Shown here: one piece after another, positions 1 through 64,000 of the stretch | Numbering within the stretch: position 1 is the first letter of the stretch | How the letters are laid out: each line of letters starts with the position of its first letter | Origin: Sphingobium fontiphilum | Lineage (GTDB): Bacteria > Pseudomonadota > Alphaproteobacteria > Sphingomonadales > Sphingomonadaceae | NCBI RefSeq assembly: GCF_014196635.1 | Contig: NZ_JACIEB010000005.1 | Location: 249,001 to 313,000 of the forward strand | DNA length: 64,000 bases | Reading direction: 5' to 3' | Made by a program: the position numbers and the translations under genes | Notes under the pieces: generated by a model | What the model saw: only the letters and a program-made list of their open reading frames with translations | Told to the model about the DNA's origin: nothing | The model's database searches: none

Positions 1-765
1 ACCGTTCTGGACGAAGACCCCGCCAGCTATCTGGCCGGGCGCGCCAACGTCTATCCCATGGCAATCGGCCGTTCGCACTTCAGCGAAGTGTTGCCGGTGC
101 ACAGTATCGATCTGGGCTGGACCTCCAATGCGCTTCACTGGATGAGCCGCAATCCCTGTGCGGTGCCCGACCACGGCTGGGGCGTGTTCAGCGCCGACCC
201 GGCGGTGCGTGCCGCGATCGACGCGCAGCTTGATGCCGATTGGGTGGCGTTCCTGCACGCACGGGCGCGCGAGATGCGCCCCGGTGGGCGTCTGGTCTGC
301 CAGTTCATGGGGCGCGGGCCGGATTCGCACGGCTTTGAATGGATGGCGAACGCGTTCTGGCAAAGCTGGGTCGACACCGCCGATGCAGGCCTGCTCAGCC
401 AGGGCGAACTGGAGCGGATCAGCGCCCCTTCGGCCGGGCGGTCCGCCGCCCAGATCGAAGCGCCATTCCGCGATGGTCGCGTGACCGGGCTGCGTCTGGC
501 CGATCTGGCCACGGTGCAGGCGCCCGACCCTTATTGGGATGCCTATCGCAACAGCGGCGATGCGGTGCAGCTTGGCCGGGTCTGGGCCGACATGATGCGC
601 GCGGCCAACGGCCCCAGCTTCGCGGCCGCGCTTGATCCGGGGCGCGATCGTGGCACAGTGCTCGATGCCGTGACCGAAGCGCTTGCCGCAAGGATCGCCG
701 CCGATCCGCAGCAGAACCGTTCGTTCAATGTCATCGTCGTGATCGAAGCCAGTGGCGCGGCGTAA
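1..765 (+). CDS. SAM-dependent carboxyl methyltransferase, SABATH-like (5' truncated by window edge)
   Basis: The reading frame is open from the first base, so the start lies outside the window; 254 residues remain. The motif NVYPMAIGRSHF near the visible start and the segment HSIDLGWTSNALHWMSR just after it are typical of SABATH-family methyltransferases, which transfer methyl from S-adenosylmethionine to small-molecule carboxylates. RPGGRLVCQFMGRG matches the family's beta-strand region following the SAM fold. The ATG at position 58 lies inside this conserved region and is not the likely start. Role inferred: O-methylation of a carboxylic acid intermediate or signal, in the cytoplasm. The gene precedes a P450 by about 80 bases and may share its transcript. 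Family call is confident; substrate unknown. Confidence 0.8.
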   Translation, partial: TVLDEDPASYLAGRANVYPMAIGRSHFSEVLPVHSIDLGWTSNALHWMSRNPCAVPDHGWGVFSADPAVRAAIDAQLDADWVAFLHARAREMRPGGRLVCQFMGRGPDSHGFEWMANAFWQSWVDTADAGLLSQGELERISAPSAGRSAAQIEAPFRDGRVTGLRLADLATVQAPDPYWDAYRNSGDAVQLGRVWADMMRAANGPSFAAALDPGRDRGTVLDAVTEALAARIAADPQQNRSFNVIVVIEASGAA

Positions 766-847
766 CGGGTGGCGGGGCGTCGCAGGCGGGCATCCCGATG
801 CGCGTTGCAGCCCCGCTTAGGCTAAAAAGCACAAGGGAGAAGATAAG

Positions 848-2071
848 ATGGCAGTCGCCTTTCCTGAACCGGTCATTCCCGATCACGTGCCATCCGAACT
901 GGTGCGCCCGTTCCCGTTCGTCTTCGGCACCACGACCGATGTCGATCCGTTCAACGCGCTGGCAGATTCAGTGCATGAAGGCCCGGAACTGATCTATGCG
1001 CCCCATGCCTATCCCGGCGGGACGCCCGCTTGGGTTCCGCGCCGCATGGAAGATATGCGCGCGATCTATCTTGATACCGATCATTATTCGACGCAGGATT
1101 TTTCGCCCTTTTCCAAACTGACCGGCGGTACCTGGATCAATTCGCCGGTAGAGCTTGATCCCCCTGCGCACGGCCCGTTCCGGCAGATGGTCAACCCCGC
1201 CTTCACGCCCAAGGCGATGGCCGCGCTGGAAGACAAGATCCGGGAATATGCGGTTGGTTATATCGACGGATTCGCTGCGCGCGGATCGTGCGAGTTCATG
1301 GCCGATTTCGCGTTCGAGTTCCCCATCAAGGTGTTCATGGAGTTGATGGGCCTGCCGCACGATCGTGTGGCGGAGTTCATGGACTGGGAAATGAACCTCC
1401 TGCACAACCATGATCTGTCCAAGATCGCGGACGCCACGAACAAGGTCGTAGCCTATCTCGGCAGCGAGATCGACGATCGCCGCGCCAATCCCCGTAACGA
1501 CCTCATCAGCTTTGGCGTCACCTCTACAATCGAAGGCCGCCCGCTGACGCAGGACGAATTGCTCGGCTTCATGTTCAACCTGTTCATCGGCGGGCTGGAT
1601 ACCGTGTCGACCAACATGGGCCTGCAGTTCTGGCACCTGGCGACACACCCTGAAGACCAAGCTGCGCTGCGCGCCAATCCGGCGGACATTCCCCACGCGA
1701 TCGACGAACTGATGCGGGCCTATGGGGCGGTCACGACATTCCGCACCTGCAAGAAGGAAACGACCATTCGCGGGCAGAAGATCATGCCGGGCGACAAGGT
1801 GTGCATGTCCACCACGCTGGCGGGGCGCGATCCAGCGGAGTTCGACAATCCCGGCGCCGTCGATTTTGCCCGCCGCCCCCGCCATGTCGGCTTCGGCTTC
1901 GGCATCCACACCTGCGTCGGCATGCATCTGGCGCGCCGTGAACTGCGCATTGCGATGGAGGAGTTTCTCGCCCGCATTCCGCCGTTCACCTTGCAGCCGG
2001 GCCATGTCGTGACCTGTCATCTCGGCATGATCCAGCCGGTCGCCCTGCCGCTGGTGTGGACGCCGCGATAA
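848..2071 (+). CDS. Cytochrome P450
   Basis: A 407-residue soluble bacterial P450 monooxygenase, normal length for the class. The heme-ligand motif FGFGIHTCVG is present with the cysteine at about residue 356. The I-helix oxygen-activation motif appears as GGLDT, and the K-helix ExxR as ELMR. The N-terminus (HAYPGGTPAWVPRR) resembles the P450cam/P450cin-type group that hydroxylates terpenoids, but this is only a family-level impression. The start ATG follows a good ribosome site (AAGGGAGAAG). It needs an electron supply: the cubane ferredoxin at 14067 and the FAD reductase at 10802 are the only obvious candidates in the window. Cytoplasmic. Substrate unknown. Confidence 0.95.
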   Translation: MAVAFPEPVIPDHVPSELVRPFPFVFGTTTDVDPFNALADSVHEGPELIYAPHAYPGGTPAWVPRRMEDMRAIYLDTDHYSTQDFSPFSKLTGGTWINSPVELDPPAHGPFRQMVNPAFTPKAMAALEDKIREYAVGYIDGFAARGSCEFMADFAFEFPIKVFMELMGLPHDRVAEFMDWEMNLLHNHDLSKIADATNKVVAYLGSEIDDRRANPRNDLISFGVTSTIEGRPLTQDELLGFMFNLFIGGLDTVSTNMGLQFWHLATHPEDQAALRANPADIPHAIDELMRAYGAVTTFRTCKKETTIRGQKIMPGDKVCMSTTLAGRDPAEFDNPGAVDFARRPRHVGFGFGIHTCVGMHLARRELRIAMEEFLARIPPFTLQPGHVVTCHLGMIQPVALPLVWTPR

Positions 2072-2251
2072 CCGCCCGCGCTGTTCTTGCTGCACAATCG
2101 AAGGGGGGACACAGGGCGGGGATCGCCCGTTTGTCCGGGGTGGCGCGCGCCTGCCCTGAAGAGCACTATCGTGCCTGTCGATATATGGGTTGGAGAGGGT
2201 TGGTCGCGGCCAGAGCCAAGCAGGAGATAAGCAGTCCTATGAATTTTTTAG

Positions 2252-2554
2252 CTTACCGAAGATCAACAGGCGTTCAAGGACATCGCGCGTCGCTGGGTGG
2301 AGGCTGAATGCCCCAGGGACTGGATGCGCCAGCTCGAAGCCGACGAGGAAAACTATCCCTATCCGTTTTGGGACAAGCTGAGGGAGCAGGGTTTCTTCGG
2401 CATCGGCATCCCGGAAGAGTGGGGCGGTCTTGGCGGGGACCTGGTCATGCAGATGATCTCCGCGCGCGAGTTCGCGCGTACCGCCAACGGCCTATTGTGG
2501 ACCTGGGGCCTGACTTCGTTGGGCGTCGCCAAGATGTGGACTTATGCAGTTTAG
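2252..2554 (+). pseudogene. Acyl-CoA dehydrogenase N-terminal remnant
   Basis: The frame reads LTEDQQAFKDIARRWVEAE and continues to EEWGGLGGDLVMQMISAREFAR, which is the N-terminal helical domain of an acyl-CoA dehydrogenase. A TAG stop sits directly in front of the first recognisable codon, so there is no in-frame start for the complete domain. The frame ends at TAG 2552-2554, about 100 residues in, where the middle beta-domain should begin. No FAD-binding or C-terminal helical domain follows. The text switches at about 2545-2551 to a different gene remnant (FdhD). A GTG at 2297 could give a short peptide but not a functional enzyme. Reads as one side of a deletion or recombination joint. Confidence 0.8.
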
Positions 2555-2697
2555 AACTGGTGCAGAAGCCCGTCATCGCGGGCGTGCCGCTGCTTGCCAC
2601 GCTGTCTGCCGCATCGACGCTGGCGGTGGAACAGGCCCGCGCCCATGGCCTGCGCCTGATAAGCCTGGCGCGCTCGGACAGCCTGCTGGAATCCTGA
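2545..2697 (+). pseudogene. fdhD: FdhD C-terminal remnant (formate dehydrogenase sulfurtransferase)
   Basis: About 50 codons in frame 1 read LELVQKPVIAGVPLLATLSA, then STLAVEQARAHGLRLISLAR. This matches the C-terminal part of FdhD, the sulfurtransferase that passes sulfur to the molybdenum cofactor of formate-dehydrogenase-type enzymes. Everything upstream, including the catalytic cysteine region, is missing; acyl-CoA dehydrogenase sequence takes its place. It cannot be functional. The window also carries a molybdopterin oxidoreductase (33400) whose relatives often need FdhD, so a working copy, if required, must lie elsewhere. Recognition rests on remembered family sequence, not a search. Confidence 0.7.
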
Positions 2698-2831
2698 ACC
2701 TGCGCTCTGCGCGCCATGGTGTGCAACAGCATACCAATCCGTCGATAGGTTTGGTGCGGCACCCGGCAGGGCAGCTTCGGGTCTGTAACGCGCGGCGTTG
2801 ATGTAAAGCGATAACAGAGGATCCCGGAACT

Positions 2832-3995
2832 ATGGCAAGCGTGGTGGAAACCGACCTTTCGGCGCTCGATGCGGAAGCCCTGCTCGATCAGTACCCTTTG
2901 CCCGCCTACTTGCGCGAGAACGTGAAGCCGGGGCTGGAGATGATGATCCGGTCTGCCGCGGAGATGACCGATCTGAACGCAAACGGCCGCGCCCGCGTGC
3001 TGTTCCAGATTCACGACGATCTGGGGCGGCTCAAGCAGATTGCCGATGACCGCGCGCGCTTCCCCGAAATCGCCGAGGTGGAAATCCGTGAACCGCTGTT
3101 CATCGTGGGGTTGCCGCGCTGCGGCACCAGCGTGCTGCACGCCCTGCTCAACGAAGACCCCGATGTGCGCGCGCCGCTGCAATGGGAAATCGCCTACCCT
3201 TCGCCCCCGCCCGAACGCGCCACCGAAAAGACCGACCCGCGCATTGCCAGGTACGATGCCTATCTGTGGGAACAGTTCGGCGGCGATCCCAAGGAACTGC
3301 TCAAGGGCCATCCTCTAGGGGCGATGATCCCGCAGGAATGCGGCTCGTTCATGACCACATCGTTCCAGAGCAGCAACGTGTGCATGCTGCAGCGGCTGCC
3401 GCGCTTCTACGAATGGTTCAAGGGCATCGACGCAACGTTCCGCTATGAAGTGCACAAGATGTGGTTGCAGCATCTGGGTTGGCGCAATCCGCGCAAACAC
3501 TGGGTCGTCAAGATTCAGGAGCACATGTACAAGATGCGCGAACTGCGCACCGTCTATCCCGATGCCATCTTCATCCAGCCGCACCGCGATCCGACGCAGG
3601 TCGTCGCTTCGATCTCGCAGCTCATGTACGTGATCCGCAGCCCGGCCTACGATGAACCGGGCAAGGAAAAGATCGGGCGCGAGTTCCTCGATCTTTGGAC
3701 CGACGGGATCGAGGCGATGATGGATTATCGCGCCGCAACCCCGGACTTGCCGATCCACGACATGCGCTTCAAGGATCTGATCACCGACCCGGTGGGGACG
3801 ATCCGCAAGGCCTATGCCCAGTTCGGCCGCGAACTGAGCGACGAGGGCGCGCAGGCGGCGCTCGACTGGCTGGCGGAAAACCCCTCGGACAAGCACGGCA
3901 AGCGCAGCTACAGCCTGGAGGAGTTCGGGCTGGACGAAACGACCGTGCGCGCCCGTTTTGCCCGTTACACCGAGACGTACCGTGACTTCATCTGA
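2832..3995 (+). CDS. Sulfotransferase family protein (Sulfotransfer_3 type)
   Basis: A 387-residue protein with the 5'-PAPS phosphosulfate-binding loop near residue 95, IVGLPRCGTSVLHALL, which is the hallmark of sulfotransferases related to PF13469. Later elements such as IQPHRDPTQVVASISQL correspond to the 3'-phosphate-binding strand-helix region (R/D...S). Established chemistry for the fold is transfer of sulfate from PAPS to a hydroxyl or amine, though bacterial members of this branch are mostly uncharacterised. The start ATG follows AGAGGATCCCGGAACT. Its end overlaps the start of the next gene, suggesting translational coupling. In a catabolic island it might sulfate a hydroxylated intermediate; this is inference. 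Confidence 0.85.
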   Translation: MASVVETDLSALDAEALLDQYPLPAYLRENVKPGLEMMIRSAAEMTDLNANGRARVLFQIHDDLGRLKQIADDRARFPEIAEVEIREPLFIVGLPRCGTSVLHALLNEDPDVRAPLQWEIAYPSPPPERATEKTDPRIARYDAYLWEQFGGDPKELLKGHPLGAMIPQECGSFMTTSFQSSNVCMLQRLPRFYEWFKGIDATFRYEVHKMWLQHLGWRNPRKHWVVKIQEHMYKMRELRTVYPDAIFIQPHRDPTQVVASISQLMYVIRSPAYDEPGKEKIGREFLDLWTDGIEAMMDYRAATPDLPIHDMRFKDLITDPVGTIRKAYAQFGRELSDEGAQAALDWLAENPSDKHGKRSYSLEEFGLDETTVRARFARYTETYRDFI

Positions 3996-5169
3996 TACGG
4001 CGGGGCTGCCGCAGTGGGCCGATTACCTCGGCACCTTGGCGCGGGCGGATAGCGTCCTTGACCTGCTAGCGGACCCGGCCGATCCGCTGGCGCGGCAGGA
4101 AGCCTACCGGCTGATGTTCATGGCGCTGGCCGCCGGATTTCAGAGCACGTTCGTCGATCCCGATCACCCGGAGTTCGTCTGTTCGGTCAGCAATGTGATG
4201 AACAGCGTCGGGGTGAATCCCGATTTCATTTACGGTTCGGCCTCGATCCGCGGGGAGGGCGCCTACCGCCTCAGCGGAAAGCGCGGCGGCGGGGTGTTCG
4301 TGTTCTTCGACATCAACGCCGGGTCCATCGGCGTGCTCGACCAGTTCGGCCCTTCGGTCGGGTTCATCGACCTTGATGACTGCACGCTGGGCGCCGATGG
4401 CAGCTTCGATATCCTGTTGAGCGCTGAGCGTCCGGCGGGCCATACCGGCGACTGGGTGCGCCTTGACCCGCGCGCCTGCAACATCGCGGTGCGGCGCGGG
4501 TACTACAACTGGGGCGAAGAGGAAGAAGCGAAGATCGCCATCGAACGCGTCGATCGGCCGATCGGCCCGGTGCGACTCGACGCGGCAGAGATCGCGCGGC
4601 GGCTTGCGGCGCTTTCGGGCTTTGTCGAACGCTATGTCGGGTTCGCCATGAACTATGGCGCGCGGCAGCGGGCGCAAGGCGTGGTCAACCGTCTGGAACA
4701 TGATGACTGGGCCGGGCGCGGCGGGGTTGCGGGCCAGCACTACTATCAGGGCATCTACGCGCTGGAGCCGGGACAGGCGATGATCGTGGAAACCGACCTG
4801 CCCGAAACGGTGCGCTACTGGAACATCCAGCTCAACGATCCGCTGTGGAACACCATCGACTTCTTCAACCGGCAAAGCAGCCTCAACGCCGCGCAGGCCC
4901 GACTGGACAGCGACGGGCGGTTCCGTGCGGTGATTGCCGCCGCCGATCCGGGCGTGCCCAACTGGCTCGATTGCGGCGGGCACCTGACCGGGTCGATGAT
5001 GCTGCGCTGGACGCAGGCAAGCTCAGGCCCGGAACCGCGCCTGCGCATTGTCGATGCCGCCAGCGTGCGTGATCACCTGCCCGCCGATACGCCGCGGGTT
5101 TCGGTTGAGGAGCGCCAGCAGATGCTGCGGCGGCGGGTGCGCGCGGCGCAGTGGCGCCACCGCTGGTAG
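3982..5169 (+). CDS. DUF1214-like protein
   Basis: 395 residues if translation begins at GTG 3982, which overlaps the last 14 bases of the sulfotransferase gene; the frame stays open to 3958 but inside the upstream gene. The C-terminal part, with ETVRYWNIQLNDPLWNTIDF and a later WLDCGGHLTGSMMLRW, resembles DUF1214 proteins, which occur widely in sphingomonads and actinobacteria in lipid and steroid catabolic regions. No signal peptide or membrane segment is evident, so it is probably cytoplasmic. No catalytic function is established for the family. The overlap with the sulfotransferase implies a joint role. Confidence 0.7.
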   Translation: MTSSDTAGLPQWADYLGTLARADSVLDLLADPADPLARQEAYRLMFMALAAGFQSTFVDPDHPEFVCSVSNVMNSVGVNPDFIYGSASIRGEGAYRLSGKRGGGVFVFFDINAGSIGVLDQFGPSVGFIDLDDCTLGADGSFDILLSAERPAGHTGDWVRLDPRACNIAVRRGYYNWGEEEEAKIAIERVDRPIGPVRLDAAEIARRLAALSGFVERYVGFAMNYGARQRAQGVVNRLEHDDWAGRGGVAGQHYYQGIYALEPGQAMIVETDLPETVRYWNIQLNDPLWNTIDFFNRQSSLNAAQARLDSDGRFRAVIAAADPGVPNWLDCGGHLTGSMMLRWTQASSGPEPRLRIVDAASVRDHLPADTPRVSVEERQQMLRRRVRAAQWRHRW

Positions 5170-5203
5170 CGCCTGCGGCCCGCCGGGTGCGTTTCGGGGC
5201 GGT

Positions 5204-6121
5204 TCAGGCTACCTTCGGGATCACCTCTGCGCCAACCCAGCGCAGGAAGTCGAGGTACTCCTCAAGGTCGCGCAGCGGCGGCAGCGGAATGTTGGTTTCC
5301 GTCACGCCGCGTTCGGTCAGCCAGCCGCACAGGTCGATCGCCTTTTGCGCGTCCCAGCTTCCCACGATGCCGTCTGCGCCGGTTTCAACGTGGCCTTCGC
5401 CGATGCGCATCGATTCGATGGGGAAATAGAGGCCCAGCGGGCGGCCATCATATTCTGGCTGGGACCGGATGAAGTCCATGATTTCGGGGAACTTTTCCGG
5501 CTGGCTGAAGGCTGGCTGCCAGCCATCGCCCCACTTGGCCACGCGCTTCCACGGCTCCTTGCTGTCGCCGCCGAACCATAGCGGGATGCGCCCCTTCACC
5601 GGTTTGGGTTCATAGCGCACATCGCGGAAGCGCACATACTTGCCCTCGAACACCGGGTCGTCTTCGTACCACAGCGCCAGAATCGCCTGGACGTATTCGT
5701 CCATCATCTTGCCGCGTTCGTGGAAGGGCACGCCGAGCATCTCGAACTCGTCCTTCAGCCAGCCGACGGCGACCACCGGGATTGCCCGTCCTTCGCTGTA
5801 CCAGTCCAGCGTGGACCATGCCTTGGCCTGCACGATGGCGTGCTGCAGCGGCAGGATGGTGATCGAGGAAGACACGTGGATCGTGTCGGTCATCCCCGCC
5901 ACCGCCGAAAGCGCGCCGGTGCCGTGGTGCCAGAACGCCCCGCTCAGCGCGATGTGATCGATGGGAATCAGGAAGTGTTCGCCCAGCACCGCCCGGTGAA
6001 AGCCCAGCGTATCGACAAGGCGCATCACGCGCTTGACCTCCGCCGCGCCCAGCCCCTTTTCCCACGGCTGGCACAGCGCGGGGATTTCCAGCGTGCGCGG
6101 AATCGCCATGTTGATCTTCAT
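5204..6121 (-). CDS. LLM-class flavin/F420-dependent oxidoreductase
   Basis: 305 residues of the luciferase-like monooxygenase TIM-barrel family (TIGR03619-like). Recognisable elements are the N-terminal MAIPRT strand, AVLGEHFLIP, the ITILPLQHAIVQAKAWSTLD segment, and PLWFGGDSKEPWKRVAKWGD near residue 190. These enzymes use reduced FMN or F420 to oxidise or reduce small hydrophobic substrates; sphingomonad members more probably use FMN. The gene is divergent from the SDR at 6270 and ends 34 bases from the convergent DUF1214-like gene. A paralogue in the broad family lies at 21395. Cofactor and substrate are not determined by sequence. Confidence 0.85.
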   Translation of the reverse strand: MKINMAIPRTLEIPALCQPWEKGLGAAEVKRVMRLVDTLGFHRAVLGEHFLIPIDHIALSGAFWHHGTGALSAVAGMTDTIHVSSSITILPLQHAIVQAKAWSTLDWYSEGRAIPVVAVGWLKDEFEMLGVPFHERGKMMDEYVQAILALWYEDDPVFEGKYVRFRDVRYEPKPVKGRIPLWFGGDSKEPWKRVAKWGDGWQPAFSQPEKFPEIMDFIRSQPEYDGRPLGLYFPIESMRIGEGHVETGADGIVGSWDAQKAIDLCGWLTERGVTETNIPLPPLRDLEEYLDFLRWVGAEVIPKVA

Positions 6122-6269
6122 TGCGCCTCTCCCCTTCGTTTCCGTGCGCGAAGTCTGCCATGCCGCGCGCGCAGCGGGCCTGTCCGCGGGCAGGCGGCGA
6201 TGGCCGGCGAGCTGTCCAGACTGACCGGATCAACCGCGCCACGGGGTGCGACGGGAGAGGGGTTCGATC

Positions 6270-7079
6270 ATGGATCTGGGCATTGCAGGGCGCCGCGCGC
6301 TGGTCGCGGGTTCCAGCAGCGGCATTGGCGCGGCGATTGCCGCTGCGCTGGCGCGCGAAGGAGTGGAGATCATCGTCCACGGGCGCAGCGCGGCAAGCGC
6401 GCAGGGCGTGTGCGATGCGATCACCGCAGCGGGGGGCAAGGCCACCGCGTTGCTGGCCACGCTGGACGATCCGGCAGCGGTTGCCGGGCTGGCGCAGGCG
6501 GCGCTGGCAAGCGGGCCGGTGGACATCTTGATAAACTGCGCGGGCGCGGCGTCCGAGCCGCACCGCTGGTTCGATGCCCCCGCCGATGCGTGGCAGCGCC
6601 AGTTCCAGACATCGACCTTCTATGCCGTGCAACTGATCCAGGCGTTGGTCCCGGCGATGCGCGCACGCGGCTGGGGCAGGGTGCTCAACGTCAGCAGCGG
6701 CGCGGCCTATCGCGCAATGCTGAACCATCCCGAATACGCCGCGGCCAAGCTGGCGCTCCATTCGATGACGGCAACGCTTTCGGCGGAACTGGGCGATAGC
6801 GGGGTGCTGGTCAATACGCTGGTATCCGGGCCGGTGCTGACCCCCAACACCCAGGCATCAATAGAGAAGAGCGCCGCCGCGCACGGCTTTACCGAAACCG
6901 GCGCGGCGCTGGAAAAGCGCGTGATTGCCGAAGTGTGGCGCGCGACGATCCCGCTTGCCCGGATGGGGCGCGTGGAGGAACTGGCGGATGCGGCCTGCTT
7001 CCTCGTGTCCGAACGCGCGTCTTACATCACCGGCGCGGCGCTGCGCGTCGATGGCGGTTCGGTGGGCGCGATCGCCTGA
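6270..7079 (+). CDS. Short-chain dehydrogenase/reductase (canonical YxxxK)
   Basis: 269 residues beginning [12 protein letters not shown]. The start at 6270 is preferred over an upstream in-frame codon because it follows GGGAGAGGGG and matches paralogues. The Rossmann motif is AGSSSGIG, the NxAG motif is NCAGAA, and the catalytic set is Ser in NVSSGAA and YAAAK. The Tyr-xxx-Lys is intact, unlike the three other MDLGI-type SDRs in this window. The C-terminal [10 protein letters not shown] is typical. Probably an NAD(P)-dependent alcohol/ketone oxidoreductase. Divergent from the LLM gene at 5204 and convergent with the MDR gene at 7107. Confidence 0.92.
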
Positions 7080-7106
7080 TCCGGCAGGCAGGCCGCGCTG
7101 CCCCGT

Positions 7107-8027
7107 TCAGAGCGTGATGACGATCTTGGCGTGCGGGCTTCCGCCTTGCGCGGCCCAGGCATCGGCGGCGCGGTCAAACGCGAACAGCGCGGTATCCACC
7201 GTCAGCCCCTTGCCGGTGGCCATGGCCATCAGTCGGTCGAACGCGGCGCGCCGTTCGGCGACGGGGCGCTGGCCGGTGCCCACGCCGATGTGGCTGCGGA
7301 ACACCAGATCGCGCAGCGATAGCGCCACGGTCGGCCCGGCCTGCACGCCGATGCTCATCATCCGCGCGCCGGGGCGGGTGGCGCGCATCGCGGCTTCGGC
7401 GGGCGGGCCGTAGACCACGTCGAGCACGACATCGTAGCCGCCGTTCGACACGGCCTTGAGAGCCGCCTCGTCATCGCCGGTGCCCAGTTGCGCCGTGGCA
7501 TCGGCCCAGCCGCGCGCAACCATCTGCGCCAGCCGGTCTGCGCTGCGCGCTGCGGCAACGACATGGCCTGCGCCCATGATCCGCGCGATCTGCAAGGCAA
7601 TCTGCCCGACTGGCCCGGTGGCGCCAAGGATCAGTACGTTGTCGCCCGGTTTGATCCCGGCCTCTTCCAGCGGGATCAGCGCGCCGGTGCCCGAAATCGC
7701 CAGCGCGATCACCTGATCGTCGGCCAGCCCGGCGGGCACCGGCCAGACTTCGCTTTCGGGGACCAGCGTGGTCTGCGCGATGGCCCCGAACGGCGCCATG
7801 GCGTGCCCGAAATAGACACGGGCGCCATCGGCCAGCGTGCCCACGCCTTCGCCGCCCGGCACATAGGCATCGGTGACCGGGCCGAAAAAGCCCTTGGCCC
7901 GCATCAGGTCGGTCGGCCCGATCCCGGCGCCGGCCACGCTGATCAGCGCGCAGCCTTCCCGTGGTGCGGGCGCGGCGTAGTCGGCCAGCGTGAAGCGGCC
8001 GTCGGGTGTGATGATAGCGGCTTTCAT
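7107..8027 (-). CDS. Medium-chain (MDR) quinone-reductase-like NADPH oxidoreductase
   Basis: 306 residues with the GroES-like N-terminal domain (VPGGEGVGTL) and a Rossmann domain with the nucleotide motif LGATGPVGQIALQ at about residue 135. No cluster of zinc-ligand cysteines is visible, which places it with zinc-free quinone oxidoreductase/enoyl reductase-type MDRs rather than zinc alcohol dehydrogenases. It would reduce an activated C=C or quinone with NADPH. It is the last gene of the minus-strand block but is separated from the acyl-CoA-dehydrogenase-like gene by a strong terminator hairpin (8077-8109), so it probably has its own promoter. Confidence 0.85.
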   Translation of the reverse strand: MKAAIITPDGRFTLADYAAPAPREGCALISVAGAGIGPTDLMRAKGFFGPVTDAYVPGGEGVGTLADGARVYFGHAMAPFGAIAQTTLVPESEVWPVPAGLADDQVIALAISGTGALIPLEEAGIKPGDNVLILGATGPVGQIALQIARIMGAGHVVAAARSADRLAQMVARGWADATAQLGTGDDEAALKAVSNGGYDVVLDVVYGPPAEAAMRATRPGARMMSIGVQAGPTVALSLRDLVFRSHIGVGTGQRPVAERRAAFDRLMAMATGKGLTVDTALFAFDRAADAWAAQGGSPHAKIVITL

Positions 8028-8076
8028 CGGGCGGTTCCGTTGTGGCGTGTCGGTTATGACGAGGCTCGAGAGAAAA

Positions 8077-8109
8077 GGGGCCGCCCGGCGCGAGGTGCGC
8101 GGGCGGCCC
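8077..8109 (-). terminator. Intrinsic terminator of the dioxygenase operon
   Basis: A perfect 10-bp stem (GGGCCGCCCG with CGGGCGGCCC) and a 12-base loop. On the minus strand it is followed by CCTTTTCTCTC. It lies 16 bases beyond the stop of the gene at 8126 and would end the minus-strand operon. Confidence 0.75.
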
Positions 8110-8125
8110 GGACCGGGTGTTCCGA

Positions 8126-9352
8126 TCAGTAAGCGCCGGGCGGGGAAATGCCGTCAGCGCCGGTCAGGTTGCGACCGTAGATTTCATACCCGATGGTCGG
8201 GATGTTCTGGATGTGGCGCGTGGCCATCGAAACATCGCGCCAGTAGCGGTTGATCGGCTTGTCGAGCGCGAAGGCCGAAGAGCCTGCCTGGAACATGGCC
8301 GATTCGCTGGCGGCGTGGACCAGTTCGATCATCTGCGCCCCGGCGGCGCGGTGCATCGCCTTTTCCTCCAGCGTGAACTCTTCGCCCATCGCCACGCGGT
8401 CGAGCTTGGCGGTCAGATCGAACAGGATCAGCTTGGCGGTGTTGACCATCGCGGCCGCTTCACCCAGGTCGCGCATATAGGCGCCCGAATTGGTGCGGGT
8501 GGTGATGAAGGTCGTCAGGACCGGCTTCTTGGGCGCTTCCGCAGCGATGATTTCGATCATCGCTTCGACCGCGCCGATAAGCTGTGCGATGCCGGTGGTG
8601 CGCACGACGGGCACGGCGGGCAGCAGATCCGACGGGGCGCCGAAATGGCGCTTGGTCGGGTCGATCTGGCCGGCGCGTTCGTTCATCAACACCATCTGGC
8701 TGTCGGGGATGAACACGTTTTCGGCAACGGCGGTGTCGGAACCGGTGCCCTGCATGCCAGAAACGAACCAGCTATCGACGATGGTCATCGAATCCATCGG
8801 CAGGTAGCACATGTTGATGCCAGGAACGACCGGGCCATCATAGTCTTCAAGCACCACGCCCTGCTGCGCCCAGGTGGACTGGCGCGAACCCGACATGTAC
8901 GGCCACTTGCCGTTGATGATCCAGCCGCCATCGACCTTGCGCGCCTTGCCCGGCGGGTTGTAGGCGCCGCACACCGGTTGCGGGCCATCGGCAAACACCG
9001 CGTCCTGCACGCCATCGGGCGCCAGGCTGGTGATCCATGTGGTGCCGTTGATGATCTGCATCACCCAGCTTACCGCCGGATCGCCCTTGGCGATTTCCAT
9101 CTGCACGCGGCAAAAATCGGTGGTGGAAAGGCCGACGCCGCCAAGGCGCTTGGGCACCAGCAGTTGCAGCAGGCGGTTGTCCTTCAGCGCCTTGTCGACC
9201 GCCGGGGTCGGCGCGCGCAGTTTTTCCCCTTCGGGGGCTTCACGCTGCAACAGGGGCCGCAGGTCGCGCGCGATCTGGACAAAGCCGTCCGCTACGTCCT
9301 TCGAGGCAAAGCCAGTCGCGTCATCGACATTAAGCTTGGCAATGGTGGCCAT
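8126..9352 (-). CDS. Acyl-CoA-dehydrogenase-fold flavoprotein, probable two-component monooxygenase (HsaA-like)
   Basis: 408 residues from the ATG at 9352; an upstream in-frame codon would add 20 unlikely residues. Order: N-terminal helical domain (LLQLLVPKRLGGVGLSTTDF), middle beta-domain (GGWIINGKWPYMSGSRQSTW, then VSGMQGTGSDTAVAENVFIP) and a C-terminal helical domain of the Acyl-CoA_dh_2 type. WPYMSG plus GTGSDT is typical of group D flavin monooxygenases such as HsaA (steroid ring hydroxylation), which use reduced flavin, rather than true acyl-CoA dehydrogenases; the usual catalytic glutamate is not evident. It is the last gene of the six-gene dioxygenase operon. The flavin reductase partner is not obvious. 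Confidence 0.85.
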   Translation of the reverse strand: MATIAKLNVDDATGFASKDVADGFVQIARDLRPLLQREAPEGEKLRAPTPAVDKALKDNRLLQLLVPKRLGGVGLSTTDFCRVQMEIAKGDPAVSWVMQIINGTTWITSLAPDGVQDAVFADGPQPVCGAYNPPGKARKVDGGWIINGKWPYMSGSRQSTWAQQGVVLEDYDGPVVPGINMCYLPMDSMTIVDSWFVSGMQGTGSDTAVAENVFIPDSQMVLMNERAGQIDPTKRHFGAPSDLLPAVPVVRTTGIAQLIGAVEAMIEIIAAEAPKKPVLTTFITTRTNSGAYMRDLGEAAAMVNTAKLILFDLTAKLDRVAMGEEFTLEEKAMHRAAGAQMIELVHAASESAMFQAGSSAFALDKPINRYWRDVSMATRHIQNIPTIGYEIYGRNLTGADGISPPGAY

Positions 9353-9387
9353 TGATCCATCCTTTCTTCTTCTTTTCGTCCGGCACC

Positions 9388-9996
9388 TTAGCCGACAGTC
9401 TGCAGCGCCCATTGCAATATGTGCTCGGGCGATTCATTCCAGATGCGCATCCATTTGTCGTCTGCCGGGATAACCAGCGTGCTGAGTTGCAGCCGGACCA
9501 GCGTTTCGATCAGGACATCGCGGTTGATCGGTTGCCCGACCTTGCGTTCAAGATAATCCAGCGTCGGTTCCAGCGCCTCGCGCACCGCCGCCTGGTGGCG
9601 GGCGAAATGGGTGCGCAGAAACTCCAGATGGAACGCAGGTTCCACTTCAAAGATCCGGTCCGGGGAACGGTCCACGGTAAAGTGCGCAAAGAACTGCATC
9701 ACCGCGCGAAACCGTTCGACCGGGTCTTCGATGCGGTCGGCAACTTCGGTGATGCCCTGTTCGAAGCTGGCGCAGACATATTCCGAAACCGCCGCCAGCA
9801 CATCTTCCTTGGAGGCGAAGTAGCGGTACAGCGTGCCGCGTGAAACGCCGCTGGCATCGCTGATGTCGCGCATCGACAGGCGGCGCGCGCCCACAGTGCG
9901 AATGGCGCGCAATGTGCCGTCCAGAATCTTCTGGACGCTGGCATATTGCTCGCCGACGGCGGTGCCGCCCCATTCGCCCTGTGGTAGCAATTTCAC
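9388..9996 (-). CDS. TetR-family transcriptional regulator
   Basis: 202 residues starting with GTG at 9996, whose first bases overlap the stop of the upstream SDR (GTGA). The N-terminal helix-turn-helix is clear: MRDISDASGVSRGTLYRYFASKEDVLAAV, typical TetR spacing, at about residues 41-70. The C-terminal domain is variable and would bind a pathway ligand. Its location inside the dioxygenase operon suggests autoregulation of the block. The 31-bp inverted repeat upstream of the alpha-subunit gene (14011-14041) is a reasonable operator candidate; that link is inference. Confidence 0.92.
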   Translation of the reverse strand: MKLLPQGEWGGTAVGEQYASVQKILDGTLRAIRTVGARRLSMRDISDASGVSRGTLYRYFASKEDVLAAVSEYVCASFEQGITEVADRIEDPVERFRAVMQFFAHFTVDRSPDRIFEVEPAFHLEFLRTHFARHQAAVREALEPTLDYLERKVGQPINRDVLIETLVRLQLSTLVIPADDKWMRIWNESPEHILQWALQTVG

Positions 9997-10805
9997 CCGG
10001 CAGCCTCCAGTTCCTGAAGATTGTGCGGCACGCTGACATAGCCCGGCAGGTGCTGCCCGCCGTCCACGTTTATCAGTTCGCCGTTCACGAAACGCGACAT
10101 CTCCGATGCGAGAAATACGACCACGGGGCCAATATCGTTTTCAGGGTCGCCCGCCCGCTTGAGCGGGTTGCTGGCCGTGGCCATTTCAAGGAAGCCGGGC
10201 ACGTTTTCCGCCAGATCGGCAAAGACCTGGCCCATGCCGGTCGGGGCGATGGCGTTGGTGCGGATGTTGAAACGGCCCCATTCCACTGCGGCCGACCGCG
10301 TCAGCCCCAGGATCGCGCCCTTGTTCATGTTGTAGTCGCTGTGCAGCCACGCGCCGGTCTGCGCGTCGATCGAATAGAACGTCACGATCGAACCGCCGCC
10401 GCGCGCCTTCATGTGCGGGAAGGCCGCGCGCATCGCCCACCAGCTTCCGAAGGTGCCGATCTTCAGCGTTTCGTCCAGCATTTCGTCGGTCTTGTGCTCA
10501 AGCAGCACGTTGGGCGAAAGCGCCGATGCGTTGAGCACCAGCGTATCCAGCCCGCCGAACTCCGCCACGGCGCGTTCGACCATGCCGACGACCTGCTCCT
10601 TCACCGCCATGTCGGCCGAAATACCGACCGCGCGCACGCCGAACTCTTCGCGGATTTCGGCCGCGACCCGTTCGGTGGCCGCGCCATCGCGTCCGGTGAT
10701 CAGCAGGTGCGACCCTTCGCGGGCCATGCGGCGCGAAATACCGTGGCCGAGTCCCTTTGCGCCGCCGGTGACGATGGCGACTTTGTCCTGCAACAGGCCG
10801 GTCAT
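9993..10805 (-). CDS. Short-chain dehydrogenase/reductase
   Basis: 270 residues with the cofactor motif TGGAKGLGHGI, catalytic Ser in FYSID and YNMNK as the Tyr-xxx-Lys pair. The C-terminal INVDGGQHLPGY is typical. Its ATG overlaps the stop of the reductase gene by four bases, and its own stop overlaps the TetR start by four bases, so all three are translationally coupled. In a dioxygenase operon a natural role is cis-dihydrodiol or alcohol dehydrogenation, NAD(P)-linked. That role is inferred from position only. Confidence 0.92.
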   Translation of the reverse strand: MTGLLQDKVAIVTGGAKGLGHGISRRMAREGSHLLITGRDGAATERVAAEIREEFGVRAVGISADMAVKEQVVGMVERAVAEFGGLDTLVLNASALSPNVLLEHKTDEMLDETLKIGTFGSWWAMRAAFPHMKARGGGSIVTFYSIDAQTGAWLHSDYNMNKGAILGLTRSAAVEWGRFNIRTNAIAPTGMGQVFADLAENVPGFLEMATASNPLKRAGDPENDIGPVVVFLASEMSRFVNGELINVDGGQHLPGYVSVPHNLQELEAAG

Positions 10806-11977
10806 GCAGCGGGCTCGCGCAGGGCTTCGATCAGCAGCTTATCCATCTCCATCCTTTCCTGGCAGCGATCGCGGGTCAGCACATAGCCGCGCGTCGCGCC
10901 GTTGGTGTCCACGAACAGGTATTTCAGCCCTGCATCGTCGTCTTCGGCCAGTTGCCATTGTCCCTCAACATCGCCCGGTTTGGGAAGCAGTACCAAAGGG
11001 TATGTCGTTGTTTTTACCTGCACCGAAAGCGTCGGGAAACGGATATCGGTCGGCGTGCCGAGAACGCCCGGCGCGATTGCCCGCGCGGCGGCCATGATCG
11101 GCGTAACATAGGCGGCAAGGCCTTGCGGATATTGCGCACAATCCCCGATGGCGAAAATGTCGGGATCGCTGGTGCGGCCGGTCTGGTCCACCTTGATGCC
11201 ACGGTCCACTTCCAGACCAGCATTGCGGGCAAGATCGGTATTCGGGCGCAGGCCCACCGCGGAAAGCACGACATCGGCAAGGATTTCGGTGCCATCGTCG
11301 AGCACTGCGCGGATGCCCTTGTCTCCAGCCTTGTGAATGGCCGCGACCTTGCGGCCCAGATGCCATTCCACGCCGTGGCCGGCCAGGGTATCGCGCACCA
11401 CATCGCCCACCGGCGCCGGGACGAGCTGGGCCAACGGGTGGCCGAGCATGTCCACGACCACGGCCCTGTAGCCGCTGGTGACAAGATCGTTGGCGAACTC
11501 GGTGCCGACCAGCCCCGCGCCCATGACCAGCACGCGCGCGCCATCCGGCAATTTTTCCCTGAATTCGCGATAATCGTCAAGATTGTTGACAGCCAGCGCC
11601 CGATGCGCGGCATCGCCGTCGATCGGCGGGCGAACCGGATCAGCGCCCAGCGCCAGCACCAGCCGATCATAGAAGATCGGCCCGCCAGTGGTCAGCAGAA
11701 CCTTGCCTTCGCGGTCGATCCCTTCGGCAAGGCGGCCTGCGCGCAGATCGAGCTTGAGCTGCGCGGCCATCTTCTCGGCCGCGGTGGTCACCAGCGTATC
11801 GGCCACCTTGCCCTTGGCCAGGGCGGTGGACAGCGCGGGCTTGGAGTAGAAGTGCCCGTCATCATGGGTGACGAGCGTCAGTCTGGCGTCCGGCGCGAGC
11901 TTGCGCAGCTCACGCAGGACGCCGTACCCCGCAAGACCACTGCCTACAACGACAACATGCGGTGCAGTCTGGGCCAT
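10802..11977 (-). CDS. FAD-dependent rubredoxin/ferredoxin reductase
   Basis: 391 residues from the ATG at 11977. Upstream in-frame codons run into the beta-subunit gene and are not used. Two dinucleotide motifs are present: FAD-binding VVGSGLAGYGVLREL at the N-terminus and NAD(P)-binding VLVMGAGLVGTEF around residue 150. FAD-binding DIFAIGDCAQYPQGL follows at about residue 285. HFYSKPALSTALAKGK resembles rubredoxin-NAD reductases. It is placed immediately after the beta subunit (4-base gap), so it is the likely electron-entry component of this Rieske dioxygenase, passing electrons from NAD(P)H to the ferredoxin at 14067. Confidence 0.9.
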   Translation of the reverse strand: MAQTAPHVVVVGSGLAGYGVLRELRKLAPDARLTLVTHDDGHFYSKPALSTALAKGKVADTLVTTAAEKMAAQLKLDLRAGRLAEGIDREGKVLLTTGGPIFYDRLVLALGADPVRPPIDGDAAHRALAVNNLDDYREFREKLPDGARVLVMGAGLVGTEFANDLVTSGYRAVVVDMLGHPLAQLVPAPVGDVVRDTLAGHGVEWHLGRKVAAIHKAGDKGIRAVLDDGTEILADVVLSAVGLRPNTDLARNAGLEVDRGIKVDQTGRTSDPDIFAIGDCAQYPQGLAAYVTPIMAAARAIAPGVLGTPTDIRFPTLSVQVKTTTYPLVLLPKPGDVEGQWQLAEDDDAGLKYLFVDTNGATRGYVLTRDRCQERMEMDKLLIEALREPAA

Positions 11978-11981
11978 CGGA

Positions 11982-12557
11982 TTAGAGGAAGATGGCCAGG
12001 TTCGACATGCCCAGCGTCGACTGGTCGACGATGATCTCGCGCCGGGCCAGCTTGTAGGCACCGCCGACAAGCCGCCAGATGTCGCGCCGTTCCGCGCTGA
12101 TCGTTTCGTTGTGCGCAACATCGAAACGGCTGCGCTCGACGTAGAGATAGCTCGACACTTCGTATTCGCCGGCCGCTTCGCATTCCGCCACGCGGGTATT
12201 GGTCACGAAACGACGGGTGCGCGAGGGCGGATCTTCGGCCCACGCGCTCTTCGAAAGGCGGCCGGTGCGCATCAGGATCGACTGATAGTTGTCGTCGAAA
12301 TGCATCATCGTGCGCATCACGTCGCGGTCCTTGTTGGGACCGTTGCGGGTCAGCCGAACGGGCGCGGTGTAGATCAGGTCTTCTTCAAGCATGGCCAGCC
12401 AGTCGTCGAAGCGGCGCTCGTCCAGAGCGGCGGCTTCGTCGTAGAGCGTTTCCAGGATGCGGTTGTAGATTTCCGAGCCGAGCGGAACCCGGTTCTTGGA
12501 GACAAGGCCCCGCATCACGCTTGCCTTGTCGACAGCCGCGGTCGCGTAATTTACCAT
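11982..12557 (-). CDS. Aromatic-ring-hydroxylating dioxygenase beta subunit
   Basis: 191 residues with an NTF2-like cone fold. FDDWLAMLEEDLIYTAPVRLTRNG and, near the C-terminus, ARREIIVDQSTLGMSNLAIFL are characteristic of ring-hydroxylating dioxygenase beta (small) subunits. These are structural partners that form alpha3beta3 hexamers. It lies 29 bases after the alpha subunit gene and 4 bases before the reductase. Its presence indicates that the 12587 oxygenase is a hetero-oligomeric enzyme. Confidence 0.92.
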   Translation of the reverse strand: MVNYATAAVDKASVMRGLVSKNRVPLGSEIYNRILETLYDEAAALDERRFDDWLAMLEEDLIYTAPVRLTRNGPNKDRDVMRTMMHFDDNYQSILMRTGRLSKSAWAEDPPSRTRRFVTNTRVAECEAAGEYEVSSYLYVERSRFDVAHNETISAERRDIWRLVGGAYKLARREIIVDQSTLGMSNLAIFL

Positions 12558-12586
12558 TATACGTCCTCTCTAGAGACTGCCGGCGC

Positions 12587-13975
12587 TCACGCTTCGGCCA
12601 TCAGGTTGTAGTAGGCCATCCACCAGTTCCACTGGGTATCGTCCTTGGTGAAGCCGGGATAGAGCAGACCGCCGCCCTTCCAGCCTTCGGGACGTTCGTG
12701 CCCGTGCAGCGCCTGATATTTGAGGGTGATGTCCTTGCTGACCACGCCGCGCGCGTTGCGCATGATCTGCGGCCAGGTGTCGGCATCGTCCTGTTCGATG
12801 ACGCCCGACGTGCCGGTCTGCTGGATGCTGTTCTGCAGCATGTCGCGCTTCACCTGTTCGGGGGCATCCTTTTCCGCGAAGATGAAGTTGACGAACTCCA
12901 CCTTGTCCGGCCCGCGCGGGACGTATGTGTGCAGCGCCAGTGCGCCCGACGAACCGCCATCGGTGCGCGGTGCGAAGATGAAGGCCACGAGGATGTTCGG
13001 GAACAGGCCGCCGACCTGCGGCGGGATGGTGGCGAGCTGTTCGACCTGATCGGGCGACAGGTTGTTGAACAACTGCGGGATCAGTTCCTTGGTGATGCCC
13101 GGAGGCGGCAGCATCTGCAGGCGTTCCTCGACCGACTTGCCTTCGAAGCTGATGTCCGAGAACATCTTGAAGGTCTGCGCCGCTTCGAGGCAGCGCAGCG
13201 AGTGGCCCTGTTCGCAGCTCACGTCCACGCCGTACATGCCCGGCGCGTTGTCGTAGATCGATTCGGGCGTGCCGCCCATCACGCCGCCTTCCATCAGCGA
13301 GCGATGGAGCGTGAGGGTGTGGAAGCCGTCCGAACCGGACTGTTCACCGGGAATCTTCCAGTTGCACGGCAGGATGAAACGCTGCGGCGGGCCAAGCAGT
13401 TCAAGCCCCGAATCGGTGCGGCAGAAAAGCTGGTCGAGATAGTATTTCATGTCGCCGAGGTAATCGTCGAACGACGGGCCATCGATGTTCCAGGTGGCAA
13501 AGATCAGGCCGCCGTAGACTTCGACGCGCGCCTTCTTGAGGCCCAGCTTGTCCTTGGTCAGAAGGTTGCCGTGCATCTGCTCCTTTTCCACCGGCGCACC
13601 GATGAAGCTGCCGTCCGGGCGGAAAGCCCAGCCGTGATAGATGCAGCGGTGGGCATGGGCGTTGCCCGCTTCGGCGGTGCACACCTTCATGCCGCGGTGG
13701 GGGCAGACGTTGAGCGAAACATGGATTTCGTTGTTGCGGTCGCGCGTGACGATGACCTGGTCTTCACCCATGTCGCGCACCACGAAATCGCCAGCATTGG
13801 GGATTTCGGTGTCGTGGCCAAGCAAAAGCCACGTCTTGGCGAACACACGCTCCATTTCGAGCTTGTACAGCTCTTCATCGCTCATCACCCGCAGGGCAAC
13901 TTCGTAGGAGTCCCGCTTGACCAGATCGTCAAGTGTCGCGCCGTCAGACAGCGTGAAAGTTGCTTTTTGCAGCAT
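12587..13975 (-). CDS. Rieske non-heme iron dioxygenase alpha subunit
   Basis: 462 residues from ATG 13975, chosen because GGAGAGG lies about 8 bases upstream; longer in-frame starts run through the inverted repeat. The Rieske cluster ligands are C91-x-H93 (CPHRG) and C111-x2-H114 (CIYHGW). The mononuclear iron site is in GSDGFHTLTLH (Asp, His, His with H-x4-H spacing). It inserts oxygen into an aromatic or alicyclic ring. It is the first gene of the minus-strand operon alpha-beta-reductase-SDR-TetR-flavoprotein. A 12-bp-arm inverted repeat sits 36-66 bases upstream of the start. Confidence 0.95.
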   Translation of the reverse strand: MLQKATFTLSDGATLDDLVKRDSYEVALRVMSDEELYKLEMERVFAKTWLLLGHDTEIPNAGDFVVRDMGEDQVIVTRDRNNEIHVSLNVCPHRGMKVCTAEAGNAHAHRCIYHGWAFRPDGSFIGAPVEKEQMHGNLLTKDKLGLKKARVEVYGGLIFATWNIDGPSFDDYLGDMKYYLDQLFCRTDSGLELLGPPQRFILPCNWKIPGEQSGSDGFHTLTLHRSLMEGGVMGGTPESIYDNAPGMYGVDVSCEQGHSLRCLEAAQTFKMFSDISFEGKSVEERLQMLPPPGITKELIPQLFNNLSPDQVEQLATIPPQVGGLFPNILVAFIFAPRTDGGSSGALALHTYVPRGPDKVEFVNFIFAEKDAPEQVKRDMLQNSIQQTGTSGVIEQDDADTWPQIMRNARGVVSKDITLKYQALHGHERPEGWKGGGLLYPGFTKDDTQWNWWMAYYNLMAEA

Positions 13976-14010
13976 GATCCTCTCCATCGGAAAATTCAGT
14001 AATGTGCTTG

Positions 14011-14041
14011 TACATGTTGAACCAAAGGTGTTCAACATGTA
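14011..14041. promoter_or_regulatory. Perfect inverted repeat, probable operator
   Basis: TACATGTTGAAC (14011-14022) and its exact reverse complement GTTCAACATGTA (14030-14041) flank a 7-base spacer. The element is AT-rich compared with its surroundings and lies in the 91-base gap between two divergent genes, the dioxygenase alpha subunit and the ferredoxin. It could be a shared operator for a dimeric regulator such as the TetR at 9388. A transcription terminator is unlikely because the position is upstream of both genes. Confidence 0.7.
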
Positions 14042-14066
14042 ATTGGTGCCCGGAGAGGAGGAACGC

Positions 14067-14273
14067 ATGTCCAAACGCTTGAAAGTTGTAATCGATAAGC
14101 CCGCATGTTGCGGCTACGGCGTCTGCGCCGAAATATGCCCGGAGGTATACAAGCTCGACGAGAACGGCATCGTCTATGTCGATGACGAAATCGTCCCCGA
14201 AGGCCTGGAAGACCGCGCCCGCGAAGGCGCCGATGCCTGCCCGCAGGCCGCGCTGGCCATCGTCGAAGCCTGA
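14067..14273 (+). CDS. Small cubane (3Fe-4S/4Fe-4S) ferredoxin
   Basis: 68 residues starting at 14067 after GGAGAGGAGGAACGC; an earlier in-frame codon is less well placed. Cluster motif PACCGYGVCAEICPEVY followed by ACPQAALAI: Cys-x2-Tyr-x2-Cys-x3-Cys-Pro and a distal Cys-Pro. The usual second ligand of the CxxCxxC motif is a tyrosine, as expected for [3Fe-4S]-type ferredoxins that serve P450s and some Rieske dioxygenases. It is divergent from the dioxygenase operon and very probably carries electrons from the 10802 reductase to the dioxygenase; the P450 at 848 is a second possible client. Confidence 0.9.
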   Translation: MSKRLKVVIDKPACCGYGVCAEICPEVYKLDENGIVYVDDEIVPEGLEDRAREGADACPQAALAIVEA

Positions 14274-14294
14274 TTCGCTGCGCCATTTCGCAAG

Positions 14295-14335
14295 GGAGGC
14301 CGCGGCCGGCATTGCGCCGCCGCAGCCTCCTTTTT
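14295..14335. terminator. Bidirectional terminator hairpin
   Basis: A 12-bp stem with one mismatch (GGAGGCCGCGGC with GCCGCAGCCTCC), followed on the plus strand by TTTTT. It lies between the convergent ferredoxin and second Rieske oxygenase genes. Confidence 0.8.
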
Positions 14336-14346
14336 GCGTTGTGGCC

Positions 14347-15552
14347 TCAGCGCTGCATCTGCCCGGACAGCACTTGCGCGACGCGCTGCGATTCGGGAAT
14401 CGCGTCTGCGCCGATACGGCGATCGACCTCTTCCTCAAACCAGTAGAGCGCGCGTTCCTGGTAGCCGAATCGCAACTGGGGAATCGTGCCCTGTTCCAGC
14501 GATTGCTGGATCGAGCGGAACAGGCACAGGTCTTCGGACAGGATGTTGCGCACGATGCCGTTCATCGCCTGCCAGTGTTCGCGATCCGCGTCGCTGTCCA
14601 CGTCCCAGCCCATCAGGCGCACTTCCATGATCGACTTATCCGGCCCGGCGGGCCAGAAAGACTGCAGCGAGAAACCGCCGGGGTCGAGCGCGAAGAACGT
14701 GTTGGGGAAGGTCGGCAGCGCGATGGTGCACTGGCTGAACACGTCGGCCACGTCATCGGGCTTGTACAAGTCTGCCTCGAAGATCGTGTTGCCCTTCTTC
14801 TTGCGCGTGGCAAAGCGCATGTGGCCGTTGGCAAACAGCGCAACGACGAAGCTTGGCGAATCGAGGTAGGGCGCGATCGATTTGGCGTGGACCGTGGCGA
14901 CGTGGTAAATTTCCAGGAAATTGTGCAGCGCCAGCTTCCAGTTGCAGTCCATTTCGATCAGCAGGCGTTCCTTCACAACCATCTTCTCGATCGGATAGCC
15001 TTCCTTCTGCGGCGCCTGCGGCGCCATGAAATCGGCCAGCGGTTCGGCCGCTTCGTCGAAGTTGATGAAGATGAGCCCGCGATCCACTTCGCAGCGCACC
15101 GGCAGCAGCCCGTTCTCGGCCTTGTCGAGACAGGTGAAATCGTGCTGATCGGGCACCGATTTCAGTTCGCCTTCCAGCGAATAGCCCCAGGCGTGATAGG
15201 GACACACGAAGCGCATCGCCTTGCCCGAATGCTGCAGCAGCAGGGCCGAGCCGCGATGGCGGCAGGCATTGTGGAAGGCGCGGATCGCACCGTCCTTCCC
15301 GCGCGAGATGATCACCGACTTTTCGAGCTGCTCGAACAGGAAGTAAGAGCCGGGTGCGGGCAGTTCGGAAACATGGCCGACCTGCAGCCAGGCCCGCATC
15401 CACAGGCCGTCGTGTTCCAGCTTCGCAAAGCCGGGATCGGTATAGCGCGATGCCGGGATCGGCGGGAGATAAGGGAAATCGTCCGGGTGTTCGGCGCGGA
15501 TAAGCTGCGCTTCCATGGTCCGGCGCAAATGTTCCAGAGTATCGGTACGCAT
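14347..15552 (-). CDS. Rieske oxygenase (large subunit-type), second copy
   Basis: 401 residues. Rieske ligands are C97-x-H99 (CRHRG) and C117-x2-H120 (CPYHAWGY). The iron site is E214-IY-H217-x4-H222 (NFLEIYHVATVH), with Glu in the bridging position that is Asp in many relatives. It belongs to the choline/carnitine-monooxygenase-like or phenylpropionate dioxygenase-like branch and has no classic beta subunit next to it; instead an NTF2-like protein gene lies 53 bases upstream in the same transcript (15606-16049). That protein could act as a beta-like partner or as an isomerase. The electron donor may be shared with the first dioxygenase. Confidence 0.93.
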   Translation of the reverse strand: MRTDTLEHLRRTMEAQLIRAEHPDDFPYLPPIPASRYTDPGFAKLEHDGLWMRAWLQVGHVSELPAPGSYFLFEQLEKSVIISRGKDGAIRAFHNACRHRGSALLLQHSGKAMRFVCPYHAWGYSLEGELKSVPDQHDFTCLDKAENGLLPVRCEVDRGLIFINFDEAAEPLADFMAPQAPQKEGYPIEKMVVKERLLIEMDCNWKLALHNFLEIYHVATVHAKSIAPYLDSPSFVVALFANGHMRFATRKKKGNTIFEADLYKPDDVADVFSQCTIALPTFPNTFFALDPGGFSLQSFWPAGPDKSIMEVRLMGWDVDSDADREHWQAMNGIVRNILSEDLCLFRSIQQSLEQGTIPQLRFGYQERALYWFEEEVDRRIGADAIPESQRVAQVLSGQMQR

Positions 15553-15605
15553 TGTACGGCTCCTGGCATTGGCGGCCGGGGAGGGTGCCCCGGCCCGGGG
15601 ATCGA

Positions 15606-16049
15606 TCAGGCTTCGGCCATGCGCGATGCGGCCGGATCATCGGGGGTGACCGCGCTGAAGCAGCTTTGCGCCAGATAGCTGCAGCTATATTCGCGCACTT
15701 CTGTGAACTTGCCGTCGCGCAGCTTGAACACGAAGTGGTAGGCGTTGTTGTAGCGGCGGCCGTTTAGCATTTCCGAATCGGTTTCGGCTTCCACAGCCAC
15801 GCGATCGCCCTCGGCGGTCATGTCCACGATCTTGAGCTGGATCGGCGATTTCAGCACCGTCGACATCGTCGAAGGCACCTTCGAGAACTGTTCGCGGTTC
15901 CATTCGTACAGCAGCCATTCGGGCTGGCGGGCCATGGTCACGAACAGGAAATCTTCGTTGGTCGTGGCCAGAATCGCCGCTTCGTCGCCGCGGTTGACCG
16001 CTTCGAACCAGCTCCGCACGACGGCCTTGTTTTCTTCGATACCCATCAT
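15606..16049 (-). CDS. NTF2/SnoaL-like protein
   Basis: 147 residues; ATG 16049 is preferred because it lies six bases from GAGGG, while an ATG at 16055 directly abuts it. Starts MMGIEENKAVVRSWFEAVNRGD, the typical first helix of SnoaL-like proteins, and later has NNAYHFVFKLRDGKFTEVRE, the conserved strand pair. These cone-shaped proteins act as isomerases, dehydratases or cyclases, or as small oxygenase subunits. It is the first gene of a two-gene operon with the Rieske oxygenase at 14347. Function not fixed by sequence. Confidence 0.8.
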   Translation of the reverse strand: MMGIEENKAVVRSWFEAVNRGDEAAILATTNEDFLFVTMARQPEWLLYEWNREQFSKVPSTMSTVLKSPIQLKIVDMTAEGDRVAVEAETDSEMLNGRRYNNAYHFVFKLRDGKFTEVREYSCSYLAQSCFSAVTPDDPAASRMAEA

Positions 16050-16367
16050 CCACATCCCTCGTTTTTGCCGCGCGCTTGAACGGCGGTCATTTGTTGTCGG
16101 GCCGGACGCAGACAGGGCTGCGGGCCGCGATCGCCAAGGAATCGGCAGGGTTCCCCGGCGCCGCAGCAAAGCATGAACCTGCTTTCGAGATTCTCGCCTA
16201 TCCAAAGGAGGGGCACGGGCGGCAAGCGGGTGTGGTTCGTGCACCAAGGATTGCGGCGGGCGGCCTTGTGGCTGTAAGCTGCGGCCGCAGTCGGCCAGTG
16301 CGCGCCGGCGCGACAACAGAACGGCCGGGCCGCGGTAGCACGGGGTCAAGGCCGGGAGAGGCATGGC
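16050..16367. other. Intergenic region between divergent NTF2-like and AraC genes
   Basis: 318 bases without a credible gene. It must hold promoters for both divergent units. The only clear symmetry is the 12-bp palindrome CTGCGGCCGCAG at 16279-16290, which could easily be chance in GC-rich DNA. No confident sigma-70 boxes seen. Confidence 0.5.
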
Positions 16368-17243
16368 ATGGCAAGTATCTCGGCAGTGTACGATGTGCCG
16401 CAGGTCAGCGGGATGGATTGCAGCGTCGCAGGACGCATGGTCCTGCCCCGCGCCACGGTGGAACTGCACCACTACCGCTTCACCGGGCCGCAGAGCGGGG
16501 TGTTCCGGTCGGGGCGCGGTTTTCTCGATCTGGCGCTGTCGCGTCGTCCCGGTGCGCCGATCGGTCATTACACCGCCGCCCCGCGCAGCGATCCGATCCC
16601 GATGGGCGAGATCATCTTCATCCCCGCCGGGCAGGATCTGGAAACGCGCTGGGGCGAAGGAGAGCAGCGTTCGATCTGCTGCGGGTTCGAGGCGCTGGTG
16701 GGCGATGATCGCGACCTGCTGGCCGATGAAGCCGCGCTGGAAGCCTCGCTCGACGTGCGCAGTCCGCAGGTGCGCGATGCCCTGATGCGGCTGGCCTGCG
16801 AAATCGAATCGCCCGATTTTGGCAGCGCCTTGCTGGCCGAAGCCCTGATGACCGAAGTGCGCGTGCAACTGGCGCGCTATTTCCGGCGCGCGCTTGGCGG
16901 GGCAGACGGGCCTTCGCGGCTCGATCAGGGGCAATTGCGGCGGATCGACGAGGCGATCGAACAGCCGGGGCCTTTGCCCAGCGTGGCCGATCTGGCGCGG
17001 CTGTGCGATGTCAGCACGCGGCATTTCTTCCGGCTGTTCCGGGTTTCCACCGGGCAGACGCTGGCCAGCTATGCGGCGGAGCGGCGCATCGCGCGGGCCA
17101 AGGCGCTGTTGCAGCAACGCCAGCCACCGATCAAGGAAATCGCCTGGCGGTGCGGATTCGAAACCCCGGCGGCTTTTTCCGCGGCGTTTCGCAAGGCGGT
17201 GGGCACGACGCCCAAGGTGTTCCGCCAGACCGTGCGCTCCTGA
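16368..17243 (+). CDS. AraC-family transcriptional regulator
   Basis: 291 residues. The C-terminal about 100 residues hold two helix-turn-helix units: VADLARLCDVSTRHFFRLFR and IKEIAWRCGFETPAAFSAAF, ending in the family signature GTTPKVFRQ. The N-terminal 170 residues are a variable sensing domain without a recognisable cupin HxH. The gene precedes an SDR-VOC-hydrolase block on the same strand and is divergent from the NTF2/Rieske pair at 14347-16049, so either could be its target. Confidence 0.93.
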   Translation: MASISAVYDVPQVSGMDCSVAGRMVLPRATVELHHYRFTGPQSGVFRSGRGFLDLALSRRPGAPIGHYTAAPRSDPIPMGEIIFIPAGQDLETRWGEGEQRSICCGFEALVGDDRDLLADEAALEASLDVRSPQVRDALMRLACEIESPDFGSALLAEALMTEVRVQLARYFRRALGGADGPSRLDQGQLRRIDEAIEQPGPLPSVADLARLCDVSTRHFFRLFRVSTGQTLASYAAERRIARAKALLQQRQPPIKEIAWRCGFETPAAFSAAFRKAVGTTPKVFRQTVRS

Positions 17244-17428
17244 CCGGCCGCACGGGCGCACATCTGGGATGGTCAGGTCCGGGCATTTCCGCAACCGGGC
17301 GGTCGCGCAATAGTATTGGCTGTAATCAATGGGAGTTTTCCCTTGGGGTTTGCCCGGTGTGCGCGCCACAACCGGCGCAAGGGCGGCGCTGGCGCTGCCG
17401 ATCGAAACGGTGACGAGGAGAGGCGGCT

Positions 17429-18214
17429 ATGGCGGCAGGCATGTTTGATCTAGCGGGCAAGGTGGCACTGGTCACCGGGGCCAATTCGGGGCTGGGCTTT
17501 GCCTTTGCCCGCGGGTTGGCGAAGGCGGGCGCCGATATCGTCATCTGGGGCCGCCGCGCCGACAAGAACGAAGAGGCCGCCGAAAAGCTGCGCGCGCTCG
17601 GCGTGCGCGTGCTGACCGAAAGCGTCGACGTGCGCGACGATGCGGCCATTGTCGCCGGGGTGGAACGCGCGGTGGCGCATTTCGGGCGGATCGACATTGC
17701 CGTGGCCAATGCCGGGATCGCCACGCAGGTGCCGTTCGTGGACATGGACCGCAAGGCCTACCGGGAACTCATCGATGTGAACCTCGATGGCGCGGTGTTC
17801 ACGCTGCGCGCCGTTGCAAAGCATATGGTGGACCGCGCGCTGGCGGGCGATCCGGGCGGTTCGCTGATCATCTGCGGCAGCGGCTCGATCGCGCAGGGTG
17901 TGCCGACGCTGGCGCACTACGGCATCGCCAAGGGCGGGCTGAACTCGCTGGCCAGGGCGCTGGCGGCGGAACTGGGGCCGCACGGCATCCGCTGCAACGT
18001 GATCGCGCCCGGCTTCATCGAAACCGAAATGACCTTCGCCGACCCGGAGGTGGGCGAAATGATGGCAAAGCGCGTTTCCGAACGTGTTCCGCTGGGCCGC
18101 ATCGGCCAGCCCGACGATCTGGAAGGCGCTACCGTCTATCTTGCCAGCGACGCCTCACGCTATCACACCGGCGATACGCTGGTGATCGACGGCGGCAAGC
18201 TTTACGCCAACTGA
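17429..18214 (+). CDS. Short-chain dehydrogenase/reductase
   Basis: 261 residues with TGANSGLGFAFA as cofactor loop, ANAGIA as NxAG motif, Ser in ICGSGSIA and YGIAK as catalytic pair; the C-terminal TGDTLVIDGGK is typical. FabG-like NAD(P)-dependent alcohol dehydrogenase. RBS GACGAGGAGAGG precedes the ATG. It lies 19 bases before the VOC gene and most likely forms an operon with it. Confidence 0.93.
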   Translation: MAAGMFDLAGKVALVTGANSGLGFAFARGLAKAGADIVIWGRRADKNEEAAEKLRALGVRVLTESVDVRDDAAIVAGVERAVAHFGRIDIAVANAGIATQVPFVDMDRKAYRELIDVNLDGAVFTLRAVAKHMVDRALAGDPGGSLIICGSGSIAQGVPTLAHYGIAKGGLNSLARALAAELGPHGIRCNVIAPGFIETEMTFADPEVGEMMAKRVSERVPLGRIGQPDDLEGATVYLASDASRYHTGDTLVIDGGKLYAN

Positions 18215-18233
18215 GCGCGAAAGGACCACGATC

Positions 18234-18743
18234 ATGTTTGCCCGCCCGAACAGCCAGCACAGCCAGGTGGCCTACGTCACCAACGATCTGGACGCCGCGA
18301 TCGAAGCCTTCGGCCGCGAATATGATGCGCCCGCCTTCTACACCTTCACCAACGCCAATTCCGGTTCGGACGAGAACGGCGAACAGTTGCGCATCGCGCT
18401 GGCCCGGGTGAACGGGGTAGAGATCGAACTGATCGAGCCGATCGGGAATACCGCGCCGGTGTTCAGCGACGTGCTGCCCGGCGGGGATGAACTGGCGATC
18501 CGTTTCCACCACATCTGCTTCCGCATCGACGGCCCGCTGGAAAACTGGGATGCCCACATCGCCACGCTGGATTTCGACCGCCACCCGATTGTGTTCAAGG
18601 GCGCCTTGGGCGAGATGATGCGCTTCATCTATACGGACGAGCGGCGCACGCTTGGCCACTATGTCGAGCATGTCTGGCTGGCGCCGGAAATCCTTGCCCA
18701 GATCCAGGGCGCGACGCCAGCCTACCCGCCCGCCCGCGCCTGA
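18234..18743 (+). CDS. VOC (glyoxalase/dioxygenase-fold) family protein
   Basis: 169 residues with a single vicinal-oxygen-chelate module. The first His lies in NSQHSQVAYVTNDLDAAIEAF; a second candidate cluster is RFHHICFRIDG, and Glu in HYVEHVWLAP could be the third metal ligand. Members act as metal-dependent isomerases, extradiol dioxygenases or lyases. It sits directly after an SDR. Substrate unknown. Confidence 0.85.
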   Translation: MFARPNSQHSQVAYVTNDLDAAIEAFGREYDAPAFYTFTNANSGSDENGEQLRIALARVNGVEIELIEPIGNTAPVFSDVLPGGDELAIRFHHICFRIDGPLENWDAHIATLDFDRHPIVFKGALGEMMRFIYTDERRTLGHYVEHVWLAPEILAQIQGATPAYPPARA

Positions 18744-18765
18744 AGCCCAGCGCCTCAGGCGCGGG
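18733..18765 (+). terminator. Terminator-like hairpin after the SDR-VOC operon
   Basis: A perfect 11-bp stem CCCGCGCCTGA with TCAGGCGCGGG and an 11-base loop; the left arm includes the VOC stop codon. No T-run follows, so it could instead be an mRNA-stabilising hairpin. Confidence 0.5.
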
Positions 18766-18825
18766 CCTGTCCTGAAGCGTTGATCTGCGCCATCAAACCT
18801 TAACCTGCATTGCCGGAGACCTGCC

Positions 18826-19887
18826 TTGCGTGACCCTGTCGAACTGACTGTCGATGTAACCGACGCCGTGGGAATCGGCATGGCGGCGCACACTGCGCTA
18901 ACGGTGTTTCTGCCCGACGACGGTGCTCTGGCCGATCCGCCGGTGGTGTGCTTTGCCTTTCCCGGCGGCGGCTACAACCGCCGCTATTACAGCTTCGATA
19001 TGCCCGACGGGACCGGCGGCGGCGAGGCTGGATACCATACCGCACGCGGATGGATCTTCGTCGCATGCGACCACCTCGGCTTTGGCGAATCGACGATTCC
19101 GCCCGATGACCTGCTCGATCTCGATGTGATCGCGGCGGGCAACGATGCGACGGTGCGGCATGTCATGGCCCGCATCGCGGCGGGCACGCTGGTCGAAGGG
19201 CTTGGCCCCGTGCCGGATGCTGCCTGCCTTGGCATCGGCCAGTCGATGGGTGGCTGCTTTACCGTGGTGGCGCAGGGCAACCACGAAACCTTCGATGGCA
19301 TCGGCGTGCTGGGCTACAGCGGCATCCATACCGTGGTGCCCACGCGCCCCGGCCAGCCGGCGGCGGCATGGCCGTGGATCTCCCGGCGCAGCAAGCTGGC
19401 CGCGCCGAAAATCTACAACCTGGCGCAACTGGCCGCTTCGCAAGGCCCGCAACTGGGCGATGCCGAATCGCTGCAGAAAGCGGCGCAGGCTGGCGAACAT
19501 CCGTTCCAGTGGTCGTTCCACTATGACGATCAGCCCGCTGACATCACGGCGCTCGACATGAAGGCATCGGCGGGGCTGGTCGATCCTCTGCCGGAATGGC
19601 GCTCGGCCACGACGCCCGCGTGCGGGGTCTACATGGTCGCGCCCGGCGCGGTGGCGCTTGAAGCGGCGTCGGTCCGCGTGCCGGTGTTCATCGGCGTGGG
19701 CGAACGCGATGTTGTGCCCGATCCCTGGGCGGAACCCAAGGCGTTCAAGAGCGCGGTGGACATCCAGCTCTACGTTTGCCCACGCATGGCGCACATGCAC
19801 AATTTCGCCCACACCCGCACCCGGTTCTGGGCGCGTATTCACAACTGGGGCGAAGGCGTGGCCGCGCAGCGCGCGCTGGCGGGGTAA
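18826..19887 (+). CDS. Alpha/beta hydrolase
   Basis: 353 residues from TTG 18826, seven bases after GGAG; no better ATG exists near the first conserved strand. Features: oxyanion region FPGGGYNRRYY, nucleophile elbow GIGQSMGGCF, a late GERDVVPDPW for the acid and RMAHMHNFAH for the histidine. It is a serine hydrolase, probably an esterase, lactonase or C-C hydrolase of a catabolic pathway. No signal peptide is seen, so it should be cytoplasmic. The gene ends nine bases from a convergent SnoaL gene. Confidence 0.85.
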   Translation: MRDPVELTVDVTDAVGIGMAAHTALTVFLPDDGALADPPVVCFAFPGGGYNRRYYSFDMPDGTGGGEAGYHTARGWIFVACDHLGFGESTIPPDDLLDLDVIAAGNDATVRHVMARIAAGTLVEGLGPVPDAACLGIGQSMGGCFTVVAQGNHETFDGIGVLGYSGIHTVVPTRPGQPAAAWPWISRRSKLAAPKIYNLAQLAASQGPQLGDAESLQKAAQAGEHPFQWSFHYDDQPADITALDMKASAGLVDPLPEWRSATTPACGVYMVAPGAVALEAASVRVPVFIGVGERDVVPDPWAEPKAFKSAVDIQLYVCPRMAHMHNFAHTRTRFWARIHNWGEGVAAQRALAG

Positions 19888-19896
19888 GCGCCCCGA

Positions 19897-20397
19897 TCAG
19901 CCGCCGATCTCTCCCAGCGCCGCATAGGAGGGGTCGGCGCAGTCGCGGCTGCCGCCGAACGCGCCCACCAGCGGCGGTCCCGCAGTCACGATTTCGTCCA
20001 TGTCCTGCACATAGTCGCGGTGGTCGATCGCCCAGCGCCCGGCGCGGCGCGACCAGCGGTCGATGTACCGGCCATGGACATTGCCCTGGCGCAGCACGCC
20101 GTTCTGTTCGAAGCGCAGCGTGGCGTGGACATAGGCTTCGCTGGCGGCGCGGTCCCCGTCGAGCGCGATCAGGACATTGGTGATACGGTGAACATGGGCG
20201 ACCATCTGTGCATGGGTGGTGCACACCCAGTCGATGAAGCCACGCCCGGTCCCTTCGAACATCGCACCATAGCGCGCTGTTCCTTCGGGGTGCCACACCG
20301 CATAGCCCAGATCGCGATCGATCCGGTCCATTGCGCGGGCATAGTTGGCCAGTTGTTCGGCAATCGCCAGCCTGTCGGCGGTTTCGTTCGGCTGCAT
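19897..20397 (-). CDS. SnoaL-like (NTF2 fold) protein
   Basis: 166 residues from ATG 20397, which is preceded by CGGGAGCG. Starts MQPNETADRLAIAEQLANYARAMD, the classic SnoaL_4 first helix, with a central ATLRFEQNGVLRQGNVHGRY and a late RAGRWAIDHRDYV. Expected roles are isomerisation, hydration or, in some cases, a dioxygenase small-subunit-like function. Divergent from the SDR at 20528. No catalytic assignment is possible. Confidence 0.82.
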   Translation of the reverse strand: MQPNETADRLAIAEQLANYARAMDRIDRDLGYAVWHPEGTARYGAMFEGTGRGFIDWVCTTHAQMVAHVHRITNVLIALDGDRAASEAYVHATLRFEQNGVLRQGNVHGRYIDRWSRRAGRWAIDHRDYVQDMDEIVTAGPPLVGAFGGSRDCADPSYAALGEIGG

Positions 20398-20527
20398 GTG
20401 GCATCGCTCCCGTCTTGTCGGCGCACAATGATCGCGCCGGTTCGATGTCACCCCTGACCGATGGCAGGTGCGGGGCACGGCCTTTAGCCGCCCACTTGCC
20501 GACACAAACATTTTTTGGGAGAGCGGC

Positions 20528-21337
20528 ATGGATCTGGGAATTGCGGGAAAGACCGCGCTGGTTACCGGTGGGACGCATGGCATTGGCCGGGCGATTGCCG
20601 AAGAGCTTGGCCGCAACGGCTGCAACGTGGTGGTCGTCGCGCGCGGGCAGGCGGGAATCGACGAAACTGTTGCCGCTATCCGCGACGCCGGGGGCGCCGC
20701 AGGCGGGGTCAGCGCCGACCTGACCGATCTGGACAGCTATCCGCGCATGGTTGCGGAAACCGCCGCGCTCTTCGCCGCGCCCGACATCGCCATCTTTTCC
20801 CCTGTAGGGCCGCCATCGGGCCGGTTTGACGCGATGACCGACGCCGATTTCCAGACCACGTTCGATAACGTGGTGCGGGCCTTTGCCCATTTTGCCCGCG
20901 CGGTTACCCCGGCGATGAAGGAACGCAAATGGGGCCGCATCGTCACGGTCGGGTCGGGCCATGGCCGTCTGCCAGGGCGTCGCGCGACGCTGGGCTTCGA
21001 TTATGTGCTCGCCAACACCCTGCGTCCGTCGGCGCTGGGGTTGAGCCGCAGCCTGGCCGACGAACTGGCCGAGTTCGGCATTACCGTGAACACCGTGCCG
21101 CCGGGCTTCATCGACACCGGCGCACAGTACGAAGCGTTCTTCCGCGAATGCGCGAAGGCTGTGAACCAGACCTACGAGCAGTTCATGGCAGGGTTGATCG
21201 ACCGCATTCCGATGAAGCGGTTCGGCAACCCGGATGAGGTGGCCAGCCTGTGCGCCTATCTGTGTTCGGCGCGCGCCAGCTATATTACCGGCCAGTATAT
21301 GCTGGTCGATGGCGGGCGCATGGAAATCTATTACTGA
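20528..21337 (+). CDS. Atypical SDR with Tyr-xxx-Asn in place of Tyr-xxx-Lys
   Basis: 269 residues, MDLGIAGKTALVTGGTHGIG at the N-terminus. The cofactor loop is normal and S143 is in VGSGHG, but the catalytic segment reads Y159-VLA-N163, so the usual lysine is asparagine. The NxAG motif is also replaced, by SPVGPPSG. The same changes occur in paralogues at 40291 and 58724, so they are a clade feature and not decay. GFIDTG and ITGQYMLVDGG are conserved. Cofactor use and activity may differ from classical SDRs. The start at 20528 follows GGGAGAGCGGC. Confidence 0.9.
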   Translation: MDLGIAGKTALVTGGTHGIGRAIAEELGRNGCNVVVVARGQAGIDETVAAIRDAGGAAGGVSADLTDLDSYPRMVAETAALFAAPDIAIFSPVGPPSGRFDAMTDADFQTTFDNVVRAFAHFARAVTPAMKERKWGRIVTVGSGHGRLPGRRATLGFDYVLANTLRPSALGLSRSLADELAEFGITVNTVPPGFIDTGAQYEAFFRECAKAVNQTYEQFMAGLIDRIPMKRFGNPDEVASLCAYLCSARASYITGQYMLVDGGRMEIYY

Positions 21338-21348
21338 GCGGGCGCCCG

Positions 21349-21380
21349 CCCGGTGCCCGCGCAAGGACGGGGGCACCGGG
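21349..21380. terminator. Bidirectional terminator-like hairpin
   Basis: A perfect 10-bp stem CCCGGTGCCC with GGGCACCGGG and a 12-base loop between the convergent SDR (20528) and LLM (21395) genes. Confidence 0.6.
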
Positions 21381-21394
21381 ACAGCGCGGCCGGA

Positions 21395-22450
21395 TCAGCC
21401 CTGCGCCTTGGCCGCCGCGACGAGCTGGAACAGCCCGCCATAATAATACATCAGCTTTTCCATCGACAGGTCGCGGTAGGGCGTCATCGGGGCGAGCGAA
21501 TCGACTACGTCCCAATATGGTTCGATCTGTTCGAGCACTTCCTCGACCGAACCGCAGGCGCAGAACGCCAGCACCATTTCATCGGACACATTGTGCGCCA
21601 CCTTCGACACGTCGCCATGGTCACCCAGCGCAAGCTGGCAGGCGCGGGCCTGATCGCCAAAGCCCTGCTTTTCGAAGAACGGTTCGTACTGCTTGTAGCC
21701 GGAATAGGCGGCAACTGTGGCACGGGCGTCGTCGATCGCCTGCTGCTTGTCGGGGTTGATGGCAATCCACGGCCAGGCGTTGATTTCGATATCCTCGCGT
21801 TTGCGGCCGTGCTTGGCCAGCGCGGCTTCGATCACCGGCTTTTGCACCTTGGAGGTGTATTCGGCCGACCACAGCGCGTGGACCATCAGGCCATCGGCGA
21901 TTTCGATAGCCAGATCGGTCATCTTTTCCTGCAAGGCGGCGATCCAGATCGGAATGCGTTCGCGCACCGGCGGCGCGGTCATCATCATTTCCTGGAAATC
22001 GGCCTTGAAGTACTGGCCTTCGTAGGGGTCCAGCCCCTTGTGTCCGTTGGCGATGATATAGCGCACCACATCGACGATTTCGCGCAAGTGGCCCAGCGGC
22101 TTGGTCTTGGGCATACCGTACATGCCTTCTACCGCGGAGGGGATGCTGCTGCCCAGCCCCAGGATGAAGCGACCGCCGCTGATCCGGTCCACGTCCATCG
22201 CGGCATAGGCGGTTTCGACCGGGCTGCGGGTGCCGGCAATGGCGATGCCAGTGCCCAGCTTGAGCGTTTCGGTGACGGTCGCCGTGGCCGCCAGCGGCAC
22301 GAACGGCGGACCGTAGATTTGCAGCACGAATACGCCTTCGAAGCCGAGGGCTTCCATCTGGCGCGAGGTTTCGGTGAGCTGCGCGGCGGGCAGGACCGGC
22401 ATCGTCCCCCAGAAACGGCGCGGTCCACCGGTGGCGTTGGTCTTGGGCAT
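21395..22450 (-). CDS. LLM-class flavin/F420-dependent oxidoreductase
   Basis: 351 residues of the luciferase-like TIM barrel. GTMPVLPAAQLTETSRQMEALG, the GTGIAIAGTRSPVETAYAAM segment and GRFILGLGSS are classic for the family; PIWIAALQEKMTDLAIEIADG follows. It lies about 175 bases downstream of the Rieske-less gene (22626) on the same strand, but a hairpin at 22571-22602 may separate the transcripts. It may supply reduced flavin chemistry or act on the oxygenase product. Substrate unknown. Confidence 0.88.
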   Translation of the reverse strand: MPKTNATGGPRRFWGTMPVLPAAQLTETSRQMEALGFEGVFVLQIYGPPFVPLAATATVTETLKLGTGIAIAGTRSPVETAYAAMDVDRISGGRFILGLGSSIPSAVEGMYGMPKTKPLGHLREIVDVVRYIIANGHKGLDPYEGQYFKADFQEMMMTAPPVRERIPIWIAALQEKMTDLAIEIADGLMVHALWSAEYTSKVQKPVIEAALAKHGRKREDIEINAWPWIAINPDKQQAIDDARATVAAYSGYKQYEPFFEKQGFGDQARACQLALGDHGDVSKVAHNVSDEMVLAFCACGSVEEVLEQIEPYWDVVDSLAPMTPYRDLSMEKLMYYYGGLFQLVAAAKAQG

Positions 22451-22537
22451 GTGTCGGGCCTCTCGTGAATGGGCAGTTTCTTGCAGGTTATGGCACCGGG
22501 ATCATGCTGCAACATCTAGCAGCGCCGCGACCTGTCC

Positions 22538-22558
22538 TTGTGCGCAATAATTGTGCGC
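22538..22558. promoter_or_regulatory. Direct repeat TTGTGCGC x2 upstream of LLM gene
   Basis: TTGTGCGC occurs at 22538-22545 and 22551-22558, a 13-base period, about 90-110 bases upstream of the LLM start on the minus strand. It may be a regulator site; short enough that chance cannot be excluded. Confidence 0.3.
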
Positions 22559-22570
22559 CCGGTTGATAAC

Positions 22571-22602
22571 GCGCCCCGCTTCCCGGAATCGGGAGCGGGG
22601 CG
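22571..22602 (-). terminator. Strong hairpin after the Rieske-less gene
   Basis: The stem GCGCCCCGCTTCCCG pairs with CGGGAGCGGGGCGC with a single bulged T and a GAAT loop. It lies 23 bases past the stop of the gene at 22626 and probably ends or attenuates its transcript. Confidence 0.6.
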
Positions 22603-22625
22603 CGCATGGACCGCCTGATCGGGCG

Positions 22626-23708
22626 TCAGAAGCGGAACAGTTCCTTGCGCAGGCCGATGATATCGCTGCAATCGGCGCTGACATTGTCGCGGTAGGCGAA
22701 ATCGCCTTCAGCCTGGCGCTGGGCCAGTTCCATCATCAGCAGGCGGTAACGCTGGCCTGCCTGATCGAACCGCGAATGGAGATCCTTGCGCGGGTCGATA
22801 TCCATATAGCGCGGGCTTTGCGGGTTGGTCATCGAACTGTCCTGCCGCGAAACCTTGTAGCCGGCCTTGGGCATGACATGGCGGAACATCAGGCCCGCGT
22901 TCGACGTGTTCATCACCATTTCCATGCGCGTGCGGTCCCGCGATTCGGGGGTGCAGGGATGGAACAGGGGCACATCGTCGCCCGGCGAGAAGCGCCCATA
23001 GGCAATCGCGCAGTGCGAACGCAGGTAGATGCGGATGACCTGGCGCACGTTCTGCGTCGGCTGGCGGATGCCGCTGAAGAACTTCATGATCGGCGCAACC
23101 GACTTGTTCACCAGCGTGCGCACCATGGTAATGGTTTCGCTGTCGTAGAAGACTTCCACGTCTTCGCTGTCGGACTTTTCATCGCCCACGACATCGGCAT
23201 GGAGAAAGTCCGCGTGCGTCAGGTCGATCAGGTTTTCGAGGCTGATCGGCGCCGAACAATCGAAGCGGATCGTGGCGGTCATGTGCTTGGGCAGGCCGCC
23301 GTTGGGTGGCAGGAACGGCAGGCTGGGCAGGTGCGCAGGGTCGGCAGCTTCCGGGCGGCCAAACCAGCCCCAGATCAGGCCATAATGTTCGATCACCGGA
23401 TAGCGGCCGTGCGCATCGGTATAGGGGCTTTTTTCGCGGGTGACGATTTCCTGCGGGTGGAACTCCGACGCCACGGCCTTGCCATTTTCGCGCCAGATGT
23501 AGAACGGGTGCGAATAGACCGCGCGGCGGACCGGCTTCTTGCCGATGGCGTGATCGTGGGCCAGCGGGAACCAGCTGTCGCGCATCACGATATCGTGCGG
23601 CACCCAGTTGTTCACCGCGTTGAGCGAGGGGCGCGGTGCGCGCGGGGCTGCGGTGGTTTCGGTGTGATCCGTATCCGAAGCAAAGGGGCGATCGGCGACT
23701 TCAAGCAT
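22626..23708 (-). CDS. Rieske-oxygenase-like protein lacking the Rieske cluster
   Basis: 360 residues. The N-terminal part aligns by eye with Rieske oxygenases: DSWFPLAHDHAIGKKPVRRA (about 44-63), then FYIWRENGKAVASEF. Where CPHRG...CxxH should follow, the sequence goes directly to HPQEIVTREKSPYTDAHGRY, and resumes at YGLIWGWFG (109-117); both Cys-x-His and Cys-x2-His loops are absent. The mononuclear iron motif is intact: E158-NLI-D162-LT-H165-x4-H170. It could still bind catalytic iron but needs electrons from another Rieske centre. The gene upstream, 18 bases away in the same operon, encodes exactly such a domain. RBS AAGGAGA precedes the ATG. Confidence 0.85.
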   Translation of the reverse strand: MLEVADRPFASDTDHTETTAAPRAPRPSLNAVNNWVPHDIVMRDSWFPLAHDHAIGKKPVRRAVYSHPFYIWRENGKAVASEFHPQEIVTREKSPYTDAHGRYPVIEHYGLIWGWFGRPEAADPAHLPSLPFLPPNGGLPKHMTATIRFDCSAPISLENLIDLTHADFLHADVVGDEKSDSEDVEVFYDSETITMVRTLVNKSVAPIMKFFSGIRQPTQNVRQVIRIYLRSHCAIAYGRFSPGDDVPLFHPCTPESRDRTRMEMVMNTSNAGLMFRHVMPKAGYKVSRQDSSMTNPQSPRYMDIDPRKDLHSRFDQAGQRYRLLMMELAQRQAEGDFAYRDNVSADCSDIIGLRKELFRF

Positions 23709-23726
23709 GGGGGTCTCCTTGGAAAG

Positions 23727-24683
23727 TCAGGCGGCGGCCGAAACCGAAGAATCCGGCGAAACGGAAGGGTCAGACGAAACGGGTGTGGCGGGCAGGATCG
23801 CTTCGCGCAATTGCTGCGCTCGGTGCGATGCCGAACGGATCAGCACGCGCAGTGCCGCAGCATCGACGTTTTCACGCACCGCGAATGAACCCTTGAGCCG
23901 CAGAGCCAGCGCGTGGCGACCCTTCAGCTCTTCGCCCAGCCGCGCGCGCCAGCGCACTTGCGTGACGCCGCGCGCCGCCGCCACCGGCGCGATCTGCGCG
24001 GTCAGCAGGGTGCGGAAACTGTCATCGCGCAGCACGGCTTGGGTTTCGCCGGTATCGGGGCGGGTGCGGGTGATGAGGGTGATCGGGAACTCTGCCGTGG
24101 CATAGGACGGCAGGTGCAGCTTGCCCCACTGGCAGAAGCGTTCCATCACCAGCAGACCATTTTCCTCGCGCAGTTCGGACATCAGATACGGCGTGAACTG
24201 CACCCCGCGGATGTCCAGCACCAGGCCGGGATCATCGAACAGGGTATCGACCCATTCGCCCTGCGAAAGGCTGACGTGGGCCGTGCCGTTGAGCGGGAAG
24301 GTTTCATCCAGCACCGGGGCGGGCGGAGCCGAAGCCTTGTCAAGGTTGACCGAGACGAAACCGCCGCTTTCCGCCACGGCATAGGCAATGGCCTTGTACA
24401 CCGGCGGAAACCGCTGCTCGTCCTTCATGTTCGGGATTTCTTTCAGGCGGCCCGATTCGCCATCATAGCTCCAGCCGTGATAGCCGCACTGCAGCCAGCC
24501 GTTGTCGCGCACACAGCCGCGCGAAAGCGGGGCGCGGCGGTGGGGACAGCGATCTTCCAGTGCGCGGGCAATGCCTTGCGCATCGCGCCACAGCACCACC
24601 GGCTGATCGCCGACATCGACGGCCAGCGGCTTGGCCGAGGTCACTTCCTCGCTACGCGCAACTTTCCACCAGGGACTCGCCAT
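23727..24683 (-). CDS. Rieske-domain protein lacking the mononuclear iron site
   Basis: 318 residues from ATG 24683. Rieske ligands C46-P-H48 and C66-x2-H69 are complete in a normal N-terminal domain (DRCPHRRAPLSRG, CGYHGW). In the C-terminal half, the place of the iron motif reads GEWVDTLFDDPGLVLD (142 onward): the Asp position is there but both facial-triad histidines are gone. The protein ends in a Ser/Pro-rich tail, SSDPSVSPDSSVS. It is the first gene of the operon with the Rieske-less partner at 22626. Together the two would reconstitute one complete set of redox centres. An ATG at 24725 is possible but would overlap the operator. Confidence 0.85.
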   Translation of the reverse strand: MASPWWKVARSEEVTSAKPLAVDVGDQPVVLWRDAQGIARALEDRCPHRRAPLSRGCVRDNGWLQCGYHGWSYDGESGRLKEIPNMKDEQRFPPVYKAIAYAVAESGGFVSVNLDKASAPPAPVLDETFPLNGTAHVSLSQGEWVDTLFDDPGLVLDIRGVQFTPYLMSELREENGLLVMERFCQWGKLHLPSYATAEFPITLITRTRPDTGETQAVLRDDSFRTLLTAQIAPVAAARGVTQVRWRARLGEELKGRHALALRLKGSFAVRENVDAAALRVLIRSASHRAQQLREAILPATPVSSDPSVSPDSSVSAAA

Positions 24684-24718
24684 CAATTCAGTACCACTCT
24701 CCAGCAAAGGCCTGCAAA

Positions 24719-24744
24719 TTGACATACGCCAATTTAAATGTCAA
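24719..24744. promoter_or_regulatory. Inverted repeat TTGACAT-N12-ATGTCAA, probable operator
   Basis: TTGACAT at 24719-24725 and ATGTCAA at 24738-24744 are perfect inverted copies, 19 bases centre to centre, in the 71-base gap between the divergent Rieske-type gene and the TetR gene at 24755. The position fits a shared TetR operator. Confidence 0.6.
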
Positions 24745-24754
24745 CAATCGCCCC

Positions 24755-25489
24755 ATGACCGCAGCAGACCCTGAAAAGCCCGTGGCATTGGCTTCCGGGC
24801 GCAAGGCGGCCCCTCGGCCGCGCGGCCGCCCGCCCGCCGATGCGGCTCGCGCCGTGCCCGAAGAACGGCTGCTGCACCTGGCCTTCGAAAGTTTTGCCGA
24901 GTTTGGCTATGAAGGCACCACGGTGCGCGAACTGGCCAAGCGGCTGGGCGTCAGCCACAACCTGCTCAACGTCCGCTTCGGATCGAAGGCCGATCTGTGG
25001 CGGCGCGCGGTGGACTGGCGCGTGGCCCGGTTTGGCGCGCCGGTCTTTGCCGTGTTCGAGCGGACCGACCTTGATCCCGAAAATCGCCTACGCCTGTTGG
25101 TCCATCGCTTTTGCGGCTGGGCGGCGGAAAATCCCAGCTTCATCAGTGTCAGCCATGCCGAAGGGCGGCGCACGACCTGGCGGCTGGACTATCTCGTTTC
25201 GCTTTACATTCGGCCGTTCAAGCACAGCCTTGACGCCCTGTTCGCGCAAATTGAGGCGACCCGCCCGATGCGGCCGATTTCCTCGTCGGCGTTCATGGCC
25301 ATGCTGGTACAGGGCGTGGGCTTCTATTTCGCCTCCACTCCCATGCTCGAAGCCCTGGGCGTGGCAGACGAATCCGCCCCAGAAGCGATCCCGCAGCGCG
25401 TTGCCGAGTTTGCCGATACCTTGCTGGCCGGGGTGCTTGGCCCGGCGCCGTCCGTCCTGGAAGATCGCCGGGCCAGCGCGCCTGCCTGA
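24755..25489 (+). CDS. TetR-family transcriptional regulator
   Basis: 244 residues from ATG 24755. A basic, proline-rich N-terminal tail (PRPRGRPP) precedes a clear TetR helix-turn-helix, TVRELAKRLGVSHNLLNVRFGSKADLW, at about residues 53-80. The C-terminal domain is of the ligand-binding type. It is divergent from the two split-Rieske genes and separated from them by an inverted repeat, so it is the likely regulator of that operon. Its stop lies two bases from the stop of the convergent flavoprotein gene at 25492. Confidence 0.93.
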   Translation: MTAADPEKPVALASGRKAAPRPRGRPPADAARAVPEERLLHLAFESFAEFGYEGTTVRELAKRLGVSHNLLNVRFGSKADLWRRAVDWRVARFGAPVFAVFERTDLDPENRLRLLVHRFCGWAAENPSFISVSHAEGRRTTWRLDYLVSLYIRPFKHSLDALFAQIEATRPMRPISSSAFMAMLVQGVGFYFASTPMLEALGVADESAPEAIPQRVAEFADTLLAGVLGPAPSVLEDRRASAPA

Positions 25490-25491
25490 TC

Positions 25492-27060
25492 CTATTTGAT
25501 CTGGCGCAGGATGCGCTTGGCGGCGATCTTGCCGGGCAGGCCGGAAATGCCGCCGCCCGGATGCGCGCCCGCGCCGCCGATGTACAGCCCCGGCACAGCA
25601 GGCTTGGGGTTGCCGAAGCCGGTGGCCGGGCGGTTCTGGCCGGAACGCAACGAGCCGAAATCAATGTGCGTCACGCAACCGTTGGTGGCGTTGAGCCGCT
25701 TTTCACGCTCGCGCGAGGTTTCCACGAAGCGGCCCACTTCGGCATCAAGGCCATCATAATAGTCCGACATCTGCGCGATGATGTTGGTCATCGTGCGGTC
25801 TTTCAGCTCCTGGCTCCAGCCTTCGCGGGCATCGACGGCCATCGCCGGGACATAGATATAGGCAAGACCGCCGCCGGGAGGCGCCTGCGTCGGGTCGGTG
25901 TTCGACAGGGGCGTGATCGACAGGGCGATTTCCTTGGGAATATCGCCGCGCCGTGCCGCTGCAAAGCTTTCGCGCACCTGTTCGGGCGTGCCAATGTAGC
26001 CCACCGCCTTGTTCAGGTCCGCCTCGTCATGGCGCAAGTCCTGATGGCGCTTGAGCGTCAGCGGCTTGGACAGCGCGAGGTTGGCGAGGAACGGTGCCGC
26101 GTTGGAACGGTTGGCCGGGGCGTGCTTGATGCGTTCCAGCAGGCGGCGTTCGACCTTGCCGGGCGTGGTCATCGCAAAGGCGGTGCGCGGATCGCAACTG
26201 GCGACGACTGCCTTGGCCTTGATTACCCGGCCATCTTCCAGCCGCACGCCGCGCGCCGCGCCATCGTCGATGATGATTTCCGCAACCGGGGCGTTGAGCA
26301 TGATCTTCGCGCCCGAAGCCTCGATGCTGCTGGCAAGGGCGTTGGCGAAGCTTTGCAGGCTGCCGATCGGTTTGCCGGTGCCCAGCCGGTGCAGCGTGGC
26401 GAGGATCATGTAGGCGGCGCCGTTGCCATCGTCATCGACCGGCCCGGCGCCCGCTGCGGTATTGGTCAGCAGCGCGATGTTGGCGGGGTGCTGGAACCAT
26501 TCGCACGCGATCTGGTCCGCCGTGCCCGATGCCAGCACCTGCAGGTCGTTCTTCAGCCGCACGTTGCGCACAAGGCTGCCGACCATCGCGCTCAGATTCT
26601 TGAAGTCGGGACGGCCCGGCTCGGCCTTCATGATCGGGAAGCCGATGTCCATCAGCGCGTTGAGCAGTTCGAGGAACTTGAGATAGTTCTTCCCGTCCTG
26701 CGCGTTGAGGCGTCCCATGTCTTCTGCCGTGCGCTGGGGATCGCGGAACAGGCACACGCTCGCGCCCGACGGATCGAGATAGGCATAGGTGGGATCGGGA
26801 TCGACCCAGCGCAGGCCGTGCTTTTCAAGCTCCAGTTCCTCGATCAGCCCGCTGCCGCGCACGAACAGCAGTTCGACCGCGCACGGGGTGACGAGGTGGC
26901 TTGGCGCTTCGGGGATCATGTAGCCGGCGCTGGTCATGCCGCCGACCTTGCCCAGCCGTTCGACCACGATCACGCGCTTGCCCGCACGGCTCAGATAGCC
27001 GGCTGCGGCCATCCCGTTGTGCCCGGCGCCAACGACGACGACATCTGCTGCTTCGGTCAC
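25492..27060 (-). CDS. FAD-dependent phytoene-desaturase-like oxidoreductase
   Basis: 522 residues. The N-terminal dinucleotide-binding motif VVVVGAGHNGMAAAGYLSRAG is followed by VIVVERLGKVGGMT. The C-terminal FAD motif is GLYIGGAGAHPGGGISGLPG. This is the amine-oxidase/phytoene desaturase superfamily, often found in sphingomonad lipid or terpenoid catabolic regions. Likely reaction: FAD-linked desaturation or isomerisation of a hydrophobic ring or chain. A paralogue with the same architecture lies at 51266. It is divergent from the kinase gene at 27280. Soluble or membrane-peripheral; no signal peptide. Confidence 0.88.
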   Translation of the reverse strand: MTEAADVVVVGAGHNGMAAAGYLSRAGKRVIVVERLGKVGGMTSAGYMIPEAPSHLVTPCAVELLFVRGSGLIEELELEKHGLRWVDPDPTYAYLDPSGASVCLFRDPQRTAEDMGRLNAQDGKNYLKFLELLNALMDIGFPIMKAEPGRPDFKNLSAMVGSLVRNVRLKNDLQVLASGTADQIACEWFQHPANIALLTNTAAGAGPVDDDGNGAAYMILATLHRLGTGKPIGSLQSFANALASSIEASGAKIMLNAPVAEIIIDDGAARGVRLEDGRVIKAKAVVASCDPRTAFAMTTPGKVERRLLERIKHAPANRSNAAPFLANLALSKPLTLKRHQDLRHDEADLNKAVGYIGTPEQVRESFAAARRGDIPKEIALSITPLSNTDPTQAPPGGGLAYIYVPAMAVDAREGWSQELKDRTMTNIIAQMSDYYDGLDAEVGRFVETSREREKRLNATNGCVTHIDFGSLRSGQNRPATGFGNPKPAVPGLYIGGAGAHPGGGISGLPGKIAAKRILRQIK

Positions 27061-27279
27061 CTCTTGCTCTCCAGCAACCGGAACGCAGGTAGGGCGTCCG
27101 GCATATTTCCCACCATGATTGTTGTGCGAACCGGCGCGCGCCTTCCATAAGACAGGTCATCGGGAAGGCTGGACGCTGTTTTGAGGAACCGCGCCGCCGC
27201 GTTCCGGCTGGAATTGTCCCGGAAGTGCCGCAATACCGCGATTCATACGTACCATGGCAATGAGAGGAAGGATAAAGCG

Positions 27280-28413
27280 ATGTCGGTCAAGCTGGACGCA
27301 AAGACAGTCCATGATCGGTTGACCGCGTGGCTGGGGCGCACAAAGCCCTCGTGGCAGGGTCTTACCGTCGCGCCGATGGACGTGGTGCTGGGGTCCGGGT
27401 TTTCGGCCGAGATATTCTTCGTCGACGTGGAATACGACGAGGACGGCCAGCACCATCGCCGCACGCTGGTGGTGCGCCGCCAGCCGCAGACCTTCGAGGT
27501 GGTGTTCGAGAGCGATCTCAAGCTCCAGGCCAACATGATGGCCGCGCTGGATGCGCGCGGCGATCTGCCGGTGCCTTCGTGGGTGGGCATGGAGGATGAT
27601 CCGTCCATCCTTGGGGCGCCGTTCCTGGTCATGGGCCGGGTCGAAGGGCAGGCGGCGACGCAGCGCCCGAATTACAATGTCGAAGGCTGGCTGACTGCGC
27701 TGTCCCCGGACGAACGGATGATGTTCTTTCGCAATGCGCTGACCGCACTGGCCCGGCTGCATGCGATCGACTGGCGCGATGGCTTTACGTTTCTCGACCG
27801 GCCCGATCGTGGCGCGCCGGGGCTGGACCAGTATCTTGGGTACCTGAAAGACTGGCACGCCGCGCGCGGGCAGGGCCGCCCATTGCCGATCGTCGATGCG
27901 GCCATGCGCTGGGTGCTCGAAAACCGGCCGAAAGACACCGATACCTGCGTGCTGTGGGGCGATCCCACGCCGTCGAACACGATGTGGCGCCCCGATGGCA
28001 GCGTGGCCGCGCTAATCGACTGGGAACTGGCCGCGCTCGGCCCGCGCGAACTGGACCTGGCCTGGTGGCTCTATTTCGACGATCTTTTCAGCCGCCGCTT
28101 TGGCGTGACCCGTCTGGAAGGGCTGCCGACGCGCGATGAAACGGTGGCGATCTATGAAGCCGCGGCTGGGCGCAAGGTGGGCAATCTCGATTATTACGAC
28201 ATCGTCGTGGCGCTGCGCATGGCGCTGGTGGCGGTTGGCGCTTTCGACCGGCAGGTGTCGCTGGGCAATATCCTCGAAACCAATATATCGGCCGACAACA
28301 ACCTGATGACGCTATACATCGCGGAAAAGCTGGGCCTGCCATTGCCCGAACTGGGCGCGGACTTCCGCGACTTCATGCGCAACCTGACGCCGGTGGAAGA
28401 AGCGGCCGACTGA
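27280..28413 (+). CDS. APH-family phosphotransferase
   Basis: 377 residues from ATG 27280 (upstream GAGAGGAAGGATAAAGCG). APH/choline-kinase fold: N-lobe with LVVRRQPQTF, then ALARLHAID, catalytic loop VLWGDPTPSNTMW, where the usual His of HGD is Trp but Asp and Asn are kept, and metal-binding IDWELAALGPRELDLAWW. Relatives occur beside acyl-CoA dehydrogenases in bacterial catabolic clusters; LvaA, from the levulinate pathway, phosphorylates a hydroxyacyl-CoA. A similar role is inferred. One of four APH-type genes in the window. Confidence 0.87.
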   Translation: MSVKLDAKTVHDRLTAWLGRTKPSWQGLTVAPMDVVLGSGFSAEIFFVDVEYDEDGQHHRRTLVVRRQPQTFEVVFESDLKLQANMMAALDARGDLPVPSWVGMEDDPSILGAPFLVMGRVEGQAATQRPNYNVEGWLTALSPDERMMFFRNALTALARLHAIDWRDGFTFLDRPDRGAPGLDQYLGYLKDWHAARGQGRPLPIVDAAMRWVLENRPKDTDTCVLWGDPTPSNTMWRPDGSVAALIDWELAALGPRELDLAWWLYFDDLFSRRFGVTRLEGLPTRDETVAIYEAAAGRKVGNLDYYDIVVALRMALVAVGAFDRQVSLGNILETNISADNNLMTLYIAEKLGLPLPELGADFRDFMRNLTPVEEAAD

Positions 28414-28424
28414 CGGCGGCAGCA

Positions 28425-28447
28425 GCGCTGGCGGCATCCGCCAGCGC
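28425..28447. terminator. Bidirectional terminator-like hairpin
   Basis: A perfect 10-bp stem GCGCTGGCGG with CCGCCAGCGC and a three-base loop, between the convergent kinase (27280) and SDR (28469) genes. No T-run. Confidence 0.55.
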
Positions 28448-28468
28448 CGTGCACCGGGCGGCCCCCCG

Positions 28469-29296
28469 TCAGAGCTGGTTGCTGCCGGCGGCGGCGAACA
28501 GGCGCTGGAAATCGACCATGCTGGGCTGGTGCGCGGTGAACCCGCCATCGACGGGAATCAGCGCCCCGTTGATGAAGCGCGAATCGTCCGAGGCCAGGAA
28601 CGCCACGACATGGGCGATATCGCGCGGGCTGCCTAGTTCGGGGTTGAGATGGTGCGCCAGCAGCACGTCCTTGACCGCCTGTGGGGTCGTTTCCACTGCA
28701 GTTTCGCTCAGCACGAAGCCGATGGCGATCACGTTGGAGCGCACACCCTGCTTGCCATATTGCGTGGCAATGAAGCGGCCAAGGTTGATCAGCGCGGCCT
28801 TGCTGGCGCCATAGGCGGTCAGCGTCATTTCGCCCAGCAGACCGAATCCCGATGCCGAATGGATGATCGACCCGCCGCCGCCTGCGATCATCGTCGGCAG
28901 CACATGCTTGCACAGCAGCATCGGCCCGCGCGCGTTGACGGCAAAGGCCTTGTCCCATGCATCGGCGGGCAGGTTCATCACATCGAGATCGCGCGCGCGC
29001 TGTTCCGTCGTCTGAAAGGCGGCGTTGTTGTGAACGATGTCGATCCGGCCATGGCGCGCGGCAATCGCGCCCACCGCGCGGGCGATATCGTCTTCGTCGG
29101 TCAGGTCGAAAACCGATGCTTCGGCGCGCAGCCCGCGCGCGCGCATCGCGGCGGCAGTGTCTTCGACGCGGTCGGCGAGGATGTCGTTGAGGATCACTGT
29201 GGCCCCGCGCTCGGCCAGCACGGTGGCGACATCGGCGCCGATGCCCTGGCCTGCGCCGGTTATGATGGCTACGCGGTCCTGCAACGGGGCTGTCAT
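28469..29296 (-). CDS. Short-chain dehydrogenase/reductase
   Basis: 275 residues; TGAGQGIGADVA cofactor loop, NNAAFQ, Ser in IHSASGFG, YGASK catalytic pair. The C-terminal LLAHHLNPELGSPRDIAHVV and PVDGGFTAHQPS define a subfamily shared with 29470, 56646 and 57478 (AHHLTP motif, long VDGG tail). Probably NAD(P)-linked. Divergent from 29470, with which it is homologous, so the pair may arise from an inverted duplication. Confidence 0.93.
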   Translation of the reverse strand: MTAPLQDRVAIITGAGQGIGADVATVLAERGATVILNDILADRVEDTAAAMRARGLRAEASVFDLTDEDDIARAVGAIAARHGRIDIVHNNAAFQTTEQRARDLDVMNLPADAWDKAFAVNARGPMLLCKHVLPTMIAGGGGSIIHSASGFGLLGEMTLTAYGASKAALINLGRFIATQYGKQGVRSNVIAIGFVLSETAVETTPQAVKDVLLAHHLNPELGSPRDIAHVVAFLASDDSRFINGALIPVDGGFTAHQPSMVDFQRLFAAAGSNQL

Positions 29297-29469
29297 GCTG
29301 TTCTCCTGAAACGGTTAGGCGGTCACAAGAAGGCCATAACGCCAGCCGACACCTATAGAGCGATAGGCACGCGCGCGCGCGAAGACAGGAAAAACACCGC
29401 TCTCGGCAAAATCGCCGCGCAAACCGGAAACGGCATCTGCGTGAACAGCTATAGGGAAAAGGAGCGGAC

Positions 29470-30294
29470 ATGGGCGTACTCGACGGAAAAGTGGCGATCG
29501 TGACGGGGGCCGGATCGGGCATCGGCGCGCGCATCGCCCAGGTCATGGCCGAACAGGGCGCCAGCGTGCTGGCGGCGGCAAGCCGCGCGGAGAGCGCCGC
29601 TGGCACCACGCAGGCAATCCGCGATGCGGGCGGTTCGGTGGCGTCGGCGTTTGGCGATCTGGCCGATCCCGCCACCGCGCAAGGGCTGGTGGACGCTGCG
29701 GTGGAAGCGTTCGGCGGGGTGGACATCCTGGTCAACAACGCCGCGGTGACCGATGCGGCGACGCTGGCGAAGGATGCCAACATTGCCGACATGGACGCCG
29801 CGACGTGGGAGCGCACGCTGCGGGTCAACACCATCGCCCCGGCTCTGCTGTGCAAGGCGGCGATCCCGCACATGATCGCGCGCGGCGGCGGGTCTATCGT
29901 GATGGTCGCATCGGGGCGCGGGGTGCAGGGCGATCTGGGCATGCCCGCTTATGGCGCCAGCAAGGCCGCGCTCATCAACCTCGCGCTCAATGTCGCCACG
30001 CAGTATGGCAAGCAGGGCATCCGCGCCAATTCGGTTGTCGTCGGCATGGTGATGACCCCGCCGCTTGCGGCTTCGATCTCGCCGGAAATGATCGAACTGT
30101 TCACCGCGCACCACCTCACGCCTTATGTGGCCGATCCGCAGGACATTGCCGGGCCGGTGGCGTTTCTGGCTTCGGACGCGGCGCGGTTCATCACCGGGGC
30201 GACGCTGGCGGTCGATGGCGGGATGACATCGCACGCCGCGCCGTTTGCCGATGTGATGAAGCTGTCTGCCGCAGGCATGCTCAAACAGGATTGA
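29470..30294 (+). CDS. Short-chain dehydrogenase/reductase
   Basis: 274 residues; TGAGSGIGARIA, NNAAVTD, Ser in MVASGRG, YGASK. FTAHHLTPYVADPQDIAG and AVDGGMTSHAAPF place it in the same subfamily as 28469, 56646 and 57478. RBS GGGAAAAGGAGCGGAC precedes the ATG. Followed by a strong bidirectional hairpin. Likely an alcohol dehydrogenase for a bulky substrate; not determinable further. Confidence 0.93.
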   Translation: MGVLDGKVAIVTGAGSGIGARIAQVMAEQGASVLAAASRAESAAGTTQAIRDAGGSVASAFGDLADPATAQGLVDAAVEAFGGVDILVNNAAVTDAATLAKDANIADMDAATWERTLRVNTIAPALLCKAAIPHMIARGGGSIVMVASGRGVQGDLGMPAYGASKAALINLALNVATQYGKQGIRANSVVVGMVMTPPLAASISPEMIELFTAHHLTPYVADPQDIAGPVAFLASDAARFITGATLAVDGGMTSHAAPFADVMKLSAAGMLKQD

Positions 30295-30316
30295 ACCGCC
30301 GCTCTTGGCGATAGCG

Positions 30317-30347
30317 TGGCCGGGCGCTGGGGTTCAGCGCCCGGCCA
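30317..30347. terminator. Bidirectional terminator-like hairpin
   Basis: A perfect 13-bp stem, TGGCCGGGCGCTG with CAGCGCCCGGCCA, and a five-base loop between the convergent SDR (29470) and kinase (30334) genes. The right arm includes the kinase stop codon. Confidence 0.65.
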
Positions 30348-31404
30348 TGAATTCGCCCAGATAATGCTCCAGTCGCCGGACAAGGAAATCCGGCAGGGCG
30401 GCAGGCGCGCCCATGTCCTTGTCGTTGCCATAATTGCGCACCGAAAGGATCAGGATCTTGAGCGCGGCGACTGCCATGTAATAGCTGAACCGGGGCATTG
30501 GCCGTCCGTAGATGCGTTCGAACCCGGCGACTGCCTCCGCCCCGCGCGGCAACCCGTCGATCCGGGGCACGCCGAAGTTTTCGCTGAACACTTCGTCCAG
30601 ATAGACCCAGTGCGCCAGATCGACTTCGGGCGGGCCCAGCGTGGCCACTTCGAAATCGAACAGCGCGGCAACGCCGGTTCCCGCCGCATCGTACATCGTG
30701 TTGCCCAGCCGCGCGTCATTCCACACCAGCCCGGATTGGTCGGCGGGCGGTGCGGCGGCGCGCAGCGTGGCCAGCGCCTCGGCAATGACTGGGAAGGCGC
30801 GCCCGTCGCGCGCCCAGTCGAACCAGTTGCCCACGAAACGGTCGAGGTAAAACACGGCATCTGGCGCGGTTTCCTGCTGTGGCGCCAAAAAGCCGAAGTT
30901 GCGCCAGTCGATCCGGTGCAGGCGGGCCATTTCCTCAATCCCGTTCCACCAGGCGCGGGTCCGCTCCGCCGTGGTCAGGTCCGCGAACCAGCCCTGCTGG
31001 TGATAGCTGGGGAAATCGGGCGGCACCCGGCCATCCACCCGGTCCATCAGGAAAAACGGCGCGCCCAGCACCGTCGGGTCGCTTTCGGCAAAATCAATCT
31101 TCGGCACCCTGACCGCCGAGTGGGCGGCAATCGCGCGCATCACGCGGTATTGGTGGAACACATCGGCCAGCATCGGCACGGCGACATCGCGCTGGATGCG
31201 CGCGACCAGCCGCCGCGCCTGCGCGCCTTCGCCTGTGTCCCAGCGGGCGGTGAACAGGATCGTCCGGCTGGAAAAGCCCTGTGCCGGCTCGCTGGCATCG
31301 GAGATCGACACCTTGGGCAATCCGGGCAGGCGGGCGGACAGCCACGGGCCGATCCGGCCAGCGAAATCCTCCATGGCGGCATTGCTATCGGTCTGTGTCA
31401 TCAT
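30334..31404 (-). CDS. APH-family phosphotransferase
   Basis: 356 residues. ATP-lobe with RLVARIQRDVAV, FFLMDRVDGR hinge, MARLHRIDWRN, catalytic VWNDARLGNTMYD (Asp and Asn kept, His of HGD changed) and metal-binding LFDFEVATLGPPEVDLAHW. It resembles 27280 in layout. The ATG shares one base with the TGA of the CapA-like gene upstream, so the two are translationally coupled: a putative kinase with a metallophosphoesterase-fold protein. Substrate unknown; a hydroxylated (acyl) intermediate is a reasonable guess. Confidence 0.87.
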   Translation of the reverse strand: MMTQTDSNAAMEDFAGRIGPWLSARLPGLPKVSISDASEPAQGFSSRTILFTARWDTGEGAQARRLVARIQRDVAVPMLADVFHQYRVMRAIAAHSAVRVPKIDFAESDPTVLGAPFFLMDRVDGRVPPDFPSYHQQGWFADLTTAERTRAWWNGIEEMARLHRIDWRNFGFLAPQQETAPDAVFYLDRFVGNWFDWARDGRAFPVIAEALATLRAAAPPADQSGLVWNDARLGNTMYDAAGTGVAALFDFEVATLGPPEVDLAHWVYLDEVFSENFGVPRIDGLPRGAEAVAGFERIYGRPMPRFSYYMAVAALKILILSVRNYGNDKDMGAPAALPDFLVRRLEHYLGEFMAGR

Positions 31405-32504
31405 CAGTCCAGTTTGATCCGGCCTTGCGCGTCCATCGTGCCGTTCAGCCCGGCGGCGGCGGTCCGTTCCGCCACCACGCCCAGAATGGCGTCATAGTGC
31501 GGATCGCCCGGTTGCAGGATGTTCGGCCGGCCACTGCTGCCAAGATAGACCGGCACGATCTGTACCCCGGTGATCGCGCCATCGGCAATCGTGATCGCCG
31601 CGCCCAGTCCCCGGCTGGTTTCATCGAGCAGTGGCGCGGAAATGCCCGATGGCGTTTCGTCGCGCGACCATGGGGAGATCATCGCAAATTTTCCCATGCA
31701 GTAAAGGATCGCCTTGCCGCGATAGACTTCGAAGCCCTTGATCGGCAGTGGCCCCTGGCTGACGATCAGGTCCACGCCCGCGTCGATGAACGCGCGCGCC
31801 GCATCGCGCTGGTAATCGGCAATGGCGGATTCGTGTTCGAGTATCCCCCAGTGGCAGCTCAGCACCACGGTATCGACTTCGGCCTTGAGCCGGGTGATGC
31901 ACTCGATCATCGCCGCCAGATCGTCGCGGTTGACCAGCGTGCGCGTGTCCGGTTCGATGCCCCAGTCGTGCCAGCTATTGTTTTCGGCATAAGTATGGCG
32001 GCGCAGCGGCACAATTCCCGGCGTGCGCCGCCCGGCATGCGCACCAGGCAGAAACCCGGACGTGCAGGCGAGGAAGCCGATCCGATGGCCCTTGCGTTCT
32101 ACGATCGCCGGTTCGCGCGCGGTGACGATGGTATCGCCGCCGCCGACCGGGGCGATACCCGATTCGCGCAGCAGCGCGATGGTGCGCAGGAAGGCGCGAT
32201 AGCCGCCGTGCATGGTGTGGTTGTTGGCGACCGACATCACATCGAACCCGGCGGTGGCCATCATCGCAATGCTTTCCGGCGCGCCCGGCGCGAACAGATC
32301 GCCGCCATCGAAATCGTCGTTGATATGCGCTTCGACCGGGTGGGTATCGCCCGCCTCTTCGGCATAGGGCCATTCGCAGTTGCCGAATGTCACGTCGGCG
32401 GCGGACAGCACCGGCGTGACCGCGGTGAACAGGTCTGCCGGGGGTTCGCGCGTCATCAGTTGCAGATCGCCAACCGCAAACAGGCGCAAGGTTTTGTCGG
32501 GCAT
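31404..32504 (-). CDS. CapA-like metallophosphoesterase-fold protein with degenerate motifs
   Basis: 366 residues of the poly-gamma-glutamate CapA family (PF09587-like). VGDLQL near the N-terminus, FGNCEWPYAE, SVANNHTMHGG and SCHWGILE match the family's metal-site order. The late motif, usually GHGPH or GHHPH, reads SQGPLPIKG, and the following Asn of SLGNF is Lys in CMGKF. Several expected metal or substrate residues are therefore missing. No signal peptide or membrane anchor is seen, unlike capsule-linked CapA, so a cytoplasmic catabolic role with the coupled kinase is more likely than capsule synthesis. Confidence 0.82.
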   Translation of the reverse strand: MPDKTLRLFAVGDLQLMTREPPADLFTAVTPVLSAADVTFGNCEWPYAEEAGDTHPVEAHINDDFDGGDLFAPGAPESIAMMATAGFDVMSVANNHTMHGGYRAFLRTIALLRESGIAPVGGGDTIVTAREPAIVERKGHRIGFLACTSGFLPGAHAGRRTPGIVPLRRHTYAENNSWHDWGIEPDTRTLVNRDDLAAMIECITRLKAEVDTVVLSCHWGILEHESAIADYQRDAARAFIDAGVDLIVSQGPLPIKGFEVYRGKAILYCMGKFAMISPWSRDETPSGISAPLLDETSRGLGAAITIADGAITGVQIVPVYLGSSGRPNILQPGDPHYDAILGVVAERTAAAGLNGTMDAQGRIKLD

Positions 32505-32638
32505 CGAGCTGGTCCTCTCCGTTTGACCGGGAGGCTGCCGCCCATCGCCGTGGGCTGCCCCTATCGGCTGGCCGGTTCCCCCCGGAGCGCGTGCATTATT
32601 GTGGAAGGCAAGAACAGACAGCGTGGTGGGAGATGGGC

Positions 32639-33415
32639 ATGGCAGAACGCTTTACGGGAAGGGTGGCGCTGGTCACGGCAGGCGCGGACGGGATCGGCGC
32701 AGCGACTGCCCGCGCCTTTGCCGCCGATGGGGCCGTCGTGGTGCTGGCCGATATCAACGATGCGCTGGGGGAAGAGCGAGCCGAAGCCCTGCGCGCCGCA
32801 GGTTTCGCCGCCCACTATATCCACGCCGATGCTACCGATGAAGAACAGGTCGCGGCGCTTGTGCGCCAGACGGTCGAACGGTTCGGCGGGCTGCACCTGG
32901 CCGCAAACGTGGTGGGCGATGCGCACCCGGATTCGGCGGGGCCGGACCTGCACACCCAACCCGTTTCCGCCTTCGATCACACGATCACGATGTGCCTGCG
33001 CACCACTTTCATCTGCCTCAAGCATGAAATCGCCCACATGGTCGATCATGGCGGCGGGGCGATCTGCAATGTCACGTCGCTGGCGGGCATGATTCACAAC
33101 GGTTTTGGCGGGGCCGGCTATGGCGCGGGCAAGGCGGGGGTGATCCGCCTGACCAAGTTTGCCGCGGTTTCCTATGCCGATCGGGGCATCCGGGTGAACT
33201 GCATCGCGCCGGGCGTCACGCCGACGCGCGCCTATTACAAGTTTGGCGATGATTACGCCAAGGTGCTGATCGGGGAACAGGTGATCAACCAGCCCATTGC
33301 CCGCGCCATCGGGTGCGATGAACAGGCCGCCGGGATCGCCTGGCTGTGTTCGGATGAAGCGGCGATGGTCACCGGCCATGTCCTGCCGATCGACGGCGGA
33401 TGGACCGCGAAGTGA
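32639..33415 (+). CDS. Short-chain dehydrogenase/reductase
   Basis: 258 residues from ATG 32639, seven bases after GGGAG. TAGADGIGAATA cofactor loop (Thr-Ala in place of Thr-Gly), VVGDAHP in place of NNAG, Ser in NVTSLAG and YGAGK. Its TGA overlaps the start region of the molybdopterin oxidoreductase, which points to coexpression. Typical NAD(P)-linked SDR, substrate unknown. Divergent from the CapA-kinase operon. Confidence 0.92.
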   Translation: MAERFTGRVALVTAGADGIGAATARAFAADGAVVVLADINDALGEERAEALRAAGFAAHYIHADATDEEQVAALVRQTVERFGGLHLAANVVGDAHPDSAGPDLHTQPVSAFDHTITMCLRTTFICLKHEIAHMVDHGGGAICNVTSLAGMIHNGFGGAGYGAGKAGVIRLTKFAAVSYADRGIRVNCIAPGVTPTRAYYKFGDDYAKVLIGEQVINQPIARAIGCDEQAAGIAWLCSDEAAMVTGHVLPIDGGWTAK

Positions 33416-35673
33416 CCGGCGCGACAGGCATGGTCACGCCGGCGCCGGAAGACGGTCTGCATCACCGGACCTGCCCGCTGTGCGAAGGCATGTGCGGGGT
33501 GACCGTTGCTGTCAAAGGCGGCAAGGTGGCAAGCGTGCGCCCCAATCGCCAGGATGTGTGGAGCCGGGGCCATGTGTGCCCCAAGGGTACGACGTTGGGC
33601 GATCTGCACCACGATCCCGACCGGCTGCGCACGCCGATGGTGCGCGACGGCGGCGAATGGAAAAGCGTATCGTGGGACGCGGCGTTCGCCCGGCTGGAAG
33701 AGCTGGTCGAAGGGGTGCGGGCGCGCCACGGGCCGGATGCCTTTGCCGCCTATGCCGGGAACATGGCGGGGAAGGATTCGGCGCTTTCGCGCTACTCCGG
33801 GCTGATGCTGCAAGCCTCCGGCATCCGGCAGGTCTATTCTTCCAGCACGGTCGATCAGCATCCCAAGAATCTTTCGGCCATGCTGATGTTCGGAAACGAA
33901 TGGAAGATTCCGGTTCCCGATCTGGACCGCACCGACCTGTTCGTAATCTTTGGCGGCAATCCGGCGGCTTCGAAAGGCAGCATCTTTTCCCACCGCGATG
34001 TGATGGGCGCGATGCGAGATTTGCGCGCGCGGGGCGGGCGGGTGATCGTGATCGACCCGGTCCGCACCCCGACCGCGCGCGCTGCCGACCAATGGATCGG
34101 CCTGAAGCCGGGCAGTGATGCCGCGTTCATGCTGGGCGTGGCGCATGTCCTGTTTGCCCGCGATGCCGTGCGGCTGCGCCATCTTGAAGGTTTGATCGAA
34201 GGGCTGGACGCGCTGCGCGCGGTGGCCGCCGATTTCAACCCGGAACGGGTCGCGCCGTTCTGCGGCGTCGCAGCGGCCGTGATAACCGGCCTTGCCGATG
34301 AACTGATCCGCACCGATCGCGCCGCGATCTATGGCCGGATCGGCACCTGCACCCAGCAATTCGGCACGCTCGCGTCGTGGATGGTCGATGTCCTGGCGAT
34401 CCTGACCGGCAATCTCGACCGCGAAGGGGGCAGCATGTGGAGCCGCCCGGTAGCGGCGCTGGTCGATATGCTGGCGACCCTGCCCAAAGGCATGCCGGTG
34501 GTCATGGGGCAAAGCCGGGTGCGCGGCGCGCCCGCCGTGCTCGGCCAGTTCCCGGCATCGTGTCTGGCAGAGGAAATCGCCACGCCCGGTCCCGGCCAGA
34601 TCAGGGGCCTGCTGACCGTTGCCGCCAATCCTGCGCTCAGCGCCCCCGATGCGGGGCGGCTGGCCGCTGCGCTGCCGCTGCTGGAATGCATGGTCAGCAT
34701 GGACAATTACATCAACGAAACGACGCGCCATGCGCACGTCATCTTTCCCAGTCCGTCGTTTCTGGAAAGCCCGCATTTCGACATGTGGTCGTGGATATTT
34801 TGCCTGACCAGCGGCGGGCGCTATTCGCCGCCGGTCTTTCCGCCGCAGGGCAGGCCGGAACACTGGCGCGTGGTGGCGCGTGTCGGGGCGATCATCGGTG
34901 GTCAGCCGCACGCCGATGTCGACACGATGGACGACCGCTATTTCGCCGCGCTGGCCGCCGGGCGCGGGATGGCCCCCGAACAGGCGCTGGCTTTGCTGCC
35001 CGAACGCGGGCCTGCGCGCATTCTCGACCTTGCCATCCGCACCGGGCCGTTCGGGGACCGGTTCGGTGCGGTTCAGGACGGGTTGTCGCTGGCCAGCTTT
35101 GCCGATGCGCCCGATGGGCGGATTATCGGCCCGGCCGTGCCGCGCGCTTCCGAAGGCTTTGCCACCGCATCGGGGCGGATCGAGATCGCCCCGCCGCTGA
35201 TCCTGTCCGACATTCCCCGGCTGGAGCAGGCGGTCGATGCGCCCGCCGCGCCGCTGGTGCTGGTCAGCCGCCGCCACTTGCGGTCGATGAACAGCTGGAT
35301 GCACAACATCCCAACGCTGGTGAAGGGCAAGGAACGCTGCACGCTGCGGATGCACAGCGCCGATGCCGCTGTGCGGGGTTTGGTCGGCGGCGACACGGTG
35401 GCTGTGACTTCGGTGGCCGGGACCATCACGGTTCCGCTGGAACTGGACGACGATATCCGCCCTGGCGTGATTTCCATGCCGCACGGCTGGGGCCACGGCG
35501 ATCCGCAAACCCACCTGGCGGTGGCGCAAGCGCATCCGGGCGCCAATACCAATGTTCTAAGCCCCGGTACGCTGGTGGATGCGGTTTCCGGCAATGCGGT
35601 GCTGAACGGTATCCCGGTGGATGTGCGCAAGCTGGTGAACAACGGCAACGTCGTGATGCGAGCGACAGCATGA
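33400..35673 (+). CDS. Molybdopterin-dependent oxidoreductase (formate-dehydrogenase/BisC-like)
   Basis: 757 residues if ATG 33400 is used; GTG 33412, overlapping the SDR stop as GTGA, is equally plausible. An N-terminal [4Fe-4S] site is formed by C25-x2-C28-x3-C32-x27-C60 (CPLCEGMCG, HVCPKG). The bis-MGD-binding domain follows, with YSSSTVDQHPKNLSAMLMFG and FGGNPAASKGSIFSH, and the C-terminal cofactor domain has SMPHGWGHGDP. No Tat signal, so cytoplasmic. No partner subunits are adjacent, although it is paired with an SDR. The substrate might be hydroxylated or dehydrogenated without oxygen. An FdhD remnant elsewhere in the window (2545) hints that a maturation gene was once nearby. Confidence 0.9.
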   Translation: MDREVTGATGMVTPAPEDGLHHRTCPLCEGMCGVTVAVKGGKVASVRPNRQDVWSRGHVCPKGTTLGDLHHDPDRLRTPMVRDGGEWKSVSWDAAFARLEELVEGVRARHGPDAFAAYAGNMAGKDSALSRYSGLMLQASGIRQVYSSSTVDQHPKNLSAMLMFGNEWKIPVPDLDRTDLFVIFGGNPAASKGSIFSHRDVMGAMRDLRARGGRVIVIDPVRTPTARAADQWIGLKPGSDAAFMLGVAHVLFARDAVRLRHLEGLIEGLDALRAVAADFNPERVAPFCGVAAAVITGLADELIRTDRAAIYGRIGTCTQQFGTLASWMVDVLAILTGNLDREGGSMWSRPVAALVDMLATLPKGMPVVMGQSRVRGAPAVLGQFPASCLAEEIATPGPGQIRGLLTVAANPALSAPDAGRLAAALPLLECMVSMDNYINETTRHAHVIFPSPSFLESPHFDMWSWIFCLTSGGRYSPPVFPPQGRPEHWRVVARVGAIIGGQPHADVDTMDDRYFAALAAGRGMAPEQALALLPERGPARILDLAIRTGPFGDRFGAVQDGLSLASFADAPDGRIIGPAVPRASEGFATASGRIEIAPPLILSDIPRLEQAVDAPAAPLVLVSRRHLRSMNSWMHNIPTLVKGKERCTLRMHSADAAVRGLVGGDTVAVTSVAGTITVPLELDDDIRPGVISMPHGWGHGDPQTHLAVAQAHPGANTNVLSPGTLVDAVSGNAVLNGIPVDVRKLVNNGNVVMRATA

Positions 35674-35750
35674 ACAAGGTTCCGGGGACATTTGCCGCGC
35701 GCGGTGTCTGATCCTCTCCAGCCGGGCAATCGCTCCTGCGCGCGTCCGGG

Positions 35751-36560
35751 CTGTTCCACATTACCGCCCCACGCCGCGCCGGAGGGCCGGGCTGCGCGGT
35801 ACATCCGCATGTCGAAACCGTGGCGCAACTGGCGCAAGGCTGCGTCTGCACGGCTTGGGCGTTCTGCCTGCCGTCGGGCGTGACAGGAACAGTGCTGGGT
35901 TTTCCGCCGACGGCAACCGACATCGTTCCCTACCGGCAACGAACTGCTGTGCAGCGCCTCTGCGCCAACCGCAACGGCCACGCCGGTCCCGGGTGGATAT
36001 CGTGTGAACGGCAAGTGGGGCCATGGTTCGGGAAGCCGTCATGCCGACCGGGCGCTGAACGGGGTGCAACTGCTCGACGATACCGGCATGGTGACGGAAA
36101 TGGCGATGGCTTTCATCGATCTGCGAGATCCGGCCTGTGCCCTGCTGAACGACGGGCACGTGGCCGGGGTGGCGGGATCGGGCAGCAACAGCATCGTCGC
36201 CACCGACCTTTTCGTGCCCGAAGCCCTGATCCTGCACACCGCGCATGCGTCGTCCGCCGCAGTGCTGCTGGGCGCTGCCAAAACGATCCTGCAGGCTGTG
36301 GTGCGCGCCACCGGCGCGCGGCCGGTTGTTGGCTGGGCCTATGAAAATCAGTCGGCGTCGCAGACTCTCAACGCGATGATCGGCCAATTCGCGCTGGAAT
36401 TCGATTGGGCGTGGATGCACATCCGCCGCGCGACCGGGCTGATGGACGATACCGCCAGCACGCGCCCGCTGACCGGGTTCGAAAAGGCGCAGATCCAGGC
36501 CGATTGCGGCTTTGTGATGGGCCTGTTGCGCACGGCGGGCAACCGCCTGCTCGACATGCG
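35751..36560 (+). pseudogene. Flavin monooxygenase / acyl-CoA-dehydrogenase-like remnant, frameshifted
   Basis: The frame from 35751 reads LFHITAPRRAGGPG, then ETVAQLAQGCVCTAWAFCL, the N-terminal domain of an HsaA/Acyl-CoA_dh_2-type protein. Around 35935 homology jumps one base to another frame, NELLCSASAPTATATPV and then VNGKWGHGSGSRHADR, followed by GVAGSGSNSIVATDLFVPE. A start codon and the first segment are missing, and the end breaks off after LLRTAGNRLLD. The protein would be inactive. It is related to the intact gene at 8126. The region upstream, 35674-35750, has no gene beyond a 13-residue open frame overlapping the molybdoenzyme stop. Confidence 0.75.
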
Positions 36561-36564
36561 GTGC

Positions 36565-36842
36565 GCGATGCCTTGCGCGCGGCGCGCGGCGACGGGTAGA
36601 TGCGCTTTGCCTCGCTCGACGTTGCGGTGGACCTGATCGTCGGCATGACGGTAGAGGCGCGCCGCCGCCTGATCCGCAGCGCGCAAGACCGGCAGCCCTA
36701 TATCGACGAAATGCTTGCCTGCACCTTTGCCGGGCTGGGCACGAACCCGGACGTGTTCGCCCGCGCCGCACAATCGGCATGGTCCCGCATTTTGGAAGGT
36801 GCGGACCAGTTGCAATGGTGGTCCACAGCCCGCGCCGCGTGA
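36565..36842 (+). pseudogene. Possible TetR-family C-terminal remnant
   Basis: From about 36565 a frame reads AVRDALRAARGDG, a TAG stop, then MRFASLDVAVDLIVGMTVEA and DEMLACTFAGLG to the stop at 36842. Helix pattern and wording resemble the ligand-binding C-terminus of TetR regulators, without any DNA-binding domain. The 80-codon part after the TAG could be translated from ATG 36600 but has no convincing ribosome site. If the TetR reading is right, the flavin monooxygenase remnant before it was joined to it by a deletion. The family call is by eye and weak. Confidence 0.4.
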
Positions 36843-36873
36843 ATCGCGCAAGCAACTGGGAGAGACGGACACC

Positions 36874-37599
36874 ATGGGATCGCTTGACGGAAAAATCGCA
36901 GTCGTTACCGGCGCCTCATCGGGGATCGGCGAAGCCACCGCCCGCCGCCTGGCCGGAGCGGGCGCGCGCGTCTTTCTCGCCGCCCGGCGCGAAGACCGGC
37001 TCGCCGCGCTGGCTGCGGAGCTTGGTGGCGGCTGCGGTTATCTTGCGCTCGATCTGGCGCAGCCCGAAGCCCCGGCCGCGTTGCTGGCCGACGTTACTGC
37101 CCGGTTCGGCACGCCTGATATCGTCGTCCATAACGCGGGCGTGCTGCACGTCGGCACGGTGGACGAGTTCGATCTGGCCAACCTGCAGCCGATGATCGCT
37201 CTCAATTATGAATCCGTGGTGCGCGGATCGCACCTGTTCGCCCGCGCGATGAAAGCCGCCGGGCGCGGCGATATCATCAACATTTCCAGCATCGGGGCGA
37301 ATATAGTTTCCCCCGGCACCGGCATTTACGGTGGGCTGAAAAAGGCGCTGGAAATGTATACTGATGCCTTGCGCATCGAACTGGCCGGAACCGGGGTCCG
37401 GGTCGGCCTTGTGGCGCCGGGCATGACCAGCACGGAAATCTTCGAACCGATGAAAGCCGCGGGCAAGGAAGGCTGGGACACATACATCCCGGCGCTGGAG
37501 CCCGATGACATTGCCCGCGCAATCCTGTTCATGCTGGAGCAGCCGCGCCGCGCCAAAACTGCGCGGATTCACGTCTATTCCGGCCACGAAGGCTACTGA
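36874..37599 (+). CDS. Short-chain dehydrogenase/reductase
   Basis: 241 residues from ATG 36874 (upstream ACTGGGAGAGACGG). TGASSGIGEATARRL cofactor loop, HNAGVLH, Ser in NISSIGA and YGGLK. The C-terminus, ARAILFMLEQPRRAKTARIHV, is that of the NADP-dependent YdfG/classical oxidoreductase group with shorter tails, different from the VDGG type of the other SDRs here. Followed by a strong bidirectional terminator. Confidence 0.92.
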   Translation: MGSLDGKIAVVTGASSGIGEATARRLAGAGARVFLAARREDRLAALAAELGGGCGYLALDLAQPEAPAALLADVTARFGTPDIVVHNAGVLHVGTVDEFDLANLQPMIALNYESVVRGSHLFARAMKAAGRGDIINISSIGANIVSPGTGIYGGLKKALEMYTDALRIELAGTGVRVGLVAPGMTSTEIFEPMKAAGKEGWDTYIPALEPDDIARAILFMLEQPRRAKTARIHVYSGHEGY

Positions 37600-37610
37600 T
37601 CCCGAACGCT

Positions 37611-37654
37611 GCCCCGCTCCGACTCCGCCCGATTGAGGCGAGTCGGGGCGGGGC
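37611..37654. terminator. Bidirectional terminator-like hairpin
   Basis: A 15-bp stem with one wobble pair, GCCCCGCTCCGACTC with GAGTCGGGGCGGGGC, lying between the convergent SDR (36874) and VOC (37681) genes. Confidence 0.7.
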
Positions 37655-37680
37655 GCCAGCGCGTGTCAGGCCAGAGTATA

Positions 37681-38505
37681 TCAGGCCAGTCCGAGCATCT
37701 CCGCATCGGCTTCCACCGGGTAGATCGACAGCGGAAAGCCCTGCTCGGTCGGGCCGAAGAAATAGGCATTGCCGCCGCTGGCCATCGTGCGGCTGTACCG
37801 CACCGGATAGCCGGCTGCTTCCAGCTTGGCGCGCGCGGCCTCCACGTCGGGGTGCATGATGTCTACCGAGACCAGCGCGCTGGCGATCCCGTCGAGCAGC
37901 GGCGATGGTCCTTCGATCAGGCGGACCCGGTGCGCGCCGGACAGTCCACGCTTGCCAAAGCCCACGGGATCGAACGGGTGGAACTCCATATCGTAGCACG
38001 CACCAAGCGAGGCGGCGAGCGCGTCGATATCGGGAGAAACCACCGTCACGCAGCCGATCTTGGGCGGCGCGGCATCGTCCAGTGCATCGAACGGCAGTTC
38101 CGACCGGATCTGCGCTTCGTTCACGCCTTCGGTGCAGGCGAGGAACTGGATGCCGTGAAAATCGCGGCCGAACAGATATTCGTTCACTGCCGGGACCGGC
38201 AAATAGCTGACAGCGATGGGTTCGTGCCCTGCCGCCTTCATCCGCGCGAGGACCGAATCGGCGTCGGCCACGTCCACCGCGATTTCGATCAGCGGATCGC
38301 CTTCGGCAAAAGGCAGCCCTTCGACGCCGGGCTGAATCGGTTCGATGCCGTGCTGGCCGAACCGGACCTTGAATGTGGCGTCGGGATAGACTTGCGCGAT
38401 CAGTCCCGGCGCGAAGAAGGTAAAGCCGAACAAGTCATGCATGCGTTGGGTAAAGGCATCCATATCTTCAACCCGCCACGCCATGCGGCAAAACTTCGGT
38501 ACCAT
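37681..38505 (-). CDS. Two-module VOC (glyoxalase/extradiol dioxygenase-like) protein
   Basis: 274 residues, long enough for two paired beta-alpha-beta-beta-beta modules: residues about 1-125 (MAWRVEDMDAFTQRMHDLFG, IEIAVDVADADSVLARMKAA) and 145-270 (IGCVTVVSPDIDALAASLG, HPDVEAARAKLEAAGYPV). Canonical metal His/Glu are not all evident, so catalysis by the usual Fe/Mn site is uncertain. May be a ring-cleavage or isomerase-like enzyme, or a binding protein. A monocistronic minus-strand gene. Confidence 0.78.
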   Translation of the reverse strand: MVPKFCRMAWRVEDMDAFTQRMHDLFGFTFFAPGLIAQVYPDATFKVRFGQHGIEPIQPGVEGLPFAEGDPLIEIAVDVADADSVLARMKAAGHEPIAVSYLPVPAVNEYLFGRDFHGIQFLACTEGVNEAQIRSELPFDALDDAAPPKIGCVTVVSPDIDALAASLGACYDMEFHPFDPVGFGKRGLSGAHRVRLIEGPSPLLDGIASALVSVDIMHPDVEAARAKLEAAGYPVRYSRTMASGGNAYFFGPTEQGFPLSIYPVEADAEMLGLA

Positions 38506-38748
38506 CGGATTCTCCTATCTCCATAAGGTGCAGCAGGCCGGGGCATGCGCTGCCCGTGGCCATGACGGATCTTCTGTCCGGTTCTTGCAGCTTGCAGACT
38601 AGGCACACCATGGTGCTGCCATACCCCGCCTTTTGGTAGGAAGTGGCGCCCGGCGGAGTGCGTATCACTTCATCACAACAAGCATAACGATGGTTCCGAC
38701 CGGCAAGGGAGCCACAGGTCGCGCACCGCACCGATCATGGAGAGAATG

Positions 38749-40197
38749 ATGGCTGAAGCACACGATCCGACGAACCGCGGCGCCTCTGAAAGCGCCGATC
38801 AGCTTGAGCGGATCACCCGCTGGGCCGAAAGCAACCTTGGCGGCAAGGTTACCCGCATCGAGCGGCAGCGCCGCTGGCGCCCGGTGTGGCGAGTCAGCAT
38901 GGAAAACAAGGGCGAAGCGCGCGAATACCTGTTCAAGGCCGACCGCGTGTGGGCTGCGCACCCTTATCCGCACGTCCACGAAATGCATCTGCTCAACGTG
39001 CTGGCGGCGCACGACATCCCGGTGCCGCCACAGCGCGGCTTCTGCGAGGATCCGCCGGCCATCGTGATGGACTGGGTGCGCGGCGGGCGCGATCCCGGCC
39101 TGGTCATGGAAGCGGTGGAATCGGCATCGACGATGACGCCCGACCGCTGGTCGGCTTCGTTGCAGTACATGGAGCAGCTGGCCGCCATGCACAAGATTCC
39201 GGTCCCCGCGTTGGAAGCCATCGGCTGCACCCGGCCCGAAGGCCCGACCGAACTGGCCTTGCAGCACTACGAACGCTTTCACGCCATGTATGAAGAGCAG
39301 GGCATCGTTGATCCGCCGATGGAGTTTGCCACGCGCTGGCTGCGCCGCAACGTGCCGGAGCACCGCAACCGCATTTCGCTGGTGACCGGGGATTGCGGGC
39401 AGTTCCTGTCCGAAGGGCCGAACCTGACCTGCGTGATCGACGTGGAAATCGGCCACCTGGGCGATCACCTGCACGATCTGGCATGCTTCCGAGGACGCCA
39501 TCCGGTTGAAAACATGGGCGATCTGCCTGCGCTGTTCAAGCATTACGAAAAGGCGCTGGGCGAACCGCTGGACCTTGGCGTGATCGCCTATCACACGGTT
39601 GCCTTCCTTGGCGTCGGCTATTTCGGCCCGCTGTTCGCACTGGCGCGCACCGATGCCGGTGGCGATTGGGTTGAAGCCGCCGTGCAGTGCGCCTTCATCG
39701 GCCGGCGCATGCTCGAAGCCCTTGCCGAAGTCGAAGGGATCGAACTCGACGAACTGACCCTGCCCGATCCGCGTCCTTCGCCGCTTGAGGAAATGGCGCT
39801 GGCCAAGCTGGCGGCGGATCTGCACCGCCTTCCGCTGAGCGAAACCTTTGCAAGCTGGCAGCGCGGTATTCTGGCCAGCGTGCCCGAATATCTGCTCAAC
39901 CAGGCGCGGTATCGCCGCTGGGCCGAAGATGCCGACCTCGACGATCTCGAAGCCCTGCTGGGCGAGCGTCCGGCCGATCTGGTCGATGCCGACAACAAGC
40001 TGGTCGCGTTCATACGCAGCGCCGGGCCGGAACACGACGCCGCCCTGACCCGCCTGATGCACCGCCGCCTGCTGCGCCAGTGCCTGATTATCGCGGGGCC
40101 GGGCGCGCCGGAGGACCACCTTGCGCTGATGAAGGTCGAGCCGCTGCTTGATGGCCGGATGGACCGGGTTGGCGATCCGGCGCTGGCCTTCGCCTGA
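38749..40197 (+). CDS. APH-family phosphotransferase with C-terminal extension and altered catalytic loop
   Basis: 482 residues from ATG 38749, four bases past GGAGAG; in-frame ATGs at 38737 and 38746 are alternatives. N-lobe: YLFKADRVWA; hinge: IVMDWVRGGRD; MEQLAAMHKIPVP. The catalytic loop reads LVTGDCGQFLSEGPN: Asp is kept, but the His before and the Asn five residues after it are Thr and Leu. The metal-binding loop IDVEIGHLGDHLHDLA is intact. About 130 residues beyond the kinase fold (LAADLHRLPLSETFASWQRG onward) form a helical extension not found in the other three APH proteins here. May be a divergent kinase; activity uncertain. Confidence 0.82.
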   Translation: MAEAHDPTNRGASESADQLERITRWAESNLGGKVTRIERQRRWRPVWRVSMENKGEAREYLFKADRVWAAHPYPHVHEMHLLNVLAAHDIPVPPQRGFCEDPPAIVMDWVRGGRDPGLVMEAVESASTMTPDRWSASLQYMEQLAAMHKIPVPALEAIGCTRPEGPTELALQHYERFHAMYEEQGIVDPPMEFATRWLRRNVPEHRNRISLVTGDCGQFLSEGPNLTCVIDVEIGHLGDHLHDLACFRGRHPVENMGDLPALFKHYEKALGEPLDLGVIAYHTVAFLGVGYFGPLFALARTDAGGDWVEAAVQCAFIGRRMLEALAEVEGIELDELTLPDPRPSPLEEMALAKLAADLHRLPLSETFASWQRGILASVPEYLLNQARYRRWAEDADLDDLEALLGERPADLVDADNKLVAFIRSAGPEHDAALTRLMHRRLLRQCLIIAGPGAPEDHLALMKVEPLLDGRMDRVGDPALAFA

Positions 40198-40206
40198 TTG
40201 CTGCTG

Positions 40207-40234
40207 GCCGGACGCAGGCATCGCGGCGTCCGGC
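40207..40234 (+). terminator. Terminator-like hairpin after the extended kinase
   Basis: A perfect 9-bp stem GCCGGACGC with GCGTCCGGC and a 10-base loop, nine bases after the kinase stop; no T-run. Confidence 0.5.
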
Positions 40235-40290
40235 CCACCGCACGACGCCCGCTGTGCAGGCGGGCGCGCGCATGCCCGAAAGGAACAGAC

Positions 40291-41100
40291 ATGGATTTGG
40301 GAATCAGAGGAAAAGTGGCGCTGGTGACCGGCGGCACGCATGGCATGGGCCGCGTCGTGGCCGAACGGCTGGGCGATGAAGGCGCGCGTGTCGTTGTTGT
40401 CGCGCGCGGCCGGCCGGGGCTGGACGATACCGTTGCCGCAATCACGGCAAAAGGCGGCGAAGCGGTGGGCGTCTCGGCGGACCTGACCGATCTTGGCGCT
40501 TACGATTTCATCGTCGCCGAAGCGGCAAAAGCGTTTTCCGCGCCCGACATTGCGATCTTCACCCCGGTGGCGCCGCCATCGGGCGGATTCGATGCGTTCG
40601 ACGATGCGGCCTATGACGCTGCCTACAGCAATATCGTCAAGGCCTTCCGCCACTTTGCACTGGCGGTCGTCCCGGCGATGAAGGAGCGCCGCTGGGGCCG
40701 GATCGTCACGATCGGGTCGGGCGCCGCAAAATCGCCCGCGCGCGCATCGGTGCTCAATTTCGACTATATCCTGGCCAACACCGTGCGCCCCGCCGGGCTG
40801 GGGTTGAGCCGCAGCCTGGCCGACGAGCTTGGTCGCTTCGGCATTTCGGTCAACACCGTGGCTCCCGGCTTTATCGACACGGGCGAGGCTTATGCCGCGT
40901 TTTTCGAACAGTGCGCCCGCGATGCGGACATGGCGTTCGAACCGTTCATGGAAGCGTTTCTGCGCCGCATACCGGCCAATCGTTTTGGTCGGCCCGAAGA
41001 AGTCGGCTCGCTGGTGGCGTTCCTGTGCGGACAGGACGCGGGCTATGTTTCGGGCCAGTATATTGTCGCCGATGGCGGCTACATGCAGGCTTATCATTGA
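40291..41100 (+). CDS. Atypical SDR with Tyr-xxx-Asn
   Basis: 269 residues, the same length as and clearly paralogous to 20528 over the full length (MDLGIRGKVALVTGGTHGMG; PDIAIFTPVAPPSGGF; GRIVTIGSG; GFIDTGEAYAAFFEQCA). Catalytic S143 and Y159 are present, but the lysine position is N163 (YILAN), and NNAG is replaced by TPVAPP. The start at 40291 follows GAAAGGAACAGAC. It lies 34 bases before the secreted NTF2 gene and may be cotranscribed with it. Confidence 0.9.
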   Translation: MDLGIRGKVALVTGGTHGMGRVVAERLGDEGARVVVVARGRPGLDDTVAAITAKGGEAVGVSADLTDLGAYDFIVAEAAKAFSAPDIAIFTPVAPPSGGFDAFDDAAYDAAYSNIVKAFRHFALAVVPAMKERRWGRIVTIGSGAAKSPARASVLNFDYILANTVRPAGLGLSRSLADELGRFGISVNTVAPGFIDTGEAYAAFFEQCARDADMAFEPFMEAFLRRIPANRFGRPEEVGSLVAFLCGQDAGYVSGQYIVADGGYMQAYH

Positions 41101-41134
41101 TCCGCGCGCGAAGCGCGGGAGGAGAGGACGCATT

Positions 41135-42109
41135 ATGAAACCCATGTCACTTCTTGCAGGGGCGGCGGCGTTTGCCGTTGCCACTATCGGCGGCGCGCAA
41201 TCGCCCGCAGCACCGACATTTAACGATCCCGCCGATGTCGCCGCGATCAAGGCCATCGAAGAAGTGCTGGCGACCGAGCTGGACATCGAAAAGCTGATGC
41301 CGCTCTATGCCCAGGATGCGGTGGTGCTCGACCTGTTCACGCCCGGCGTGTTCCAGGGCAAGGAGCAGATTCGCGCCGGTTTTGCGCCGCAGCTTGGCGC
41401 GATCAAGAGCATGACCAAGACTACGCCCGAAATGATCGTGGCCACCAATGGCACTTTCGGCTGCGTTGCCAGCCAGGTGGCCTATGAAACGGTGATGAAG
41501 GACGGCAAATCGTTCAAGATGAACGTGCGCGTGCTCGATGCGCTCAAGAAGATCGACGGCAAGTGGCAGGTCGTGCAGCAACATCTGTCGCTGCCGGTCG
41601 ATCCCGCGACGCTTGCGGCCATGACCGAAGCCCCGATTGAAGGGCGTTCGATGCAGTGGTCGGCCACGCCGCTGGAACCGGTTTCGACCACGCCGGAAAA
41701 GGCGAAGGAAGAGATCCGCGAATATATGGATGTTGGCGGGGCGTCGGTCGGGCTGGAAAAGCTGATGACCTATTACGGGCCGGGAGACGATACGCTGCTT
41801 TACGACGGGTTCAGTGCGAAATCGCTGATCGGCAAGAAGGAGATCGCTGATTTCTATGCGCCGATCATGGGCAGCTACAACGGGATCAGCCTGGAAATGC
41901 CGCTGTTCGCGGTCGACTCGGATGGATCGTTTGGTATTCAGATCGATACGCAGCAGCTTACGCTGAACATGAAGGATGGCACCAAGCGCAAGGTCGCGCT
42001 GCGGCAGAGCGATTGCATGCGCCGCGTCGGGGGCAAGTGGTACAGCTTCCTTGAAATGGTGTCCTATCCGATTGATGCAGCGACGATGAAAGCGCAGGTC
42101 ACTTTCTGA
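41135..42109 (+). CDS. Secreted double SnoaL/NTF2-domain protein
   Basis: 324 residues from ATG 41135, preceded by GGGAGGAGAGGACG. A signal peptide is visible: MKPMSLLAGAAAFAVATIGG, with a likely cleavage after GAQ, giving a periplasmic protein. Two NTF2-like modules follow, about residues 35-150 (AIKAIEEVLATELDIEKLMP... VLDALKKIDGKWQVVQQH) and 190-320 (AKEEIREYMDVGGASVGLEK... CMRRVGGKWYSFLEM). The other SnoaL proteins in the window are cytoplasmic, so this one may handle or bind substrate before uptake. It lies next to a TonB receptor. A rho-independent terminator follows. Confidence 0.85.
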   Translation: MKPMSLLAGAAAFAVATIGGAQSPAAPTFNDPADVAAIKAIEEVLATELDIEKLMPLYAQDAVVLDLFTPGVFQGKEQIRAGFAPQLGAIKSMTKTTPEMIVATNGTFGCVASQVAYETVMKDGKSFKMNVRVLDALKKIDGKWQVVQQHLSLPVDPATLAAMTEAPIEGRSMQWSATPLEPVSTTPEKAKEEIREYMDVGGASVGLEKLMTYYGPGDDTLLYDGFSAKSLIGKKEIADFYAPIMGSYNGISLEMPLFAVDSDGSFGIQIDTQQLTLNMKDGTKRKVALRQSDCMRRVGGKWYSFLEMVSYPIDAATMKAQVTF

Positions 42110-42130
42110 TATTGCGCCGCTGAACGGACG

Positions 42131-42159
42131 AGGGGCTGCCGCAAGGTGGCCCCTTTTTT
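42131..42159 (+). terminator. Rho-independent terminator
   Basis: AGGGGC-T-GCC pairs with GGT-G-GCCCCT around a GCAA tetraloop, followed by TTTTTT. Ends the secreted NTF2 gene. Confidence 0.85.
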
Positions 42160-42362
42160 GTGCGTGTAAGTGGCGCAGCATGGGCGTGCGCTTGCCGGTG
42201 TGGTTCGCGCAGTGTGGGGCGGCGCTTCACACCGAAGGCCCATGCTTGAAGGGTTTGCGTTTGAACAGTTTGCTGGCGCGGCCGCTGTTGTCCGCGGCGC
42301 CCAAAGCGTGGACCTTGTCGCCGGGGTTGCTGCGTCAAGGCCGGGCGCGTCCCTGGCGCGCA
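42160..42362. other. Intergenic region between convergent terminators
   Basis: About 200 bases (within a 306-base gap between genes) lie between the terminators of the NTF2 gene and the TonB receptor. Open frames cross it on both strands, but none has a ribosome site or recognisable family, and on either strand they run into a terminator. I see no gene. It may be a sphingomonad-type noncoding repeat, which I cannot confirm from one copy. Confidence 0.4.
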
Positions 42363-42398
42363 AAAGAAAACGGCGGCCGCACGAAGCGACCGCCGTTT
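42363..42398 (-). terminator. Rho-independent terminator of the TonB receptor
   Basis: AAACGGCGG and CCGCCGTTT form the stem (42368-42398, extended inward by three pairs); read on the minus strand it is followed by TTCTTTTG. It lies 18 bases past the receptor stop codon. Confidence 0.85.
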
Positions 42399-42415
42399 CT
42401 TCAGTCTGTATCAGA

Positions 42416-44935
42416 TCAGAAGCTGTACTTGACCGTTGCACCGTAAGTGCGCGGGGCGCCCTGGAACTGCACGGTGGCGCCAAGGCCGGTATAGCTGTTG
42501 AACACGTTCGTGAAGTTGGCCTTGTTGCCAACGTTGCGGCCCCACAGCGCGATTTCGATCGCGGGGTCGTTGAACGTGTAGCTCGCCTGCAGGTTGACGA
42601 GGCCGTAGCCGCGGACCCGCGATGCTTCGTTTGCAATCGCCACGGCGGCGGCCTGAGCCGGATCGCCAGTGGTGAAGAAGTCGAAGTAGCGCGACGAGAT
42701 ATACGAGTAGTCACCATGCAGGCTCAGGCGACCGTTTTCGAAGTCGAAGCCCTGCGTCAGCGAGACGTTGGCTGTCCACTTAGGCGCCTGGGTGATGGGT
42801 TCACCCGACCGGTCGACTTGGACCTGCTGGCCACCGACGAGCTGCGTTTCGAAGCGGCTGCCCTTGACATAAGAGGCGTGCAGGTAGGCGACACTGGTGC
42901 CGATTTCCATGCCTTCCCAAGGAATAACGGTACCTTCGAATTCGAAGCCGTAGGTCTTGGCCTTGCCCGCGTTGGTCACGAACTGGGTCAGACGGGTCGC
43001 GCCGGTGCCATCAACGAAGGTTGCGTTGATGATGCGCTGCACGTTCGACTGCCAGGCGTGGAACACGGCCAGGTTTGTACGCACGCGACGGTTGAAGAAT
43101 TCACCCTTGATGCCGCCTTCGACATCGCGCACGTCTTCCGGCTTGAACGAGCTGGAATAAGGCGGCGGAACCGGACGGGCGTTGAAGCCGCCAGAGTTGG
43201 ATGCGCCGCTGGTCTTGGCATAGACGAAGATGTCGGGCGACAGCTTCACGTCGATGCCGGCGGTCCAGGCCGGATAGCTGAACTTGGCGCTACCACGGTC
43301 ATTACAACCGCTGTTCGGGGCCTGTTGCTGCACCGGCGCGGGCTGCCCGGCGTTCACGCCTGCCTGGCAGGTGATGGTCTGGCCAGGACGCGGCAGGTGC
43401 GGCGTGGTGCCCTGACGGTTGATTTCACGCGTATCCCAGGTGTAGCGCAGACCGCCGGTCAGACGGATGGCATCCGACACATTATAGTACAACTGTGCGA
43501 ACACGCCGGTGGACTGCGAGACGAACGAACCGAAGGTGTTGTCGCCGCCGGTTGCGATCGGCGTCGCATAGAAGATTGCCGAACGCGACTGTTCCGTACC
43601 AGCTTCGCGGAAGTAAATGCCGCCGAAGATGTACTGAAGCTTACCGACATCACCCGAAATCTGCAGTTCTTCGCTGAACTGGTGCTGCTTGTACTGGCTG
43701 ATGAACGCGCCGGCACCGGTGTTGGTGCCAAGCAGGTCGAGGTTAGACGTCGTGTTCGAGTTGCGGTAGCCGGTGATCGACTTGATCGTCACTTCACCTA
43801 CATCGACCGAGATGTTGCCGGTCAGCGAGTAGGCTTCGCTGAACGTACCGCTGTCGTCGATCGCATTCACGCCGGTGAAGGGGCCCGCGTAGTTTACCCG
43901 CCAATCGCGCGAAAGCAGGCCGGCCTGCTGGGCGGCGGTGGCGAATTCGGTGTTCAGGTACTGCGTGATCGGGCCGATCGGGCCACGCGAGAAACCGGCG
44001 AAGGTCGATGCCGGGACCGAGAACGTGGCCGAAAGCGGGATCGGTGTAGTGCCGGGGATCGCGCCGGAGCGGACGCCCTGCGAAATGGCATAGAAGTTTG
44101 CCATCGGACCGGTCGGGTTGATCGCGGATACGGCAACCGGGTTGCCGGTGTCCCGGTAATTCATGTAGTCGCCCGACAGGTTCAGCGTCAGCGGAACCGA
44201 GCTGGGTTCCCACTTCAGCGACCCGCGGCCGTAATATTCGCCCTTGATCCCGCCGTTGGCGATGCCGGTGGACAGGTTGGGGAAGTAGCCGTGGCGGTCG
44301 TTGTAGCGACCGGCAAAGCGCACACCCAGTTCATCGGTCAGCGGGAGGTTGACGACGCCTTCAACAGCCTTTTGCGAGTAGTTGCCGAAGCCGACTTTCA
44401 TATAGCCTTCGGTAACGCCGAGCTTGGGCTGCTGGCTGGTCAGGTTGAGCGCACCACCTGTGGTGTTGCGGCCGAACAGGGTGCCCTGTGGACCACGCAG
44501 AACTTCTGCACCGGCAGCATCAAGGAAGCCGAGGTTGCCGACGATCGGACGGGCGACATAGACGCCGTCGATGTAGATACCGACAGCGGCGTCCGAATAT
44601 GAGTTCGGGCTGTTCTGGGCCTGGCCGCGAATGGCGAGGTAGACGATGGTGGCGGGGCCGGTGCCACCCGTACCCACCGACAGGCTGGGCGCGGTCCGCA
44701 TCAGGTCGGTGACCTGCAGAACCTGGCGCTCTTCCAGCTTTTCAGCGCTGAGGGCGGTAACGGCGACCGGAACGGTCTGGATGTTTTCACTGGTGCGGCG
44801 TGCGGTAACGACGATGTCGGCAAGGCCGACCGCGTTGCTTTCCGCTTCCTGTGCATGGACGGCACCAGGCATGCCGAGTGCAGCGATCGGCGCAACCGTC
44901 GCAAGCAGAATCCGATTGTACGTAGAGTACTTCAT
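42416..44935 (-). CDS. TonB-dependent outer-membrane receptor
   Basis: 839 residues from ATG 44935 (RBS GGGGAGGAAATGCCAAC). A signal peptide ends near AVHAQ. A TonB-box-like DIVVTARR is followed by the plug (VPVAVTALSAEKLEERQVLQ; EVLRGPQGTLFGRNTTGGAL) and a 22-strand barrel region ending YGATVKYSF, with the terminal Phe needed for BAM recognition. This is the sphingomonad type that imports hydrophobic or aromatic compounds rather than siderophores; that is by context. The 526-base region upstream should hold its promoter. A second receptor is at 59845. Confidence 0.95.
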   Translation of the reverse strand: MKYSTYNRILLATVAPIAALGMPGAVHAQEAESNAVGLADIVVTARRTSENIQTVPVAVTALSAEKLEERQVLQVTDLMRTAPSLSVGTGGTGPATIVYLAIRGQAQNSPNSYSDAAVGIYIDGVYVARPIVGNLGFLDAAGAEVLRGPQGTLFGRNTTGGALNLTSQQPKLGVTEGYMKVGFGNYSQKAVEGVVNLPLTDELGVRFAGRYNDRHGYFPNLSTGIANGGIKGEYYGRGSLKWEPSSVPLTLNLSGDYMNYRDTGNPVAVSAINPTGPMANFYAISQGVRSGAIPGTTPIPLSATFSVPASTFAGFSRGPIGPITQYLNTEFATAAQQAGLLSRDWRVNYAGPFTGVNAIDDSGTFSEAYSLTGNISVDVGEVTIKSITGYRNSNTTSNLDLLGTNTGAGAFISQYKQHQFSEELQISGDVGKLQYIFGGIYFREAGTEQSRSAIFYATPIATGGDNTFGSFVSQSTGVFAQLYYNVSDAIRLTGGLRYTWDTREINRQGTTPHLPRPGQTITCQAGVNAGQPAPVQQQAPNSGCNDRGSAKFSYPAWTAGIDVKLSPDIFVYAKTSGASNSGGFNARPVPPPYSSSFKPEDVRDVEGGIKGEFFNRRVRTNLAVFHAWQSNVQRIINATFVDGTGATRLTQFVTNAGKAKTYGFEFEGTVIPWEGMEIGTSVAYLHASYVKGSRFETQLVGGQQVQVDRSGEPITQAPKWTANVSLTQGFDFENGRLSLHGDYSYISSRYFDFFTTGDPAQAAAVAIANEASRVRGYGLVNLQASYTFNDPAIEIALWGRNVGNKANFTNVFNSYTGLGATVQFQGAPRTYGATVKYSF

Positions 44936-45461
44936 GTTGGCATTTCCTCCCCATTCGAGCATTGTAAAGCCCGGTAGTCTTTTATCGGCTGAGTCAGTGC
45001 GTCGCTTGCGACAACTGCAAGCCGCCGGACCATTTCAGAGCGGGTTGCTCACCGCGCCGCTCTTAGGTGATTCAATTTCTATCGTGGACATGCAATAATG
45101 TTGTCATCCGGCCATTGGTCATCGCCAAACAGCAATTCCGTTGCTGCTGGGCGAGACGGCGATGACTTCCTGCCTTTCCCCTCCATCCCATTCTACCGCT
45201 ATTGGATGCGCGGCTCTTTTAACGGCGCGAGCCAATGGCCAGCGCCTCTCTCGTCGGTAGATCGTGCATGAGGAATGCGGCACCTATCTTCAGGTAGGGA
45301 TGGTAGGGGAAACACAGGCCATTGACCCGGTAGCCCGGGCATCTCCAATATGGCGGCCGAGCGACCGGGTAGAACCGTGGCGATTTGTGCGGCAGTGTTG
45401 CGCAAAAGCATCGCCCAATTCCGCAACACGGTGGCATCATACCATCAGAAGGAATCATTGC
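44936..45461. other. Regulatory intergenic region between TonB receptor and CMD genes
   Basis: 526 bases with no credible gene. It holds the promoters for the divergent TonB receptor and the CMD-like gene. A relatively AT-rich stretch at 45065-45115 (TTCAATTTCTATCG and TGCAATAATGTTGTCATC) is the best promoter candidate, but I cannot assign boxes. GTGTTGCG (45395-45402) and CGCAACAC (45422-45429) form a perfect 8-bp inverted repeat 33 bases upstream of the CMD start, a possible operator. Confidence 0.45.
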
Positions 45462-45842
45462 ATGACCGACAAGTGGGCCAAGGGAATTGAGATGTTCGAC
45501 GCCGTGTACGGCAAGGGTTCGTCGGCCATGGTTGAGGCCGCGCCCCGCTCTCCCTATCTGGACGAAACGGTCGAACACCTCTTCGGCGACATCTGGGCAT
45601 CGGGCGAACTGTCGATGCGTGACAAGCGGCTGATGGTCATCGGCGCTACCACGATGCTGGGGCGGGCCGATCTTCTCGAAATCCAGATTGCCGGGGCGAT
45701 TCTCAACCGCGAGCTGACCGATGCACAGTTTGAGGAAATGAAGCTGCTGATGCTGTTCTATGCCGGGGCCGGCAACACCACGGCGCTTTCGCGCGGGATC
45801 GACATGGCGCGCAAGCGTGCGGCCGACATGGCAGCGCAGTAA
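45462..45842 (+). CDS. Carboxymuconolactone decarboxylase-like (CMD) protein
   Basis: 126 residues, all helical. YLDETVEHLFGDIWASGELS, the segment DKRLMVIGATTMLGRADLLE and FEEMKLLMLFYAGAG are typical of small CMD-family proteins. No CxxC pair, so it is closer to gamma-carboxymuconolactone decarboxylase than to AhpD peroxidases. RBS AGAAGGAATC. It is followed 56 bases later by an APH-type kinase and SnoaL gene, forming a three-gene block. Real reaction uncertain because CMD folds are reused. Confidence 0.82.
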   Translation: MTDKWAKGIEMFDAVYGKGSSAMVEAAPRSPYLDETVEHLFGDIWASGELSMRDKRLMVIGATTMLGRADLLEIQIAGAILNRELTDAQFEEMKLLMLFYAGAGNTTALSRGIDMARKRAADMAAQ

Positions 45843-45898
45843 ACGCGCCAGGCCGGGGGATGAGGATGCGGCCGGAACCGGCCGGAAAGGGCAGGGAC

Positions 45899-47026
45899 AT
45901 GCAACACACGCCACCCAACGGAATCGTTCCGGCAGGAGGGATTCCCTTCGATCCCGATGCGTTCGATACCGCGATGCTCAACGCGATCATCGCGCCATGG
46001 CGGCCCGACGTGCGGATCGCGCAGGTTCGGGTGAAGGATGCCAAACGCTATGGCGACGGCATGGTTTGCACCGCCGCGCGCGCGTTTCTGGACGTGGACT
46101 ATGCGCCCGGCACGCCGGCAGACGTGCCGCGGCATCTCGTGCTCAAGCTGGGGCGTTCGCCCGATTTCATGATCGGCCCGCTTTACCAGAACGAAGTGCG
46201 CTTCTACAACGTCCTGCGCCCCGAAGTGACCGACATAGAGGCGCCGTTCACGCTGGGCGGCGCCTATGATCCGGCCACACAGGGCTTTGCCCTGCTGCTG
46301 GGCGATCTGACCGATCACGGCGCGCGGTTCCCCAATGTCCTGTCACGGATCACGCTGGACGAAGTGCGCGCTATTCTCGAAATGCTCGCCCGCCTGCACG
46401 CGCGCTACTGGCGCTCGCCGCGGTTTGCGGGCGACCTTGGCTTTCTGGAAACGCACACCGATGGCGAACTGGCCCGGTTCATGCACGATTTCGTGCCCCA
46501 CGCCATCCAGCAGGAAATCGACAGCGAAAACTTCAAGCGCGAGATGGTTGCCCGCCTGCGCACCACCGGCGACGAATTGCGCCGGGGTGTCGCGCGGTTG
46601 CACCAGCATCAGCAGACGTTGCCGCATACCGTGCTGCATGGCGATACCCACATCGGCAACACCTATCTGCTGCCCGATGGCCGCGCCGGATTGCTCGACT
46701 GGCAACTGACCGTGCGCGGACATCATATGCACGATGTCAACTACCTCATCACCACCGCGCTGCCGATCGACCAGCGCCGCGACAACGAACGCGATTTGCT
46801 GGCGTTCTACCTCGACCGGCTCAAAGCCCACGGGGCGAGCGATGCGCCCGGCTTTGCAGAATCGTGGGACGAATACCGCCGCTGCCTGGTCTGGGGCGTA
46901 TATATTGGCTGGCTGACGACCAACATCGCCAACTACGGGTGGGAGATCACCGTGCTGAACCACCTGCGCCTGACCACGGCGTTCGAGGATCACGATACCG
47001 CCGCGCTGCTCCGCGCGCTGGACTGA
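45899..47026 (+). CDS. APH-family phosphotransferase (canonical catalytic loop)
   Basis: 375 residues from ATG 45899, after AAAGGGCAGGGAC. Features: LVLKLGRSPDF, LLLGDLTDHGARFPN (hinge), ARLHARYW, catalytic LHGDTHIGNTYL with intact His-Gly-Asp-x4-Asn, and LDWQLTVRGHHMHDVNYL. It is the only one of the four APH-type proteins here with the full canonical loop, so it is the best candidate for an active kinase. Related proteins phosphorylate small hydroxy compounds or hydroxyacyl-CoAs. It lies between CMD and SnoaL genes. Confidence 0.9.
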   Translation: MQHTPPNGIVPAGGIPFDPDAFDTAMLNAIIAPWRPDVRIAQVRVKDAKRYGDGMVCTAARAFLDVDYAPGTPADVPRHLVLKLGRSPDFMIGPLYQNEVRFYNVLRPEVTDIEAPFTLGGAYDPATQGFALLLGDLTDHGARFPNVLSRITLDEVRAILEMLARLHARYWRSPRFAGDLGFLETHTDGELARFMHDFVPHAIQQEIDSENFKREMVARLRTTGDELRRGVARLHQHQQTLPHTVLHGDTHIGNTYLLPDGRAGLLDWQLTVRGHHMHDVNYLITTALPIDQRRDNERDLLAFYLDRLKAHGASDAPGFAESWDEYRRCLVWGVYIGWLTTNIANYGWEITVLNHLRLTTAFEDHDTAALLRALD

Positions 47027-47041
47027 AGGGGAGAGCCTGCG

Positions 47042-47509
47042 ATGACACTGGAAGATCTTGTCGCCCGCGAAGCCATAAAGGATGTCAAGGCGCGCTACTG
47101 CCATCACATCGACCTCAAGGAATGGGATCTTTACGCGGGGCTGTTCACCGAGGACGCCACGCTTGATGTGGACCAGTCCGTTTCGACCCGCGGGCGTGCG
47201 CCCAATCCGCAGCCGCGGGTCACCGGCCGCGCCGCCATCCGGGCGTTCATGCCGCAGATGCTGGACAACGCCGATACCGTTCACCAGGTCCATGCCCCGA
47301 TCATCACCCTGACATCGCCGACAAGCGCGAAGGCCGTCTGGGCGATGGAAGATATCGTCAGGATGCCAGGGTTCCACCTGGAAGGGCGCGGCCATTACCG
47401 GGAAACCTACGCGCGGATCGACGGCCAGTGGTGCATCGCGTCGCTGCACCTGACCCGCACCTGGCTGAACATTATCGAAGGAAGAGAAACAGGACCGCTG
47501 GTCGACTGA
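47042..47509 (+). CDS. SnoaL-like (NTF2 fold) protein
   Basis: 155 residues. LVAREAIKDVKARYCHHIDL and WDLYAGLFTEDATLDVD form the standard SnoaL_4 N-terminus; HQVHAPIITLTSPTSAKAVW is the central strand; YRETYARIDGQWCIASLHLT the C-terminal one. It starts 15 bases after the kinase gene. Isomerase/dehydratase-like role inferred from fold only. A very strong hairpin follows. Confidence 0.87.
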   Translation: MTLEDLVAREAIKDVKARYCHHIDLKEWDLYAGLFTEDATLDVDQSVSTRGRAPNPQPRVTGRAAIRAFMPQMLDNADTVHQVHAPIITLTSPTSAKAVWAMEDIVRMPGFHLEGRGHYRETYARIDGQWCIASLHLTRTWLNIIEGRETGPLVD

Positions 47510-47515
47510 CCGGAG

Positions 47516-47560
47516 GCCGCGCCGCCAACAGGGCCGCAGCAGCCCTGTTGGCGGCGCGGC
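47516..47560. terminator. Bidirectional hairpin with perfect 19-bp stem
   Basis: GCCGCGCCGCCAACAGGGC and its exact reverse complement surround a seven-base loop between the convergent SnoaL (47042) and OYE (47584) genes. Likely a bidirectional terminator. Confidence 0.75.
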
Positions 47561-47583
47561 TGCCGCCCCCCGTGCGCTTTGGC

Positions 47584-48738
47584 CTATTCGACCGTGGCGA
47601 GCACGCGGGGGTGGAAGGGCATGAAGGGCGCGTTGTCGCGCACCTTTTGCGCCCATGCCGGGTCTGCGATCAGCGCGCGGCCGACGCCGACCAGGTCGAA
47701 CTCCCCGGCCGCGATGCGGGCTTCCACATCAGGCACGTTGTTCACCGCGGCGACTTCGCCCATGAAGCTGTTCTTCAGTTCGTTGGCAAGGCCGATGCCA
47801 CCGACCGCCATCGTCGGCCGCCCGGACAACTTGCGGGTCCATCCGGCCAGCGTCAGGTCCGATCCTTCGAACGCGGGGTGGTGATAATAGCGCGTGCTGG
47901 CATCGAAGATATCGACCCCGGCATCGGCCAGCGCCCCGACCAGTTCGGCCAGTTCGTCCGGCGTCTTTGCCAGCCTGGCGTTGTAATCCTGCTGCTTCCA
48001 CTGCGAATAGCGGAACATGATCGGCATATCGCCCACTTCGGCGCGGATCGCCTTGACCAGCTCCACGCCGAACCGCGCCCGATCGCGCAGCGCGGCACCG
48101 CCCCAGCGATCGTCGCGCCGGTTCGTTTCGTGCCAGAAGAACGCATCGGGCAGGTAGCCGTGGGCGCCGTGAATGGCGATGCCATCGAAGCCGACAGCCC
48201 GCGCGTTGGCGGCGCTGCGCGCGAAACCGGCGATCACGTCGACGATATCCTCGTCGGTCATCGGCGCGGTCGGCACCAGCATCTTCTCGATATAGGACGG
48301 GGCGACGGTGGCCAGCCCCCCCGCAGGCCCCCAGATGCCCGATGGCCGCGAGGACATGCGATCAGGGTGAGGCCCGGTAAGGTCGGTGCGGATCGGCCCC
48401 TGGTGCCACAACTGCGGAAAGATCGCGCCACCCGCCGCATGCACCCCGGCCACGATTTCGCGCCAGCGGCCCATCGCTGCATCGCCCTGCAGTTCGGGCA
48501 TGTTCGCTTCGTCCAGCGACCCGCAGCCGAGTGCCGTGGGGTGGTCCACGCCGATCCCTTCAGTGACGATCAGGCCGACGCCATGTTCGGCGCGGCGGCG
48601 ATAATAGGCATCCACCGGCGCCGAAGGCACGCCATCGGGCGATGCCATCCGCGTCATCGGCGACATCACGATGCGGTTGCGCAAGGTCACGCCGCGCACC
48701 GTCAGCGGGCGGAAGATGGGTCGATCCTGATTGGTCAT
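47584..48738 (-). CDS. Old yellow enzyme-type NADH:flavin oxidoreductase
   Basis: 384 residues from ATG 48738. FMN-binding TIM barrel with RNRIVMSPMTRMASPDG at the N-terminus, PQLWHQGP, the active-site and FMN segment GIAIHGAHGYLPDAFFW with ETNRRDDRWGG, and a C-terminal PTMAVGGIGL. OYEs reduce alpha,beta-unsaturated ketones, enals or nitro groups; some belong to 2,4-dienoyl-CoA reductases, but this protein lacks the fused FeS/FAD domains. Divergent from the MFS transporter. Confidence 0.93.
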   Translation of the reverse strand: MTNQDRPIFRPLTVRGVTLRNRIVMSPMTRMASPDGVPSAPVDAYYRRRAEHGVGLIVTEGIGVDHPTALGCGSLDEANMPELQGDAAMGRWREIVAGVHAAGGAIFPQLWHQGPIRTDLTGPHPDRMSSRPSGIWGPAGGLATVAPSYIEKMLVPTAPMTDEDIVDVIAGFARSAANARAVGFDGIAIHGAHGYLPDAFFWHETNRRDDRWGGAALRDRARFGVELVKAIRAEVGDMPIMFRYSQWKQQDYNARLAKTPDELAELVGALADAGVDIFDASTRYYHHPAFEGSDLTLAGWTRKLSGRPTMAVGGIGLANELKNSFMGEVAAVNNVPDVEARIAAGEFDLVGVGRALIADPAWAQKVRDNAPFMPFHPRVLATVE

Positions 48739-49069
48739 GCAAATCCTCATGGTGCCCGGTCAAAGGCCGAGTTGCCGCGCAAGGCAGGCAAGGCGAGCAA
48801 CGATACTCCCGCAATCGGCATCGCCGTTCAACCTGTCGCAGGGCAGGAGGAACATGGCTCCTTGCGGGCCAGATCAAGGCCCAGATCAAGGCGTTGCGCG
48901 CCGCGCGCGCTTCGGCTGGCCGCATGGCGACAGCGTTTGTCCGCATGGCTGCACGCCATGGCCATATCAGGCGATAGGCGCAGCCGCGCGGCGAACGGCG
49001 CAGGCAGGGCACAGGAAAAAGGGGCGGCGCGGCAATGGACCGCAGGTTCAAACAGCGGGAGCAGGCAGA
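48739..49069. other. Intergenic region between OYE and MFS genes
   Basis: 331 bases with no credible gene; should hold two divergent promoters. CCAGATCAAGG occurs twice in tandem (48869-48891), a short direct repeat of uncertain meaning. No promoter boxes assigned. Confidence 0.4.
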
Positions 49070-50260
49070 GTGGATATGACGCAGGGTGGCGATGCAGCCA
49101 CGCAGGTGCCAGGCCCGCTTGGCCTGCTGGCGCTGCTGACAAGCTCCATTTTCCCGATGCTTGGTCTGTTCGCGCTCGGTCCGGCGCTGCCGCGGGTGGC
49201 GGCGGCCTTTTCCGCCGATCCCAACGCCGAACTTCTTGCGCAGCTTATCGGCGGCGCTGCCGGGTTTTCCTTTGCGCTCAGCTCTCCGATCGTCGGCGGG
49301 ATGATCGACCGCTGGGGGTACAAGCCGGTTTATCTTGTGTCGCTTGTCGCCTTTGCGCTGTTCGGGACACTGCCCTACGTGCTCGACAGCCTCCCGGTCA
49401 TCCTGGTTACCCGGCTGTTTCTGGGCGTCTGCGTCGCGGGGGCGATGACCGCGGGGCTGGCCGGCATAGGCGCCTTGCCTGCCGCGGAGCGGCCGCGCCT
49501 GTATGGCCGCAACGCGATGTTCACCAGCGTCGGCGCGGTTATCGTGTTCCCGACCGTGGGCGCGCTTTCGACGCTTGGCTGGCGGCTGCCGTTTCTGATC
49601 CATTTGGTTGCGCTGCTGGTCATTCCGCTGGCGATGACCCTGCCTGCGCGGGCCAACCCGGAAACACGCGCGACTATCCCCGAAGGCCGGGGTCTGGGCG
49701 TGGGGCCAGAGTTGCTGCTGCTGGCCGCGTTCATCGGTCTGGTGATGTATGTCGGTCCGATGTTTGCCCCGTTCTACGTGCGTTCGATCGGGGTGACCGA
49801 CCCGCGTCTTGCCGCCATTCCGCTCAGCGCCATGTCGCTTGGCTCGTTGCTGGTGACCAGCTTCTATGGGCGCCTGCATGGCCGTTTCGGCGCGATCGGG
49901 CTGTTCGTGGCGACGCTGGTCCTGTCGGGTGCGGGTCTGCTTTCCGCTGGACTATCGACGCATCTGGCGATGTTCGTGGTTTCAATGTTCGCGGTTTCGT
50001 GCGGGCTTGCGCTGTTTGCGCCCAACCTCAACTCTTACATTGCGGCCACATCGACCAACATGGCGCGCGGCATTGGCTGGGCGATGTCGGCGATGTTCGC
50101 CGTGCAGGTGGCGTTTCCGTTTCTCGCACGCGAATTGTCGCAGTCCGCCGGACCGGCGGCGGTGTTTCATGCGTTCGGAGGTTGCGCGCTCGTGACGGGT
50201 CTCGCGCTCGCCGCCTTGGCCCGGCGCGGCAGCGGCCGCAAGCAGCCCGGACCGGCGTAA
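49070..50260 (+). CDS. MFS transporter
   Basis: 396 residues from GTG 49070, eight bases after GGGAG; ATG 49076 is a close alternative. About 12 hydrophobic membrane segments. The conserved loop between helices 2 and 3 is GGMIDRWGYKPVYL. It would move a small molecule across the inner membrane: either uptake of the substrate or release of a product or toxic intermediate. It is convergent with the gene at 50280 (19-base gap). Substrate unknown. Confidence 0.93.
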   Translation: MDMTQGGDAATQVPGPLGLLALLTSSIFPMLGLFALGPALPRVAAAFSADPNAELLAQLIGGAAGFSFALSSPIVGGMIDRWGYKPVYLVSLVAFALFGTLPYVLDSLPVILVTRLFLGVCVAGAMTAGLAGIGALPAAERPRLYGRNAMFTSVGAVIVFPTVGALSTLGWRLPFLIHLVALLVIPLAMTLPARANPETRATIPEGRGLGVGPELLLLAAFIGLVMYVGPMFAPFYVRSIGVTDPRLAAIPLSAMSLGSLLVTSFYGRLHGRFGAIGLFVATLVLSGAGLLSAGLSTHLAMFVVSMFAVSCGLALFAPNLNSYIAATSTNMARGIGWAMSAMFAVQVAFPFLARELSQSAGPAAVFHAFGGCALVTGLALAALARRGSGRKQPGPA

Positions 50261-50279
50261 AGCGCGCCAGCGCCGGCGT

Positions 50280-51119
50280 TCAGGCCAGTGCGGGACGCGG
50301 CGCGATCGGCACCGGGGCGTTGCCACGGTCGAGCACTTCCTGCACACCGCGCGGCGGCTGGCGCTTGGCCGGATCGTACCACGGCGAAAGAATCTCGCGC
50401 AGGTGGCGCAGGAAATGCTTTCCGGCCAGCTTGCTGACCATCTTTTCGCGCGCCCTGGATGCAGCCAGTTCTTCGGCCGACATGCCTTCGCGTTCCTTGG
50501 CCAGCAGGTGTTTGCCGATCTTGTTGATGTTGCGCAGAATGTGGAACGTGGCGAAGAAGAAGCCGTAGATGCGGCGGAAATAGGCCACCGGGCCGCGCCC
50601 GTAGATCGCGGTATACACGGAATGGACGACTTCGCGGTGTTCGTATTCTTCGGCCAGATGCCATTTCCACAGGGCTTCGGCGCGCGGATCGGCTCCGGCC
50701 CAAAGTTCGTCGAAATCCTCGAAGAAGCAGGTGGTGGGAATGGCGCTCATCGCTTCGAAGCCTTCGCAATAGGCGAGATTGGCCTGGAGCGAGCGGGTCT
50801 TTAGGAAGCGGTTGTAGTCCGCCTCGTAGGCGCGGGCCATCGGTTCGATTTCGGGATAGTGGGCGAACAGCATCTTGTTGAACGCAATGTGCTGTTTGCA
50901 GTGCTGCATTTCCTGCAGGTTGAACAGGCGGATCATATCGTCCAGCTGCTTGTGGCCGGGCTGGAGCTTTTTGCGCGCCTCGATCATCACCTTGACCAGG
51001 AACGGTTCGAGATAGGCCGGGCAGATCGACGCTGCGTTATAGAGCTGGGCGAATTCGCGGTTGCTGGCCCAGTGGGGACCAATGTCCGCAAAATCGGCCT
51101 CAAGAATACGGACTTGCAT
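50280..51119 (-). CDS. Putative metal-dependent hydrolase (PF10118-like, ferritin-like helices)
   Basis: 279 residues from ATG 51119, after GGGAGACGATC. Helical protein with two Glu-x2-His-type motifs, LQEMQHCKQHIAFN (about residue 73) and AEEYEHREVVHSVY (about 160), suggesting a carboxylate-bridged di-metal site as in the predicted metal-dependent hydrolase family PF10118. In related contexts such proteins have been proposed as hydroxylases or hydrolases, but no reaction is established. It is downstream of the desaturase-like gene at 51266; a palindromic element is upstream. Confidence 0.8.
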   Translation of the reverse strand: MQVRILEADFADIGPHWASNREFAQLYNAASICPAYLEPFLVKVMIEARKKLQPGHKQLDDMIRLFNLQEMQHCKQHIAFNKMLFAHYPEIEPMARAYEADYNRFLKTRSLQANLAYCEGFEAMSAIPTTCFFEDFDELWAGADPRAEALWKWHLAEEYEHREVVHSVYTAIYGRGPVAYFRRIYGFFFATFHILRNINKIGKHLLAKEREGMSAEELAASRAREKMVSKLAGKHFLRHLREILSPWYDPAKRQPPRGVQEVLDRGNAPVPIAPRPALA

Positions 51120-51152
51120 GATCGTCTCCCAGGCGGACACCCGCCAACCTTT

Positions 51153-51172
51153 GCGCAATATTATGCATAATG
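51153..51172. promoter_or_regulatory. AT-rich palindromic element upstream of the metal-dependent hydrolase
   Basis: GCGCAATATTATGCATAATG contains the perfect 12-bp palindrome ATTATGCATAAT (51160-51171), 34 bases upstream of the 51119 start. The 11-mer TATGCATAATG recurs at 63646-63656, upstream of the last Rieske gene. Candidate operator or promoter part. Confidence 0.4.
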
Positions 51173-51265
51173 TACAGAAATTGCCGTTTTCCTGCAAGCG
51201 CGGCGCTCGGAAATTGCCCTTCGAGGCAGGCGGCCTTGCCCCGCTTTTGGACATCATGCACGATT

Positions 51266-52849
51266 TTAACTTGTCACTGCGTCAAAATCGAGGCCAAGAT
51301 CTTCGAAGATCACCTGCGCGGCGTTGCGCCCCGGCCCGCCCGTGACGCCGCCACCGGGGTGAGTCGAACCGGCGGTGAGGTACAGCCGATCAATCGGCAT
51401 GCGGTATTGCCCCCAGCCCGGCACCGGGCGGTTGCCGCCAAGCTGCCAGCTGTAGAAGCCCAGATGCTGGATATCGCCGTTGACGAGGCTGGTGTTGTAG
51501 CGCGTGATGTCCAGCGGGGTCATGAAATGCTTGCCGAGGATATTCTCCTCGGTGACGTTCGGCGCGATCTTGCGCAGGTTTTCGATGAAGCGGTTGGCCC
51601 ATTCCTCGCCTATTTGGTCCCACTTTTCGCGGCCGCCCTCCTTGAGGTCGAGCGGGACGAAGGCGTAGATGTGCAGTTGCGCCATGCCTTCGGGCACGCG
51701 GGTCGGGTCGGCGCGGAACTGCTGGACATAGATGGCGAAATCGTCGCGCGGGATGCCTCGCTTGAGCTCCTGGAAGCCTTGCGCGAAGGCATCGACATCG
51801 GCATGCCCGGTTTCGACCCAGTAGAAATCGTCAATCCCCTGCCCGACGGTGAAGCGCGCCGGTTCCTTCAGCGCAAGGTGCACGGTCATCGGTTGCAGCG
51901 CGGCGTATTTGAGCACGTCGATTCGGTGCAGGAAGCCGGGCGGCAGTTCGGCGCCTTCGACCATGTGCGGAAAGACCTGCGCTACATGCAGCCCGGCCAC
52001 CACGGCCTTTTCGGCGCGGATCACCTCGCCGCCTTCCAGCACAAGACCGCGCGCGGTCTGGTCTTCCAGCAGGATGCGTTCGACCTGCGCGTTCAGCCGG
52101 ATGGTGCCGCCGTGATCCTCGAAGCAGCGCACCAGCGCATCGGCCAGCGCGCCCGATCCGCCAACTGCGATGCCCAGCCCGAACTTGTACATGTAAGGCA
52201 GGATCAGGTAAAATCCGAAGCCGGTGCCGTTGTCGAACGGGTCCATCATCGTTTCCGAGGCATAGCGCGCCAGAGCGATCCGCACCTTGGGATGTTCGAT
52301 CCATTCGCAGATAAGATCCCACGCGCTGATCGCCTGCAGGCGCATCAGTTCCTGGCCTTCGGGCGATGCGTTCATCATCATCGCCTGGGCGCCCGGATCG
52401 GGCGGCACGCTGAACATGCCCATCACCAGCATGTCGAGTGTGCGGTCGACGGTTTCGACAAAGCGGCGGTAATTGTCTGCGTCTATCGGGCTGATCTTCG
52501 CAATCGACGCTGCGGTGCGGTCGAGATCGCTCCAGAACTCCAGCACGGTGCCATCGTCGAACAGCAGGGCCGAGATGCGTTCGGGGTGGTTGTAGGTCAG
52601 CCCGTATTTCCCAAGGAGCTGCAATTCATCGTTGCGGATCAGCGGGTTGCCCATGATGAGCGAATGGCTGACCGAACAGACGTCTTGCTTGAATCCGGGG
52701 CCGGTCAATTCACGCGTCGCCACGCTGCCGCCTGCCCTGTCAGAGCGTTCGACGATCAGCGTGCGAACCCCTGCCTTGGCCAGATAGCAGCCGACGATCA
52801 GCGCATTGTGCCCGGCCCCGGCGATGACCACGTCATAGGTGTCAGCCAT
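51266..52849 (-). CDS. FAD-dependent phytoene-desaturase-like oxidoreductase
   Basis: 527 residues from ATG 52849 (RBS GAGAGGACAAG). MADTYDVVIAGAGHNALIVG is the FAD-binding fold, followed by LIVERSDRAGGSVATREL. C-terminal LYLTAGSTHPGGGVTGGPG is the second FAD motif. The same domain order as 25492, but a divergent sequence. Second gene of the operon SDR (52876) - this gene, possibly reading on to 50280. FAD-linked desaturase or isomerase for a hydrophobic substrate; role inferred from family. Confidence 0.88.
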   Translation of the reverse strand: MADTYDVVIAGAGHNALIVGCYLAKAGVRTLIVERSDRAGGSVATRELTGPGFKQDVCSVSHSLIMGNPLIRNDELQLLGKYGLTYNHPERISALLFDDGTVLEFWSDLDRTAASIAKISPIDADNYRRFVETVDRTLDMLVMGMFSVPPDPGAQAMMMNASPEGQELMRLQAISAWDLICEWIEHPKVRIALARYASETMMDPFDNGTGFGFYLILPYMYKFGLGIAVGGSGALADALVRCFEDHGGTIRLNAQVERILLEDQTARGLVLEGGEVIRAEKAVVAGLHVAQVFPHMVEGAELPPGFLHRIDVLKYAALQPMTVHLALKEPARFTVGQGIDDFYWVETGHADVDAFAQGFQELKRGIPRDDFAIYVQQFRADPTRVPEGMAQLHIYAFVPLDLKEGGREKWDQIGEEWANRFIENLRKIAPNVTEENILGKHFMTPLDITRYNTSLVNGDIQHLGFYSWQLGGNRPVPGWGQYRMPIDRLYLTAGSTHPGGGVTGGPGRNAAQVIFEDLGLDFDAVTS

Positions 52850-52875
52850 GTCTCTTGTCCTCTCGCGTGTTTCGG

Positions 52876-53643
52876 TCAGCGGGCGGTGTCGATGATAAAC
52901 CCGCCATCGGGCGTCAGGCTGTACCCGGTCATGAACCGGGCGTCGGCGCTGGCCAGGAACAGTGCCACCGGGGCGATATCCAGATCGGGCGAACCCAGTC
53001 GCGCTATCGGGGAATTGGGCACCCAGGTGGCTGCGCCGCTTTCGTCCGCCGTTGTCGCATCGTAGGCATCGGTCTGGGCGATGGGAAGGATGTTGTTGAC
53101 GGTGATCGCGTCTGCGCCCCATTCACGCGCCGCCACGCGCGACAGCGCCCGGATCGCTTCCTTGGCCATGGCATAAGGCGCAAAACCGGCCGCTCCGATC
53201 ACCCCGACCGACGATGCGAAATTGATGACCCGCCCGGCCCCGCTGTGCTTGAGGTGGGGGTAGGCCGCCTGCATCGTGCGCAGGCAGGCGATCGGCCCGG
53301 TGTGGAACTGGTGCAGCAACTGGTCCACGCCAAGGTCGAGGACGCTCGATTGCGTGGTCGAAAGGTCGAAGGCGTTGTTCACCAGGATGTCCAGCCCGCC
53401 GAACGATGCGACGGCCCCGGCGATAGCGTCCCTAACGTCCTGCTCGCACGCGACATCGCAAGTAATGCCAATGGCATTGCCACCCGCTGCGGTTATTTCC
53501 GCGACGACGTTATCGACATTGGCGCGGGTGCGCGACGTGACCGCGACCTGCGCCCCTTCGGCGGCGAACAGTTTTGCGATCGCGCGGCCGATACCGCGAC
53601 CTGCACCGGTAATCAGCGCGGTCTTCCCGTCGAGTCGGTGCAT
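52876..53643 (-). CDS. Short-chain dehydrogenase/reductase
   Basis: 255 residues from ATG 53643, after GGAGAGGACG. TGAGRGIGRAIAKLF, NNAFDLS, Ser in NFASSVG, YAMAK catalytic pair; ends PDGGFIIDTAR. Lies 26 bases ahead of the desaturase-like flavoprotein gene in the same operon. NAD(P)-linked oxidoreductase of unknown substrate. Confidence 0.92.
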   Translation of the reverse strand: MHRLDGKTALITGAGRGIGRAIAKLFAAEGAQVAVTSRTRANVDNVVAEITAAGGNAIGITCDVACEQDVRDAIAGAVASFGGLDILVNNAFDLSTTQSSVLDLGVDQLLHQFHTGPIACLRTMQAAYPHLKHSGAGRVINFASSVGVIGAAGFAPYAMAKEAIRALSRVAAREWGADAITVNNILPIAQTDAYDATTADESGAATWVPNSPIARLGSPDLDIAPVALFLASADARFMTGYSLTPDGGFIIDTAR

Positions 53644-53926
53644 CGTCCTCTCCACATGGCGGTGATTTTGACCTTTGGCGGCATTGTGGCACTCAATGTG
53701 GCGATGCCGCCTATCGTCCGAAGGGTTGGCGGCGGGGTGCAGGGTGATGGCGGCACTGCTTGTGGACGCAGCGTCAAACAAAAGACCCGCGCGCCGCAGC
53801 CGGCTGTCCTTGGCGGACCTGTCATTGGGCAGGCCCCGCGGCGATGCGGTGCGCTAGTCTGCGGCCAAGATGCGCGGTCCCGTTTCAGGGATGAGCGCAC
53901 GCCGTGGACGGGGACCGGATGTTGGC

Positions 53927-54772
53927 ATGAACGCAGATCGGGCAAGGCGCTGGTTCATCACCGGCATTTCGACAGGCTTCGGGCGTGAACTGGCGCGGGC
54001 TGTCGTGCAGGCGGGGGACACGGTGCTGGGCACGGTGCGCAACCCGGCGCAGGTTGCCGAACTTGCCGCCGAACGGATTGCGGCCATTGTCATGGACGTG
54101 AACGACGAGGCAGCGGTTGCCGCCGGTGTCGCCGCCATGAACGAACGGTTCGGCGGCGTGGACGTGGTTGTCAACAACGCCGGGTTCGGGATGAACGGCA
54201 CGATCGAGGCGCTCTCGCTCGACGAACTGCGCGCGGTTATGGAAACCAACTTCTTCGGTGCGGTGCGCGTGTCCAAGGCGTTCATCCCCGCGCTGCGCGC
54301 AGGTGGCGGAACGATCGTCATGATTTCGTCGATGGCGGGTCATATCGGGTTTGGCGGCATGGGGGCCTACTGTGCCTCCAAATTCGCGCTTGAAGGCGTG
54401 TCCGATGCGCTGGCGCAAGAGCTGGCGCCGTTTGGGATCGACGTGCTGATCGTCGAACCCGGATCCTTCCGCACCGATTTTTCGGGCCGGTCGATGAAGG
54501 GGGCCAAGCGCGCGCTTGATGCCTATGCCGGAACGCAGGCGGGCGAGGTGCGCGCCCGCCTTGCCGCCTATCACGGCAACGAACCGGGCGATCCGGTCAA
54601 GGCGGCCCACGCTATCGTACAGGTGGTCCGCAGCGGCAAACCGCCACGCCGCCTTGCCCTGGGCGCCGATGCCGTGGCCGGCATTCTGAAGAAGCTCGAC
54701 AGCGTGAAGCAAGATATCGAAGCCTGGCGCGCCGTGTCGGTCGATACCGTGCTGGACGAGACAGGCGCATGA
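53927..54772 (+). CDS. Short-chain dehydrogenase/reductase (extended C-terminus type)
   Basis: 281 residues from ATG 53927; an in-frame ATG at 53891 is possible. TGISTGFGRELARAVV cofactor loop, NNAGFGM, Ser in ISSMAGH and YCASK. Unlike most SDRs here it has no VDGG tail; the C-terminus AGILKKLDSVKQDIEAWRA is that of the larger oxidoreductase group acting on sterols, retinol-like or acyl substrates. The gene is followed 48 bases later by a SnoaL-like gene. Confidence 0.9.
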   Translation: MNADRARRWFITGISTGFGRELARAVVQAGDTVLGTVRNPAQVAELAAERIAAIVMDVNDEAAVAAGVAAMNERFGGVDVVVNNAGFGMNGTIEALSLDELRAVMETNFFGAVRVSKAFIPALRAGGGTIVMISSMAGHIGFGGMGAYCASKFALEGVSDALAQELAPFGIDVLIVEPGSFRTDFSGRSMKGAKRALDAYAGTQAGEVRARLAAYHGNEPGDPVKAAHAIVQVVRSGKPPRRLALGADAVAGILKKLDSVKQDIEAWRAVSVDTVLDETGA

Positions 54773-54820
54773 GCCGGGGCGCCGTTGCCAGCCATTTCAT
54801 CACCACGAAGGATGCGATCT

Positions 54821-55237
54821 ATGCCTGAACCCGAAAGCGCCACCACGACGAAGTCGGACGCGATCATCGCGGTGGAACGCTGGAACCACCATTGGGGCAA
54901 CCGCGATCTGGAAGGCATGAAGCGCGTGGCCGCCGACGATTTCATCCAGTGGCACGCCACGGTGCGCAAGAACCTGACCAAGGACGAAGAATTCGACATG
55001 CTGGTCGAAGCGCTGAAGGTCATGCAGATCCGCTTCAAGGATATCCGCCTGACCGCCATGACCAACGATACCGTGTTGATGCAGTGCCTTGGCGATATCG
55101 AGATCGCCAATGCCGGCGCGCGCAGCGACGTGCCGTTCGCCATGGTGTTCAATACACGCGGCCAGCAGATCACCCGCTGCGACGAATATATGGACGGCAG
55201 GTCGCTGCCACCGATCGACTTCACGCCGAAGGACTGA
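54821..55237 (+). CDS. SnoaL-like (NTF2 fold) protein
   Basis: 138 residues from ATG 54821. VERWNHHWGNRDLEGMKRVAADDFIQWHAT is the SnoaL-like N-terminal region; AMVFNTRGQQITRCDEYMDG is the C-terminal strand. His/Asp residues in the central cavity could support isomerase or hydratase chemistry. Probably cotranscribed with the SDR at 53927; convergent with the AhpD-like gene at 55274. Confidence 0.82.
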   Translation: MPEPESATTTKSDAIIAVERWNHHWGNRDLEGMKRVAADDFIQWHATVRKNLTKDEEFDMLVEALKVMQIRFKDIRLTAMTNDTVLMQCLGDIEIANAGARSDVPFAMVFNTRGQQITRCDEYMDGRSLPPIDFTPKD

Positions 55238-55273
55238 CCGGGAGGCGTCAGCCCGCCCGGTCAGCCCGCCCGA

Positions 55274-55858
55274 TCATTCGGCGGGAGCGAGTTCGGCCCG
55301 TTCGGTCAGGCCGTCGTTGCGCAGCGCGGCAAGCGTCTCGGCGCTGGGCGGAACGACACAGACGCTGCCGATGCCAAGCGCCTTCAGCGCCCGTCCGGTG
55401 CCGACCCAGCATGACAGCATCAGCACCGTATCGCCGATCTCCTCTTCGGTGAGCAGCGCATGCATCCTCTCCCACAGCGCGTCGTCGCCGTTGATGCCGT
55501 CGATCTCGCGCTCGAACCGGTCGGCGAATTCGATGAGCAGGCGTTCGCGCGGCGTGAAGCCTTCCCACCCGTAATTGCAATCGGCAGCATTCTGATAGAA
55601 TTCTTCAGCGATTTCGCCGCCCTGAAAGCCCGGCCAGTCCTTCCACAGCCGCATTCCGGCACAGATCGGGCAGTTGGTGCGCACCGCACCCAGGATCCGC
55701 ATGCCTTCGCGCTCGCGCGCCGTCAGCGTGGTTTCGGGTGCGTCGTAAATCGTGCGGAACATGCGCTGGCGGGTTTCCACCAGCTTTTCGGTGCCAAGGT
55801 GGTTGAGGATATGAACCAGCGGTTCACGATCTTCGGGAATGGTAACGCGGTATGGCAT
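55274..55858 (-). CDS. AhpD/CMD-like protein with CxxC
   Basis: 194 residues, helical. TAREREGMRILGAVRTNCPICAGMRLWKDW contains the CxxC motif at the expected position of AhpD/carboxymuconolactone-type proteins, and LLIEFADRFEREIDG with EEIGDTVLMLSCWVG follows. AhpD-like proteins use the two Cys in peroxide defence or related chemistry; in this setting it may be a CMD-type decarboxylase or reductant. Two exact 20-base tandem copies lie upstream of its start. Confidence 0.82.
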   Translation of the reverse strand: MPYRVTIPEDREPLVHILNHLGTEKLVETRQRMFRTIYDAPETTLTAREREGMRILGAVRTNCPICAGMRLWKDWPGFQGGEIAEEFYQNAADCNYGWEGFTPRERLLIEFADRFEREIDGINGDDALWERMHALLTEEEIGDTVLMLSCWVGTGRALKALGIGSVCVVPPSAETLAALRNDGLTERAELAPAE

Positions 55859-55892
55859 GGCGTCTCTCCTCCAATGATGGTTCGGTCACTTT

Positions 55893-55933
55893 CTTGTCGC
55901 CGATTTATGCACACTTGTCGCCGATTTATGCAC
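55893..55933. repeat. Tandem exact 20-bp direct repeat, 21-bp period
   Basis: CTTGTCGCCGATTTATGCAC occurs at 55893-55912 and again at 55914-55933, separated by one base. The period equals two helical turns, so both copies face the same side of the DNA. They lie in the 188-base gap between the divergent AhpD-like (55274) and SnoaL (56047) genes, 35 bases upstream of the former. Likely regulator binding sites. Confidence 0.75.
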
Positions 55934-56046
55934 GGTGGACCCGTCTGTTCGCGCCGCCGCCTGCCGTAGGGTAGGGCGCTTCACCTCAAAGGGCTGCGAT
56001 AGCCGGGCACAACGACTGCACAACGCTGCGGCAGGGAGAACAGAGG

Positions 56047-56619
56047 ATGCCCCGGCTTTCCACTGCAAGACAGAGCCTTAGACGGCTCGACGACCGGATT
56101 GAGGCCGAAAGCGACCCCCGCCGCAGGGCGTGGCTGACGACATACCGCAACCACTGGTGGGGCGAAGTGATCGGCGATGTCGACATGGTGATGGACACGA
56201 TGTCACACGGCCCGATCTCCTATACATTCGATGGTCACCCGTTCATGTCGGCGGACGAAAGCCTGGCCCGGATCACCGACCGCGCCGGAACCCGCGCGAT
56301 GTACGAAGGCGTGGTTGCGCTCGGCGTGCGGATGGCCGGGCCGTTCGATGAGGAGCGCGTGCTGTTCGACGAACACGGGATGGCCCTGGCCTGTGTGCTG
56401 AGCGCGGTCTATCCGGGCACATTTCTGGCCCGCCACAGCGAACCCGTCGACCCCGATGGCATTTACCTGATCCGCTGGCCCAACGTGACCACGATCCGGT
56501 TCGATGCCGAAGGGCTGATGATGGGCGAAGATATCATCAATGGCGCGCCGATTCGCGTGCAGCCGGTGGACCGCAGGCAGGTCGACATGCTGCTCGACGG
56601 TCCGCTGCCGACGGCATGA
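56047..56619 (+). CDS. NTF2/SnoaL-like protein
   Basis: 190 residues, somewhat longer than the other SnoaL-like proteins of this window. RRAWLTTYRNHWWGEVIGDVD and MDTMSHGPISYTFDGH form the N-terminal module; YEGVVALGVRMAGPFDEERVL and IRWPNVTTIRFDAEGLMMGE the barrel strands. Related to proteins sometimes found beside Rieske enzymes. First gene of a four-gene operon SnoaL-SDR-SDR-SnoaL (56047-58703). Role inferred: isomerase/cyclase-like or binding. Confidence 0.75.
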   Translation: MPRLSTARQSLRRLDDRIEAESDPRRRAWLTTYRNHWWGEVIGDVDMVMDTMSHGPISYTFDGHPFMSADESLARITDRAGTRAMYEGVVALGVRMAGPFDEERVLFDEHGMALACVLSAVYPGTFLARHSEPVDPDGIYLIRWPNVTTIRFDAEGLMMGEDIINGAPIRVQPVDRRQVDMLLDGPLPTA

Positions 56620-56645
56620 TGCCGTCCACCCCGGAGAGCGAAGCA

Positions 56646-57467
56646 ATGAGACGACTGGAAAACAAGGTTGCCGTCATCAGCGGCACGAGCGGTGGCATCG
56701 GCGCCGCCACGGCGCGGCGGCTGGCGTCCGAAGGGGCAAGTGTAGTGCTGGCCGACATCAATCTGGAAGGCGCCGAAAAGACCGCGCAGGCCGTGCGCGA
56801 TGCAGGCGGCGAGGCTATCGCGCTGCACCTCGACCTTGCCGAGGAAGCCAGCATCAAGGGGCTGATCGACCAGGCCGTTGCCCGTTACGGTCCGATCGAC
56901 GTGCTGTTCAACAACGCCGCCGACACGCGCTATGAAACGATGCAGCACGATGCGGCGGTCGCGTTCATGGACGCCGATCTTTGGGACAGCGTGTTTCGCA
57001 TCAACACCCGCGGCACGATGTTGATGATCAAGCATACCCTGCCGCACATGATCCGCCAGGGTGGAGGATCGATCATTAACACCAGTTCGGGCGCATCGCT
57101 GCGCGCCGACCTTTTCCGCGTGGCCTATGCCTCGTCCAAGGCGGCGATCAACGTGCTGACCGAATATGTCGCGGCGCAGTATGGCAAGAAGGGCATACGC
57201 TGCAATGTCGTCTCGCCAGGGCTGGTGGTGACGGAAAACACCGAGATGAACCAGGGCCATAATCTGGACCTGTACCTTGCCCATCACCTGACGCCGCGGC
57301 TTGGCCGACCGGACGATCTTGCCGCGATGGTCGCCTTGCTGGCGTCGGACGACGGCAAGTTCATCACCGCCCAGATCATCCCCGTCGATGGCGGCATTTC
57401 CACCCACTTCCCGCATGTTGCGGAAACCCGCGGCGGCGTTGACGCCTACAAGCCGGTTAAGAATTGA
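56646..57467 (+). CDS. Short-chain dehydrogenase/reductase
   Basis: 273 residues from ATG 56646 (RBS GGAGAGCGAAGC). SGTSGGIGAATARRL, NNAADTR, Ser in NTSSGASL, YASSK. The AHHLTPRLGRPDDLAAMVALL and PVDGGISTHFPHV segments link it to 57478, 28469 and 29470. Ten bases separate it from 57478, to which it is closely related, suggesting tandem duplication. Confidence 0.93.
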   Translation: MRRLENKVAVISGTSGGIGAATARRLASEGASVVLADINLEGAEKTAQAVRDAGGEAIALHLDLAEEASIKGLIDQAVARYGPIDVLFNNAADTRYETMQHDAAVAFMDADLWDSVFRINTRGTMLMIKHTLPHMIRQGGGSIINTSSGASLRADLFRVAYASSKAAINVLTEYVAAQYGKKGIRCNVVSPGLVVTENTEMNQGHNLDLYLAHHLTPRLGRPDDLAAMVALLASDDGKFITAQIIPVDGGISTHFPHVAETRGGVDAYKPVKN

Positions 57468-57477
57468 GGATAGATCC

Positions 57478-58311
57478 ATGGGCAGACTGACCGGAAGAAC
57501 CTGCATCGTTACCGGCGGCGCCGGCGGCCTTGGATCGGCCACCGTGCGGCGGCTTTGCGCCGAAGACGGGCAGGTGGTGATCGCCGACATCATGCTGGAG
57601 CCTGCGCAGGCGCTGGCCGAGGACATCCGCGCGAGTGGCGGCGATGCGATTGCGCTGCATGTCGATCTTGGCGATCCCGACAGCATCAGGAAGCTGATCG
57701 ACGACACGCTGGCGCATTACGGCAAGCTGGAGGTGATCTTCAACAATGGCGCGGCCACCCAGGCCGATTTCCTCAACCGCGATGGCGCGGCCGGGGACAT
57801 GGAGATCGAGGTCTGGGACACGACCTTTGCGGTCAACGCGCGCGGCACCATGCTGATGATCAAGTACGCGCTGCCTGCGCTGATCGAATCGGGCAGCGGG
57901 GCGATCATCAACACCAGTTCGGGCGCGGCGCTGCTGGGCGATCTGGCGCGCACGGCCTATGCGGCATCGAAATCGGCGGTCAATGCGCTGACGCTTTATG
58001 TCGCGGCGCAGTACGGCAAGCAGGGCGTGACCTGCAACGTCATCTCGCCCGGCATGGTGCCCACGGCCCCGTCGCGGGCCAACCAGCCCGAACTGATCCG
58101 CATGGTGGAGCGCCATCACCTGACCCCCGAACTGGGCTATCCCGAGGATATCGCGGCGATGGTCGCGCTGCTCGCCTCGGACGAAGGCCGTTTTGTCAGC
58201 GGGCAGATCCTGCGCGTGGATGGCGGCGTCAGCAAGGCGTTCGCCCATGTTGCCGATAACCGCGACCAGTTCGAAGCCCATGTCGCAAACATCTGGGGAG
58301 GCGCGGCATGA
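57478..58311 (+). CDS. Short-chain dehydrogenase/reductase
   Basis: 277 residues from ATG 57478, with GAGGA upstream. TGGAGGLGSATVRRL, NNGAATQ, Ser in NTSSGAAL, YAASK. RHHLTPELGYPEDIAAMVAL and RVDGGVSKAFAHV place it with its neighbour. Its stop overlaps the next gene start as ATGA. The two tandem SDRs could form a heteromer or catalyse successive oxidations; this is inference. Confidence 0.93.
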   Translation: MGRLTGRTCIVTGGAGGLGSATVRRLCAEDGQVVIADIMLEPAQALAEDIRASGGDAIALHVDLGDPDSIRKLIDDTLAHYGKLEVIFNNGAATQADFLNRDGAAGDMEIEVWDTTFAVNARGTMLMIKYALPALIESGSGAIINTSSGAALLGDLARTAYAASKSAVNALTLYVAAQYGKQGVTCNVISPGMVPTAPSRANQPELIRMVERHHLTPELGYPEDIAAMVALLASDEGRFVSGQILRVDGGVSKAFAHVADNRDQFEAHVANIWGGAA

Positions 58312-58703
58312 CCGGCGGCGCGCTTGAAAACCTCATGGCTGTGGCGCGGGCATGGGAGGATGCCTGCCGTTCGGGTGACAATGCCCGGATCGTCGACCTG
58401 CTGACCGACGATGCCGCCGTCTGGTACAATTTCCAGCCCGATGTGCACCATTCCAAGGCGGGCTATCGCGCCATTCTGGATGCCAGCGACAAGACTTTCA
58501 CGAAGCGCACCTACACCGACATGCGGCTGAATTTTCACCCCGGCGGCTTTGTCGAACAGGCAACGCTGTCAGGCGATACGCCGCAGGGCCAGGTCGAAAT
58601 CCCGTTCCTGCTTGTCGCCACTGTCGAAGGCGGCCGGATCTCCCGGCTGGCGGAGTATTTCGATTCCACCATCCTGCACCAGGCCGGGCTGGCTCCGGCC
58701 TAG
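58308..58703 (+). CDS. SnoaL-like (NTF2 fold) protein
   Basis: 131 residues starting in the ATGA overlap with the SDR. AVARAWEDACRSGDNARIVDLLTDDAAVWYN and VEGGRISRLAEYFDSTILHQ are typical of SnoaL-like isomerases. The segment VWYNF is also present in the NTF2 proteins at 62614 and 63164 (WYNFSDATLD; WYNFDPQDR), so these three are close relatives. Last gene of the four-gene operon. Confidence 0.87.
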   Translation: MTGGALENLMAVARAWEDACRSGDNARIVDLLTDDAAVWYNFQPDVHHSKAGYRAILDASDKTFTKRTYTDMRLNFHPGGFVEQATLSGDTPQGQVEIPFLLVATVEGGRISRLAEYFDSTILHQAGLAPA

Positions 58704-58723
58704 GCCGGACGGCCGGGCGGCGT

Positions 58724-59527
58724 TCACAGGATCGAATTGGTCATCCCGCCATCGCACAGGATGGTTTCCCCGGTGGTGTAGCCGGCGGCCTGCGAACACA
58801 GGAAAAGGCACAGCGCGGCCATTTCCTGCGGCTGTCCGGCGCGGGCAGCCGGGATATGCTGCACCATGTTGGCGCGGAAAGCGTCAAAGCTCATCCCTGC
58901 CGCTTCGGCCTGGGCCCGCGTCCATGTGCGGTTGCTTTCGGTATCGATATAGCCGGTGCCGATGGTGTTGATGGTAATGCCCTGCGCTGCGACTTCGCCC
59001 GCCACGGTCTTGGCCAGCGCGGCGGCGGCAACGCGGGTGCTGTTGGCCAGCACATAGCCAAAATTCAGCCCGCTGCGCACGATCTGCTTGGCCGTGCCCG
59101 ATCCGATCGTCACGATCCGTCCCCAGCCCTGCTGCTGCATGTGCGGCAGCACCACGCGCAGCATCCGGGCATAGCACAGCACTACGCTGTGATAGGCTTG
59201 CGCCAGCATGGCTTCGTCGACATCGGCAAAGGTGCCGGGCGGCGGCGGATCGAGATTGTAGATGGCAATGTCGGGGGCGCCCAGTTCGGCCACCGCGCGA
59301 TCATGAATCCGGCCATAGCTGTCGAGGTCGAGCAGGTCCGCGCTGATGCCGATCGCGGTCCCGCCACTGGCGCCTATCGCCGCCACGGTATCGTCAATCG
59401 CTGCTTGCCCGCGCGCCACCACGATTACCTTCACACCTGCGTCGGCAAGGTCGAGCGCGATTTGCCGGCCAATGCCCTTGCTGCCTCCCAGGACGAGCGC
59501 GGTGCGCCCCTTGATTCCCAGATCCAT
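58724..59527 (-). CDS. Atypical SDR with Tyr-xxx-Asn
   Basis: 267 residues from ATG 59527. MDLGIKGRTALVLGGSKGIG, so the third member of the clade with 20528 and 40291: S143 in IGSGTAK, Y158-VLA-N162, and NLDPPPPG in place of NNAG. Ends VLANST..., GYIDTES, ETILCDGGMTNS. Divergent from the TonB receptor at 59845 and convergent with 58308. Confidence 0.9.
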   Translation of the reverse strand: MDLGIKGRTALVLGGSKGIGRQIALDLADAGVKVIVVARGQAAIDDTVAAIGASGGTAIGISADLLDLDSYGRIHDRAVAELGAPDIAIYNLDPPPPGTFADVDEAMLAQAYHSVVLCYARMLRVVLPHMQQQGWGRIVTIGSGTAKQIVRSGLNFGYVLANSTRVAAAALAKTVAGEVAAQGITINTIGTGYIDTESNRTWTRAQAEAAGMSFDAFRANMVQHIPAARAGQPQEMAALCLFLCSQAAGYTTGETILCDGGMTNSIL

Positions 59528-59844
59528 TCCAAGCGTCCTCCTGCCATGCCTGCCGCCCAGCGCGGCCTTGCGCAAACAATGAGGGCATGCGCCAATCGGC
59601 AATCTGCCGCCCGGTAGGGTTGATCGGCGGGCGCCGCGCCGGGCGGGCAGCGGTGAAACTCGCCTGCCTGCGGATAGGATTAAATATTCTGACCAAATCT
59701 ATACACGATTTACGACATAATGGTTGATCCGGCCATGGAGCCGGGTGACCCCACGGGAGCATGCTGCGCAAGGCCAAGGTTCGGCCCTGACACTGTCTTC
59801 AAAGATATTTTCCAAACAGAAACAGCAGGAGGATTGGGGGAGTG
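59528..59844. other. Intergenic promoter region upstream of second TonB receptor
   Basis: 317 bases with no gene. It becomes AT-rich at 59680-59725 (AAATATTCTGACC... TACGACATAATGG), the likeliest promoter area. AGGAGGATTGGGGG is the strong ribosome site of 59845. I cannot assign -35/-10 boxes with confidence. Confidence 0.45.
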
Positions 59845-62502
59845 ATGACATCATTTAACATGAAGTTGCGTCTGCTTGCGGGTGCCGCCATACTGGCATG
59901 GCCGGCGGCTTCGGCCCATGCCGAAGATGCGGCGCAGACGCAGGCGCAGGACGGTCTCGGCGTGAACGCGGTTGAGGATATCGTGGTGACCGCACGCCGC
60001 CGAGCGGAAAGCCAGCAATCGGTTCCGGTGGCGATTACCGCAGTCAGCGAGGCAATGCTGCGCGAAAAGGCGATTGTCACGCCCTACGATCTCACCAACT
60101 CCACGCCGGGCATCGCCGCAACCGCGGGCAGCGCGCAGCGCAACGACGTGCTGTACTTCATCCGTGGCCAGGGCGCCACGTTCGGCAGTTCGCCGTCGGT
60201 CGTGACCTATTTTGCCGATGTGCCGCAGCAGACCAATTCGACCAGCGGCGGTTCAAACATCACGTTCTACGATCTGGCTTCGGTCCAGGTTCTCAAGGGA
60301 CCGCAGGGCACGCTGTTTGGCCGTTCCACCACGGCAGGCGCGGTCTTGCTCACCCCGAAGGCGCCCAGCGACGAGTTCGACGGATTCGTCGAGGCCAACC
60401 TCGGCAACTATAGCATCCGCGAGTTTACCGGCGCGGTGAACGTGCCGATCATCGGCGATGCCGTGGCGATCCGGGTCGCCGGGAACTATAGCTACAACAA
60501 GGGCTTTTCAATCAGCAACACGACCGGGCAGCGGCTCGACGATCGCAACCGTTCATCCTACCGCATCAGCCTGCGTCTGGCGCCGACGAACTGGCTGACC
60601 AACACGGTGATCTTCTCGGACACCAACATCAACGAGAACGGCACCGCTGCGGTCCTGGGCAACTATGAGCCCAACGGTCTTGCCCGTCTGGTCGTCGATC
60701 CGCGCATTCCCGGTGGTTCGACGGTTACCGGGTCGCTGCTCGACACCCGTCCGGGCGGCGTGCTTGGCCTGACCACGACCGACCCGGCTGCTGCTGGTGG
60801 CTTTGGTTTCATTGCGGTGGCCGGGCTGTGCGGCAACATTACCGCTGCGGGTAGTGCGGCCTTCAACGATTGCCTTAGCTCGCGTCTGGCGCTTATCAAC
60901 AAGGCTCGTGCAAGTCTCGATGCGGAAGCTGCCCGTCTGGCTGCCGGGGGTAGCGTGCGCGAAGTGGCCACGACCCGCGACAACTTCATCCGCTCGCATG
61001 TCCAGCAGATCATCAACACGACCGAAATCAACTTTGGTCAGCTTGGTTTCCTTGGCGACACGACGTTCAAGAACATCTTTTCGACGACGCGCAACCTGCA
61101 GTCCACCGCCATCCGTGAAATCCAGGGCGGCGTCGGGACCGGCGTAGTCTACAATGTAATCAACGTGACTAACCCCAATTGCACCGCCACGGCGTGCACC
61201 GGGCTTGCCAACTTCAACGATTATGGCGCGGGCAAGAACAAATGGGGCGATGTCTATTCGGAAGAAGCCCAGCTTTCCGGCAGCATCAACAACAAGCATG
61301 ACTGGATGGTCGGCTACTTCACCGAAGCCAGCGAAACCAATGCCTATCTCAATGTCCCGGCGGTGTTCCAGACATTGAACGGAGCCTTCACCGTGCCGTC
61401 GGGGCTGCCGGGCATTTCCACCGGCTACAACCGCAACTACCGCAAATCGCAGAGTGGCTATTTCGGTCAGGCGACGGTCGACTTTTCCGACTTCGGTCTG
61501 GATGGGGTGCGCTTCACGGCGGGATACCGCCATTCGATCGTTAAGGCCCGGTTGCTCGCTGTCGATGCGATCATCGTCCCTGCCACCGGTATCCAGCCGC
61601 GCCCCGGCGATGCGGGCATTCCGGCCAATCTGAAGCAGACGGCTGACAGCTATACCTTTTCGCTCGACTGGACCGTCAAGCCCGGCGTGCTGGTATACGG
61701 CACGACGCGCAAGGGCTTCAAGGAAGGCGGGATCAACATCCAGTCGATCCTGCCGGCGAACAACGGCGTGGCCGCGGCGGTGCCGTACTTCGGGCCGGAA
61801 ACCGTTACCGATTACGAAATCGGCATGAAGGCCGACTATGAGCTTGGCGGTCTCGGCCTGCGCACGAACATCGCCCTGTTCACCGCGGACTACGGCGGGC
61901 TGCAGCGCGCATCGTCGTTCTTCAACGGTGCGACCGCATCGAACCAGATCATCAACGCCGCCAAGCTGCGCTCGCGCGGCGTGGAAATCGAACAGGTCAT
62001 CCGCTTCTCGCGGGAGTTCTCGGTCAACGCGAACTATGCCTATCTAAACTCCAAGTTCCTGAGCTTCCCCGGCGTGATCGTCCGTCCCTCCGACGGTGCG
62101 GTTATCAACCGGATCGACACCGCGATTTCCGGTGCGCCCAAGCACAAGTTCGATGTAGCCGCGCGTTATGAATATGATACGGGCGATACCGGCCAGTTCG
62201 TGCTGGCGGGCAACGTATCCTACCAGAGCCGGTTTGCGCACTCGGACGACTCGGTCTTTGCGCTTTCGGCAGAAGATCAGGCGCCTTATGCCCTGGCCAA
62301 CCTGCGGCTGGACTGGAACAACGTGATGGGCAACCCGGTCGATCTGTCGGTCTATGCCAAGAACGTGTTCAACAAGACGTTCGTGATCGGTTCGGGCAAC
62401 GTCATCAGCTCGCAGCTTGGCACGACCAGCTACATCTATGGCGATCCGCGGGTCGTCGGCGTGCAGCTTCGCGCCCGCTTCGGCCGCTCGGCCGAACGGT
62501 AG
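59845..62502 (+). CDS. TonB-dependent outer-membrane receptor
   Basis: 885 residues from ATG 59845 (GTG 59842 is adjacent). A signal peptide (MKLRLLAGAAILAW to SAHAE) is followed by a TonB-box-like DIVVTARR, the plug with VPVAITAVSEAMLREKAIVT and QVLKGPQGTLFGRSTTAGAV, and the barrel. It has an inserted loop of about 130 residues (residues about 325-455) with helical, Ala-rich segments and two Cys pairs (LCGNITAAGSAAFNDC; NCTATAC), likely extracellular. Ends QLRARFGRSAER, so the last aromatic residue is six from the end. Substrate probably a hydrophobic catabolite. Confidence 0.95.
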   Translation: MTSFNMKLRLLAGAAILAWPAASAHAEDAAQTQAQDGLGVNAVEDIVVTARRRAESQQSVPVAITAVSEAMLREKAIVTPYDLTNSTPGIAATAGSAQRNDVLYFIRGQGATFGSSPSVVTYFADVPQQTNSTSGGSNITFYDLASVQVLKGPQGTLFGRSTTAGAVLLTPKAPSDEFDGFVEANLGNYSIREFTGAVNVPIIGDAVAIRVAGNYSYNKGFSISNTTGQRLDDRNRSSYRISLRLAPTNWLTNTVIFSDTNINENGTAAVLGNYEPNGLARLVVDPRIPGGSTVTGSLLDTRPGGVLGLTTTDPAAAGGFGFIAVAGLCGNITAAGSAAFNDCLSSRLALINKARASLDAEAARLAAGGSVREVATTRDNFIRSHVQQIINTTEINFGQLGFLGDTTFKNIFSTTRNLQSTAIREIQGGVGTGVVYNVINVTNPNCTATACTGLANFNDYGAGKNKWGDVYSEEAQLSGSINNKHDWMVGYFTEASETNAYLNVPAVFQTLNGAFTVPSGLPGISTGYNRNYRKSQSGYFGQATVDFSDFGLDGVRFTAGYRHSIVKARLLAVDAIIVPATGIQPRPGDAGIPANLKQTADSYTFSLDWTVKPGVLVYGTTRKGFKEGGINIQSILPANNGVAAAVPYFGPETVTDYEIGMKADYELGGLGLRTNIALFTADYGGLQRASSFFNGATASNQIINAAKLRSRGVEIEQVIRFSREFSVNANYAYLNSKFLSFPGVIVRPSDGAVINRIDTAISGAPKHKFDVAARYEYDTGDTGQFVLAGNVSYQSRFAHSDDSVFALSAEDQAPYALANLRLDWNNVMGNPVDLSVYAKNVFNKTFVIGSGNVISSQLGTTSYIYGDPRVVGVQLRARFGRSAER

Positions 62503-62556
62503 GGACGGCGCCGGTCTCTGGCCGGTCCGGCGAGCGACTTTGCATCAGACACGCAA

Positions 62557-62586
62557 AGGCGGATGCCCGGAAAGGGGCGTCCGCCT
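62557..62586. terminator. Bidirectional terminator-like hairpin
   Basis: A 12-bp stem with one wobble pair, AGGCGGATGCCC with GGGCGTCCGCCT, between the convergent TonB receptor and SnoaL (62614) genes. Confidence 0.65.
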
Positions 62587-62613
62587 CTCGCGTTGAGGCG
62601 CGCTGTCGCGGCG

Positions 62614-63012
62614 TCAGCCGGCGGTCATCGTGCTGGCGTCGAAGCCGCCAGTCTGCGCGCTGTCGAGATATTCCTCGATCCGTGCGATCCTGTCATCGCG
62701 CAGCGTGAACACGATGATCGCGGGCAGGTTGTCGATGCGAAAGCCATCGGCGCCGCGTGCATCGACGCGGTGCTGCTGCACCCACCCATCCGGCGTGGGC
62801 AGGCGCCGCACGTTCCTAAAGCGCACCTGCACGGCCGTGAAATAAGACTGGAAGAACGTCAGCGCCTGTTTGCGGTCGAGCGTCGCGTCGCTGAAATTGT
62901 ACCAGACTTCGAAATCGGGGGCGAACAGCGCGTCGAGCGCCGCAATATCCCCTGCGCCCAATGCGGCGGCGAAGCGTTCGCCCAGCGTTTCGATCGTGGC
63001 CAGGTTCGGCAT
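62614..63012 (-). CDS. SnoaL-like (NTF2 fold) protein
   Basis: 132 residues from ATG 63012 (RBS AAAGGATG). LGERFAAALGAGDIAALDALFAPDFEVWYNF is the SnoaL-like N-terminus; AIIVFTLRDDRIARIEEYLD the C-terminal strand. Divergent from the homologous gene at 63164, 151 bases away, and similar in length to it. Isomerase-like role inferred. Confidence 0.87.
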   Translation of the reverse strand: MPNLATIETLGERFAAALGAGDIAALDALFAPDFEVWYNFSDATLDRKQALTFFQSYFTAVQVRFRNVRRLPTPDGWVQQHRVDARGADGFRIDNLPAIIVFTLRDDRIARIEEYLDSAQTGGFDASTMTAG

Positions 63013-63163
63013 GGTCGGGCATCCTTTCCGGTAGAACGCCTTGCGTTCCTGCGCCGTTGTGCACCAATCATGCCGCGGAATTGGCCTGCCCTGGGACAGG
63101 TGTGCATGATCGGCGCACCGCCCATGCAAACGGGGATTGAGAACATGTTTGGTGGAGAAGGTT

Positions 63164-63565
63164 GTGGCGGTTGATCGTGAAGAGGCTCTGCGTCTGGGGC
63201 AGTTCTGGGTGACGGTTGCCGAAGAGCATGACACGGACAAGTTCCAGACCGTGCTGCATGAAGATTTCGTGATGTGGTACAATTTCGATCCGCAGGACCG
63301 TTCGCGCGCCGAGTTCATCGAAACGCTCAAGGCCGCGCACGCGATCTTCCATGACCAGAAGAACGAAGATCCCCGGATCACCGTGACCGAAGACGGCTTC
63401 GTGCTGCAGGCGACGATGACCGGCGTGCTCGACGGCAAGCCGATTCGCTCCCCTTATTGCTTCATTGCCCGGATCAAGGACGGGCTGATCATTCGCGGCG
63501 ACGAATATTTCGACACCGCGCAGCTCTCCAAGAAGGCCGGACGCCCCGGCGAAGGCATGGTCTGA
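63164..63565 (+). CDS. SnoaL-like (NTF2 fold) protein
   Basis: 133 residues from GTG 63164, six bases after GGAG; in-frame TTG/GTG codons upstream lack such a site. TDKFQTVLHEDFVMWYNFDP, GFVLQATMTGVLDGKPIRSP and CFIARIKDGLIIRGDEYFD. Related to 62614 and 58308 by the WYNF motif. It lies 160 bases before the Rieske gene on the same strand and may be its partner. Confidence 0.85.
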   Translation: MAVDREEALRLGQFWVTVAEEHDTDKFQTVLHEDFVMWYNFDPQDRSRAEFIETLKAAHAIFHDQKNEDPRITVTEDGFVLQATMTGVLDGKPIRSPYCFIARIKDGLIIRGDEYFDTAQLSKKAGRPGEGMV

Positions 63566-63591
63566 CGCATCGCTTGCCCGCCACAGCCTGT

Positions 63592-63606
63592 TTGACGAGG
63601 CGTCAA
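63592..63606. promoter_or_regulatory. Short inverted repeat TTGACG-AGG-CGTCAA
   Basis: Perfect 6-bp arms with a three-base spacer, about 120 bases upstream of the last Rieske gene. TTGACG also resembles a -35 box. Possible regulator site, low confidence. Confidence 0.3.
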
Positions 63607-63645
63607 GGGAGAAGAATGGGAATTCTGACCGTGGCGACTATACAG

Positions 63646-63656
63646 TATGCATAATG
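63646..63656. promoter_or_regulatory. TATGCATAATG element upstream of the last Rieske gene
   Basis: TATGCATAATG is identical to bases 51162-51172, upstream of the metal-dependent hydrolase gene. Here it lies 70 bases before the Rieske start and contains CATAAT, a possible -10 box. A shared regulator is possible but an 11-base match alone is weak. Confidence 0.3.
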
Positions 63657-63725
63657 CTCTGACTGGCATAGCCTGCGCCTTCCAATGACGCGCCTGGCCG
63701 GTGGTGACTGGAGGAGAGAGAGCCG

Positions 63726-64000
63726 ATGGAAATGCAGCACGCGATGGCGCAGCCATTCGACCTTGGCAGCGGGACGCTGATCCCCGACGCGGACATCATG
63801 GAAACCGGCAAGGTCGATCTTTCGGTCTACACCTCGCAGGAACGGTTCGAAGCGGAGCGCGAGATCTTCGGCAAGGTCTGGCTGAACGTGGCCGAGACGG
63901 CGGAAATCCCGAACGCAGGCGATTGGGTCGTGCGCGAGGTGAAGGTGCGCTCGGCCTCGATCATTCTGGTGCGCGGCAAGGACATGCAGATCCGCGCCTT
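63726..64000 (+). CDS. Rieske oxygenase large subunit (3' truncated by window edge)
   Basis: 91 codons visible, beginning MEMQHAMAQPFDLGSG after GGAGGAGAGAGAG. VYTSQERFEAEREIFGKVWL and AEIPNAGDWVVREV match the N-terminal region of Rieske oxygenase alpha subunits; the dioxygenase at 12587 has the related EIPNAGDFVVRD. The Rieske ligands and iron site lie beyond the window. Probably cotranscribed with, or regulated beside, the SnoaL gene at 63164. Confidence 0.88.
   Translation, partial: MEMQHAMAQPFDLGSGTLIPDADIMETGKVDLSVYTSQERFEAEREIFGKVWLNVAETAEIPNAGDWVVREVKVRSASIILVRGKDMQIRA

Follow-up and report, generated by a model that had tools for sequence, protein, structure and literature searches.

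A conserved bacterial gene pair predicted to divide the two metal sites of a Rieske oxygenase between two full-length paralogues

We analyzed a 64,000-nucleotide stretch of the Sphingobium fontiphilum genome (the window) that contains two adjacent genes, here called A and B. Very probably, their products are obligate subunits of a single heteromeric Rieske non-heme iron oxygenase, with electrons passing from the cluster of A to the iron of B. The complex, its activity, the path of the electrons and the stoichiometry are inferred. As judged from their sequences, A and B together hold each metal site once. This reading rests on ligand sets that complement each other, on predicted full-length folds, on strict co-occurrence and co-evolution of the two genes, and on selection acting on each of the four domains. 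Against it, there is no direct evidence of a complex or of activity, and a ferredoxin gene is missing beside the window pair.

Both genes lie on the minus strand with A upstream of B. The coordinates, shared orientation and 18-base spacing given in a preliminary description of this DNA were confirmed. The locus comprises the following features.

23727..24683, minus strand: gene A, a cluster-bearing, iron-less Rieske oxygenase paralogue of 318 amino acids (Pfam Rieske only; AF2 fold).
22626..23708, minus strand: gene B, an iron-bearing, cluster-less Rieske oxygenase paralogue of 360 amino acids (Pfam VanA_C only; AF2 fold).
23709..23726, minus strand: 18-base spacer from the TGA of A to the ATG of B, with an AAGGAG (GGAG) ribosome-binding-type sequence before B (from the sequence).
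21395..22450, minus strand: LLM flavin-dependent oxidoreductase (Pfam Bac_luciferase), the next gene downstream of B, on the same strand.
24758..25489, plus strand: divergent TetR-type regulator (Pfam TetR_N).

The spacer between A and B is short in most pairs. In the window, the two genes share one frame with a single TGA between them. Functional read-through of this TGA was considered and rejected, because the frame relation of A and B differs among relatives.

Profile searches separated the two proteins cleanly. The only Pfam match of A was Rieske (1.5e-25), a model matched by 26/26 A proteins, and no Pfam catalytic-domain model matched A. Neither the window A nor the 26 A proteins had a reductase domain detectable with Pfam. 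The only match of B was VanA_C (1.3e-32), which is the catalytic domain of vanillate-demethylase-type oxygenases and was matched by 25/25 B proteins. Pfam Rieske was unmatched by the window B and by all 25 of these, and the Rieske motif was absent from every B among the relatives examined.

Metal ligands were compared in an alignment of 26 A and 25 B proteins to which 65 ordinary Rieske oxygenases, all single-chain and taken from related genomes, were added. The cluster set (Cys-His-Cys-His) and the iron set (His-His-Asp) were both complete in 65/65 ordinary oxygenases. All 26 A proteins retained Cys-His-Cys-His and the bridging Asp (D150) and had lost the iron set: none had His-His-Asp at the iron-ligand columns, the first column held His in one A only, and the second His column was a gap or Asp. 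Conversely, Asn159, Asp162, His165, His170 and Asp290 were retained in 25/25 B proteins, with gaps at three of the four cluster-ligand columns and a mixed fourth column that had no His among its commonest residues. The retained ligands were invariant over 78 non-redundant pairs. The segments concerned are located as follows.

24477..24548, minus strand: Rieske [2Fe-2S] ligand segment of A, C46-P-H48 ... C66-x2-H69 (78/78 A; 65 ordinary oxygenases).
24228..24263, minus strand: former iron-site segment of A, residues 141-152, GEWVDTLFDDP region, with both His gone and D150 kept (alignment with ordinary oxygenases).
23400..23459, minus strand: residues ~84-103 of B, shortened loops in place of the Cys-x-His and Cys-x2-His segments (alignment, 25/25 B).
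23199..23237, minus strand: iron-site motif of B, E158-N159-L-I-D162-L-T-H165-A-D-F-L-H170 (E158, N159, D162, H165 and H170 invariant in 78/78 B).
22839..22841, minus strand: D290 of B, the third facial-triad ligand (78/78 B; aligns with an Asp of 65/65 ordinary oxygenases).

B thus has a complete iron site, consisting of H165, H170 and D290 plus the bridging D162. The preliminary description had stated that A keeps C46/H48 and C66/H69 without iron-site histidines, and that B keeps E158, D162, H165 and H170 without the cluster segment. Both statements hold across the alignment, and D290 is an addition to them. Ligands elsewhere in either protein would have refuted the proposed split, but the alignment revealed no conserved hidden iron ligands in A and no conserved cluster ligands in B. 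A loose iron-motif pattern matched a few A proteins at non-homologous places; the ligand alignment is the proper test.

Structure comparisons agree with the earlier suggestion that both products are full-length Rieske oxygenases. The best single-sequence PDB match of each protein was dicamba monooxygenase, through the N-terminal part in the case of A and through a mid-chain region including the iron motif in the case of B. An AF2 model of A alone (26-sequence alignment; pLDDT 87.8, pTM 0.85) matched dicamba monooxygenase over residues 1-303 (Z 21.7, 279 residues, rmsd 4.2). From this model, A is predicted to be more than a Rieske domain: it would have the complete oxygenase fold, with a catalytic site that is dead. 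We also modelled A and B as one 685-residue chain read through the TGA, a device for obtaining both in a single AF2 job, using 13 paired rows from relatives in which A and B are likewise in frame. The B half of this fused model matched dicamba monooxygenase with Z 28.6 (283 residues, rmsd 2.7). The joined chain reached pLDDT 84.9 and pTM 0.81, a value that would fit a defined A-B arrangement and that independently floating halves would not be expected to reach. This is an inference from the score and includes no cluster-iron distance. A mixed A-B domain alignment suggested by two KshA structure-match rows (model range 1..587) was dropped, since the ranges do not show it.

The distribution of the two genes was examined at several scales. 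A wide scan with the B alignment, covering one genome per species in 84,980 bacterial and archaeal species, found 133 relatives of B, and 80 of their loci were returned. These loci were from Sphingomonadales, other alphaproteobacteria, Pseudomonas and its relatives, Burkholderiales, Rhodocyclales and marine gammaproteobacteria. An A with the Rieske motif lay directly upstream of a cluster-less B at 79/80 returned loci; at the one exception, B begins ~100 bases from a contig end. Because the iron motif was part of the scan pattern, the presence of an iron site in B was partly selected for, but the absence of the cluster and the adjacency of A were not. For 47 of the genomes behind these loci, separate whole-genome searches using either protein yielded 56 A and 56 B, all adjacent (56/56). 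This search returned one extra B fragment, from a pair split between contigs, and no orphan A or B. The comparative genomics therefore agrees with strict co-occurrence, and homologues that regularly occur alone, which would have argued against the preliminary description, were not seen in these 47 genomes.

Among 299 Sphingomonadaceae genomes, close matches to A and close matches to B fell at the same seven loci. One of these loci is a second, paralogous pair in the window genome, on contig 3 (214789-216794; A 60% and B 80% identical), with a Fer2 ferredoxin gene ~1.4 kb upstream. The most divergent pairs are in two marine gammaproteobacterial MAGs (G701 and G709; loci L177-L180), which have four and three pairs and keep the complementary loss. 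Such numbers of divergent pairs in single genomes suggest that the system itself diversified by pair duplication. A broad phylum sample of 398 genomes had no full-length A except in the window genome, indicating that the system is rare. One record (L127, titled Paraburkholderia sp. MAG) has a pair region resembling that of Novosphingobium resinovorum (L132) and a B broken into two frames; it is probably a misbinned contig with a sequencing error.

In a quick tree, the A proteins formed one clade and the B proteins another, each with 100% SH-aLRT support and with matching internal branching. Pairwise distances of A and B were strongly correlated (mirror-tree r = 0.96; permutation maximum 0.15). 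Values of dN/dS were 0.01-0.37 in each of the four domains. The catalytic domain of A and the Rieske domain of B, although dead, lie within this range and are thus also under purifying selection. The mirrored trees and low dN/dS indicate that the pair is inherited and selected as a unit. It is an old, conserved two-gene system. The best explanation of its origin is that both A and B descend from single-chain enzymes resembling VanA and dicamba monooxygenase and became specialized in opposite directions, with the whole fold retained in each. That A and B are sister duplicates was not supported, as their joint placement among ordinary oxygenases was unresolved in the quick tree.

The preliminary description had proposed a heteromer with one intact site of each kind. 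Conservation and adjacency support this, and the complex and the electron transfer remain inferred. With one intact site of each kind per pair, transfer from A to B is the natural productive arrangement, and as the split is kept in every one of the ~80 relatives examined, the two proteins most likely work only together. In the proposed mechanism, the [2Fe-2S] cluster of A would probably be reduced by a [2Fe-2S] ferredoxin of the plant/adrenodoxin type (an inferred partner), and A would pack against the catalytic domain of B in a physical complex that is likewise inferred. There, D162 of B would link a His ligand of the cluster in A with the ligands of the iron in B. B would bind Fe(II), O2 and the substrate, presumed to be a hydrophobic alicyclic, terpenoid- or steroid-like compound, and perform the oxidation. 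Either gene tested alone would probably be inactive.

The assembly raises a geometrical difficulty. Structurally characterized Rieske oxygenases are 3-fold (C3) assemblies in which the cluster of one subunit serves the iron of another (PMC12445004). With three members, a canonical head-to-tail ring offers no way of alternating A and B; the real assembly must therefore either differ from such a ring or contain only some junctions that are productive. If the obligate-heteromer reading is true, the possible assemblies include a trimer of A-B dimers and a mixed ring. We lean, with some reservation, towards a bacterial obligate heteromer of two complementary, half-dead, full-length paralogues, with a quaternary structure unseen in Rieske oxygenases and with dead domains that are structural.

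Alternatively, A and B could work separately, with A as a large carrier of the Rieske type that supplies electrons to several oxygenases, and B as a non-heme iron enzyme that needs no cluster and merely shares the operon. In favor of this, there are Rieske-type ferredoxins that act as free-standing carriers, the cluster-less oxygenase NdmC relies on a cluster located on another protein (PMC4408171), and A could find further Rieske oxygenases to serve in the window genome. We nevertheless consider this division of roles quite unlikely, because the full catalytic-domain fold of A is under purifying selection, which a mere carrier would not need, and because the strict 1:1 pairing, including multi-pair genomes in which each pair has its own A, and the mirrored trees indicate a dedicated partner. 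B also keeps the invariant bridging Asp, the residue through which known oxygenases receive electrons from a cluster docked beside it. The invariance of this Asp and of the four cluster ligands of A, as electron transfer predicts, also makes it very improbable that A is a regulatory or structural pseudoenzyme that stabilizes B and whose cluster senses redox state or oxygen without feeding the iron. Dead paralogues that activate an active partner are known, such as the prozyme of trypanosomal AdoMetDC (PMC5201418), but under this reading the cluster-less B would have to receive single electrons from a different donor at that same site.

Each gene alone looks damaged, as if an intact oxygenase had been duplicated and both copies had degraded, or as if a frameshift or an assembly error were present. 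Practically no room is left for this, as the loss is identical in all pairs examined across three proteobacterial classes (alpha, beta and gamma), dN/dS is far below 1 and the matches lack internal stops. Sequencing error, frameshift and pseudogenes were ruled out by the same split in independent genomes together with the dN/dS values; a sequencing error in this stretch, which would have undone the preliminary description, is excluded by the recurrence of the pattern in every relative examined. The preferred heteromeric oxygenase leaves one residue to account for: D150 of A (24234-24236), the counterpart of the bridging Asp, is invariant in 78/78 A proteins, and a simple A-to-B model does not explain it, since A is without iron. 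This residue may cap its own helix or contact the dead Rieske domain of B.

We found no described bacterial pair of this kind in the open-access literature searched and no NCBIfam equivalog for the pair. Relatives are annotated as two separate single proteins, 'Rieske (2Fe-2S) protein' and 'oxygenase'. In the alga Micromonas, Kunugi et al. in 2013 reportedly identified two genes, with Rieske and iron motif, that are both needed for chlorophyll b. Chlorophyllide a oxygenase (CAO) has a PaO-type C-terminal domain. The A-B pair shares the split of Rieske and iron motif with the Micromonas enzyme but differs from it, as the latter is an algal chloroplast enzyme acting on chlorophyllide and the catalytic domain of B is VanA_C; the bacterial split looks independent of the algal one. 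The preliminary description held that a partnership of this type was not known from described systems, which was too strong: in Micromonas CAO (MpCAO1 and MpCAO2), the Rieske and iron sites are on two polypeptides, and either a heterodimer or a trimer of dimers was proposed for it in the in-vitro CAO study (PMC9615114). Its choice of NdmC as a precedent lacking the cluster was sound: this non-heme iron oxygenase has no Rieske cluster of its own and depends on another protein for it (PMC4408171).

NdmC of the methylxanthine N7-demethylase NdmCDE resembles B in being cluster-less. In NdmCDE, however, the cluster is fused to the reductase NdmD and the GST-like NdmE is needed, whereas A is a full-length paralogue without a reductase. 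No GST-like family recurred among the classified neighbors of the pairs, and the A-B pair fails the criteria for an NdmCDE-type system, namely an NdmD-like reductase-borne cluster and an NdmE-like partner. The novelty of the bacterial pair is limited by these two precedents, Micromonas CAO and NdmCDE, although its anatomy differs from both. Dicamba monooxygenase (DdmC/DMO), the closest solved structure to A and B, shares their domain order and motifs, but this enzyme and the VanA-type alpha3 oxygenases are homotrimers of one polypeptide with both sites (PMC12445004). The alpha3beta3 dioxygenases (e.g., naphthalene dioxygenase) also have two different polypeptides per oxygenase, but there alpha bears both metal sites and beta none, whereas A and B are two alpha-type subunits that share the sites between them. 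In a natural heteromer whose subunits each have just one working site, the intersubunit electron step would stand isolated, and cluster and iron could be mutated, labelled and reduced independently with no same-chain background. Such a heteromer would also represent stable subfunctionalization of a metalloenzyme over long evolutionary time.

The gene neighborhoods bear on the electron donor and on the substrate. In 34 alphaproteobacterial records, including some duplicates, a Fer2 [2Fe-2S] ferredoxin gene is found close to the pair; none is beside the pair in the window or in its closest relatives. The likeliest donor, by inference, is a Fer2 ferredoxin rather than a fused reductase; for the window pair, it would have to come from elsewhere, for example from the contig 3 copy that accompanies the second pair. 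The recurrent neighbors of alphaproteobacterial pairs are LLM flavin oxidoreductases (a family adjoining 31 of these pairs), divergent TetR genes, which adjoin pairs in annotated relatives too, a sulfotransferase, a KstD-like FAD dehydrogenase and F420 biosynthesis genes. Around several pairs from beta- and gammaproteobacteria there are CoA-transferases, acyl-CoA dehydrogenases, SDRs and DUF1329/MMPL-type genes. Together with the window genes given next, the neighbors of the pairs suggest catabolism of a hydrophobic alicyclic compound. The window also has a P450, several SDR-type genes and two further Rieske oxygenases, located as follows.

12587-15552, minus strand: ~7-11 kb from A and B, two ring-hydroxylating oxygenase alpha subunits of the ordinary kind, in each of which a Rieske domain and a catalytic domain occur together.

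On large plasmids of Novosphingobium resinovorum (L170) and Croceicoccus marinus (L172), cofC, cofH and npdG, as well as F420-dependent LLM oxidoreductases, are within ~10 kb of the pair, and the C. marinus plasmid has cofD and cofE near the pair as well.
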